NCBI GenBank assembly: GCA_027038835.1
Contig: JALWGC010000005.1
Span: 1 to 45,300 of the forward strand
Origin: Helicobacteraceae bacterium
GTDB taxonomy: Bacteria; Campylobacterota; Campylobacteria; Campylobacterales; Sulfurimonadaceae
DNA length: 45,300 bases
Reading direction: 5' to 3'
A program made the position numbers and the translations under genes. Positions 1-45,300 of this stretch are shown here, in pieces. Numbering within the stretch: position 1 is the first letter of the stretch; each line of letters starts with the position of its first letter. The notes under the pieces were generated by a model, which saw only the letters and a program-made list of their open reading frames with translations, searched no databases and was not told where the DNA came from.

Positions 1-132
1 CAACTCTTTAACTGTAAGTTGTTTTAGTTCTTGGTAAACAGGTAAAACTTTACCGAAGAAACTAAAAATTTATCAAACTGCTACTCTTTTGGGATGTAGG
101 TTTGATTAAATTTATTATACGAGGAGTCGAAA

Positions 133-630
133 ATGAAAAAGATATATCTCATAGCCGCACTCGCCGCGTGGGGAGCTTCGACGCTCGCTTTTGCCGTGGA
201 GCAAGTCAGCGTCGATGCGCAAATAGCCGCCATAGAGCATGCCTCTCCAAAAGAGCGGGTCGAGATGATGAACCGGTTCAAGATGCGTTTGATGCAGATG
301 AATCAAAAACAAAGAAGCCAAGCCATAGCGAAGATGCGAGCGCAAATGCAGATGCACGCAGAAAAGAAGGGTGCTTCTGCACATGAAAACGCCGCCATCT
401 ACGCAAACGAAGCGATGCACATGAAAGTAAAAGAGCATATGCAGGGGATGCAGATGCAAGTCAGCGAAGAGATCCATTCGATGCAGCAGATGAACCATCA
501 GCAAATCGGCAGCCATTTCGGTGCGAAAATGGAACAAAACGGTGGGGGCGTGCATATGCCCAAGGGCAATATACAACAAAAAGGCGGGTTCGATATGAAC
601 TTCAAACCGAACATGAAAGAGCATAGATAG
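133..630 (+). CDS. Met/His-rich exported protein of unknown function
   Basis: A 165-residue protein with a clear signal peptide (KK, then a hydrophobic stretch, probable cleavage after AFA near residue 21). The mature part is very rich in methionine (about 19) and histidine (10), has no cysteine and looks mostly helical and charged. Met/His runs such as MRLMQM, MQMH and AMHM recall periplasmic copper- or silver-binding proteins; this is composition only, and I recognise no family. The ATG follows a good GAGGAG site. A G+C hairpin lies just after the stop and before the barrel gene. It precedes a barrel gene and a two-component pair, so a metal-stress role is possible but inferred. Confidence 0.8.
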   Translation: MKKIYLIAALAAWGASTLAFAVEQVSVDAQIAAIEHASPKERVEMMNRFKMRLMQMNQKQRSQAIAKMRAQMQMHAEKKGASAHENAAIYANEAMHMKVKEHMQGMQMQVSEEIHSMQQMNHQQIGSHFGAKMEQNGGGVHMPKGNIQQKGGFDMNFKPNMKEHR

Positions 631-636
631 AACGAA

Positions 637-657
637 AAGGAGGGGAGCGCCCCTCTT
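637..657 (+). terminator. hairpin between first gene and barrel gene
   Basis: AAGGAGGGG and CCCCTCTTT pair around an AGCG loop (9 bp with one G-U). It lies just past the first stop and overlaps the upstream TTG of the next reading frame. It may act as a partial terminator that lowers expression of the downstream genes. Confidence 0.55.
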
Positions 658-677
658 TGAATGAAAAGGACAGCATT

Positions 678-1517
678 TTGAAAAAGATTGTATCGCTATT
701 GTATGTTTTCGTGTTTGTATCGACGGTGTACGGTTACAGCGACAGCGACCTTGACGGTGTGGAAGACGCATACGACAAATGCCCAAACACCCCTCTTAGC
801 GACTTGGTCGATACCAACGGCTGTACGAAAAAATCACTCCTCTCGCCACACCATTACGACATTATATTGGGGGCATCCTATTACGATTCCGATGCAAGAA
901 CACTCAACAAAACCGACACATATTCCACTTCGATTCAGCTCGATTACTACTACAAAAATTTTTCCGCACAACTTGCCACGTCTTATTTCACTACCGACGG
1001 TAGCGGGTATAGCGATTCCGGGCTGTACGATACCTTCGTAGGGGGTGCGTACAAATGGTGGATACGAAACGAGTTGATGGTGCAGTTTGGCGGCGGTGTT
1101 TCTCTCCCTACGTACAAATCGAACCTGAAAAACAACAATGCCGACTACAGCGCTTCTTTGAACGTGAGTTACAATAAAGAGAATTTGAACTTTTTCGGTA
1201 GTTACGTTTACACTCTTGTCGGAGACGACGATGTCGAAGTGGTTGGGGCAGATGGAACACCGGTCGCGGTTTCGTACAAAAACACGAACGCTTTTTCGGC
1301 AGGGGTTGGCGTATATGCGACATCGAAGCTTTACTGCAGCGGCGCGTACAACCAAAGTCAAAGCATCTACAAGGGTGTGGAAGATATCAAAACCGCTTCG
1401 ATATACGGCTACTACTCTTTTGATGAGCATTTTTTCGCTTCGGCGTCATACGCTTACGGCATCAGCGACAGCGCGAGTAAAAATTATCTCTCGCTCAAAA
1501 TAGGGTATTATTACTGA
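678..1517 (+). CDS. predicted outer-membrane beta-barrel protein with one TSP3 motif
   Basis: About 279 residues. I choose TTG at 678 because AAAGGA sits about 7 bases upstream and translation then begins at the signal peptide (KKIVSLLYVFVFVSTVYG); an in-frame TTG at 657 has no such site. After the signal peptide comes one thrombospondin type 3 calcium-binding motif (DSDLDGVEDAYDKCPNTP). The rest is rich in alternating aromatic/polar strands (YYYKNFSAQLATSYF, ASIYGYYSF) and ends in an aromatic strand (KIGYYY), as expected of a small barrel. The stop overlaps the start of the response regulator, so the two are probably co-transcribed. Function unknown; it could be the target or sensory partner of the downstream two-component system. 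Confidence 0.8.
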   Translation: MKKIVSLLYVFVFVSTVYGYSDSDLDGVEDAYDKCPNTPLSDLVDTNGCTKKSLLSPHHYDIILGASYYDSDARTLNKTDTYSTSIQLDYYYKNFSAQLATSYFTTDGSGYSDSGLYDTFVGGAYKWWIRNELMVQFGGGVSLPTYKSNLKNNNADYSASLNVSYNKENLNFFGSYVYTLVGDDDVEVVGADGTPVAVSYKNTNAFSAGVGVYATSKLYCSGAYNQSQSIYKGVEDIKTASIYGYYSFDEHFFASASYAYGISDSASKNYLSLKIGYYY

Positions 1518-2155
1518 TGAAAGATATATTGCTTTTGGAAGATGACGCCGTTTTGGCACAAACCATCGCGGAACTGCTTGAAGAAAACGGTTATAGCATC
1601 GATACCGTGCATACCGGCAACGACGCCATCGACGCGACCTACGAGAACGATTACCGCTTGTATGTTTTCGACATCAACGTTCCCGATATGGACGGCATTT
1701 CACTCCTTGAAGCGCTGAGAAAAGCGGATGACTCCACCCCGACTATTTTCATAAGCGCGCTTATCGATTTGGAGACGATATCCAAAGCGTTCAAAATCGG
1801 TGCAGAGGATTACCTCAAAAAGCCGTTTTATCCGCAGGAGCTGCTTTTTCGCATCGATGCCAAGCTCAAAACACAACCCAAAAACGAAATCGTTTTCGCA
1901 GACCTTCGCTATTTGCCAGATACGAGAGAACTCTACAAAGATGGGCGCTTGCTCGCTCTTGGGGAAGTCGGGCAATGTTTGTGCGACGTTTTTTTGAGAA
2001 ATATCGGTCAAACGATGGAAAAAACGACACTGTACGATTGTCTGTCGCATCCATCCGACAGCGCTCTTCGAGTCGCCATCAACAAGCTCAAACAGCAAAC
2101 CTCGCTCCCCATCCGCAATATCAGAGGGATAGGATACATCCTTGAAAAAAGTTGA
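1517..2155 (+). CDS. OmpR-type response regulator
   Basis: A 212-residue regulator. The N-terminal receiver domain has the acidic pair EDD (residues 8-10), the phospho-acceptor Asp52 in VFDINVPDMDG, Ser79 in FISA and Lys101 in YLKKPF. The C-terminal half is a short winged-helix OmpR/PhoB DNA-binding domain ending RNIRGIGYIL, which matches the usual R-x-x-RG-GY wing. It overlaps the barrel gene by one base and the kinase gene by 14 bases. Targets are unknown; the two genes upstream in the same orientation are the natural candidates. Confidence 0.92.
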   Translation: MKDILLLEDDAVLAQTIAELLEENGYSIDTVHTGNDAIDATYENDYRLYVFDINVPDMDGISLLEALRKADDSTPTIFISALIDLETISKAFKIGAEDYLKKPFYPQELLFRIDAKLKTQPKNEIVFADLRYLPDTRELYKDGRLLALGEVGQCLCDVFLRNIGQTMEKTTLYDCLSHPSDSALRVAINKLKQQTSLPIRNIRGIGYILEKS

Positions 2156-3194
2156 GAAAGAATCGCTGCTAAAAAGCTTTTTGTTGTTTTTCCTCTCCCA
2201 GACCCTCCTTGTTGGGGTGATTTTCTATCTGAACTACACAAAAGCGCTGCAAAATCTCGATGAGAAACTGCTTGATGCCATGCGCCTTTGCAGTTACACG
2301 CTTCGGTGTGAGGAGTTTCGGTTCGATTTTGCGAAAAAAGGGAAACTCCAAACATACAAGCTCTACAAAGACGGCGGTGCGCCAAGGAGCTACTTCCCCA
2401 TACCCGGAAGCGAAAAGAACCTCCTTGTCATCTCTTTGGATTCCCGTCATTACGCGTTGAAAAAAACGCAGATTGAAAAGAAGTTTTTGGTCGAATTTCT
2501 CGTCTCGTTAGGGGTGGTCGCGCTTGTTTCGCTCCTTTTTGCGTTTTATGCGTTGTGGCCTTTGCAAAAGGCTTTGCGACTGACCGAAGAGTTCGTCAAA
2601 GATATTCTCCATGATTTCAACACGCCCCTTTCCATCTTGCGCCTAAACGCGTCGATGTTGCAACAAAAACATCCCGACGACAAGAAGATAAAGCGGATAG
2701 AAGGGGCAGTCGAGAGCGTTTTGTCTTTGCAAAAAAATTTGCGCTCCTACCTAAGCGGTCATGCGCTCCAAAAAGAGCGTTTCGATTTGCGTGAATCGGT
2801 AGCGGAGCAAATAGCGCTTTTGGAGAAAAACTACCCACACGTTACGTTCGAAAACGACGTGCCGAAAACGCCGCTTGAGTGCAACAAAAGTGCATGTGAG
2901 CGGATACTCGAAAACCTCCTCTCCAACGCGGCGAAATACAACGACAAAAACGGTTTTGTCAAAGTGCGGCTGCAAGACACAAAATTGCTCATACAAGACA
3001 ACGGTAAGGGGATTTACAATCCAAACAAGATTTTCGAGCGGTTTTACAAAGAGCAGGAGAGGGGAATCGGCATTGGGCTGCATATAGTCAAAAAACTGTG
3101 TGAGGAGATGGAGATACCCATCGAGGTACAAAGCGAAGTTGCAAAAGGAACTACATTTGCTCTTGATTTGAAAAAGGTTATCTTTCATGGCTGA
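2142..3194 (+). CDS. membrane sensor histidine kinase
   Basis: A 350-residue kinase starting at TTG inside the end of the response regulator gene. Two membrane segments (about residues 10-30 and 115-137) flank a short periplasmic loop of about 80 residues with no recognised sensor fold. The H box is LHDFNTPLSIL with His157, the N box is ENLLSNAAKYND, and the ATPase domain shows DNGKGI and GIGIGLHIVKK. No HAMP domain is evident. It is the cognate kinase of the preceding regulator by position. The signal is not predictable from sequence; the Met/His-rich protein upstream makes a metal a reasonable guess. Confidence 0.92.
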   Translation: MKKVEKESLLKSFLLFFLSQTLLVGVIFYLNYTKALQNLDEKLLDAMRLCSYTLRCEEFRFDFAKKGKLQTYKLYKDGGAPRSYFPIPGSEKNLLVISLDSRHYALKKTQIEKKFLVEFLVSLGVVALVSLLFAFYALWPLQKALRLTEEFVKDILHDFNTPLSILRLNASMLQQKHPDDKKIKRIEGAVESVLSLQKNLRSYLSGHALQKERFDLRESVAEQIALLEKNYPHVTFENDVPKTPLECNKSACERILENLLSNAAKYNDKNGFVKVRLQDTKLLIQDNGKGIYNPNKIFERFYKEQERGIGIGLHIVKKLCEEMEIPIEVQSEVAKGTTFALDLKKVIFHG

Positions 3195-3966
3195 AGAACT
3201 AAGCCCGAACCATACGCTTGCACAAACGCAAGACGGAAGTTTCACGGCGTATTCCAAACGGTTCGAAGAACATTACCACTCGACAAAAGACGGTGCGCTC
3301 AACGAAAGTTTGCAAAAGCACGTTCTGCCGGCATTCGAGCTCAAAAAAAACAAAAACGAGCTGCATATTCTCGATATCTGTTTCGGTTTGGGACTCAATA
3401 CCCTTGCGACACTCCATCACTACGCACAAAACGCACCCAAGACCAAGCTTTTCATCTATTCACCCGAAATCGACGCCGAACTGGTCGCTTCACTTGGGGG
3501 ATTTGCCTACCCAAAAGAGTTCTCGCCCTACATGAAGATTGTCGAATCTCTCGCGTCAAAGGGGGTGTATGCAAGCCAAAACATCTCCATCGAGCTGTTT
3601 TTAGGCGATGCCAGAGAGTATGTCAGAGGTTTTGAAAACCGATTCGATATCGTTTACCAAGATGCGTTCAGTCCGGCGCACAACCCGACTTTGTGGACGG
3701 TGGAGTATTTTGGCGACATAGCCAAAGCGATGAAAAACGACGGTGTGCTGACCACCTATTCAACAGCGCTCAAAACCCGCTTGGCGCTACATGAAAACGG
3801 TTTTTCCATCTACTTGCTAAAACACCAAAACGCCCGCAACTCGACCGTTGCTTCTTTGGAGCATATTAACGGGTTGGAGATAGTCGATATGGAGCATAAA
3901 ATTGCGTGTAATCAAAAAACAACCCCTTTAAGTGATACGGAAGTGGCACAAACAAACCTCTTTTAA
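3187..3966 (+). CDS. MnmC2-type tRNA U34 methyltransferase (stand-alone)
   Basis: A 259-residue SAM-dependent methyltransferase. The SAM motif is ILDICFGLGLNTLATL (about residues 60-75); the family-typical YQDAFSPAHNPTLWTVEYF follows near residue 160. This matches the MnmC2/DUF752 family, which methylates nm5(s2)U34 to mnm5(s2)U34 in the wobble position of certain tRNAs. E. coli MnmC fuses this domain to an FAD oxidase; here only the methyltransferase part exists, as in several non-enteric bacteria. It overlaps the kinase gene by 8 bases. Family is confident; substrate is by homology. Confidence 0.88.
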   Translation: MAEELSPNHTLAQTQDGSFTAYSKRFEEHYHSTKDGALNESLQKHVLPAFELKKNKNELHILDICFGLGLNTLATLHHYAQNAPKTKLFIYSPEIDAELVASLGGFAYPKEFSPYMKIVESLASKGVYASQNISIELFLGDAREYVRGFENRFDIVYQDAFSPAHNPTLWTVEYFGDIAKAMKNDGVLTTYSTALKTRLALHENGFSIYLLKHQNARNSTVASLEHINGLEIVDMEHKIACNQKTTPLSDTEVAQTNLF

Positions 3967-3968
3967 GC

Positions 3969-3974
3969 TATAAT
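3969..3974 (+). promoter_or_regulatory. -10 box for mgtE
   Basis: TATAAT directly after the methyltransferase stop. It would start transcription near 3981, giving an mgtE leader of about 85 bases that contains the long inverted repeat. Confidence 0.6.
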
Positions 3975-3988
3975 ACGCCTGAAATTAA

Positions 3989-4046
3989 TACCAAACCCAA
4001 TTAAAGAGTGGTAAATTCCCACTCTTTTCTTTAATTGGGTTTGGTA
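3989..4046 (+). repeat. long inverted repeat in the mgtE leader
   Basis: TACCAAACCCAATTAAAG (3989-4006) is perfectly complementary to CTTTAATTGGGTTTGGTA (4029-4046). An inner AGTGG/CCACT stem is also present, and AAAGAGTGG can pair alternatively with CCACTCTTT, so two register-shifted folds exist. There is no U-run after it on the plus strand, so it is not a plain intrinsic terminator. It lies between the probable start of transcription and the mgtE start codon. Confidence 0.8.
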
Positions 4047-4065
4047 TAACTTTTCAGGAAAAACA

Positions 4066-5400
4066 ATGAGTCTAAATAAATTTTACGAATACATCAATTC
4101 ACATGACGAAAGCGAGATGCACGCAAGCGAAGTCGCGGATTTGCTTCGCGGGCTTGATGACGACGAGTTCGATGCGTCGGTCAAAAAAATCCCCAAATCG
4201 CTCCTTGGAGACGTCGCGCTCGCACTACCGGATAGATACTTCGACGACGTCGTCGAAAACTTGAGCGTCGATGAGCTCAAAGAGGTTGTTGAGGAGCTTG
4301 AGTCGGACGACAAGGTGGAGTTCCTCGAAGAGCTCGAAGATGTCAACAAGGATGTCGCCGAGCAGGTTTTCGACAAACTCGACCATGAGGACAAAGAGGA
4401 GATAGAAACCCTCAAGCAGTACGAAGAGGATGAAGCGGGTGCGTACATGCAAACCGAAGTCTTCACCGCCCGTGAAGACGAAGTGGTCGAAGATGTCATC
4501 AAACGCTTCGCCAAACTCAAAAAAAGCAACGAGCTCGAAAACGTTCAAAATCTTTTTATAACCGATGAGGAAAATCATCTCAAGTACGCCATCAGTTTGG
4601 CGGATTTGCTTATTTTCGATTTCAGCAAGACTATCAAGGAAAACATCGAAAAAAGCGAAGAGAGTTTCGAGCCTATCAAAGCGTACGACAAAGAGGATAT
4701 CAAAGAGGTCGTTCACTACTTCGAACATTACGATCTAAGTGTTATTCCAGTCGTCGATAGCGAAGGGCATCTCCTTGGGCGTATCACTTCCGACGATATC
4801 TACGACATCATCAACGAACACGCGACCGAGCAGATGTATAACCTTGCCGGGGTCGATGACGAAGCCGAAGAGGACGATGACATTCTCGAAGCGGGAAAAA
4901 AACGTGCTATATGGCTTGGTATCAACCTTGTAACGGCGATTTTGGCCTCTTTGGTTATCGGTCTGTTTCAAGATACGATCGACTCCATGGTAGCCTTGGC
5001 GGTGCTTATGCCCATAGTCGCTTCGATGGGGGGAAATGCGGGTACACAAACCCTTACCGTCGTTGTTCGCCAGCTCGCTCTTGGGGAAATCTCCACCGAC
5101 GATGCGATACGCATCATCAAAAAAGAGGTGGTCATTTCGCTGATGAACGGGGCGATTTTCGCCGTTGTCATGGGTGCCATAGCGTGGATATGGTTTAGCA
5201 TGCCGCTTCTTGGCGTGGTGATTGGGCTTTCGATGATCATCAACTTGTTGATGGCAGGGTTCTTCGGTGCCATCATACCGCTGTTTTTGAAAAAAATCAA
5301 AGTCGATCCGGCTGTCGGAAGTTCGGTCGTGCTTACCACCGTAACCGATGTCATGGGATTTTTCAGCTTCTTGGGACTTGCCAAAATTATGCTTTTGTAG
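4066..5400 (+). CDS. mgtE: MgtE magnesium transporter
   Basis: A 444-residue protein, the usual MgtE length. It has an N-terminal acidic MgtE_N superhelix (residues 1-120, with repeats such as LLRGLDDDEF), a CBS pair (about 135-255, ending DIYDIINEHATEQMY), the connecting plug helix, and five C-terminal membrane helices. The pore-family signature PIVASMGGNAGTQTLTVVVR is intact. MgtE is a homodimeric Mg2+ channel gated by Mg2+ bound to the N and CBS domains. The start has AGGAAAAACA upstream. The hairpin leader in front of it may be regulatory. Confidence 0.96.
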   Translation: MSLNKFYEYINSHDESEMHASEVADLLRGLDDDEFDASVKKIPKSLLGDVALALPDRYFDDVVENLSVDELKEVVEELESDDKVEFLEELEDVNKDVAEQVFDKLDHEDKEEIETLKQYEEDEAGAYMQTEVFTAREDEVVEDVIKRFAKLKKSNELENVQNLFITDEENHLKYAISLADLLIFDFSKTIKENIEKSEESFEPIKAYDKEDIKEVVHYFEHYDLSVIPVVDSEGHLLGRITSDDIYDIINEHATEQMYNLAGVDDEAEEDDDILEAGKKRAIWLGINLVTAILASLVIGLFQDTIDSMVALAVLMPIVASMGGNAGTQTLTVVVRQLALGEISTDDAIRIIKKEVVISLMNGAIFAVVMGAIAWIWFSMPLLGVVIGLSMIINLLMAGFFGAIIPLFLKKIKVDPAVGSSVVLTTVTDVMGFFSFLGLAKIMLL

Positions 5401-5409
5401 GAGATAGTT

Positions 5410-6642
5410 TTGCAACACGACACACACTCTTTTGCCGATGCGCTCCATAGCGCCATCGACGCGGTAAACATCAAGCAAGAGACCAAAACGGTTTTGCTTG
5501 ACGAGGCTTTGGGGAAAGTGATAGCCGAAGATATAACGGCGCAAAAGAATCTCCCCTCTTTCGACAACTCCGCGATGGACGGATACGCGTTTCGCTACGA
5601 AGATGTAGGCAAGCGGGTACGTGTGGCAAAGACGATATTCGCCGGCGAAGTGCCACAAGCGACACTCCAAGCAAAAGAGTGCTACAAAATCATGACGGGC
5701 GCGCAAGTTCCAAGCGATGCCGACACCATAGCCCCGTTTGAACAATGTAGTGAGATAACCGACGATGAGGTAACGCTTCCAAGCGATATTAAAAAGGGCG
5801 CGAACCTTCGTAAAAAAGGGGAAGAAACAAGTGTCGGAAAACCCCTTATAACCAAAGGAACGCTGCTGGAAGCTTCCCATATAGCGCTACTTGCCGCACA
5901 GGGGATAGTCGCGCTAAAAGTGTTCTTGCCCATCAAGATAGCCGTGCTCTCCAGCGGTAACGAGATAAAAGAACCGTGGGAAGTAGCAAGTGAAGATGAA
6001 ATCTACAACGCCAATGCGTTCGGTATCACCTCGCTGCTTCGTTCGTTCGGCTTCGATGCGGTCTATGTTGGCAGTATGCCCGATGACTACGAAACGACGC
6101 TTGCGTACCTCAAAAGCATCAAATCGTACGATGTGATTCTCACCACCGGAGGGATCAGTAAGGGGGAGCATGATTACATCTACAAAGCGTTTTGCGACTG
6201 CGGTTTGAAGACGATTTTTCATGGGGTCGCGCTCAAACCGGGGCATCCGACTATGATGGGGAAAATGGGTGATGTGTTCGTGATGGGACTGCCGGGCAAT
6301 CCGCTAACGACGATGGTCGTTACCCATTCGCTCGCACTTCCCGTACTGTACGCACTTCAAGGGAGCAAGCGATGCTACCATACCGCCGCCAAAGCGACGA
6401 TTTCGCAGGAGCTGCGTTTTCGAGGGAAACGAACCCACATCGTTTTAGGAAACGTACACAACGGCGTCTTTACCCCGACTAGAGGCGGAAAAGTGGGCTC
6501 GGGGATGCTTACGCCGCTATGTGAGAGCAATGCCGTTGCCTACTTCCAAGAAGGATTACAAAAGGTGGAAGAAGCTCAGAGCGTAAAAGTGGTCATGCTG
6601 CAAGATACGACGCGAAGCGAAACGTTCGAAGTTATGAATTAA
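5410..6642 (+). CDS. moeA: MoeA molybdopterin molybdotransferase, first copy
   Basis: 410 residues, starting at TTG with AGGAGA 6 bases upstream. It shows the MoeA order: domain with FDNSAMDGYAFR (about residue 54), then the MoCF-binding domain with VLSSGNEI, the key TTGGISKGEHDYI segment and GLPGNPLTTMV. The enzyme inserts molybdate into adenylylated molybdopterin. A second MoeA (29967-31184, minus) carries the same signatures (SMDGYAIRYE, STGGVSVGDYDFV), so the two are paralogues rather than a recent duplication. It follows mgtE by 9 bases and is probably co-transcribed. Confidence 0.95.
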   Translation: MQHDTHSFADALHSAIDAVNIKQETKTVLLDEALGKVIAEDITAQKNLPSFDNSAMDGYAFRYEDVGKRVRVAKTIFAGEVPQATLQAKECYKIMTGAQVPSDADTIAPFEQCSEITDDEVTLPSDIKKGANLRKKGEETSVGKPLITKGTLLEASHIALLAAQGIVALKVFLPIKIAVLSSGNEIKEPWEVASEDEIYNANAFGITSLLRSFGFDAVYVGSMPDDYETTLAYLKSIKSYDVILTTGGISKGEHDYIYKAFCDCGLKTIFHGVALKPGHPTMMGKMGDVFVMGLPGNPLTTMVVTHSLALPVLYALQGSKRCYHTAAKATISQELRFRGKRTHIVLGNVHNGVFTPTRGGKVGSGMLTPLCESNAVAYFQEGLQKVEEAQSVKVVMLQDTTRSETFEVMN

Positions 6643-6693
6643 GAATTAGATTGCAATTTGTCAACTTTTTAACTAAACGAAAAAAGATTGCGC

Positions 6694-6699
6694 TATAAT
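6694..6699 (+). promoter_or_regulatory. -10 box for recA
   Basis: TATAAT 28 bases before the recA ATG, with AAGGAAG as ribosome site. I see no clear LexA or SOS-type palindrome in the interval. Confidence 0.6.
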
Positions 6700-6726
6700 A
6701 CGAACAAGAAAAGGAAGTGAGTAACG

Positions 6727-7767
6727 ATGGATGCAAACAAGAAAAAATCACTCGATTTAGCTATCAAACAGATAGACAAAGCGTTTGGAAAAGGCGCTTT
6801 GATGCGCCTTGGAGACAAGGAGATAACCCCTATCGAGTCTATCAGCACCGGTTCTATCGGGCTCGATCTCGCACTTGGAATCGGGGGGATACCCGAGGGG
6901 AGAGTCATAGAGATATACGGACCGGAGAGTTCGGGTAAAACGACGCTCGCATTGCAGATTACCGCCGAAGCGCAAAAAAAAGGGGGTGTGTGCGCGTTTA
7001 TAGATGCCGAGCACGCACTTGATGTGGTCTATGCGAAAAACTTGGGCGTAGATATAGACAATCTGCTTGTTTCCCAGCCCGATTACGGTGAGCAAGCGCT
7101 CGATATCGTCGAAACGCTCGCGCGAAGCGGTGCGGTCGATCTTATCGTGGTCGATTCGGTCGCGGCGCTGACACCAAAAAGCGAACTCGAAGGGGAGATG
7201 ACCGACCAAAACGTCGGTGTTCAGGCAAGATTGATGTCCAAGGCGCTGAGAAAGCTAACGGGTGTACTTTCGAAGATGAACTGTACCATCATCTTCATCA
7301 ACCAAATCCGTATGAAAATAGCCACGATGGGGTACGGCTCACCCGAAACCACCACAGGCGGAAACGCGTTAAAATTCTATGCGTCGGTACGCATCGACGT
7401 TCGTCGTATAGCTTCGCTCAAACAAGGTGAAACGCAAATCGGTAACCGCGTCAAAGCCAAAGTGATAAAAAACAAAGTCGCTCCTCCGTTTAGACAAGCG
7501 GAATTCGACATCATGTTCGGTGAGGGGATTTCCAAAGAGGGGGAACTGGTTGATTACGGTGTCAAGCTCGACATCATCGACAAAAGCGGTGCGTGGTTCA
7601 GCTACGGCGATAAAAAATTGGGTCAAGGGCGTGAAAACGTCAAAGCGAAGTTCAAAGAAGAAACCGAGCTTGCAAAAGAGATCGAAGAGAAAATCAAAGT
7701 CGCCATGGGGATGAGTACCCTTATGGTGATGGATGACGACGAGATCGCCAAAAGTGATGAAGACTAA
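6727..7767 (+). CDS. recA: RecA recombinase
   Basis: 346 residues, normal for RecA. Walker A is GPESSGKTT (about residues 64-72), Walker [11 protein letters not shown], followed by the L1/L2 region with [17 protein letters not shown] and [18 protein letters not shown]. The acidic C-terminus ([12 protein letters not shown]) is typical. It forms filaments on single-stranded DNA for strand exchange and the SOS response. It has its own promoter and overlaps the next gene by 11 bases. Confidence 0.98.
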
Positions 7768-8587
7768 GCAAGAAACCAAACGTCTTGGACGAACCAAAAT
7801 AGAAGAAACGATCGAGACGTTTACGCAAAAGTGGGGCAGATTCATCCTCGCTTTTGTTACGTTTTTCGTTTTTGCAACTGCCCCTTTATATGAAAAATAC
7901 AGCCAAAAATACATAGACGACTCCCTAAAATCCACCGCCGTACTTTACGCTACACTTCGGACGATGAACGGTGCGGTTTCGATCATCAAGCACAGCAGTA
8001 TGAGTGTGGGGGTCGCAGTAGAGGGAAACCTCGCTCTTGGTGAGGTGCTCGATCCGATCGATGACGCCATAGAGCGTTTCTCTACGCTCATTACCACTTC
8101 GCTGTGGATTTTCGGAGCGCAAAAAGCGCTTTTTGAAATCTCCAAAACCGATGCGGTTTTGGTGCTTGCTGTTTTGCTTTCTTTGGTGTATCTGCTCTTT
8201 CCAAGCGATGTGCTGAAAAAAACGCTTTTGGTTTTGATAGTGCTGCGCCTTTTCATCCCCTTTAGCGCCTTGGTGAGCCATTATGCAAATGATGCGGTAT
8301 TTAACCCGCCCATAGAAAAAGAACTCGCTTTTTTATCGCTTGCATCGCACAAACAGATAGCCACCCACAAGGAGCTTGCCGAGAATCAAAGTTTCTGGAG
8401 CAAGATAAGCGGTTCGGTGAGCGATTCCGCGCAGCAGATAAAAGAGATAACCATGTTTTACATCGACCATATGGAAAGAATCGTTTCGGCATTGCTGAAC
8501 CTTGCCATAGCGTATGTGGGGAAGACGTTTTTCAACTTGGTTTTTCTCCCTATGCTGCTTTTTTATGCGGCGAAATCGTTGTGGTAA
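7757..8587 (+). CDS. conserved-looking multi-pass membrane protein, unknown function
   Basis: About 276 residues. ATG 7757 (or GTG 7754) overlaps the end of recA; an in-frame ATG at 7733 lies further inside recA and is less likely. One hydrophobic segment lies near residues 30-45, two more in the middle ([14 protein letters not shown] and [13 protein letters not shown]) and one near the C-terminus ([10 protein letters not shown]...[12 protein letters not shown]). The loop between them ([10 protein letters not shown]...) is hydrophilic. No motif or family recognised. Its position between recA and enolase suggests only co-transcription with recA. Confidence 0.85.
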
Positions 8588-8633
8588 AAAAGAAGATTTA
8601 GCCGTTTTTAGTTCTTTCTTACAAAATTTTAAG

Positions 8634-8639
8634 TATAAT
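8634..8639 (+). promoter_or_regulatory. -10 box for eno
   Basis: TATAAT 35 bases before the eno ATG, preceded by a T-rich stretch and no obvious -35 box, as is common in Campylobacterota. Confidence 0.55.
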
Positions 8640-8650
8640 CGCAAATATAA

Positions 8651-9952
<1,302 letters not shown>

Positions 9953-9955
9953 TTT

Positions 9956-10249
9956 ATGAGCATCAAAGAGGAGGAGATCGAGTTCGAAGAGGAGCTCGAT
10001 ATAATCGAGCGCTATCTCGGACTCTCTTATAAAACGTTTCTTCTCCTTGTGGTGCTTGTGATAGTGATGGGGGTTTATATAGGGATCATTCTCTATGGCA
10101 AGAACTCCATAAACGTTTTGCTCAACTTGCAAACATACGAAAGTTCGCTCCAAGAGGAGATATCCAACCTCAAACAAAAAAACGCGAAACTGCAAAAAGA
10201 GTATTTCGAACTCAAAGAGATTTCCGGCGATACGGAAGGGGGAGAATAG
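9956..10249 (+). CDS. FtsB/DivIC-like septum protein
   Basis: 97 residues: an acidic cytoplasmic N-terminus (EEEIEFEEELDIIERY), one membrane helix at about residues 27-47 (FLLLVVLVIVMGVYIGII), then a coiled coil with LQEEISNLKQKNAKLQKEY. That is the architecture of FtsB/DivIC septum-formation initiators, which act in the FtsQLB division complex. The gene lies right after eno, as ftsB does in E. coli. Size and topology fit well; sequence families of this kind diverge strongly, so I leave the symbol blank. Confidence 0.8.
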   Translation: MSIKEEEIEFEEELDIIERYLGLSYKTFLLLVVLVIVMGVYIGIILYGKNSINVLLNLQTYESSLQEEISNLKQKNAKLQKEYFELKEISGDTEGGE

Positions 10250-10900
10250 ATGGTACGATTTTTCATAACGGTTGCGATAATCTCAAGCGCATTGTGTGCC
10301 AGAGAAAACCCCTTTTTCCCTCCAAAAGACCTTAAAACGCCGACTTACACGACAAACGAGATAGTACAAAAACCTCCGTTTTCATCACAAACCTTTCATC
10401 TGCCAAGTAGCGCCAGAATCCTCAAAAGCGTAACGCTAACATATGAAAATCTCGACGGTTCTCTTGCTTCGAAGAAAGTGAGTATCGACAAGCGGGTCGA
10501 TTGGCATAAAGAGCTTTATTTGGGGTACAAGCAAAAAAGTGACACACGTGAAGTAGCGACAAACGCACGCAGCAGAGAAAAAGTTCTAAAGCACGAAGCG
10601 ATGCTTCGTAAACTCGGTTCGCTTGGTTTCATAACCGTGTACGCTGCAAAAGGGATGCTCAAATTCGTTACGAAAGATCGTTTGTTACGCCATTTCAAAC
10701 TGGTCAAGCCCGATAGAATCGTGCTCGATTTCAAAAAAGACACCTCGTTTAAAACCAAAACACTCAAAGGGGCGTGGAATTTCAAAAGGATTACGTTTGG
10801 AAACCACAAAGGGTACTACCGAGCCGTTATAGAGCTCGATGGGCGCTATATCTACAAAATACGAAAGAGTAACGACGAGTATATCCTCAAGGTGTATTAG
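10250..10900 (+). CDS. secreted AMIN-domain protein
   Basis: 216 residues with a short N-terminal signal sequence (RFFITVAIISSALCA). The C-terminal half (about 120-216) looks like an AMIN domain (LVKPDRIVLDFKKD, FKRITFGNHKGYYRAVIELD), a fold that localises periplasmic proteins to peptidoglycan or secretin complexes. The middle is basic and unassigned. It abuts the FtsB-like gene upstream and the glucosaminidase downstream without a gap, suggesting a joint role in septal wall processing. Confidence 0.78.
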   Translation: MVRFFITVAIISSALCARENPFFPPKDLKTPTYTTNEIVQKPPFSSQTFHLPSSARILKSVTLTYENLDGSLASKKVSIDKRVDWHKELYLGYKQKSDTREVATNARSREKVLKHEAMLRKLGSLGFITVYAAKGMLKFVTKDRLLRHFKLVKPDRIVLDFKKDTSFKTKTLKGAWNFKRITFGNHKGYYRAVIELDGRYIYKIRKSNDEYILKVY

Positions 10901-11632
10901 ATGAGAAAATTGCTCTTTTTGCTTTTAGCGGCATCGATAGGCTTTGGTGATGCCACCTCTTCAAAATACATACGCTATTTGCAAACTTTGCCTTTGAAGA
11001 CGAAAAAATACCGTTTTTACAAGCTGGTCGTTCCAGCTGTCAAAAAGGTGGATGCAAGGTTGCGTAAACTCTATTTGCAAACTTTGCAAGATATCAAAAA
11101 CGGCACGAACAAGAAGCGGGTGCAAAAGCTAAAAAGATACTACCAAGCAAGTGACGAACTCGATTTGCTCAAGCGGATAAAACCGCACCCAATGAGCATC
11201 ACCATAGCGCAAGCGGCGATGGAAAGTGCGTGGGGGACGTCGAGATTTTTCGTTGAGGCAAACAACATCTTCGGTGTTTGGAGTAGAAGCGAAGACCCTA
11301 AAACCTCGATTGCCGCGAATGTGACAAGAAGCAGCGGAAAGACGGTACGCCTTAGAAGATACCTCACGCTTGAAGCCTCGGTACGGGGGTATTACAAAAC
11401 ACTCGCTACGAACAAAGCGTACAAATGTTTTCGTGAAGTGCGCTATTTCAGCGACGACCCGTTCGAAATCGTTATGATGCTGCATAAATACTCCGAAAAA
11501 GGGAAAGATTACCCTTTGGAGCTTATCAAAATTATCAAACACAACAACCTTACGAAGTACGACAACAAAACTCCTTTGCCGCGGCTCGAAGCTAAAGAGC
11601 TTCTCGATGAGAACGCTTCGAACCCACTTTAG
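10901..11632 (+). CDS. Bax-like secreted glucosaminidase
   Basis: 243 residues with a signal peptide (KLLFLLLAASIGFG). The glucosaminidase core has AQAAMESAWGTSRF, with the presumed catalytic Glu in AMESAWG, then NNIFGVWS and SVRGYYKTLATNKAY. This is the Bax / endo-beta-N-acetylglucosaminidase family that cleaves the glycan strands of peptidoglycan. It is the last gene of the eno-ftsB-like-AMIN run, and its end almost meets that of the convergent repeat-lipoprotein gene. Enzyme class confident, cellular role inferred. Confidence 0.88.
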   Translation: MRKLLFLLLAASIGFGDATSSKYIRYLQTLPLKTKKYRFYKLVVPAVKKVDARLRKLYLQTLQDIKNGTNKKRVQKLKRYYQASDELDLLKRIKPHPMSITIAQAAMESAWGTSRFFVEANNIFGVWSRSEDPKTSIAANVTRSSGKTVRLRRYLTLEASVRGYYKTLATNKAYKCFREVRYFSDDPFEIVMMLHKYSEKGKDYPLELIKIIKHNNLTKYDNKTPLPRLEAKELLDENASNPL

Positions 11633-11633
11633 G

Positions 11634-14093
<2,460 letters not shown>

Positions 14094-14161
14094 TTTTTTC
14101 TCCTTAGTGGAAACAAATACCGTATCGTTTTTCTATTTTAATGGCTATTTGTTTTGAGTGA

Positions 14162-14259
14162 GAGAAAAAGCGTTCAAGCGCATCGAGGAAGTGTGTTAGG
14201 CAACCTGGCGATCTCGTTTGAGACCCATGGCTTTCCGTCCCCGTCTCACGACGGGTTTG
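14162..14259 (-). promoter_or_regulatory. candidate expression platform: 10-bp arms flanking the aptamer
   Basis: GAGAAAAAGC at the 5' edge of the aptamer (minus strand, 14250-14259) is complementary to GCTTTTTCTC downstream of it (14162-14171). The 5' arm includes the G and C that begin the ligand site, so this pairing and ligand binding should exclude each other. The downstream arm is U-rich, but only a 3-bp hairpin (GCG/CGC) precedes it, so I cannot say whether it works as a terminator. Confidence 0.5.
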
Positions 14260-14262
14260 GCT
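14192..14262 (-). ncRNA. class I cyclic-di-GMP (GEMM-I) riboswitch
   Basis: Read on the minus strand: GCCAAACC, a CGTC/GACG hairpin with a GTGA (GNRA) tetraloop, GGGACGGAAAGCC, a second stem GGTCTC-AAAC-GAGAT, and closing GCCAGGTTGCC. This matches the GEMM-I consensus (GGCAAACC, GNRA-capped P2, GGGACGCAAAGCC, P3, GGGTTACC). By hand alignment to the Vibrio Vc2 aptamer the ligand-contacting G20 and C92 are kept, favouring c-di-GMP over cGAMP. P1 is not obvious. It lies about 100 bases before the repeat-lipoprotein start, on the same strand. Confidence 0.85.
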
Positions 14263-14284
14263 TTTTCTCCGTTACAATTACACA

Positions 14285-14290
14285 ATTATA
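14285..14290 (-). promoter_or_regulatory. -10 box of the riboswitch transcript
   Basis: TATAAT on the minus strand about 25 bases before the aptamer, so transcription would start just ahead of it. The upstream side is A/T-rich with no clear -35 box. Confidence 0.6.
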
Positions 14291-14326
14291 GAAATATTTA
14301 ACTTAAAGAGAACATAAATTCTGTGA

Positions 14327-14662
14327 TTAGTTGCATTTTGTGATGGTGATTATTGTGAATGAGTTGTTGGTTTTGTCCGGATAGATAAAAAGTATCTGTT
14401 TTTTGAGCTTCTCAAGAATCATTCTCGAATCAGCCGACGCGCACACTTGCCGTTTGGCTTGTTGCGCCATCGAATCGAGTGTTTTCGTGTCATCGATTTT
14501 CGCAGCGTCGTTGTCCCAGTAAAGATAAACGACGTTATCGCCCACAACTCCACCTGCTTGAATGGAGCCTGCTTGGCGTATGGAGGAGAAGTGTGCCGCC
14601 GACGCGCCATCATCTGCCATAGCGATACCAAAGGCAAGAAAGAGTAGAAAAATCAAGCGCAC
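14327..14662 (-). CDS. small secreted protein, unknown
   Basis: 111 residues from a GTG start with AAGGGGAAG upstream. A signal peptide (RLIFLLFLAFGIAMA) precedes a short mature part with two cysteines, one in RQVCASADSR and one near the C-terminus (ITKCN). The phrase QAKRQVCASADSRMILEKLKKQILFIY suggests a small helical domain, but I recognise no family. It lies 18 bases after infC on the same strand, so it probably continues the thrS-infC transcript, and it ends just before the promoter of the riboswitch. Confidence 0.72.
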   Translation of the reverse strand: MRLIFLLFLAFGIAMADDGASAAHFSSIRQAGSIQAGGVVGDNVVYLYWDNDAAKIDDTKTLDSMAQQAKRQVCASADSRMILEKLKKQILFIYPDKTNNSFTIITITKCN

Positions 14663-14680
14663 CGCTTCCCCTTTGTGAAG

Positions 14681-15214
14681 TTATTTTTTAAGCTCTTTTT
14701 TCGGAACTACGTACATATTGTAGTATCGCCCTTCGAATTTCGGCGGTTTTTCCATATCGGCTATATCTTCGACCATCGGCCAGACGCGCTCGAGCACCTC
14801 TTTTGCGGCTTCTGGGTGAGCCATTTCGCGTCCTCTTAGAAAAACGCGAAATTTGACGTGTTTTCCTTTTTCGAGAAATTCACGTGCGTGTTTGACTTTG
14901 TACGCGATGTCGTTTTCAGCGATTTTTACCGAGAGCTTTATCTCTTTGACTTCTATTTTCGTCTGATTTTTTCGCTGTTCTTTGAGTTTTTTTTCTGCTT
15001 GGTATTTGTACTTGCCATAGTCCATTATCTTCGCGACGGGGGGTTTGGCTTGCGGGGCTATGAGCACCAAATCAAGACCAAGTTCGTTAGCTTTTTCCAT
15101 CGCTTCGTCTGTCGAGATGATTCCTAAGTTTTCACCTCCGTCTATCGTACATCTTACCTCAGGTACTCGGATGTCATCGTTCATGATGACGTTGTCTTGC
15201 TTCTTTTTACTCAA
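14681..15214 (-). CDS. infC: translation initiation factor IF-3
   Basis: 177 residues, normal for IF-3. N-domain: [29 protein letters not shown]; linker rich in K/E; C-domain with the conserved [28 protein letters not shown] and FRGRE-like [14 protein letters not shown]. It keeps the 30S subunit free and checks the initiator tRNA. It begins at TTG overlapping the thrS stop by four bases; unusual start codons are a known feature of infC genes and allow self-control. It is the usual thrS-infC pair. Confidence 0.96.
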
Positions 15215-17019
15215 AAATGAACCTCGTTTATTTTGGTTTGTATAAGCGCGAGGAACTCCTCTTCGCTTAGGGTGTATTGTTCTCTGGTGCGTCTGTCGCG
15301 AACGGCTACGGTTTTGTTCTCCACCTCTTCGTCACCCAAAATGATGAGCATAGGCGTTCTCGCTTTTTCCGCGGTGCGTATCCGCTTGTTGAGCGATTCG
15401 TTTTTATCGTAGATTTCACCATCGGCACCGATGTCTATAAGTTTACCTTGAATTTCCTTAGCGTATTCTTTATGTGTCTGTGCGATAGGGATTATTGCTA
15501 CTTGTGTGGGAGCAATAAACATCGGGAACTCACCGGCGTAGTGTTCGGTAAGGATACCGATGAAACGCTCGAAAGAACCCAAGATGGCTCTGTGGATCAT
15601 TACCGGCTGCACTTTTTCGTTGTCGTCGGCGTTATATTCGAGTTTGAAACGCTCAGGGAGGTTGAAGTCAAGCTGAACCGTTCCGCACTGCCACTCACGC
15701 CCGATAGCGTCGGTGATTTTGATGTCGATTTTCGGACCGTAGAACGCGCCGCCTCCTTCGTCGATGTCGTAAGGAAGGTTGTGTTTGTCCATCGCGGTTT
15801 TGAGCGCATTTGTGGAGATCTCCCAAACTTCGTCGCTTCCGACCGCTTTTTCCGGCTTGGTGGAGATCATCATTTTGTACTCGAACTCGAACGTTTTCAT
15901 GATTTTGTCGATAAAGTCGATGATTTCGATAATCTGTTCTTCTATCTGGTCTGCGCGGCAGAAGATGTGCGCGTCGTCTTGGGTGAACTCTCTAACACGG
16001 AAAAGCCCATGTAGCGCACCGCTTGCTTCATGTCTATGCACAACGCCGTATTCGAAGTACTTGATGGGCAAATCGCGGTAGGAGTGGAGCTCGTCTTCAT
16101 ATACTTTGATATGCCCGACACAGTTCATCGGTTTGACGCCAAACTCCACATCGTCGATTTTGGTGAAGTACATGTTCTCACCGTAGTTTTGGTAGTGTCC
16201 AGAAACCATCCAAAGATCGCTTCTAAGAAGCTCGGGACCGCGAACCGGCTCGTAGCCTCGTTTTCTATGTGCTTTGAAGAGGAGTTGCTCAAGACGGCTT
16301 CTCATTCTCGCGCCTGCCGGCAACCAGATGGGGAATCCCGCTCCCACTTCTTCTCTGAAAGTGAAGAGTTTCATTTGAGCGCCTATCTTTCTATGGTCGC
16401 GTTTCTCCGCTTCGGCAAGCATCTCCATGTGTTTTTTGAGGCTTTCCTTGTTCGCAAACGCTATGCCGTAGATTCGCGTGAGCATTTCATTCTTGCTATC
16501 TCCCCCGAGATACGCTCCGGAGATTTTTGTCAGTTTGAAGTTGCGAATCAGTCCGACGTTAGGGAGGTGTGGACCGCGGCAGAGGTCTTCGAAATCCCCT
16601 TGAGCGTAGATGCTCACTTCATCGCTTGGGATGTTTTTGAGCACCTCTTGTTTTAGATGGTCGTCTTTGAACTTCTCTATGGCCTTGGCTTTGGAGATGG
16701 TGTATTTTTCGATAGGGTATTTTTTCTTCGCGATTTTAAGCATCTCTTTTTCGATTTTTTTGAGATCCTCTTCCCCTATCTTTTCATCGGTTTTGAAATC
16801 GTAGTAAAAACCCTCTTTGACCACCGGTCCGACGTAAAATTCCGCATCGGGGTAAAGGTGTTTGATAGCTTGTGCCATCAAGTGGGCGGTGGAGTGGCGA
16901 AGCACCTCAAGCGCTTCTGGGGAATCGTCAAGTTCGATCGCTTCCCCTTGAATCTTTTTTTCTTCGGCTGTTTGTGTATCGACTATCTCGTCGCCTATTT
17001 TGTACGCTATTGCACTCAC
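15211..17019 (-). CDS. thrS: threonyl-tRNA synthetase lacking the TGS domain
   Basis: 602 residues, about 40 fewer than E. coli ThrRS. The editing-domain motif HSTAHL is already at residues 42-47, so the N-terminal TGS domain is essentially missing, as is usual in Campylobacterota. Editing-domain KRDHRKIG-type and catalytic core motifs are present: motif 2 around [25 protein letters not shown], zinc-site cysteine in VKPMNCVGH, and the anticodon-binding domain from about residue 500 (QVAIIPIA...). It charges tRNA-Thr and removes mischarged serine. Confidence 0.97.
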
Positions 17020-17071
17020 GTTCGTATCCTAACTTTTTTGAGCCGATTTTACCCAAAAAATGCTTTAAAAG

Positions 17072-17488
17072 CTATAACGCGGCGATTTTGACCTTGTTGT
17101 CTATGACATCTATCACTTTGACTTTCTCTTTGTCCTTGAAACCATCGAGGTCGTCAAGGCTCTCCCAGTAGGTTCCCTCGAACTTCACCATCCCCTCTTC
17201 GACAACACCTATACCGCTTCGTTTGAGAGGTTTTTGCTCCTCTTCATGTGGTTTGGAGATGCGCTCTATTAGCCTTTTTCGAAACGCAACGGCATAAAGC
17301 AACGCCAAAATAAACGCGAATGCACTTTGGGTGCTTAGGCTGTCAAATGTGTAGAAATAGCTTACGACTCCGGCGCTGACAAACCCAAGCCCTATGAAAA
17401 ACAAAACGAAAGAAAAGGTAAGCGCTTCAAGCCCTATCAAAACGACCCCAAGCGCTATGAGCCAATAATACGCAAGCGCTTCCATCAC
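17072..17488 (-). CDS. NfeD-like membrane protein
   Basis: 138 residues. Two to three hydrophobic segments occupy residues 6-65 (LIALGVVLIGLEALTFSFVLFFIGLGFV), followed by a cytoplasmic/periplasmic OB-fold (GMVKFEGTYWESLDD...KVKVIDVIDNKVKIAAL). This is the short NfeD (YbbK-partner) type. Its ATG overlaps the stop of the SPFH gene (ATGA), the classical NfeD-stomatin operon, and the two products act together in membrane-domain quality control. Confidence 0.9.
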   Translation of the reverse strand: MMEALAYYWLIALGVVLIGLEALTFSFVLFFIGLGFVSAGVVSYFYTFDSLSTQSAFAFILALLYAVAFRKRLIERISKPHEEEQKPLKRSGIGVVEEGMVKFEGTYWESLDDLDGFKDKEKVKVIDVIDNKVKIAAL

Positions 17489-18396
17489 ATCCCTTTAGGG
17501 TTTTTGAAAAACTCTCCAAGGACGCTAAGAGAGCCTATGAGTTGTGTCGTTTCGTACGGTACGACCACTTTGTCTTTGGATGGGTTTTTCGCCAGTTCGT
17601 TAAACGCCTCTACGCGGTCTTTGGCAAGGAGGAACTCGGCGGCTTGCGGGTTGTCTTTCATCGCTTCGTTGATGATGCGCATCGCTTTGTACTGCCCCTC
17701 GGCCACACGCTCTTGCTCGTACTTCGTGGCATCGGCTTTACGCTCTATCGCTTCTGCTTCGAGAAACGCTTTGGCTTTTGCCGCTTCGGCTTCTCTGATA
17801 ATCGCTTCTTTTTCCGCTTGGGCTTTGAGTTCGATGGCGCGTTTTTCCCTTTCGGCTTTCATCTGCATATTCATCGCTTCTTCTATCTCTTCGGGGACGG
17901 AGATATCGCGAATCTCCACACGCATCGTTTTTATGCCCCATTTGGAGGAGGCGTCGTCGATGGCGGAGAGGATTTTACGGTTGAGGGTGTCGCGTGAAGA
18001 GAGGGTTTCATCGAGTGCGAGTTGTCCTATCTCGGCGCGCAAGGTGGTTGTGGCGAGATTGGCAAGTGCGTTTTTGAAATCGACCACGCCGTAGGTCGCT
18101 TTTTTGGCATCTTCGACTTGAACGTACACTATCCCGTCCACGCTGATGTTGACGTTGTCGCGGGTGATGACGTTTTGGTGGGGGATGTTGATGAGTTGCT
18201 CTTGTTTCGTAAAGCGAGAACGGATAGAATCGAGAATCGGAATGATAATATGAAAACCCCCCTCAAGCGTTCTGTTGTACTTTCCAAGGCGTTCGACGAC
18301 AAAGGCGTAGGACTGCGGTACGATAACCACCCCCTTGACGATGATGATTGCGATAGCTATGACAAGAGCCAAAGCGATGACTGCGGATGCTTCCAT
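17485..18396 (-). CDS. SPFH/band-7 (stomatin-like, QmcA type) protein
   Basis: 303 residues from ATG 18396, which has GGAGGA five bases upstream; the in-frame GTG at 18408 overlaps that site and is rejected. One N-terminal membrane helix is followed by the band-7 domain (VVPQSYAFVVERLGKYNRTLEGGFHIIIPILDSI, VYVQVEDAKKATYGV), then a long charged coiled coil rich in AEAxAKAKAFLEAEAIERKADA. These proteins form ring- or cage-like membrane assemblies. Paired with the NfeD-like protein by overlap. Confidence 0.93.
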   Translation of the reverse strand: MEASAVIALALVIAIAIIIVKGVVIVPQSYAFVVERLGKYNRTLEGGFHIIIPILDSIRSRFTKQEQLINIPHQNVITRDNVNISVDGIVYVQVEDAKKATYGVVDFKNALANLATTTLRAEIGQLALDETLSSRDTLNRKILSAIDDASSKWGIKTMRVEIRDISVPEEIEEAMNMQMKAEREKRAIELKAQAEKEAIIREAEAAKAKAFLEAEAIERKADATKYEQERVAEGQYKAMRIINEAMKDNPQAAEFLLAKDRVEAFNELAKNPSKDKVVVPYETTQLIGSLSVLGEFFKNPKGM

Positions 18397-18474
18397 GATT
18401 TCCTCCACTTTTTTAGTGGATTATATCATTTTTTTTACCAAATCGGGTGGGAGGGTATGTGGAGGTTTGAAAAA

Positions 18475-18495
18475 CGCCGCCTTGAAACGGCGGCG
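18475..18495 (-). terminator. intrinsic terminator of the exporter gene
   Basis: CGCCGCC and GGCGGCG form a perfect 7-bp stem around a 7-base loop, followed on the minus strand by TTTTTC. It lies 20 bases past the stop of the YeiH-type gene and separates it from the SPFH-NfeD pair. Confidence 0.85.
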
Positions 18496-18514
18496 AAAAA
18501 AGAGGTAAAAAGGG

Positions 18515-19579
18515 TTATAGAACCGCCGTTACCGCTTTTGTGATGACAAATCCACCGATAACGAGCCACAAGAACATCGCTCCGGCGGTATAAAGAGGTG
18601 CGAGACCGAGCCCTTTGAATTTCGAAAATCTCGTTTGCATACCAAGAGCGGTCATCGCCATAGTCAACAAGAATGTGTCGATGACGTTGATTTGGTGTAC
18701 GATGTTTTCGGGGATGAGGTGCAAAGAGTTGAATCCGGCAACCCCGATGAAATAAACCGCGAACCAAGGGATGACGAGTTTGACTCCGCTTCCTGCTCCT
18801 CCTTGTTTTTTCGCTTGAGCGGAAAGGTAGATACCAAGAACGATAAGCATCGGAGCGATCATGATGACACGTGTCATTTTGACGATGACGGCGTTGTTCG
18901 CCATAACCTCCGGAGCGCCCGGAACGGAGTTCGGTACGGCGACGACTTGTGCCACTTCATGGATCGTTCCACCGACGTAGATACCGAACTGTGAAGGGGT
19001 CATGTGCAAAAATCCGCTTGCCGGTTCTATGATAGCGGCATAAAGCACCGGATACAAAAACATAGAGATCGTTCCAAAGAGTACGACCATCGAAACCGCG
19101 ACTGCGGCTTTGTGCCCCTCGGCTTTGAGTACCGGCTCGGTCGCCAAGACCGCCGCCGCACCACATACGCTCGCACCGGATGCGGTGAGCATGGATGTGT
19201 CTCTATCGAGTCCGAACACTTTCATACCGAGATATGTACCAAGCAAAAAGGTCGTTGTGAGCATCAAAGCAGAAACGGTGATTCCGGCAGCTCCGACATC
19301 GACGATTTGCTGAAAAGTGAGTCTAAATCCATAAAAAACGATAGCGAAGCGTAAAATTTTCTTCGCACTGAAGACGATTCCCGTTTCCCAACTTTGGGGG
19401 AAGTGGTTGTGCAGCGTGTTTGCGTAGAAGATACCGATAACGATACCCACGACAAGAGGTGAAATGCTCAGCGCTTTGACAGGTTCGAGTCCCGCTATGA
19501 AAGTCGCCGATGCGGCGACAAGCGCGACAAATACGATTCCGCTTATGGTACCTTTTCTATTTTCTGGTGAAAAAGCCAT
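18515..19579 (-). CDS. YeiH/UPF0324-type putative sulfate (anion) exporter
   Basis: 354 residues with about ten membrane helices. Family signatures: GIFYANTLHNHFP, FAIVFYGFRLTFQQI, GASVCGAAAVLATEPV and GGTIHEVAQVVAVP. It belongs to the PSE/YeiH family (PF03601), proposed to export sulfate or related sulfonates. In an organism that oxidises sulfur compounds through Sox this could remove the sulfate end-product or sulfite, but the substrate of this copy is not known. SD is AAAGGAG. Two CTTATAAG palindromes lie upstream. Confidence 0.9.
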   Translation of the reverse strand: MAFSPENRKGTISGIVFVALVAASATFIAGLEPVKALSISPLVVGIVIGIFYANTLHNHFPQSWETGIVFSAKKILRFAIVFYGFRLTFQQIVDVGAAGITVSALMLTTTFLLGTYLGMKVFGLDRDTSMLTASGASVCGAAAVLATEPVLKAEGHKAAVAVSMVVLFGTISMFLYPVLYAAIIEPASGFLHMTPSQFGIYVGGTIHEVAQVVAVPNSVPGAPEVMANNAVIVKMTRVIMIAPMLIVLGIYLSAQAKKQGGAGSGVKLVIPWFAVYFIGVAGFNSLHLIPENIVHQINVIDTFLLTMAMTALGMQTRFSKFKGLGLAPLYTAGAMFLWLVIGGFVITKAVTAVL

Positions 19580-19613
19580 AAATCTCCTTTTGGTATATGA
19601 TTCATTACGAAAT

Positions 19614-19643
19614 CTTATAAGAATTCCAAGGAAAGCTTATAAG
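19614..19643 (-). promoter_or_regulatory. paired CTTATAAG operator-like sites upstream of the exporter
   Basis: The palindrome CTTATAAG occurs at 19614-19621 and again at 19636-19643, each followed by AA, exactly 22 bases apart (two helical turns), 35-65 bases before the exporter start. Either could contain the -10 element as well. This spacing fits a dimer-of-dimers regulator. Confidence 0.55.
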
Positions 19644-19712
19644 AAAATGCAATAATAATGTGATAAATCGAATTATAGCAGGAAAATCTTTGAGAAACTA
19701 TAAGTGCAATGG

Positions 19713-19737
19713 CTACTTCGGCGCGAAGCCGAAGTAG
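19713..19737 (-). terminator. strong hairpin after ccoG
   Basis: CTACTTCGGC and GCCGAAGTAG pair perfectly (10 bp) around a 5-base loop, about 10 bases after the ccoG stop. There is no good U-run after it, so it may be a transcript-stabilising hairpin rather than a full terminator. Confidence 0.65.
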
Positions 19738-19746
19738 AAGGAGGGG

Positions 19747-21207
19747 TTATTTTATAAGGTCGGCACGAGGGAAGACGAAGCGCGCTTTTCTGTAAACCGA
19801 TATTTTCTTGCTCGGTTTTCCGTTTTTATCCAAAGCGTAAGCGTGGATAGTGATAGGGATGATAGTGTCGTCTCTACCGTTATTGACGAGCATGTCATGT
19901 GTAGAGAGGATAACTATCTTTTTCTTTTTGATTCCCGGAGTGACACTAAACGGTTTTGTCGGTCTTTTGATGTAAATCTTACCTTTTACAGGGATGTCCG
20001 GTGTCACTTCGAAGAAGAATTTCATCTTCTCGTTTTGTGTGTTTTGCAACAAGAATTCGTATGCGTTATCGACTCTGAAACGGCAGTTCGCATCTTTACC
20101 GAGAGTACAACCTCTAGGTTCCGTTTTTATGGAGTAAGCACGCGTTTCTTTGTTGATGTTAAGAAGCATGTACTCTTTCGTTCCAGCCATTTTCGCCAAA
20201 ACACCCATGATAATGAGAAGAACGACGATATAACCGATGATTTTCGGTCTGAAATATTTCGTTTTTCCTTTTCGGTAGAGTGTTTCGTATTCGCTCGACC
20301 ATTTGACGAGTGTCGGCTCGTTGAACTTCGCCATGACGTCGGTACAGGCATCGACACACTCAAGACAGTTGATACACTCAAGCTGCAAACCGCGACGGAT
20401 ATCGATGTGGGTAGGACAAACCTTCACACAGCTCTCACAAGCGGTACAGAGTGCATCGTCACCGTTGATCGCTTTGACCTCTTTTTGGCTTTTGGCGAGT
20501 TTGTGGTGCTCTTCATCGTAGATTTTACCACCTCTGTGCTCGTCGTAGATAGCCATGATGGTATGTTCGTCGTAAAGAACCGATTGAACACGAGAATAAG
20601 GACAAACATAGATACAGAAGTTCTCTTTGATAAAGACGATATCGGCAACCAAGAACGCCGCTACACCGAGAATGAAACCGATCATCACCATATGATCGCC
20701 CGGATTTTGAATATATTGCAAGAAATCTTCAGGCGGAACGAAATACCACATGAAATCGGATGCCGCGATGATCGCCAAAGCGGCCCAGATCACGATAGCG
20801 ATGATATGCTTGACCTTGTTTTCCGGTTTGGAATAATCGGGCTCTTTTTGTTTGTTCTTGATACTTCTGCGAAGTTTGAGAATCTTCGTTTCGATCAAAT
20901 CTCTGTAAATGACGCGAAAAACCGTTTGGGGACATACCCATCCGCAGAACATTCTTCCGCCAAATACCGTCATACCGAAAATACTGATAAAGAGTATCAT
21001 CAGCAAAAACGGCATCAGATAAAGCTCTTGCATATCGAACTGAACGAAGGCAAGGTGGAGTTTCATCTTGTCGAAACTCAGTAGGAAGAAGTGGTTTCCG
21101 TTTATTTTGATCCATGGTAGTACCAGCGCTACCACCGTTGCGATGATATAAACGACGTATCGTTTCGGTCTCCAGTGTGTTTTTTTAACCGTTTCGGCTT
21201 TGCTCAT
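19747..21207 (-). CDS. ccoG: cytochrome c oxidase accessory protein CcoG (FixG/RdxA)
   Basis: 486 residues. Membrane helices near residues 20-35, 63-82, 150-165 and 185-205 and one at about 325-345. The CcoG hallmark CGWVCPQTVF has Cys88 and Cys92; two ferredoxin clusters follow (CTACESCVKVCP at about 250 and CINCLECVDAC near 277), then a periplasmic Ig-like C-terminal domain. CcoG reduces Cu(II) for insertion into cbb3-type oxidase. Its ATG overlaps the stop of the recombinase-like regulator (ATGA), so the two are translated together. No other cco genes are in the window. Confidence 0.95.
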   Translation of the reverse strand: MSKAETVKKTHWRPKRYVVYIIATVVALVLPWIKINGNHFFLLSFDKMKLHLAFVQFDMQELYLMPFLLMILFISIFGMTVFGGRMFCGWVCPQTVFRVIYRDLIETKILKLRRSIKNKQKEPDYSKPENKVKHIIAIVIWAALAIIAASDFMWYFVPPEDFLQYIQNPGDHMVMIGFILGVAAFLVADIVFIKENFCIYVCPYSRVQSVLYDEHTIMAIYDEHRGGKIYDEEHHKLAKSQKEVKAINGDDALCTACESCVKVCPTHIDIRRGLQLECINCLECVDACTDVMAKFNEPTLVKWSSEYETLYRKGKTKYFRPKIIGYIVVLLIIMGVLAKMAGTKEYMLLNINKETRAYSIKTEPRGCTLGKDANCRFRVDNAYEFLLQNTQNEKMKFFFEVTPDIPVKGKIYIKRPTKPFSVTPGIKKKKIVILSTHDMLVNNGRDDTIIPITIHAYALDKNGKPSKKISVYRKARFVFPRADLIK

Positions 21208-21893
21208 TGCATTTCCCCTTTCTTTGTGGCTTTAGCGAGTTGTTTCTCTTCAATGATTTCGTCGGGACATTGTACCGTTTTTAGCACTTCTAATTCCTTA
21301 TTTTCATCTTTTTTCAGCAAAAAATTCTCCTTTGCGATTTTCTTGAGTTCTCTCGATTCTATATAGTCTTTGAGTGAACTGCGGCTTACTCCAAGGAGTC
21401 GCGCCATTTCGCTCACGCTTTTGCCTTCTTCGATAAACCCCATGATCTCATCGAGATAGATGTCGAATTTCGACGAAGAAAGACTCCCTTTAGGACGTCC
21501 GACCCTTTTTTCTTTGGTTTGTAGAAACATCTGGCGAGCGTTATCGAGCAGTCCAAGGACGAACATCGCGCTGCTGTCTTTCGTGACGACGACCGATTTT
21601 TGTACGAGGTGTATCGTAAGGTCGTTTTTGAACAGACAGTTGAGGCTTTGTGTTATCTCTTCGATATTTTCGCCAAATACCCAGATATCCGCTACGACAA
21701 CGGTTTCTTCAGGGTGTGCGCGAAAAAACTGTGTCGCTTTGAGACGTCTTTGCTCTTTGTCGTTTCCACCAGCTTGTTCGATGAACTTCTCCGTTATCTC
21801 TACATCGTTTGCGTAAGCGTACGATTTGATAAGTTTGAGTTGATCGAAAGCGGAACCAAAATGTTTGTCGGGACGGATATAGGCTATAGCCAT
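21204..21893 (-). CDS. serine-recombinase-like DNA-binding protein without catalytic serine
   Basis: 229 residues from ATG 21893; the in-frame ATG at 21935 overlaps the -10 box and is unlikely to be transcribed. The N-terminus (MAIAYIRPDKHFGSAFDQLKLIKSYA) follows the resolvase/invertase fold (YxRVSTxxQ...Q...L), but the catalytic V-S is replaced by P-D. The C-terminal third has the recombinase arm RVGRPKGS and a helix-turn-helix (GKSVSEMARLLGVSRSSLKDYI). Without the nucleophilic serine it should not cut DNA; a repressor or activator role is more likely. Overlap with ccoG suggests control of oxidase assembly. Confidence 0.82.
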   Translation of the reverse strand: MAIAYIRPDKHFGSAFDQLKLIKSYAYANDVEITEKFIEQAGGNDKEQRRLKATQFFRAHPEETVVVADIWVFGENIEEITQSLNCLFKNDLTIHLVQKSVVVTKDSSAMFVLGLLDNARQMFLQTKEKRVGRPKGSLSSSKFDIYLDEIMGFIEEGKSVSEMARLLGVSRSSLKDYIESRELKKIAKENFLLKKDENKELEVLKTVQCPDEIIEEKQLAKATKKGEMQ

Positions 21894-21933
21894 AGTAACG
21901 ATAAAACTCCAGATTTGATTTATTTTCATCGTC

Positions 21934-21963
21934 ATTATAGCTACTTTTGACGAAGAAAGTCAA
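21934..21963 (-). promoter_or_regulatory. promoter of the regulator-ccoG operon
   Basis: On the minus strand TTGACT (21958-21963) and TATAAT (21934-21939) are 18 bases apart: one of the few promoters here with a good -35 box. The operator-like inverted repeat overlaps this -35. Confidence 0.72.
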
Positions 21964-21987
21964 TAAAACTCTCAACTTTTTCGTCAA
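21947..21987 (-). promoter_or_regulatory. inverted-repeat operator candidate overlapping the -35
   Basis: TTGACGAAGAAAGT (21947-21960) and ACTTTTTCGTCAA (21975-21987) are inverted copies differing by one extra base, with a 14-base centre. It covers the -35 region of the regulator-ccoG promoter. The size of the arms fits binding of a recombinase-type dimer, so autoregulation is a natural inference. Confidence 0.65.
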
Positions 21988-22027
21988 TTTGATAAAAATG
22001 TGTTTATTTGGAGAGAAAGGGGGATGA

Positions 22028-22048
22028 AAAAGGGAGCGCTCCTTTTTA
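22028..22048 (-). terminator. terminator of the flagellin gene
   Basis: A stem built on GGAGC/GCTCC with flanking A- and T-runs overlaps the stop codon, followed on the minus strand by CCCTTTTT. Confidence 0.65.
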
Positions 22049-22795
22049 TGCAAGTAGCGCATGCATCCTTTCTCGGTCGAGAGTGTTTTTATGAGCCTGT
22101 GCGAAAAGCGTACTTTGGGTAAGGAGGTCTTCATTTTTCATACTGTTTACGCTTTGGGCGATGTCGGTGTCGGCTATTTGGCTGTAAGCCGCAAGGGTGT
22201 TCACTCTGGCGACAAAAAGGTTGTTTGTGGCACTTGCAAAATCGTTTATCCCCGCTCCAACGCTTGAAACGGCGTCGCTTAGAGCTTCTCTAAAGGCTTT
22301 GAGTGCGTCGTTGTCGCCAAATGAGAGCTTGGAGGTGTCGAGATTCGGGATATCGACGTTAATCTCCCCTTTGCCTATGGAGGTGGTGAAACTTTTGCCA
22401 AAGAGGGGCTGGGAGTTGTACGAAGCGCTTTTTAGTGCGTCGTTTATCGCTTTTGTTTGCGCGTTGTATTCGCTTTGGAGCATCTTTTTTTGGTCGGTGT
22501 TCAAACTTGGGGAGGAGGCGCGCACGTTTATCTCTTCGAGTCGCGTCGCCATTTGCGATACGTTTTGGAGCACCCCGTCGGCTATTTGCAGCATCGCGAC
22601 ACTCTCGTTGGCGTTTTGAACCCCTTGCGATATCACGTTCGCATCGCTTAATAGAGCCTGTGCTATTTGCATCATGGCGGCATCGGAAATTTCGAGTTTT
22701 TTTCCATCGGCGATATTTTCGAGTTGTTTTTCGGTTTTTTGCTTGTGCAGCCCCATTTGGTGCAAAGCTGCGTTGTGTGAGCTTCCTACTTTCAT
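22046..22795 (-). CDS. flaC: short flagellin-family protein, FlaC-like
   Basis: 249 residues, the size I recall for Campylobacter FlaC. The N-terminal D0/D1 helices (HNAALHQMGLHKQKTEKQLENIADGKKLEISDAAMMQIAQALLSD) and C-terminal helix region (ASATNNLFVARVNTLAAYSQIADTDIAQSVNSMKNEDLLTQSTLFAQAHKNTL) follow flagellin, with only a short centre and no variable D2/D3 domains. FlaC in Campylobacter is secreted by the flagellar export system, is not a major filament protein, and binds host cells. SD is AAGGAGG. A TATAAT box (22825-22830, minus) suggests ordinary sigma-70 rather than sigma-28 expression. Confidence 0.82.
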   Translation of the reverse strand: MKVGSSHNAALHQMGLHKQKTEKQLENIADGKKLEISDAAMMQIAQALLSDANVISQGVQNANESVAMLQIADGVLQNVSQMATRLEEINVRASSPSLNTDQKKMLQSEYNAQTKAINDALKSASYNSQPLFGKSFTTSIGKGEINVDIPNLDTSKLSFGDNDALKAFREALSDAVSSVGAGINDFASATNNLFVARVNTLAAYSQIADTDIAQSVNSMKNEDLLTQSTLFAQAHKNTLDRERMHALLA

Positions 22796-22824
22796 CTCCG
22801 CCTCCTTGTTGTGGCTAATGATTG

Positions 22825-22830
22825 ATTATA
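22825..22830 (-). promoter_or_regulatory. -10 box for the FlaC-like gene
   Basis: TATAAT on the minus strand about 30 bases before the start codon. I see neither a sigma-28 (GCCGATAA) nor a sigma-54 (GG-N10-GC) motif. Confidence 0.5.
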
Positions 22831-22852
22831 AATCTTTTATGCTTAAAAAGAA

Positions 22853-24412
22853 TTAAGATTCGTAAACTACCACTTTGTTGCGACCGCTCTTTTTGGCTTC
22901 ATAGAGTGCCGTGTCGGCCTCTTTGACAAGCTCATCGAGCGATTTTTCGAAACTTCCGTCGGTAACGCCAATGCTGATGGTAAATTTCGGAAGAGGTTTT
23001 TCACTGAAGTTTTCGATCGCTTTTCGTAGTTTCTGTGCGACCTCTTTTGCCGCTTTTGCGGATGTGTCGTTGAGCACTATGACAAACTCTTCGCCGCCCC
23101 AGCGTGCTATTATATCGGACTCTCTAAGGTTGCTTTTCAAGATTTGCGCGAGTTTTTTTAGTACGATGTCCCCTATATCATGTCCATAGGTGTCGTTGAT
23201 TTTTTTGAAATGGTCTATATCTAAAAAGAGGAGGCTAAAAGGGGCTTTTTTCCTTTTGTGCGAGGTAAAGGCTGTTTTGTAACTCGTCTCGAAACCTCTA
23301 CGGTTGAGCAGGTTTGTCAACGGGTCGTAGTTGGAGCGTAAAATCAGCGCTTCTTTGGCATCTCTTTCGGTTTTGAGAAATAGAAACAGCAGTAGGACAA
23401 GTATAAAGTTGCTTACCATAGTCAAAAGGAGTGTCGTTGCATCGAAGTGTTTCGTTTGAGCGAAAAAATCGTTTCGTTCGAGTTTGACGATATAGCCGAC
23501 CGGTTTGTGGGCTATGTTTTTCAAAACTAAAAAAACGATGACGTAATTTTTTCTTTTTGTGCTGCATGGAAGCAAAAAGCTTTTATTGGCATCGAGTTTC
23601 TTTGCCGCGTGTTTTTGGAGTGTTTTTTCGATGGAGCGAAGTTCGTCGAGGAACATTCGTGTATCGGTATAGTGTTGTAAACTTGAAAACGCCTTTTTGT
23701 CCCAGAGGTAATCTTTGCTCAAGAGGGATTCGAGGTAATACTTACGATTTTCTTTCCAAACTTTTTGTTGTACGAGATTTTTCTTTATAAGCAGACCGTA
23801 AAAATTTTGCTTGTTTTGCTCGAGCGTTTTCGCTATGGCATCGATAGAAAAGGATATCTCGACCGTACCGACGAACTCCCCTTTGTAAAAAAGGGGATAG
23901 ACGTTTCGAAAACCGTTGAAGATTCTTCCCTCTTCGAAGCCTCTGGCGACTTTTTTCGTTTCGTTCACGAGGTCGATGGAGTAGCGTATCCCTTTTAGGG
24001 AGTCTCCAAAACTGTGCGGTTTGTGAAGCCGTAGAAAACTGACGCTTTTGGGTAGGTGGAATTGGAGTTGGCGGAGGCCGTATCGTTGTAAAGTTTTATA
24101 TTTTGGCAAGAGCTGTGTATAGAGCTCTTTTCGAGCGATGTTTCGAAGTTTGGGGTCGTTGGCTTGTGCCATTAGCGACAAAACGGAAGGTTGGTTTATC
24201 TGTAGGTCGAAGATGAGGTCGGCGCGTTTTTGCAACCCTTGCGAAACGGTATCGACAAGCAGTTTGTTTTGTGAAAGGCTTCGTTTTTCAAACGAGGCGA
24301 TCTTCTCGCTTTTGAGGTTGGAGAAGTACCAGTAAGCTCCCCCTTCCAATATGACCAAAAATATCAACGAGACGAGAAGATCGACCCTGTAACGCTTAAA
24401 AAACTTTTGCAT
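22853..24412 (-). CDS. membrane diguanylate cyclase (extracytoplasmic sensor + GGDEF)
   Basis: 519 residues. Membrane helices at about 12-32 and 330-350 enclose a roughly 300-residue extracytoplasmic sensor, probably a dCache-type domain (the VGTVEISFS segment fits a Cache fold). The GGDEF domain covers about 360-519: the active-site motif is GGEEF (439-443) in ARWGGEEFVIVL, and RESD just before it is a complete RxxD inhibitory site. It should make c-di-GMP from two GTP with product feedback. It follows the MFS gene by 28 bases, with no clear ribosome site. Confidence 0.92.
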   Translation of the reverse strand: MQKFFKRYRVDLLVSLIFLVILEGGAYWYFSNLKSEKIASFEKRSLSQNKLLVDTVSQGLQKRADLIFDLQINQPSVLSLMAQANDPKLRNIARKELYTQLLPKYKTLQRYGLRQLQFHLPKSVSFLRLHKPHSFGDSLKGIRYSIDLVNETKKVARGFEEGRIFNGFRNVYPLFYKGEFVGTVEISFSIDAIAKTLEQNKQNFYGLLIKKNLVQQKVWKENRKYYLESLLSKDYLWDKKAFSSLQHYTDTRMFLDELRSIEKTLQKHAAKKLDANKSFLLPCSTKRKNYVIVFLVLKNIAHKPVGYIVKLERNDFFAQTKHFDATTLLLTMVSNFILVLLLFLFLKTERDAKEALILRSNYDPLTNLLNRRGFETSYKTAFTSHKRKKAPFSLLFLDIDHFKKINDTYGHDIGDIVLKKLAQILKSNLRESDIIARWGGEEFVIVLNDTSAKAAKEVAQKLRKAIENFSEKPLPKFTISIGVTDGSFEKSLDELVKEADTALYEAKKSGRNKVVVYES

Positions 24413-24440
24413 AGAACATTTTACAACAAAACGGCTTAAA

Positions 24441-25758
24441 CTATTTTAGCAGTTCTTTGATTCGTTCTTCGTCTATAAGCCCCTCTTCGTATTTGACGAC
24501 GATGATCTTTTCGGTATGGTTGGTGTAGAAGTCGTTGATCCCTTCGAGCCCTTTGAGTTTTTCGAGTTTGTTGTGATCGAACTCCTCCATACTCAAAAAG
24601 AGGTTCGCACGCAAAGCTGGGTTACGCATACCGACAATCCAGACGATCCAAAAAACGCTCAAGATGATGACCGCTATGGCGACACCGGTTTCGTTAGCGA
24701 CTTGGTAGAGCCATCCACCGATAGCACCTCCAAGAAATATCCCTACATACGCAAACGTGTTCGCAACACCGAGCGCAGCGCCTTTTTGGTGTACTTTGGC
24801 GAATTTACTGACGAAGCTTTGCAAAAGCGGTTCGAACATGTTGAACCCGATGAAAAACGCGACCGCTCCGGCAGTAAAGAGGAAGAAACTGCTGCTAAAG
24901 CCCATGAGTGCGAAAGAGAGGATGATAAACACGACCGAGACGATGAACACCTGTTTCCCTTTGCCGTATTTTTCCCCAAATACCGCTGCGGGCCCCATAG
25001 CTAAAATACCGAAGACAACCGCCGGCAGATAGACTTTCCAGTACTCCGTTTCCGCCATACCGAACTTGTTTTTCAAAAGGATCGGAATGAGGAAGAACGC
25101 TATCGCCATCGTAGAGCTGTGAAACAAGAACGTGATGTACATGCGAACCAAGTCTTTGTCTTTGAACACCTCTTTGATTTTGGCTTCCTCTTCGGAGTAG
25201 TGGTGCACGATTTTTGGAGGTTCGGGTACGGCGGTAAAAAGGATGACAAGTGCAAAGAGCGCAAGAGCCGCCGTGAGCCAAAAGAGGGTCGAAACACTGT
25301 AGATACCCGCTATCGTCGGACCGATAATCATCGCCGCGGCGAAAGATAGCGCTATGACCATCCCCATGATAGCCATCGAGTGCGCGCGCTCGTCTTCGCG
25401 TACTTGATCCGCTATCATCGCGGTTACAACGCTTCCTATCGCTCCTGCACCTTGGAGAAAACGCCCGATAAGTAGCGTGTAGATGTCGGTTGCCAAAGCC
25501 GCGACGACAGAACCCGCCGCGAACATCAAAAGCCCGATAAGCAGCGTTTTTTTACGACCTATCTTGTCGCTTAGAACTCCGAATGGAACTTGAAACACCG
25601 CTTGGGTTAGAGCGTACCCGCCAAGAGCGATACCCGCTAAAAACGCGTTCCCTCCGGGCATCTCCTTCGCGTACTCCGAAAGTACCGACAAGACAATGAA
25701 AAGCCCGAAAAATCGTAACGCCACTATGAGTGAAAGGGGCAAAACTTTTTTAATCATA
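24441..25758 (-). CDS. MFS transporter with a small C-terminal cytoplasmic domain
   Basis: 439 residues from ATG 25758, which has AAAGGA upstream; the longer in-frame extension to 25991 crosses the promoter region and rdgB and is rejected. Twelve helices of the drug/sugar MFS type, with the loop 2-3 motif GVLSDKIGRKKTLLIG and GRFLQGAGAIGSVV. An extra domain of about 65 residues at the C-terminus (EFDHNKLEKLKGLEGI...KIIVVKYEEGLIDEERIKELL) looks like a small alpha/beta fold. Substrate unknown. Divergent from rdgB. Confidence 0.88.
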
Positions 25759-25856
25759 AAAATCCTTTTATGGTAAAATGCTATTGCAATTATATGGCAG
25801 TAGCGATTTAAAAACGTGCAAATAAGTAAATAGAATAAAAATTTTAAGGAAAAGTT

Positions 25857-26453
25857 TTGAAAATAGTGTTGGCGACGGGAAACAAAGGGAAGGTAAGAGA
25901 GATTAGGGAATATTGCCAAGAGTACGAAGTGGTACCATATACGGAGCTGATAGAGGCGTTTGAGATAGTCGAAGATGCGGCGACGTTTCAAGAAAACGCC
26001 ATCATCAAGGCAAAAGCGGTGTACGACGCGCTGGGGAGAGAAGATGTCGTCGTGCTGGCGGACGATAGCGGCATAAGTGTCGATGCATTAGGCGGCGAAC
26101 CGGGGATTTACAGCGCGAGATACGCCGGCAAGGATGCAAGTGATGGGGAAAACCTCCAAAAACTTGTCGATGAGTTGAAAAAAAAAGCTCTTGAAGGCTC
26201 GAAGGCTCACTACACCGCCGCTATGGCGATAGTGAGTCGCCACGGCATACAAACGGTGCATGGATGGATGTACGGCGATGTTGTCACCACCCCAAGAGGT
26301 CTAAACGGCTTTGGGTACGACCCTATATTCATACCCGAGGGGTTTGACAAAACGTTGGGGGAACTTCGAAGCGATGTCAAAAAAGAGCTATCACACCGCT
26401 CCAAAGCGCTCTATTTGGCAAAAATCGTCATAAGCAACCTTCCCAAACGGTAA
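25857..26453 (+). CDS. rdgB: XTP/dITP pyrophosphatase RdgB (HAM1)
   Basis: 198 residues from TTG 25857 with AAGGAAAAG upstream. HAM1 signatures: [37 protein letters not shown] and [18 protein letters not shown] near the end. It hydrolyses non-canonical purine nucleoside triphosphates (dITP, XTP) so they are not built into DNA. It diverges from the MFS gene. Confidence 0.96.
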
Positions 26454-26467
26454 AACAAGAGTTAAGT

Positions 26468-26473
26468 TATAAT
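26468..26473 (+). promoter_or_regulatory. -10 box immediately before the ATPase gene
   Basis: TATAAT ends 5 bases before the ATG at 26479, so transcription would begin at or within the start codon. No ribosome site is visible. Confidence 0.5.
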
Positions 26474-26478
26474 GCCTT

Positions 26479-27543
26479 ATGGAGATTTTACTACAAGAGC
26501 TGTATAGAAGCGATATCCATCTGGAGCGTTACCATGATAGAAAACTCACGCTCGATGCGCAAAGCTACCAGATTTACGGCATAACCCAAAGCGGTAAAAC
26601 GAAGCTGGTCAAGAACTACCTAAGCGGCTTGAAAAAAAACAGCTACCTTTACATAGACTGTGATGATGAGCGTTTTGGGGTGGCGGAGCTTAACGGGCAT
26701 CTAAAAAAGTTCTGCTACGACAACAAGATAGAAACACTCGTTCTTGACAACTATGTAGAGGAGATAGAAATCCCCAATGTTTCGCAACTTATCCTTTTGC
26801 CAAAAGAGCGCTTGAAAAACGATTTTTTGGAAACGCTTTGGGTGATGCCGCTTGATTACGAAGAGTTTTTGGCGTATGAGCACAAGTTCGATTCCACCGC
26901 ACTCAACCACTATCTGCAACTTGGCGGCTTGCCGGCGATGCACCGCCTTGCACAAGAGGAGCGGGTCGTGTTTTTGCAGCAAAAACTGCGTCTATGTCTA
27001 AGCGATATCGAGTTCGATATGCTCAAATTCATCGCCAAATATTGCGCGAGCGAGCTTTCTGCATATACCATATACGAACGGCTCAAGCAAACACGAAAGA
27101 TTTCCAAAGACAAAACTTACGCCGCATACAAGTCCCTTTTGGAGAAGCGTTATTTTTTGGAACTGCCCAAATACGAGCACCCAAAAGCGATCAAGCGTCT
27201 TTACCTTGGCGATATCTTTCTAAAAACCGCACTTTCACTTGACAAACACTTCACGCGCCTTTTTGAAAATATGGTTTTTTTGGAGCTTTATAGAAGGGAA
27301 GAGGAGGTGTTTTATGTCGAGGGGGTGGATTTTTTCGTGCCACAAGCCCATGAGATAATCTTCGCCAAGCCGTTTGCGGACGAGCGGGTACTTTTTAAAA
27401 AGCTCGAATCGCTCGAATCGTTTCTCGTTTCGAACAACATACTGAAAGTGACGGCGGTAACGATGAGCAAAGAGGTGGAGCTCTCCCATCCGTTTTCGAA
27501 AGTGGAGATGGTACCGTTTGATATTTGGGCTTTGGGGGAGTGA
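26479..27543 (+). CDS. AAA-type ATPase (AAA_14/DUF4143-like)
   Basis: 354 residues. Walker A is GITQSGKTKLV (about residues 35-45), Walker B TLVLDNY (about 89-95), then LLPKERLKNDF and PLDYEEFLAY, typical of the AAA_14 group. The second half has a winged-helix-like segment (SAYTIYERLKQTRKISKDKTYAAYKSLLEKRYFLELPKY) and a divergent DUF4143-type nuclease-like fold. Proteins of this family are widespread with unknown function. The start codon is only 6 bases from a -10 box, suggesting a leaderless message. Confidence 0.82.
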   Translation: MEILLQELYRSDIHLERYHDRKLTLDAQSYQIYGITQSGKTKLVKNYLSGLKKNSYLYIDCDDERFGVAELNGHLKKFCYDNKIETLVLDNYVEEIEIPNVSQLILLPKERLKNDFLETLWVMPLDYEEFLAYEHKFDSTALNHYLQLGGLPAMHRLAQEERVVFLQQKLRLCLSDIEFDMLKFIAKYCASELSAYTIYERLKQTRKISKDKTYAAYKSLLEKRYFLELPKYEHPKAIKRLYLGDIFLKTALSLDKHFTRLFENMVFLELYRREEEVFYVEGVDFFVPQAHEIIFAKPFADERVLFKKLESLESFLVSNNILKVTAVTMSKEVELSHPFSKVEMVPFDIWALGE

Positions 27544-27553
27544 AAAAGAAGCG

Positions 27554-27576
27554 ATAGCCCCAAGGGGAGGGACTAT
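27554..27576 (-). terminator. terminator between convergent ATPase and OmpA genes
   Basis: ATAGTCCC and GGGGCTAT (minus strand) pair with one wobble around a TCCCCTT loop, overlapping the last codon of the OmpA gene; CTTCTTTTTC follows. Confidence 0.6.
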
Positions 27577-28772
27577 TTTCTAATGAGTTCCGCTTCGATA
27601 CGTCTGTTTTGCGCTCTACCTTCTGCGGTAGCGTTGTCGGCGATCGGGTTGGCTTCTCCTCTACCTTCCGCGCTTACTCTTGAAGGCTCTACACCTTTTT
27701 CGATAAGAAGTTTTCTAACCGCGTCGGCTCTTCTTTGAGAAAGTTTTTTGTTGAAGCTTGCGCTTCCTTTGCTGTCTGTGTAACCGACGATTTTGATGCT
27801 GTAGTTCTTGTTGAGGTTCAAGAAATTCGCCATTTTATCGACATTAACCATAGAAGCGCTATCAACTTTTGCCGAAGCGTTTTCGAAGTTGATGTGGAGG
27901 TTGATTTCATGTGGACAACCGTCGCTGTTGACTTCTTGCCCTTTTGGTGTGTTTGCACACTTGTCTTGTGAATCGACGACACCATCACCGTCGCTATCGA
28001 GTGTACACCCTTTTGCATCTACCGCTACGCCTGCAGGAGTGTTGGGGCATTTGTCGATGAAATCGACCACGCCGTCTTTGTCGCTGTCAAATTCACAACC
28101 GTTTGCATCGACTTTCGCCCCTGCATTGGAAAGAGGACATTTGTCTTTTGCGTTAGGTACACCGTCTTTGTCGTCGTCAAGCACTACAGGTACGGCTGCG
28201 ACTGCTGCAGTTTCTTCGACTTTTTCTTCTTTGACCGGTACTTCCTCGACTTGTCGCGCGCTCGCACCAAAAGCGATGTTGAGCCCCGCAAGTGCTACAA
28301 GGTTGTTGTCCCATCTGAAGTTGTTGAATTTCGCCATGTAGATAGCTTCGAGTTTGAGCGCTATCATGTCGGTAAACGGAATCTTCGCTCCTACGCCGAC
28401 ATCACCGAAAAGGCTGTTGGTGTTACCGGATTTGTTGTCGGAGAGATTTTCATACCCTACACCGAATTTCGCCATCGGGATGATAGCACCTTTTTTGTCG
28501 TACTCGTACACTCCGTTAAGTGCTACACGCCAAACGTCCGTGTCTCCCGTGTAGCCGTCTTCGTAATCAGGTTTTGCGTACAAAACGCTAAGTTCCGGTT
28601 TGATTGCCGAATCGACACCGTTGTATTGTGCTTCAAGACCGTAAGTGAGGTAGTTTTCGAGGTTGATGTTCCCTTCCGCTATGTCGTACCCTACAACAGG
28701 TGTGAGTTCGTAGTTGTAATCGCTTCCGAAAAGGGAAGCAGCTACCAAGAGCGATGCCGCAATTTTCTTCAT
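27573..28772 (-). CDS. OmpA-family outer-membrane protein with three TSP3 repeats
   Basis: 399 residues from ATG 28772 (AAGGA upstream; the in-frame ATG at 28787 precedes the ribosome site). Signal peptide KKIAASLLVAASLFGS, then an N-terminal 8-stranded barrel (about 20-190), a Val/Glu-rich hinge, three thrombospondin type 3 calcium repeats (DDDKDGVPNAKDKCP, DSDKDGVVDFIDKCP, DSDGDGVVDSQDKC), and a C-terminal OmpA peptidoglycan-binding domain with GYTDSKGSASFNKKLSQRRADAV. It anchors the outer membrane to the wall, like Campylobacter CadF. Its single gene is probably highly expressed. Confidence 0.94.
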   Translation of the reverse strand: MKKIAASLLVAASLFGSDYNYELTPVVGYDIAEGNINLENYLTYGLEAQYNGVDSAIKPELSVLYAKPDYEDGYTGDTDVWRVALNGVYEYDKKGAIIPMAKFGVGYENLSDNKSGNTNSLFGDVGVGAKIPFTDMIALKLEAIYMAKFNNFRWDNNLVALAGLNIAFGASARQVEEVPVKEEKVEETAAVAAVPVVLDDDKDGVPNAKDKCPLSNAGAKVDANGCEFDSDKDGVVDFIDKCPNTPAGVAVDAKGCTLDSDGDGVVDSQDKCANTPKGQEVNSDGCPHEINLHINFENASAKVDSASMVNVDKMANFLNLNKNYSIKIVGYTDSKGSASFNKKLSQRRADAVRKLLIEKGVEPSRVSAEGRGEANPIADNATAEGRAQNRRIEAELIRK

Positions 28773-28801
28773 TTTGTGTCCTTCCATGAAATTTGTTTGG
28801 T

Positions 28802-28807
28802 ATTATA
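28802..28807 (-). promoter_or_regulatory. -10 box for the OmpA gene
   Basis: TATAAT on the minus strand, giving a leader of about 20 bases. A plus-strand TATAAT at 28817-28822 nearby would serve rnhB, so the two promoters are back to back. Confidence 0.6.
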
Positions 28808-28847
28808 CAGTAAAATTATAATAAATCAAGTAATAAAGTGAAAAAAA

Positions 28848-29405
28848 ATGGTACTGTGTGGTATTGACGAAGCGGGTAGAGGTCCGATAGCGGGGGATTT
28901 GGTCGTAGCTGGATGCGTGCTTTTGGAAAATCTGGAAGAACTGGACGATTCGAAAAAACTTTCAGCCAAAAAAAGGGAGGAGTTGTATGAAAAAATCGTT
29001 CGCTCCTCCCGATTTCATATTGTCAAACATTCCCCAAAACAGATAGACGAGCTTGGGCTTTCGCGGTGTATGAGAAACTCTTTGGAAGAGATTATGGAGG
29101 TTTTGAAAGCCCAAAGGTATCTTTTTGACGGCAATACGACTTTTGGAGTGAAAAATCTCGAAACGATGGTAAAAGCGGATGGGAAAGTCAAAGAGGTGAG
29201 TGCTGCGAGCATTTTGGCGAAAGTAACGCGTGATAGAGATATGATAGCGGCGTCGAAACTCTATCCGCAGTACGAGTTCCAAAACCACAAAGGGTACATA
29301 ACCAAACGCCATATAGAGCTTATCAAGCGGCACGGTTACTGCGACTTGCATCGCAGAAGCTACCGCATCAAAGCGCTTGAAGCGACGAGTGCGAATATCA
29401 CATAA
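28848..29405 (+). CDS. rnhB: ribonuclease HII
   Basis: 185 residues. GIDEAGRGPIAGDLVVAG holds the first acidic catalytic residues; DDSKKLSAKKREEL and KADGKVKEVSAASILAKVTRDRDM follow, with YPQYEFQNHKGYITKRH near the end. It removes ribonucleotides and RNA primers from RNA-DNA hybrids. No clear SD site precedes the ATG (run of A's). Confidence 0.95.
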   Translation: MVLCGIDEAGRGPIAGDLVVAGCVLLENLEELDDSKKLSAKKREELYEKIVRSSRFHIVKHSPKQIDELGLSRCMRNSLEEIMEVLKAQRYLFDGNTTFGVKNLETMVKADGKVKEVSAASILAKVTRDRDMIAASKLYPQYEFQNHKGYITKRHIELIKRHGYCDLHRRSYRIKALEATSANIT

Positions 29406-29412
29406 AAAGGGA

Positions 29413-29435
29413 AAAGAGCCGCTAAGCGGCGGCTT
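29413..29435. terminator. GC-rich hairpin between convergent rnhB and the moa/moe operon
   Basis: GCCGC-TAA-GCGGC, with flanking A/T runs on both sides, sits between two convergent stops and overlaps the last codons of the minus-strand gene. It could end transcription in either direction. Confidence 0.5.
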
Positions 29436-29967
29436 TGAGTGCGGCGGAGGCCATTTTTTGCATAAAAGGGGTTATTGCCGACTTCTCTTCGATAGTTTTT
29501 TCAAGGTGAGTCAGGAAGTACTCTTTTGTACGTTCGTCGGCGATGTTGAAAAAGTAAAGCACCCATGCGATGTTGAGTTCCATCTCCTCGCCGTTATGTT
29601 CGACGAAAAAAGCTTTGTAGAGGTTTTCATCGGTTTTGCTCAAAAGAGATAAAGCGTTTTTGTAAAAATCGCTTATATTGTAATTGACGAGTCTTGCAAG
29701 CTCCTCTTTGGAGAGGGTCGCATCTATCTCTTCGAAACCGTTTCTACCAAGTACGAGCGCATCGCCGAGTATTATCTGCTCCCCTATGAAATAAGCGGGT
29801 TTGTTTTGCGAAAGTGCGTTGGCGTCGGTGTAGATGGTGTGTCCACCGAGCGTGGGGAGCTCGTCTATCAAAATGGAGCTGAAATAGGTATAGAGGGTGT
29901 TGGCTTCGAGTTTCAAATCAAGCTCTTCTACGGTTCGTGTGGCAGGGTCTATATGTAAAAAACGCAT
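29422..29967 (-). CDS. unknown protein in the molybdopterin operon, DUF3846-like N-terminus
   Basis: 181 residues. The start is ATG 29967, overlapping the moeA stop (ATGA); an ATG one codon upstream is also possible. The first 100 residues (HIDPATRTVEELDL, SILIDELPTLGGHTIYTDANALSQNKPAYFIGEQIILGDALVLG) resemble the arrangement of DUF3846 proteins, known to me mainly from phages and Firmicutes; this is a pattern match only. The C-terminal 80 residues are helical and acidic. Tight coupling to moeA-moaE-moaD suggests a link to molybdopterin enzymes, unproven. Confidence 0.78.
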   Translation of the reverse strand: MRFLHIDPATRTVEELDLKLEANTLYTYFSSILIDELPTLGGHTIYTDANALSQNKPAYFIGEQIILGDALVLGRNGFEEIDATLSKEELARLVNYNISDFYKNALSLLSKTDENLYKAFFVEHNGEEMELNIAWVLYFFNIADERTKEYFLTHLEKTIEEKSAITPFMQKMASAALKAAA

Positions 29968-31184
29968 CAAAATCCCTCCAAAACGATGACGCGGACCATC
30001 GTGCCGCTTTCCAAAAACGCGTCTTCGCTTCCTGCCATCATCAATCCTGCACCGTTTAGCATATTGACAAGGATGGCGCTACTGCCGACTTTTTTCCCTT
30101 TGAAATCGCAATAGTAGCTTCCATCTTCGACCCAGACGTTACAAGCGCGAAACTCGCTAAAAGGGGTGCGTTTTTTGAAATCTTCGCACAATTTCGCTTC
30201 GACGATTTTGTAAGCGCTGTCTTTGCCTTGGAATTTCGCTATGAGCGGTAGAGCGTAGAGGATGGTCGTAACGCTCGAAGAGTAAGGAAATCCCGGTAGA
30301 GCGAGGATGAATTTGCCGTTTTTTTGGGCGAGCATGATATGGCGTCCCGGTTTGATGGCGACCCCATGAAATACAACTTCGAAGCCAAGAGCGGGGACGA
30401 TATCTTTGACGAAGTCGTAGTCTCCGACACTCACTCCCCCGGTCGAGATGACGATGTCGCTGCTCTCTACGGCGTTTTGGAACTGCTCCAAAATGCTCTG
30501 TCTGTCGTCTTTGACCGTTCCCATTTGCAACACTTCCGCACCCGCACCTCTGCAAAGCGCTTCGATGGTGTAGTTGTTGGAGCTGCGAATAGCGGCAGGG
30601 TTGTCGCTACATTCGCCAAGGTCGAGGATTTCGCTTCCTGTGGCTAAAACGCTTACACGCGGTTTTTGCGCTACGCTTACCATCACTTTGCCAAGAGCGG
30701 CTATCACTCCCGTTTCCACAAAGCCTATTTTCGTCCCTTTGGCGATGAGCACTTCCCCTTTTTTATACCCCTCGCCGACGGGGCGTACCGAGAAGCCTCG
30801 AGGAACGCTTTGGTTTATTTTGATGTATCCCTCTTCGAAGGTTACGTTTTCGATGGGGATGAGGGTGTCGCTGCCTTGAGGCATTTTAGAACCGGTAAAA
30901 GTTTTGATGCACTCCCCCTCTTCAAGCGTTCTTTGTTCGTCGTTTCCGGCGGGGTTGTCCCCAAGAACGCGAAGCGTACCGAGTTCTTGGTCTTCATAGC
31001 GGATGGCGTAACCATCCATCGAAGCGGTTGGAAAGCGGGGGTCGTTTTGCGATGCGACGATATCTTCGGCAAGGACTCTGCCAAGTGCCTCGGTTATCGC
31101 TACGCGCTGTGTCTTGGTATTGCCGGTATCTAAAAGTTCGAGCATATCGAGGCTCGTTTCGTAAGGTATGAATTGTTTGCTCAT
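29967..31184 (-). CDS. moeA: MoeA molybdopterin molybdotransferase, second copy
   Basis: 405 residues with the complete MoeA architecture: TASMDGYAIRYED, the MoCF-domain VLATGSEILD, STGGVSVGDYDFV, HGVAIKPGRHIMLAQ and ALPGFPYSSSVT. The last differs from the GLPGNP of the first copy (Asn to Phe in the loop). It overlaps moaE (ATGA) upstream and the unknown gene downstream. Two MoeA paralogues in one genome often serve molybdenum and tungsten cofactors or different enzymes; which does what here cannot be told. Confidence 0.94.
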   Translation of the reverse strand: MSKQFIPYETSLDMLELLDTGNTKTQRVAITEALGRVLAEDIVASQNDPRFPTASMDGYAIRYEDQELGTLRVLGDNPAGNDEQRTLEEGECIKTFTGSKMPQGSDTLIPIENVTFEEGYIKINQSVPRGFSVRPVGEGYKKGEVLIAKGTKIGFVETGVIAALGKVMVSVAQKPRVSVLATGSEILDLGECSDNPAAIRSSNNYTIEALCRGAGAEVLQMGTVKDDRQSILEQFQNAVESSDIVISTGGVSVGDYDFVKDIVPALGFEVVFHGVAIKPGRHIMLAQKNGKFILALPGFPYSSSVTTILYALPLIAKFQGKDSAYKIVEAKLCEDFKKRTPFSEFRACNVWVEDGSYYCDFKGKKVGSSAILVNMLNGAGLMMAGSEDAFLESGTMVRVIVLEGF

Positions 31185-31618
31185 GAAAGTATTCCGCTCC
31201 CTTTTATGGCGGTGGAGCGCTCTTTTGCGTAGATGCGCTCACCGTTTTTCAAGTCGTATTTCCAAATGGGTGCACTGGCTTTGAAATCTTCGACGAACTC
31301 TTCTATCGTCTCGAGTGCGACGCGGCGCTTAGGGGAAAAGACAGCCGCTATGTAGGAGCTTTGATGCAAAAGAACATCCCCTTTGCTGTGTGCCATTTTC
31401 AGCAGCGCTCCCCTTTTTTTCGCTTCTGCTTGCCAAGCGTCGAACCAGTTTGTAAGAATAGGTTCGTAGATGTCGAAGCTAAGCCCTTCGATGCCGTTTT
31501 CGGCTCTGACCGTACCCACAAACGGAATGAACGCGCCGTAGTTGCTTTTGGCTTCCTCTTCGTACCACCGTTTCAATATTTCGGGCACATCGAGTGCGCC
31601 TTCGTAGAGTTCTAGCAT
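31181..31618 (-). CDS. moaE: molybdopterin synthase large subunit MoaE
   Basis: 145 residues from ATG 31618, which has GGAGG 5 bases upstream; an in-frame GTG at 31630 overlaps moaD. Core segments: YGAFIPFVGTVRAENG, LSFDIYEPI, KKRGALLKMAHSKGDVLLHQSSYIAAVFSPKRRVALETIEEFVEDFKASAPIWKYD. It receives sulfur from thiocarboxylated MoaD to convert precursor Z into molybdopterin. The usual substrate-binding lysines appear in KYDLKNGERIYAKE. Confidence 0.94.
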   Translation of the reverse strand: MLELYEGALDVPEILKRWYEEEAKSNYGAFIPFVGTVRAENGIEGLSFDIYEPILTNWFDAWQAEAKKRGALLKMAHSKGDVLLHQSSYIAAVFSPKRRVALETIEEFVEDFKASAPIWKYDLKNGERIYAKERSTAIKGSGILS

Positions 31619-31619
31619 C

Positions 31620-31841
31620 TTAGCCTCCACATACCGGAGGCAAGAGGGAGATTTTATCCCCGTCTTGCAGCGGGTGGTCTTTGGAGGCGACTATTTTGTC
31701 GTTTATCGCTACTGCGGAGCACTCCAACCACTCTTTGAGGCTTTCATCCTCTTTGAGTTTTTGGGAAAGCTCCAAAAGGTTCGTTATATCGAGTTGTATA
31801 GGTTCTTTGCCTATAGGTCCTAAAAATTCAACCGTTACCAT
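31620..31841 (-). CDS. moaD: molybdopterin synthase small subunit MoaD
   Basis: 73 residues with the ubiquitin-like fold (VTVEFLGPIGK...) and the required C-terminal Gly-Gly (LLPPVCGG), which is adenylylated and thiocarboxylated. First gene of the moaD-moaE-moeA-unknown operon. A cysteine precedes the GG. Confidence 0.93.
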   Translation of the reverse strand: MVTVEFLGPIGKEPIQLDITNLLELSQKLKEDESLKEWLECSAVAINDKIVASKDHPLQDGDKISLLPPVCGG

Positions 31842-31902
31842 GTTCAGTTTCCTGTTTTCGTTCTTGGCGAATTATATCTTACATAAGTTAAGTTTTGTAT
31901 AA

Positions 31903-32184
31903 TCCCGGATTTTGCATTAGAAATTTGTAAACCTACATCGATCATTTGCACAATGGACATTCATAGAATTTTTGGACTACCAAAAAGGGGAGAAGCGTTA
32001 AAAAAATGCAAACTGCTTTGCATTTTTAGCTTCGTACAGCTTTGCTTATATGCTAAAAGCATAAGCAAAGTCAAGCAAATTCTCTAAACGCCCCTTGCAC
32101 AAAACAAGCGAAGCGTTCCTGAAAGGATGTTTCTTTAGAAAGCATCGGCGTATCTTTTATCAAACTCTAATGCAAAATCCGGGA
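31903..32184. mobile_element. foldback/MITE-like element with 19-bp terminal inverted repeats
   Basis: This fills most of the 374-base gap between moaD and mqnA, which holds no gene I can support. TCCCGGATTTTGCATTAGA (31903-31921) recurs inverted and exact at 32166-32184. Inside are two strong hairpins: AAAAATGCAAA/TTTGCATTTTT near 32004, and CTTTGCTTAT/ATAAGCAAAG near 32050. AAGGGG...GCGTT and AACGCCCCTT also pair across them, so the whole can fold as a nested cruciform. There is no transposase. A target-site duplication is not obvious. A structured non-coding RNA is the alternative. Confidence 0.6.
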
Positions 32185-32215
32185 TAATTATGCCAATCGT
32201 TACGAAAGGAAAAGA

Positions 32216-32878
32216 TTGTTTTTCGGTAAGATAGAGTATCTCAACCTCCTCCCTTTCCATGTATATATCAAAAGAGCGCTTCGCCACAGCGGTCAAAAAC
32301 AGACTCTCGAACACTACAAAGATGTCCCCTCCGTCATCAACAGACGGTTTCGAACGCGACGTATAAACGCGGCGTATATCTCCAGTATCAAAGCAAAAGG
32401 GTGCAAAAAAGCCAAGCTCGGCATAATCGCCAAAAAAGAGGTAAAAAGCGTTCTGGTCGTTCCCGCTTCCTATGAGCGTTTCGATAGCGATTCCGAAACC
32501 TCCAACGTTTTGGCGCAGGTGCTTGGATGTAAAGGGGAGGTGCTCATCGGAGACAAGGCGTTGCGCTACGCGCTTGCGAACGACGACTATATCGACTTGT
32601 CTCTACGCTGGTTCGAGCGCTACGGGCTGCCTTTCGTTTTCGCGCTTTTTTGTGCCCATGAAAAGACCCCTTTGACAAAAAGGATCGAAAACGGCTTTTA
32701 TCGTGAGGCTTCCAGTTTGAAAATTCCGCGCTATCTGCTTGAAAAGGCGGCTTTGCGAAGCGGAGTGAGCCCAAAGGAGGCTTTGGCGTATCTTTCCCTA
32801 ATCAGCTACAAAATCGATTATAAAAGTGAAAAATCTTTGAAACTTTTTTACAAAAAAGCGAGGTTAAAGAATCTCTAA
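32216..32878 (+). CDS. mqnA: chorismate dehydratase MqnA (menaquinone, futalosine route)
   Basis: 220 residues from TTG 32216 with GAAAGGAAAAG upstream. It has the family N-terminus FFGKIEYLNLLPFHVYI and the domain order of periplasmic-binding-like MqnA: RTRRINAAYISSI, KKEVKSVLVV, TSNVLAQVLG, GDKALRYAL, DLSLRWFERYGLPFVFALF. It forms 3-enolpyruvyl-benzoate from chorismate, the first step of menaquinone synthesis in Campylobacterota. Shorter than many MqnA (about 270), as in other epsilon members. The repeat element ends 31 bases before its start. Confidence 0.88.
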   Translation: MFFGKIEYLNLLPFHVYIKRALRHSGQKQTLEHYKDVPSVINRRFRTRRINAAYISSIKAKGCKKAKLGIIAKKEVKSVLVVPASYERFDSDSETSNVLAQVLGCKGEVLIGDKALRYALANDDYIDLSLRWFERYGLPFVFALFCAHEKTPLTKRIENGFYREASSLKIPRYLLEKAALRSGVSPKEALAYLSLISYKIDYKSEKSLKLFYKKARLKNL

Positions 32879-32893
32879 TATACAATTTGCCAT

Positions 32894-33814
32894 ATGAGGC
32901 TTTTTTTTCTTCTTTTCATGTGTGCCGTTTTCATTGTCGAAGCGAAAGAGGCGATTGTGCCTATTCCAAAAAGGGTCGTTTACGACAAGCAAAAAGCGCT
33001 CCTTGGAAAGAGGCTGTTTTTCGATACTTCCCTCTCCAAAGATAACTCCGTAGGGTGTGTAAGCTGCCACAACGTTCACTCCGGTGGAAGCGACTCTCTT
33101 GCCGTATCGGTCGGATTTGGCGGTAAAGAAGGGGATATCCGCTCCCCTACGGTACTCAATGCCGTATTTAACTTCCGGCAGTTTTGGAACGGTCGCGCGA
33201 AAGATTTGTACCAGCAGGCAAAAGGTCCGTTGTTAAACCCCGTCGAGCACAACATGACCCCAAAACTTGTCGTAGAACGCGTCAAGAGCGATGAAACATA
33301 CCGAAACAGTTTCAAAAAACTTTACGATGACGGAGTGACGTTTGCCAACGTCATCGATGCTATCGTCGAGTTCGAAAAAGCGCTCGTTACGCCCGATTCG
33401 AAATTCGATCGTTTTTTGCGGGGCGAAGCGGAACTCTCGCAAAAAGAGCGAAAGGGCTTCACCCTTTTCAAGCGATACGGATGCATCAGTTGTCATAACG
33501 GCATCAATGTGGGAGGAAACTCTTTTGCCAAAATCGGTATTTTCTTCCCTTACAAAAACGCGCGCTCTTATCCGGATCGTTACGCCGTAACGAAAGACCC
33601 CATCGATAAAAACGTTTTCAAAGTACCCACGCTACGCAACGTCGCTTTACGTCCTCCATATTTCCATGACGGCGGGTACAAAAGGCTCATAGAGGCGATA
33701 AAAGCGATGGCGCACTACAACCTCGGAATGGAGATAGACACAAACGACGCCGAAGCGATAGAGAGTTTTTTACATACGCTAACGGGTGAACTTCCGGAGA
33801 TACTCGATGAATAG
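32894..33814 (+). CDS. dihaem cytochrome c peroxidase (CcpA/MauG family)
   Basis: 306 residues with a signal peptide (LFFLLFMCAVFIVEA). Two haem c sites: CVSCHNVHSGG (about residue 55) and CISCHNG (about residue 197). KRLFFDTSLSKDNSVGC, SPTVLNAVFNFRQFWNGRAKDL and KVPTLRNVALRPPYFHDG are typical of bacterial cytochrome c peroxidases. It reduces periplasmic hydrogen peroxide with electrons from small c-type cytochromes. Its last codons overlap the start of the GGDEF-EAL gene. Confidence 0.94.
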   Translation: MRLFFLLFMCAVFIVEAKEAIVPIPKRVVYDKQKALLGKRLFFDTSLSKDNSVGCVSCHNVHSGGSDSLAVSVGFGGKEGDIRSPTVLNAVFNFRQFWNGRAKDLYQQAKGPLLNPVEHNMTPKLVVERVKSDETYRNSFKKLYDDGVTFANVIDAIVEFEKALVTPDSKFDRFLRGEAELSQKERKGFTLFKRYGCISCHNGINVGGNSFAKIGIFFPYKNARSYPDRYAVTKDPIDKNVFKVPTLRNVALRPPYFHDGGYKRLIEAIKAMAHYNLGMEIDTNDAEAIESFLHTLTGELPEILDE

Positions 33815-35888
33815 TAAAGTTAAAGAGTACGTTTCGTTCATCGTCGTTTTTGTCGTAGGGATTGGAGCGATGATGAGCTTCTATATTTTCTATACGAAGC
33901 AAAAGGAGCTTGTCAAAGAGCAAAAAGAGTTTCTTCTCGCACTCGATCAAACCAAGCTCGAAGCGATAGAGTTTCGCTATTTGATTTTGCAAAACTTCAT
34001 ATACGCTTACAACAACAACGATGCTATCAACCGCAAAATGGAGCGTCTTCAAAAGGCATACGACGAACTCTCCTCGAACGAACTGCTTGCAAAGAGGAAG
34101 TACGCTCCTTTGAAAAAAGAGATGGGGCTACTCGAGAAAGAGATAGCTTCACTTTTTCCCAAAACGCAACATTATCTGATGTACAACGCTTCTGTCAAGA
34201 ACTCGCTTTTGTTCCTGACCGACTATGAATTTCGCCTTTTGAAAATCAAGGAGAAGCATCTTCTTTTGGAATTTTTGCCAAAAGTTGTCAAGACGACACA
34301 GTCGCTTTTGTACGCGAAACGGCTTGACGATATAGAGTACCTTTCCAAAGAGGGGTATCTGTTTCGAAACGACCCGACATACTCCAAAGAGTTGCAAGAT
34401 TTCATCAAAACCTACAATCTGCATGTAAACTACGTTGTGAAGAACCTTCCCGTTCTTCTTTCCATAAAACGAGAGCTCGATGAAAACAAGGTTTTCGATA
34501 CAACCAAACGCATAGCGAAAAAGTTCGCGCGACTCTATGTCGAAGACGAGGAGTTGCTAAATAGTTACGCCGCGATTTTCTTTTTCACGTTCGTTTTCAC
34601 GTTCGTGTATTTGATAGTGGTTTTGGTGCGTTACAAAAAAGAGCACACCAAACTTGTCGATACGACGAACATTTTGCGCCACTCTTTGACCCATGACTTG
34701 CTTACCGGCTTGAAAAACAGAGTAGCGCTTGAAAAAGACACAATGCTACTGCAAGCTCCGGGTATTGTGCTGATGAATATAGACCGATTCAAAGATATCA
34801 ACGATATTTTCGGCGGAAAGACGGGAGATAGACTGCTGCGGATAGTAGCCAAGCTCATAGAGAGGGTAGCTTCGACTCAAAAGGGTGTAGTCGAGGTGTA
34901 TAGAATAGGTGCCGATGAATTCGTCGTTTTGTACGACGGCATCGATGAACACACTCTTGTCGAGTATGCGAAAATATTCGAAAAGCAGATAAACTATAGA
35001 GATTTCGAAGATTTGCAAGAGGAGGTGGAAATAAGCGTGAGTATCGCGGTGAACTACAAACCTCCGCTTCTTGAAAATGCCGACTTGGCGTTGAAATCGA
35101 TAAAAAGAACGAAAAAACGTAAGATAATCGTGTATGAAGATGCTTTGGGGCTGCATACTCAAGCGCAAAACAACATCGATGTTATCCACCTTGTCAAACA
35201 GGCGGTCAAAGAGGACAGGATAGAGCCGTTCTTTCAGCCGATAATCAACCTCAAAACGATGCAGATAGAAAAATTCGAAGCGCTTGTGCGTATTGTCGAA
35301 GGGGATGAGGTTATCTCCCCGTTTTTATTTTTGGACGTGGCGAAAAAAACACACCTTTATCACGATATCACCCAAATCGTCGTGGAAAAAACTTTCAAAG
35401 CCGCCGCCGCGCATCCAAATTACCGATTTTCTATCAACCTTAGCGTTTCCGATATTTTGGACGAAGAGCTGGTTGAGGAGATATTCGATTTGTACGAGCA
35501 CCACTCCATCATAGCCGATAGAATAGATATAGAACTGCTCGAGAGCGAGGAGTTGCATACGATGGACGCTATCAAGCGTTTTATAGAAAGGGTGCATTCG
35601 TTCGGTTCTTTGGTCTATATAGACGATTTTGGAAGCGGGTATTCCAATTTCGCCTACTTCGCCGACTTGGAGATAGACGTTCTCAAAGTCGATGGCTCCA
35701 TAGTCAAAGAGGTCGCACAAAACAAGCGCAAACGGCATATGCTCGAGAGCATCGTAATGTTTGCCAAAAACATGAACCTAAAAACCGTCGCGGAGTTTGT
35801 CGAAAACGAGGAGATTTTGGAGATAGTCAAAGAGCTTGGAATCGATTTCGCGCAAGGTTACCATTTTTCTCCACCTACAAGAATATAA
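33807..35888 (+). CDS. membrane GGDEF-EAL protein, probably a c-di-GMP phosphodiesterase
   Basis: About 693 residues from ATG 33807 (GGAGA 9 bases upstream; the GTG at 33786 lies inside the peroxidase gene). Two membrane helices (about 6-28 and 252-275) frame a coiled extracytoplasmic domain of about 220 residues. The GGDEF motif is degenerate, GADEF in YRIGADEFVVL, with no RxxD site. The EAL domain looks complete: FEALVRI, NLSVS, IELLES, DDFGSGYSNFAY, KVDGSIVKEV, AEFVENEEIL and QGYHFSPP. It should therefore degrade c-di-GMP. Translationally coupled to the peroxidase gene. Confidence 0.92.
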   Translation: MNSKVKEYVSFIVVFVVGIGAMMSFYIFYTKQKELVKEQKEFLLALDQTKLEAIEFRYLILQNFIYAYNNNDAINRKMERLQKAYDELSSNELLAKRKYAPLKKEMGLLEKEIASLFPKTQHYLMYNASVKNSLLFLTDYEFRLLKIKEKHLLLEFLPKVVKTTQSLLYAKRLDDIEYLSKEGYLFRNDPTYSKELQDFIKTYNLHVNYVVKNLPVLLSIKRELDENKVFDTTKRIAKKFARLYVEDEELLNSYAAIFFFTFVFTFVYLIVVLVRYKKEHTKLVDTTNILRHSLTHDLLTGLKNRVALEKDTMLLQAPGIVLMNIDRFKDINDIFGGKTGDRLLRIVAKLIERVASTQKGVVEVYRIGADEFVVLYDGIDEHTLVEYAKIFEKQINYRDFEDLQEEVEISVSIAVNYKPPLLENADLALKSIKRTKKRKIIVYEDALGLHTQAQNNIDVIHLVKQAVKEDRIEPFFQPIINLKTMQIEKFEALVRIVEGDEVISPFLFLDVAKKTHLYHDITQIVVEKTFKAAAAHPNYRFSINLSVSDILDEELVEEIFDLYEHHSIIADRIDIELLESEELHTMDAIKRFIERVHSFGSLVYIDDFGSGYSNFAYFADLEIDVLKVDGSIVKEVAQNKRKRHMLESIVMFAKNMNLKTVAEFVENEEILEIVKELGIDFAQGYHFSPPTRI

Positions 35889-36014
35889 AAAAAAATTATA
35901 GACAAAAAAGATTTTTTGTTATATAATTGCCAAAATAAATAGTCGATAAGTATCTATCTGTTGCAAATCAGCCAATAAAGCGCAAACAAATCAAGAGGAA
36001 GAGGAGGAGTGAGT

Positions 36015-36191
36015 TTGTCACGAAATCAACAAGAATCGAGCCAAGAAGAAGCGCTTCGGCGTTATCTCGATTCGGTACGGGAGAGTGCTTCGCGATACGA
36101 ACGGGGGGAGCTCGAGTTAAAAGAGTATCTCCGCTATGTGGAAGAGAGCGATAAAAAGTTCAAGGAGCGTTGTGATGCGGATTCTCGTTAG
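36015..36191 (+). CDS. antitoxin-like small protein
   Basis: 58 residues if started at TTG 36015, about 7 bases after GAGGAGG; a GTG at 36009 is inside that site. Very charged and helical (SQEEALRRYLDSVRESASRYERGELELKEYLRYVEESDKKFKERC), with no recognised DNA-binding motif. The overlap with the toxin-like gene and the order antitoxin-toxin are typical of type II systems. Family not recognised. Confidence 0.6.
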   Translation: MSRNQQESSQEEALRRYLDSVRESASRYERGELELKEYLRYVEESDKKFKERCDADSR

Positions 36192-36441
36192 CAAAAAATT
36201 CGAAGAGGAGTTGGAGTCGATTTTGTCGCAGATGGTGCAGCAACTCGGATGCAAAGATGCGAAGAACTTCAAGCTTTATCTCGATACGATTATACTCAAC
36301 ATCCCGACGAAACTCCATAAGTACAAAGTTTCTCCGTTTTTCGATACCGATACCATAAAAGAGATCGATTACAGCGGGTTCAAGATATTCATTTATGAAG
36401 ACAAAACGAACGATTCTGTGGTTTTGCTTTCCATAGCATAA
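36175..36441 (+). CDS. ParE/RelE-superfamily toxin-like protein
   Basis: 88 residues from ATG 36175 (GTG 36172 is also possible), with AAGGAG 6 bases upstream; an in-frame ATG at 36136 lies inside the antitoxin-like gene. ILVSKKFEEELESILSQMV...LYLDTIILNIPTKLHKYKVSPFF...IKEIDYSGFKIFIYEDKTNDSVVLLSIA has the small alpha/beta layout of RelE/ParE toxins, ending in a strand. The catalytic residues of RelE are not evident, so it may be closer to ParE. Whether it is toxic is not known. It sits between the c-di-GMP gene and sox. Confidence 0.65.
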   Translation: MRILVSKKFEEELESILSQMVQQLGCKDAKNFKLYLDTIILNIPTKLHKYKVSPFFDTDTIKEIDYSGFKIFIYEDKTNDSVVLLSIA

Positions 36442-36586
36442 AAGCTTATTATGGATTGTATCTATTTTTTTTATAATCTAAAATAAGTCTTTCTTTTTTA
36501 TTACAAATCTATCACAAAGCTGTTTCTTTTGGTAACAAAGCTTTCACTTAATCCCTATACGGTAGGTTTGTACAAGCTTAATTGAG

Positions 36587-36592
36587 TATAAT
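36587..36592 (+). promoter_or_regulatory. -10 box for the sox operon
   Basis: TATAAT about 105 bases before soxC, in a 257-base intergenic stretch. The long leader contains no obvious hairpin or known riboswitch. T-rich runs lie upstream. Confidence 0.5.
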
Positions 36593-36698
36593 TGTGTCTG
36601 ATATTATTTTATGACACCTCGTAGAGTTGTCCGCGATTAAAGTAGTGTTTGTAGCTAAACCTCTTTAATGTAAAATATCAATACCAAAAGGGGAAAAG

Positions 36699-38033
36699 AT
36701 GGATATCAAAGAAACTCAAAACGCTCCTGTTTCGTCCGAAAACGAAGTGGAGCTTTCCAGCAGACGAGAGTTCTTCAAAAAAAGTGCTGCACTCTCCGTC
36801 ACTGCAATTGCCGGGACATCTTTGGCCGCGACGAACGCGCTTGCGGAAGAAAAAGGTGACCCGAACATCGTAGAAGAGGTGCCTTGGGGGACGAAGCTCG
36901 GCGATCCCGTCACGAAGAACAGATACGGTATGCCTTCACCATACGAGCATAACGTAACAAGAAGAAACGCCCAACTATTGGCATCGGGTAACTGGCAGGC
37001 GTCTATCGCTATGTGTCCTATTCAGGATCTTTACGGAATCCTTACGCCAAACGGTTTGTTCTTCAACCGTGACCACGGTGGGGTAGCGCATATCGATCCT
37101 AACAGATACCGCCTTATGATTCACGGACTTGTCGAAAAGCCGATCGTTCTTACTTTGGATCAGCTCAAGAAATACCCAAGCGTAAGCCGCGTGCACTTTA
37201 TCGAGTGTCCCGCAAACGGTGGTCCGGAGTGGAGAGGACCGCAGTTCAACTCTATCCAGTTCGCAAAAGGGATGATGAGTTGTGCGGAATGGACGGGTGT
37301 TTACATCAAAGATATCCTCAAAGATTTGGGTCTTAGCCCGAAAGCGAAATGGATGCTTGCAGAAGGTAGCGACAACTCCGAAATGGGAAGAACCGTACCT
37401 ATAGACAAAGTACTTGACGATGCGATGCTCGTATATGGTCAAAACGGTGAAGCGCTTCGCCCTGAGCAAGGGTATCCGGTACGTCTTCTTCTCCCGGGTT
37501 GGGAAGGAAACCTTTGTGTCAAATGGCTCAAGCGTCTCGAGTTCGGCGAAGAACCGTTTTATGCCAAGGAAGAGACTGCGAAATATACCGCGCTCAAACC
37601 AAGCGGAAAAGCTATTCAACATTTCTATCCGCTCGAAGTCAACTCGATCATCACAAGCCCATGTCCTGAAAAACCGTGGACAGACCTTGAAGATGGTGAA
37701 TGGGTCGAAATCGAAGGGCTTGCATGGAGCGGTCAAGGTACTATCGAGGGTGTCGATATCTCGCTCGATGGCGGCGTGAACTGGCAAAAAGCGAGCCTCA
37801 AAGGTCTTGTGTTGCCAAAAGCTTGGACACGATTCAGTTTTATGCACAAGTTCAAAAAAGGGCAAAAACTGCTCCTCTCAAGCCGTGCATATGACGATGC
37901 AGGACGTATCCAGCCGACTGTCAAAGAAGAAAGATCGGTTATGGGTGTCGAATCGGTATATCACAGAAATGCAGTAGCTACTTGGGAAGTAACTGCGGAA
38001 GGAAAGGTAAACAATGTTCAAGTTATCTCATAA
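36699..38033 (+). CDS. soxC: SoxC, molybdenum sulfane dehydrogenase subunit
   Basis: 444 residues with a twin-arginine signal (SRREFFKKSA, Arg22-Arg23) for export of the folded Mo protein. The sulfite-oxidase fold has FIECPANGGPEWRGPQ with the molybdenum-ligating Cys, GVYIKDILKDLGL, PIDKVLDDAML and DWEGN-type LLPGWEGNLCVKWLKRL. The C-terminal dimerisation domain (VEIEGLAWSGQGTIEGVDISLDGG) is complete. With SoxD it oxidises the sulfane sulfur of SoxY-bound thiosulfate intermediates in the periplasm. Overlaps soxD by 20 bases. Confidence 0.95.
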   Translation: MDIKETQNAPVSSENEVELSSRREFFKKSAALSVTAIAGTSLAATNALAEEKGDPNIVEEVPWGTKLGDPVTKNRYGMPSPYEHNVTRRNAQLLASGNWQASIAMCPIQDLYGILTPNGLFFNRDHGGVAHIDPNRYRLMIHGLVEKPIVLTLDQLKKYPSVSRVHFIECPANGGPEWRGPQFNSIQFAKGMMSCAEWTGVYIKDILKDLGLSPKAKWMLAEGSDNSEMGRTVPIDKVLDDAMLVYGQNGEALRPEQGYPVRLLLPGWEGNLCVKWLKRLEFGEEPFYAKEETAKYTALKPSGKAIQHFYPLEVNSIITSPCPEKPWTDLEDGEWVEIEGLAWSGQGTIEGVDISLDGGVNWQKASLKGLVLPKAWTRFSFMHKFKKGQKLLLSSRAYDDAGRIQPTVKEERSVMGVESVYHRNAVATWEVTAEGKVNNVQVIS

Positions 38034-39207
38034 GAAAATCATAGCGACTTCAGCGGTCGCGGCGGCTGTCGCTTTTGCCGGATGTTTGGGAAGCAATCCA
38101 GACGCATCGAGTAGTTCCGAAGGTTCTACGAAGTATGTCGCAAGTCATACTTACGATTTCAACGGTAAAAAAGTGATTGATGGCGGTGTTTACTATCCGG
38201 TAGTCGATGGGAAAAGAGGACCTTACTATGTAAACGAGCAAGCAAGCAGAATCGCTTACAACAAAGGTAGAGAAGCGCTTCCTGTCGAAATCAAAGCTTG
38301 GGATGTCGATGTCATGTACAACGGGCCGTTCCCAAAAGGTCATGGAACCGTGGGTGAGGGTGAAGAGATATATGAGGAAAAATGTGTCGCTTGTCACGGT
38401 GACTTCGGTAGTGGAGCCGCGAATATCGGTATCTACCCGGCACTCTCGAAAGGTAACGCTTACGAGCTTCATGAAACGCTCAAAAACCAAAGACTCAATC
38501 CAGATGATGATGGTCCGATACGTGTTTTCGGTTCATACTGGCCATATCCAAGTACGGCATGGTGGTACATCAAAACAGGTATGCCGCATCCACATCCAAA
38601 AAGTTTGACCAACAATGAAGTGTATGCGCTTGTCGCTTATATGCTTAGCATCAACGAACTCAAAGTTGACGGTGAAGTGGTCGAAGATGAAGATTTTGAA
38701 TTGAATCAGGATAATTTCGGTAAAATAGAGATGCCAAACGTCAATGGGTTCATACCGAACCTTAACGGACCAAACGGTACGGACAACATTAGAAAGCTTC
38801 TCAATACACCGCATGAATACGGTGCGAAGACATTGGCTGACGGCAGATGTATGCACGATTGTCTCAAAGAAGTGAAAGTGCAGCACATCACAATCGAACA
38901 GAAAAACTTCCTGCCGCCGCTTTCTGAAGTGAGAGACCTTCCAAAAGAGGAAAACGGAGGCGGTGCGGAAGCGAAAGCGAAAGCGACGTACGAAGCGTCT
39001 TGTGCTATGTGTCACGACAGCGGTGCGGCAGACGCTCCGATTATCGGTAACAAAGCGCAATGGGCGAAGTACATTAAAGAGGGAATGGATACCGTTTATA
39101 AAAAAGGTATCGAAGGTGTAGGAGCTATGCCTCCAAAAGGTGGTACGACGCTCAGCGATGCGGAATTCAAATCTGTTGTCGACTATATTGTCGGCAAAAG
39201 CAAATAA
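38014..39207 (+). CDS. soxD: SoxD, dihaem cytochrome c subunit, possible lipoprotein
   Basis: 397 residues. The signal sequence ends FAGC, a plausible lipobox with Cys24, followed by a Ser/Gly linker, so the protein may be membrane-anchored. Two haem c sites: CVACH (124-128) in the first domain and CAMCH (330-334) in a cytochrome c5-like C-terminal domain, ending in a class I helix. Two other cysteines lie in GRCMHDC. It accepts electrons from the SoxC molybdenum centre and passes them to cytochrome c. Length matches dihaem SoxD. Confidence 0.93.
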   Translation: MFKLSHKKIIATSAVAAAVAFAGCLGSNPDASSSSEGSTKYVASHTYDFNGKKVIDGGVYYPVVDGKRGPYYVNEQASRIAYNKGREALPVEIKAWDVDVMYNGPFPKGHGTVGEGEEIYEEKCVACHGDFGSGAANIGIYPALSKGNAYELHETLKNQRLNPDDDGPIRVFGSYWPYPSTAWWYIKTGMPHPHPKSLTNNEVYALVAYMLSINELKVDGEVVEDEDFELNQDNFGKIEMPNVNGFIPNLNGPNGTDNIRKLLNTPHEYGAKTLADGRCMHDCLKEVKVQHITIEQKNFLPPLSEVRDLPKEENGGGAEAKAKATYEASCAMCHDSGAADAPIIGNKAQWAKYIKEGMDTVYKKGIEGVGAMPPKGGTTLSDAEFKSVVDYIVGKSK

Positions 39208-39231
39208 TTAAATCTTAACAAAGGAAAAAAC

Positions 39232-39690
39232 ATGCAAAGAAGAAACTTTTTGACTCTTGGTGCGGTTGCTGCTGCTTCAGCGGCTCTCGCTCCGGCACTT
39301 CAGGCAACTGACTTTAGACAAACGAAACCGGACGCTTGGACGGCGAAGAGCGTAGATGACGCTCTAAAAGCGCTTTATGGAAAAACATTGGCAGATGCTA
39401 CCGAAGCGCACGTAACGGTAAAAACTCCGGACGTTGCGAGTAACGGTGGTGCCGTACCTGTAGATATGAGCTGTGATGTCGAGTGTAAAACGTTTACGCT
39501 CCTTCAAGATGTAAACCCTGAAAGCTGTGTTGTCGTTTTCGAACAAAACGATATGACTGTACCTAAAAACTCGGTAAAAATCAAAATGAAAAAATCAGGT
39601 TCCGTATATGCGGTAGCTGAAGGTAAAGACGGTAAACTCTACTTCGGTAAGAAAACTCTTGAAGTTGCACTCGGTGGTTGTGAAGGTTAA
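39232..39690 (+). CDS. soxY: SoxY sulfur carrier with a variant C-terminus
   Basis: 152 residues with a Tat-type signal (QRRNFLTLGAVAAASAAL). The SoxY domain (ATEAHVTVKTPDVASNGGAVPVDMS) ends LGGCEG, so the substrate-carrying cysteine is residue 150, but the canonical tail is GGCGG; a Glu replaces Gly after the Cys. Two further cysteines (SCDVECK) and one in ESCVVV are also unusual. With SoxZ it carries the sulfur intermediate for SoxAX, SoxB and SoxCD. The ATG follows AAAGGA. The small gap to soxZ (43 bases) implies one transcript. Confidence 0.93.
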   Translation: MQRRNFLTLGAVAAASAALAPALQATDFRQTKPDAWTAKSVDDALKALYGKTLADATEAHVTVKTPDVASNGGAVPVDMSCDVECKTFTLLQDVNPESCVVVFEQNDMTVPKNSVKIKMKKSGSVYAVAEGKDGKLYFGKKTLEVALGGCEG

Positions 39691-39733
39691 TCTTCACTCC
39701 GTTTCGATAAAAATATAGAAAAAGGTTGGTATT

Positions 39734-40042
39734 ATGAGAATAAAAGCGAAACTAAAAGGTGACGTAGTAAAAGTAAAAGCGATGGCGAAACACGCTATGA
39801 TGACATACGATATCGCACAAAAGAAAACCGGAAGCCGCGACAACGCGAACTTCATCACACACTGGGATGGAAGTGTAAACGGCAAAGTCGTGTTCGATGC
39901 GAGCACAAGCCAGTTCCTTTCTAAAAACCCTATCGTTAAATACGAGTTCAAAGCCGCAGGTATCAAAAAAGGGGACAAACTCGTTATGAACTGGGTTGAC
40001 CTCAAAGGTAAAAAGAAATCTGGTAAAGCGAAAATCAAGTAA
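39734..40042 (+). CDS. soxZ: SoxZ sulfur-carrier partner
   Basis: 102 residues, a two-layer beta-sandwich (RIKAKLKGDVVKVKAMAKHAMMTYDIAQKKTG, NFITHWDGSVNGKVVFD, FKAAGIKKGDKLVMNWVDLKGKKKSGKAKIK). Cytoplasmic-looking without its own signal, as expected, since it is exported bound to SoxY. ATG follows AAAAAGG. Two hairpins lie downstream, before the MOSC gene. Confidence 0.95.
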   Translation: MRIKAKLKGDVVKVKAMAKHAMMTYDIAQKKTGSRDNANFITHWDGSVNGKVVFDASTSQFLSKNPIVKYEFKAAGIKKGDKLVMNWVDLKGKKKSGKAKIK

Positions 40043-40051
40043 CGCTTTTAG

Positions 40052-40069
40052 GTAGCGCTTTGGCGCTAC
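40052..40069 (+). terminator. hairpin after soxZ
   Basis: GTAGCGC-TTTG-GCGCTAC, a perfect 7-bp stem with a tetraloop, 9 bases after the soxZ stop. No U-run follows, so it is more likely a processing or stabilising hairpin than a full stop. Confidence 0.65.
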
Positions 40070-40085
40070 ATCTACAAGGGTGCTT

Positions 40086-40117
40086 TTTAGACTCGATAGT
40101 CGGCTGTCGATTCTAAA
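40086..40117 (+). promoter_or_regulatory. second hairpin just before the MOSC gene
   Basis: TTTAGA-TCGATAG pairs with CTGTCGA-TCTAAA with one mismatch around a TCGG loop. It ends about 20 bases before the GTG start, close to the ribosome site (AAAGGA), and could affect its access. Confidence 0.55.
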
Positions 40118-40137
40118 GAACACAAAAGGATACACCG

Positions 40138-40581
40138 GTGAAAACAAGAGAAGGTCGCGTAGTGAAGCTGTATATCTCTACGGGTGATCCGAAAAATCCA
40201 AGAAAAGAATGCGATTGTATAAAGGTTGACCCGCAGGGTGTCTTGGAAGACAAATTCTACGCAAAAGACCCAAACAGAACCATACTGCTCTCCAGTATCA
40301 AAAGTTACGAAATAGCCAAACAAAACGGTATAGAACTTCAAGAAGGGCTTTTGGGAGAAAACATCTACATAGATATAGACCCATATACCCTTCTACCCGG
40401 TGATGAGCTGGAAATCGGGGAAGTACGATTTGCAATAACGCAAAATTGCACCCTTTGTAAAGGGCTTTCGCAAATAGACTCCAAATTACCCAAACTTCTA
40501 AAAAACGACAGAGGGGTGTTCGTGCGAGCTCTTGGCAGCGGTGTCGTCTCGGTCGGAGACAAAGTAACCATAAAAGCGTAG
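40138..40581 (+). CDS. MOSC-domain protein, possible molybdenum-cofactor sulfur carrier
   Basis: 147 residues from GTG 40138 with AAAGGATAC upstream. The MOSC fold is seen in EGLLGENIYIDIDPYTLLPGDELEIGEVRFAITQNCTLCKGLSQ, with the conserved cysteine region in NCTLCKG and the C-terminal VSVGDKVTI. Stand-alone MOSC proteins are thought to handle sulfur or mercaptide groups in molybdenum-cofactor enzymes. Its place directly after soxZ suggests a role for the SoxC cofactor or for sulfur trafficking; this is inference. Convergent with the flavoprotein gene. Confidence 0.88.
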   Translation: MKTREGRVVKLYISTGDPKNPRKECDCIKVDPQGVLEDKFYAKDPNRTILLSSIKSYEIAKQNGIELQEGLLGENIYIDIDPYTLLPGDELEIGEVRFAITQNCTLCKGLSQIDSKLPKLLKNDRGVFVRALGSGVVSVGDKVTIKA

Positions 40582-40599
40582 ACTTTTTGTTAGGCTTGC

Positions 40600-40625
40600 C
40601 GCTAAACTCCTACTTGAATTTAGCG
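40600..40625. terminator. hairpin between convergent MOSC and flavoprotein genes
   Basis: CGCTAAA and TTTAGCG (7 bp) pair around a 12-base loop in the 81-base gap. Likely ends transcription from one or both sides. Confidence 0.5.
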
Positions 40626-40662
40626 TTACCAAAGGAGCTTCACTCTTCGTAAGACAACCGAA

Positions 40663-42057
40663 CTATTGTTTTTTTTGCCCACTTTTTGGGATATAGCTTT
40701 TTGTAAAGCCCCCTTGGAACATATCGGCATACATCGATTCCGCCCAGCCGTAAACCGACTTGGCGTTATTGAGCCCCTCTTCCCCTTTCCACACTTCGTC
40801 CGTTACGGGAGTGGCGAATTCGAATTGATTGGTTTTTTTGTTGAACGCATATTCGGAGTGGATGAAAATACCCCGTTCGGGATTGAAAGAGATATCGGAG
40901 ATACACACCGTTACCGGACTTTCCCAAGCGTGTTTTTTACCTAAGATGCGCGCAGCGACCTCTCTGGCTACGTTTTTCCCTTCGGTATTGGCGGTGTTGC
41001 CCGATTTGGAAAACCCCATCGGACGAGCATCGCCGCAGACGAAGATGTTCTTGTTCTCTTTCCCTTTGGCTTCGTATGTAAATATGTCGATGTTTGCCTC
41101 TTTGCGGTTGTAGATGGTGTCTTTGGCAAGACCTAAGTGTTCTATCAATCTTCCGGCGCGAATAGGGGGATAGAAAGCGGCGTCGTCGAAATGAAATTCG
41201 TCGAACTCGGTGGTTACGATCTTTTTCTCAAGGTCTATATGCTCTATAATCGAATTGGGCTCGTATTGGATGTAATCTTTGTAGAGTTCTTTAAAAGCGG
41301 TCGAGAAACCGTGGTCTTTGATGGTGATTCCCTCATGTTCGTCAAGAAGCAGCACTTTGCCTTTGATACCGTTGGTTTTGAAAAAATCGGCTATGAGACA
41401 CGCTCGCTCGTAAGGTGCTGGCAGACAGCGGTAGTTGCCGCGTGGTACGGTGAGAACGAACGTTCCGCCTTTGAAGTTGTGTATTTTTTTCTTCAGCGTC
41501 ATGTGCTCGCTTCCGGGCATGAAGGCTGCCGGGTATTCGTTGCGGAGTCTGTTTTCGAGTGTTTTATCCCCTTTTGTCCACAAATCGTAGTCGTAATCTA
41601 TGCCGGGTGCAAGAACGAGATAATCGTACTCAATAGCTCCGTTGGAGGTCAAAAGCAGTTTGTTCTTTTTGTCGATGCCGCTCGCGCTTGCTTGAAAGTA
41701 GGTGTAGTCGTTCTCGCGAGCGGCTTGAAGGTAGTCGTGAACGAGGTAGTCGAGTTGGACTTTATCTACCAGCCAAAGGTTGCTCATAGGGCAGCTCATA
41801 AACTCGAAGCGCTGCTCGACTAAAATCACATCCGCTTTTGGGACGTTTATCTTGAGCTCTTTGGCAAAAGAAAGCCCTGCCCAGCCGCCGCCCACAACGA
41901 CGACACGCGGATGGTTCTTGCTTTTTTTCGGCAAGTCCGCCGCCAATACATGGTGTGTTGCGTTTGGTTCTTTCGAAGTGTTCGCATACGCATCGACCGA
42001 CCCAAGTGCCGCAGCAGCCAAAGATGCTTTTAGAATGTCGCGTCGTGAAAGACTCAT
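40663..42057 (-). CDS. soxF: SoxF/FCSD-like flavoprotein (sulfide dehydrogenase family)
   Basis: 464 residues with a Tat signal (SRRDILKASLAAAALG, Arg5-Arg6). FAD-binding VVVVGGGWAGLSFAKEL, DYLVLAPGIDYDYD and FVCGDARPMGFSKSGNTANTEGK fit flavocytochrome c sulfide dehydrogenase. The first redox cysteine is in GNYRCLPAPYERA; the second cysteine of the classical family (GDAC) is not in place, although a Cys precedes GDA. No partner cytochrome gene is adjacent. Probably periplasmic, oxidising sulfide or aiding the Sox pathway. SD is AAAGGA, with TATAAT at 42081-42086 (minus). Confidence 0.85.
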   Translation of the reverse strand: MSLSRRDILKASLAAAALGSVDAYANTSKEPNATHHVLAADLPKKSKNHPRVVVVGGGWAGLSFAKELKINVPKADVILVEQRFEFMSCPMSNLWLVDKVQLDYLVHDYLQAARENDYTYFQASASGIDKKNKLLLTSNGAIEYDYLVLAPGIDYDYDLWTKGDKTLENRLRNEYPAAFMPGSEHMTLKKKIHNFKGGTFVLTVPRGNYRCLPAPYERACLIADFFKTNGIKGKVLLLDEHEGITIKDHGFSTAFKELYKDYIQYEPNSIIEHIDLEKKIVTTEFDEFHFDDAAFYPPIRAGRLIEHLGLAKDTIYNRKEANIDIFTYEAKGKENKNIFVCGDARPMGFSKSGNTANTEGKNVAREVAARILGKKHAWESPVTVCISDISFNPERGIFIHSEYAFNKKTNQFEFATPVTDEVWKGEEGLNNAKSVYGWAESMYADMFQGGFTKSYIPKSGQKKQ

Positions 42058-42080
42058 AACTGTTCCTTTTTTTAGAAAAA

Positions 42081-42112
42081 ATTATACTACGAAAAGAAAA
42101 ATGTACTATAAT
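42081..42112. promoter_or_regulatory. back-to-back promoters of the flavoprotein and downstream genes
   Basis: A minus-strand TATAAT (42081-42086) faces the flavoprotein gene, and a plus-strand TATAAT (42107-42112) faces the other way. Together they show the intergenic region holds divergent promoters. Confidence 0.55.
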
Positions 42113-42142
42113 TATGCCTCATTGCTTATCAAAACGAAGGTT

Positions 42143-42253
42143 GTGAAACGATGCAAGAGGAGTGGGGTGGGCATCGAAGAAGCGGAGCGAATCGCCGAGA
42201 CTGTTTTGGAAGTTTTACAACATCATTATAGACACGGAGGTTGTTCTTTTTAA
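42143..42253 (+). CDS. very small open reading frame, coding-like
   Basis: 36 residues from GTG 42143, or 28 from GTG 42167 which has AGAGGAG upstream. Contains EEAERIAETVLEVLQHHYRHGGCSF with a helical middle and a terminal HxxxHGGC that looks like a metal or redox motif. A -10 box lies 30 bases upstream. It is followed by another TATAAT. I cannot assign a family, and it may be a chance frame. Confidence 0.35.
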   Translation: MKRCKRSGVGIEEAERIAETVLEVLQHHYRHGGCSF

Positions 42254-42265
42254 GTAATAATATAT

Positions 42266-42271
42266 TATAAT
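42266..42271 (+). promoter_or_regulatory. -10 box for the GGDEF gene
   Basis: TATAAT 29 bases before the ATG at 42301, which has AAGGA as ribosome site. Confidence 0.55.
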
Positions 42272-42300
42272 TAATGGAGAAATATTTTTAAGGATTGTCT

Positions 42301-43800
42301 ATGTGGCAAATAAAGAACCAAATGCAATTCGAACTACTGCATTTGGCTATGAAACGAGTAAAAAGTGCCATTATGGGGCAAATCGCGATCATGGCGATAG
42401 TCGCACACCAGTTTTACGATTTTGTCCCTAAGACATATCCGTTTATCTGGGTCGGTTTACATATCGTTTTGTTCGCCGTACGTATCTATACGAGTGAAAA
42501 ATTTTTGAAGATGCCCGATAGCGAGGTAAACTACGAGAAAGCGACCCGTTTTTTGCGTATGTACACTTTTTCGCTGTTCGTTGCCGGTATCGGGTGGGCG
42601 TTTGTAATGATATTTTTGGTGTATGTACCGCCGATGTATTACTACTTTTTCTATGCGGTGATTGTCGGCTTGACGTTTGGGTCGATTCTAAGTGTCGGAC
42701 CGATATTGCCGATGTTTTTCGCCTTTACGGTTCCTATGAACATAGCGCTGGCGTACCATATCGTAACGCGAGTTATCGATGATCACTACTATTATGATGT
42801 TTTCGCTGCGATGATAGTCGTTTTCGCGTATGCGCTTAGAGCTTCCAAAGAGTACAGAAAACTCCATGTACTGCTTATACAAGAGCGTTTGAAAGTGGAA
42901 GAAAATTTGAAAGAACTTTCTTTGATGTATCAAAAGAAATCTGTCTATCTCGAAGCTATCGACAAGATAGGTATTGCGATGGTGGTCAAAGATAAGACGG
43001 GCAAAATCGTCGAAGAGAACGAAAGCGCGAAAAAATATTTCGGGGATATTATAGGAAAAACATACGAAACGTTTACAGACCAGTGTAAAGAAGTGGAGCG
43101 TAAAGTCGGTTCTATAGAGTGTGTTCATTTAAAAAGTAAAAAACGGTATGAAGTTTTTACAAAAGAGTTGCCTGCCGGGAACAAGGAGTGGTATGAAGTG
43201 CTCTTTTTCAGCGATATCACGCAGGAGTACGAACATCAAAAAGTTTTGGAGAAGATAGCGCAGAGGTACTACCAAAAAGCGCGAATAGACCCGTTGACCA
43301 AGGTGCTTAATCGCGAAGCGTTTTTCGATGCGTTCGAAAAAGCGATTTATGAAGCAAACAGGGAGTTTTCGAAAATCGCTCTTTTGTTTCTCGATGTCGA
43401 TGGCTTCAAAGAGATTAACGATACATACGGGCATAAAGTAGGTGATATGGTGTTGCAGATAATCGCGAAGAGAACAACTTCTTCTATCAAACATACCGAC
43501 ATCGTCGGGCGATATGCCGGAGATGAATTCGTCATCGTTTTGAAAAATATCGAAAAAAAAGAGATTGCCGAAGCGATAGCGCATAAACTACTCGATGTAT
43601 TGGAAAAGCCGATTGTTCTAGGAAAAAACAAAGAGCTTCATGTAACGGTAAGCATAGGGATAGCCGTTTATCCAGACGACGCTACCGATATGGATACACT
43701 TGTCAATTTAGCCGATATAGCTATGTATTCTATCAAGAAGAAATCGAAAAACGGGTATGCCGTATGTAAAAAAGGGGGTGTGGATGCAGAATCTGTTTGA
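42301..43800 (+). CDS. six-helix membrane PAS-GGDEF protein
   Basis: 499 residues from ATG 42301 (AAGGA upstream; a TTG at 42295 is in the ribosome site). About six membrane helices fill residues 20-180, of a MASE-like integral sensor type, then a PAS-like domain (DKIGIAMVVKDKTGKIVEENESAKKYFGDIIG) and a GGDEF domain (about 330-490). The motif is AGDEF (in GRYAGDEFVIVL), still compatible with activity, but the upstream RxxD site is KHTD, so product inhibition should be absent. It overlaps the NAD(P)HX repair gene. Confidence 0.9.
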   Translation: MWQIKNQMQFELLHLAMKRVKSAIMGQIAIMAIVAHQFYDFVPKTYPFIWVGLHIVLFAVRIYTSEKFLKMPDSEVNYEKATRFLRMYTFSLFVAGIGWAFVMIFLVYVPPMYYYFFYAVIVGLTFGSILSVGPILPMFFAFTVPMNIALAYHIVTRVIDDHYYYDVFAAMIVVFAYALRASKEYRKLHVLLIQERLKVEENLKELSLMYQKKSVYLEAIDKIGIAMVVKDKTGKIVEENESAKKYFGDIIGKTYETFTDQCKEVERKVGSIECVHLKSKKRYEVFTKELPAGNKEWYEVLFFSDITQEYEHQKVLEKIAQRYYQKARIDPLTKVLNREAFFDAFEKAIYEANREFSKIALLFLDVDGFKEINDTYGHKVGDMVLQIIAKRTTSSIKHTDIVGRYAGDEFVIVLKNIEKKEIAEAIAHKLLDVLEKPIVLGKNKELHVTVSIGIAVYPDDATDMDTLVNLADIAMYSIKKKSKNGYAVCKKGGVDAESV

Positions 43801-45190
43801 GGATGTCGCTTTTTTGGACAAACGGTGCTACGAAGCGTTTGGTTTGAGTGAAGATTTGCTGATGGAGCATGCCGCTGATGGGATGGCGGATTTCATACGT
43901 GAGAAGTTTCCAAAAAAGAGCTCCTTGCTTATCGTTACGGGAAGCGGTAATAACGGGGCGGACGGAATCGCGTTGGGGCGGATGTTGCACAAAGAGTACG
44001 ACGTAACACTCTACCTTGCCAAAGAGCCGAAATCTCCAATGTGCCGCTTACAGCTCGAGCGGGCGAAAAAGGTCGGACTCCAGCCTGCTAAACTACTTGG
44101 AGAGGAGTTCGACATCGTCGTCGATGCGGTTTTGGGAACGGGATTTAGCGGAGTGTTCAACGACTCCTTGCGCGATCTTATGCAATGGCTAAACGCACTG
44201 CAAAGCTACAAAATAGCCTGCGACGTACCAAGCGGTTTGAGCAGAAGCGGCGAATGTGAAACCGACACGTTCAAAGCCGATACCACCTTGACGATGGGAG
44301 CTTTGAAACGGGGGATGTATCTCGATGAAGCCAAAGATTTCATCGGGGAAGTGAGGCGCATAGAGCTTGGTGTAGCGCAAGAGGTGTACGAAACCAAAAG
44401 TAACTGGCAGTTACTGGAGTTTGGCGATATGAAGCTCCCTTTTAGACACAAGCAAAACACCCACAAGGGAAGCTTCGGGCATACCGCGGTGATTGCCGGA
44501 GAGAAAAGCGGTGCGGCGATTTTGGCGGCATTGAGTGCACTGAGGATAGGGAGTGCATTAGTAAGCGTGGTGGATTGCCAAAATATCCATTTGCCCCATG
44601 ATTTGCTCCATTCGCAACATTTGCCAAAAAACACGACCGCCATAGCGCTTGGGATGGGACTTGGGGAAGTGTGGAGCGAAGAGGAGTTCGACGAGTTCGT
44701 CGAAAACGACATCCCGACGGTAGTCGATGCCGACTTGTTTCACTCGAAGCGAATCGAAAAACTTCTTGGGAAAAAAAGCCTCGTTCTCACTCCCCATCCA
44801 AAAGAGTTTTCCTCACTGCTTTCTCGTCTTGGCATAGCCGATGTCGATGTCGCGACGTTGCAGAAAAAGCGTTTTGAGTATGCCGAGCTGTTTTGTAAAA
44901 AATACCCGAACGCGGTTTTGGTGCTCAAGGGTGCGAATGTCATCATCGCCCAAGACGACGCTTTTTTCATCAACCCGTTTGGCAGCTCCAAGCTTGCAAA
45001 GGGGGGAAGCGGCGATGTGCTTGGCGGTTTGATAGCGGGATTGTTAGCTCAAGGCTACACTCCGCTTGAAGCGGCTATGAGCGCATCTTTGGCGCATACG
45101 AAACTGGCTTTGGCGTATAAGGGGGCGAACTTCTCCTTGACGCCAAGCGACCTTGTCGCGACTATCGCTTCGCTTTCGGAGACCCCATGA
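43784..45190 (+). CDS. nnrD: bifunctional NAD(P)HX epimerase/dehydratase
   Basis: About 468 residues from ATG 43784, which has AGGGGG upstream; an in-frame ATG at 43757 lies inside the GGDEF gene. The N-terminal YjeF_N epimerase (NnrE) has GSGNNGADGIALGRML and PSGLSRSG; the C-terminal NnrD dehydratase has LTPHPKEFSSLL, VLKGANVII and AKGGSGDVLGGLIAGLLAQG. Together they repair hydrated NAD(P)H. The gene overlaps the GGDEF gene by 17 bases and the next start by four. Confidence 0.95.
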   Translation: MQNLFEDVAFLDKRCYEAFGLSEDLLMEHAADGMADFIREKFPKKSSLLIVTGSGNNGADGIALGRMLHKEYDVTLYLAKEPKSPMCRLQLERAKKVGLQPAKLLGEEFDIVVDAVLGTGFSGVFNDSLRDLMQWLNALQSYKIACDVPSGLSRSGECETDTFKADTTLTMGALKRGMYLDEAKDFIGEVRRIELGVAQEVYETKSNWQLLEFGDMKLPFRHKQNTHKGSFGHTAVIAGEKSGAAILAALSALRIGSALVSVVDCQNIHLPHDLLHSQHLPKNTTAIALGMGLGEVWSEEEFDEFVENDIPTVVDADLFHSKRIEKLLGKKSLVLTPHPKEFSSLLSRLGIADVDVATLQKKRFEYAELFCKKYPNAVLVLKGANVIIAQDDAFFINPFGSSKLAKGGSGDVLGGLIAGLLAQGYTPLEAAMSASLAHTKLALAYKGANFSLTPSDLVATIASLSETP

Positions 45191-45300
45191 GAGAGAAAGT
45201 GGAGGTACTGATATCGTCGGTGTTCGCAGAGGATTTCAAGAGCGAACGTGAAGCACTCAAACAAGAGATAGACGCCCATGTGGAACTGAAAAACATCTCC
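45187..45300 (+). CDS. 5' part of an unknown gene, cut by the window end
   Basis: Thirty-eight codons are visible. The ATG overlaps the nnrD stop (ATGA). The N-terminus VEVLISSVFAEDFKSEREAL loosely resembles the start of DUF4062 proteins (ISSTF...ER), but the visible part is too short for assignment. Confidence 0.6.
   Translation, partial: MREKVEVLISSVFAEDFKSEREALKQEIDAHVELKNIS

Follow-up and report, generated by a model that had tools for sequence, protein, structure and literature searches.

The closest described counterparts of the putative regulator considered here are the small serine recombinases, among them the gamma-delta and Tn3 resolvases, Sin, Hin and the Mpi invertase, with which it shares an N-terminal fold, a GRPKG-type arm, a C-terminal HTH and a DNA site made of two half-sites, each combining an outer major-groove motif with inner A/T contacts. 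It is a known property of resolvases that they repress the promoter of their own gene. Unlike these enzymes, the regulator has the catalytic Ser, Asp67, Arg68 and Arg71 replaced, its predicted operator spans 39 bp and contains no crossover core, and it combines a tail bearing a conserved cysteine with a fixed linkage to a respiration gene and a multi-promoter regulon. Two other types of systems invite comparison. On the one hand, SqrR, BigR and CstR, which sense persulfides, resemble it as two-cysteine repressors, which the regulator is predicted to be, and through partly similar targets (SQR-like proteins, rhodanese). Their folds are those of the ArsR or CsoR families and are unrelated to the fold of the regulator, for which sensing is a prediction and the SQR-like target of which lacks one of the SQR cysteines. 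On the other hand, TldR, domesticated from TnpB nucleases, and other regulators derived from mobile genetic elements are nuclease-dead enzymes reused as repressors, as the regulator would be; TldR is RNA-guided and unrelated, whereas the regulator would act through a protein-DNA operator and has been kept vertically over an order of sulfur-associated bacteria.

Self-repression by resolvases is established, but a catalytically dead resolvase kept by descent as a host regulator, with a fixed operator and several target genes, was not found in the open-access full texts searched. The same texts contained neither the regulator family itself nor any dead serine recombinase serving as a dedicated host regulator, and in a review on the recruitment of mobile-element proteins, serine recombinases figure as inverting enzymes. 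The genes probably carry annotations as recombinases and would for this reason have escaped notice.

The locus lies in a 45,300-nt stretch of DNA (hereafter the window), contig 5 of a 1.97-Mb genome of the order Campylobacterales; among named taxa, its closest relatives are of the Sulfurimonas and Sulfuricurvum types. The regulator gene occupies an open reading frame at 21204-21935 on the minus strand; its CDS (21207-21893, stop codon at 21204-21206) codes for 229 aa from the ATG at 21893 (MAIAYIRPDKHF), the start position used family-wide in its relatives, and an in-frame start further upstream is possible at 21935. The protein comprises a degenerate serine-recombinase domain (residues about 1-125), a GRPKGS..SKFD arm (residues 132-144), an HTH (residues about 147-184) and a C-terminal tail with a conserved Cys-Pro (C209-P210). 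Its stop codon and the start codon of ccoG overlap as ATGA (21204-21207, minus strand), and ccoG (19747-21207, minus strand) codes for a cytochrome c oxidase accessory protein of the cupric reductase family, an assignment made secure by 441.6 bits against TIGR02745 (cut-off 316.7). Translational coupling between the two genes had been proposed from the window, where the overlap does occur; it recurs in part of the family only, and the intergenic gaps are mostly 2-58 nt. The promoter read from the sequence consists of a -35 box TTGACT (21958-21963) and a -10 box TATAAT (21934-21939), both on the minus strand and separated by an 18-bp spacer.

The regulator family was found in 39 of 60 relatives. 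It is discrete, since of 397 genomes of the phylum that were scanned about 98 reach 171 bits or more and no further match exceeds 84 bits. The regulator gene immediately precedes ccoG in 38 of 39 cases (the lone exception, G052, carries it on a 3-kb contig), in 77 of 80 named relatives and at 39 of 39 outgroup loci. In several outgroup families ccoG is in turn followed by the SQR-like gene, which suggests an ancestral regulator-ccoG-flavoprotein operon.

The single sequence scores 20.8 bits against the Pfam Resolvase family, slightly under the cut-off of 23.3, and 37 bits (E 2.7e-9) against the Mpi invertase family model NF009949, short of its curated cut-off of 272 bits. Searched against the PDB, a profile built from 15 relatives finds gamma-delta resolvase (E 1.6e-7), Sin (3.3e-6) and also Tn3 resolvase, and the best 27 PDB matches of an AlphaFold (AF2) model (mean pLDDT 78.5, low near the inter-domain linker) are all serine recombinases; profile and model thus both recover the resolvase N-terminal fold together with the HTH. 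The sequence-only reading, according to which this fold and the HTH were kept and PD stood in place of the catalytic VS, is borne out: residue 9 is Asp, in a PD where active resolvases carry VS. Alignment with resolvases shows every aligned relative to lack serine at the active position (Y-x-R-x-S); all 80 named relatives have D or E there, and outgroup families have K, R, L, Q and others, with no Ser among 48 sequences of an outgroup-rich alignment. The gamma-delta LDRLGR motif (Asp67, Arg68, Arg71) aligns with an LWVLSS-type sequence across the regulator family, all three residues being replaced. Judged from these alignments, the regulator is a serine-recombinase fold with all catalytic residues (Ser, Asp67, Arg68, Arg71) replaced.

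By comparison, the DNA-binding half is nearly invariant (GRPKGS, SKFD, SRSSLKDYIESREL), the invariant or nearly invariant positions being GRP-K-G, S139, S141, D144, S161, R171, S173, D176, S180, R181 and L183. Two cysteines are essentially invariant, C86 and C209 both occurring in each of 38 members and, in the divergent alignment, in 48 of 48 and 47 of 48 sequences, respectively. They are the sole cysteines in most members and form a conserved pair of the kind expected of a two-cysteine sensor; His95 is mostly conserved. The Cys-Pro near the C-terminus (C209-P210) is retained in most members, several outgroups keeping the Cys and not the Pro, and Cys-Pro is also the dipeptide of heme regulatory motifs.

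The predicted operator O1 (21948-21986) is a 39-bp inverted repeat, TGACG-N29-CGTCA, that covers the -35 box and extends into the spacer, its promoter-side half lying between the -35 and -10 boxes. The motif is repeated in O2 (21896-21934, TGACG-N29-CGTTA), likewise 39 bp long and deviating at one position, which runs from the last base of the -10 box through the leader, 52 bp from O1 centre to centre. An inverted repeat at the -35 box had already been recognized (arms 21975-21987 and 21947-21960), and it is real and conserved; the conserved part is TGACG-N29-CGTCA, however, rather than the inner AAAGT then emphasized, and O2 had gone unnoticed. Upstream of regulator genes the motif sits at one fixed place relative to the promoter. 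An exact site with a span of 38-40 bp was found at 66 of 79 independent loci (mean 0.0 under Markov resampling) and one with no more than a single mismatch at 76 of 79 (resampling mean 0.32, maximum 2), exact pairs in the 80-locus set having spans of 38 (4 loci), 39 (59), 40 (4) and, once, 54 bp. Among the first 38 loci, 33 carry the operator with at most one mismatch, L008, where the left half of O1 is lost, being counted by its O2. At each of the 39 outgroup loci, a site of span 38-40 is present with two mismatches or fewer; the count admitted spans of 36-43 and less stringent matches and is weaker evidence than the 80-locus test. The repeat is thus conserved with the gene, and it overlaps the regulator's own promoter, as in an autoregulated repressor.

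Further features bear on how the site may be recognized. Positions A12 and T30 are nearly invariant although they lie outside the search pattern, and the half-site variants are symmetric (TGGCG..CGCCA, TAACG..CGTTA, AGACG..CGTCT), which argues for dimeric recognition. In the window's family, O2 is found at 59 of 76 loci when up to two mismatches are tolerated; it follows O1 at a distance of 13 bp (in one case 12), which places the two centres 51-53 bp apart across loci, about five turns. Arg replaces Lys at residue 175, in the recognition helix, mostly where the right half-site is CGCCA (L033, L036, L314-L319, L336, L352), a possible protein-DNA co-change that is confounded by kinship. When a 38-bp pattern, one base short, was used as a control, only the regulator sites of G037 and G039 stood out and the other matches were mostly GC-rich.

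Fold and site together weigh on the two readings that deny the protein a regulatory role. The resemblance to Mpi invertases would fit an active, perhaps conditionally active, invertase with the inverted repeats as its recombination sites; this is hardly credible for a family that lacks the catalytic serine in every member examined, with half-sites that are separated by 39 bp rather than placed on either side of a 2-bp crossover, and a constant orientation of the operator to the promoter in aligned loci. Phase variation was rejected on the fixed operator orientation and the missing catalytic residues. The loss of every catalytic residue is also what a decaying relic adjoining ccoG would display, the repeat then serving an unrelated regulator. 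That the gene persists as an open frame with an invariant DNA-binding domain across an order, constantly linked to the operator, and that sites are lost where the gene is absent make such a relic very improbable. The proposal of a domesticated recombinase acting as a regulator before ccoG is supported, no aligned relative having an active-site serine and the repeat being conserved with the gene.

Genome-wide searches relied on two operator models, R1, trained on ccoG-promoter sites alone, and R2, trained on sites of all classes and hence not independent of them. R1 finds strong additional sites in relatives, 40-90 bp before a gene for an SQR-like (sulfide-oxidoreductase-like) flavoprotein or before an operon that encodes a small membrane protein together with an M48 protease; the SQR-like and M48 genes were looked up in 60 genomes. 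In the window's own genome, R2 returns three sites, namely O1, O2 and one at the M48 operon (C17:10501). The latter is an exact 39-bp operator (L060:6003-6041, C17:10501-10539) before the genes for a 62-aa protein and the M48 protease, a two-gene operon with operator that recurs across the family. Assignment of the small gene to DUF4006 was rejected, no Pfam family matching it, and a perfect match at C12:57677 in the same genome is GC-rich and not called by the operator model. The SQR-like gene of this genome has no operator. Exact-pattern scans and R2 further place operators before rhodaneses (G012, G036, G026, G035), a c-type cytochrome (G010, G027, G015), a SLAC1 transporter (G020) and DUF6858 (G004). 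The operator also precedes NifX-like (PF02579) genes in G010, G027, G052 and G395 (L094, L266, L308, L310; at least two families), a TusA-like followed by an NnrS-like gene in G005 (NnrS named by eye) and TolC in G035 (named by eye). Rhodanese and SQR-like targets would fit a regulon of canonical sulfide-oxidation genes, but the SQR-like flavoprotein (L091:2589-3767) keeps the counterparts of Cys124 and Cys347 of A. aeolicus SQR while lacking that of Cys156, the third SQR cysteine, and so may not be a sulfide oxidiser. The minor targets (TolC, DUF6858, SLAC1) point to no single signal. The expectation that further copies of the motif exist in the genome was thus confirmed at the M48 and SQR-like promoters, but the expectation that they precede cco genes was not: no ccoNOQP promoter figures among the own-genome sites or the inspected sites of relatives. 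Instead of a set of cbb3 genes, the operator is common to ccoG, the SQR-like flavoprotein, the M48 operon and, in some genomes, sulfur-related genes.

The composition of this regulon bears on copper as the signal. CcoG, described as a cupric reductase (PMC8267372), has a role in copper delivery to the cbb3 oxidase that a dedicated regulator binding Cu(I) through C86, C209 and perhaps His95 would fit, with two invariant cysteines, a mostly conserved histidine and ccoG as the most constant target. Yet no copper pump, copper chaperone, ccoI or ccoS is found among the operator-bearing promoters seen, and the rhodanese, NifX-like and M48 targets are not copper genes; copper sensing, and copper as the signal, are unlikely.

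Operator sites follow the presence of the regulator, with exceptions. They were found in 35 of 37 regulator-bearing genomes searched, and R2 detects none genome-wide in the regulator-less G008, G021 and G025. The exact site of the M48 operon is present in 18 of 25 regulator-bearing genomes and in 0 of 4 complete regulator-less ones, and that of the SQR-like gene in 13 of 22 against 0 of 5, comparisons in which the regulator-less genomes are few and confounded by kinship. M48 or SQR-like sites are absent from some regulator-bearing genomes, and G014 (65% complete) has the M48-operon site and no detected regulator. In G021 (L121), a member of the genus of G004 and G032, the regulator is absent though its congeners carry it, a natural case of loss. 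What connects the protein to the operator is their position, their co-occurrence and the geometry of the site, which a different factor could bind.

The reading that we consider probable is that of a dedicated autorepressor whose ancestor was one of the small serine recombinases in the resolvase/invertase group, controlling ccoG and the M48 operon through a thiol switch at C86 and C209. DNA cutting would have been lost and the recombinase domain retained for dimerisation, possibly tetramerisation, and for sensing, while each protomer would bind a half-site TGACGnnnnAA through its GRPKGS arm and HTH. One dimer would occupy each 39-bp operator, which is one helical turn longer than the 28-bp resolvase cleavage site, and the dimers at O1, over the -35 box and spacer, and, in the window's family, at O2, over the -10 box and leader, would lie on the same helix face. 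As O1 and O2 cover the promoter elements and the leader, binding would block RNA polymerase and repress the regulator gene and ccoG; the operon of the small membrane protein and M48 protease would be repressed likewise, as would, in many relatives, the SQR-like flavoprotein and sulfur-related genes. Operator binding by the regulator, repression, cysteine chemistry and signal are all inferred from sequence.

The fixed position of the operator relative to the promoter could also recall an activator that recruits or realigns RNA polymerase, as MerR-type activators bind between the -35 and -10 boxes. These promoters have near-consensus boxes and spacers of 17-18 bp, as opposed to the long MerR spacers, and O2 reaches over the leader, where a bound protein normally blocks transcription, so that activation appears quite unlikely. 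Repression is favoured by a near-consensus promoter that has a normal 17-18-bp spacer and is covered by the operator.

The signal would most likely be sensed by the C86-C209 thiol switch, in the form of reactive sulfur species or a related stress. Reactive sulfur is suggested by the invariant cysteine pair and the rhodanese and SQR-like targets and fits the sensitivity of cbb3 to sulfide, a strong inhibitor of this oxidase in C. jejuni (PMC8267372); the chance that reactive sulfur or a general thiol signal is the actual cue falls somewhat short of even, and NO, like copper, is another candidate. More tentative is the full proposition of a new family of factors across Campylobacterales, in which a nuclease-dead recombinase, still built as a recombinase dimer or tetramer, senses reactive sulfur by its cysteines and acts through cooperative paired 39-bp operators.

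A review of respiratory regulation in Campylobacterota mentions cbb3 once and not on its regulation, and sulfide inhibits this oxidase in C. jejuni (PMC8267372); the operator therefore offers a concrete, testable entry to the question of how cbb3 is regulated. If true, the proposed mechanism would tie assembly of the cbb3 oxidase, along with quality control at the membrane, to sulfur stress across the order Campylobacterales.
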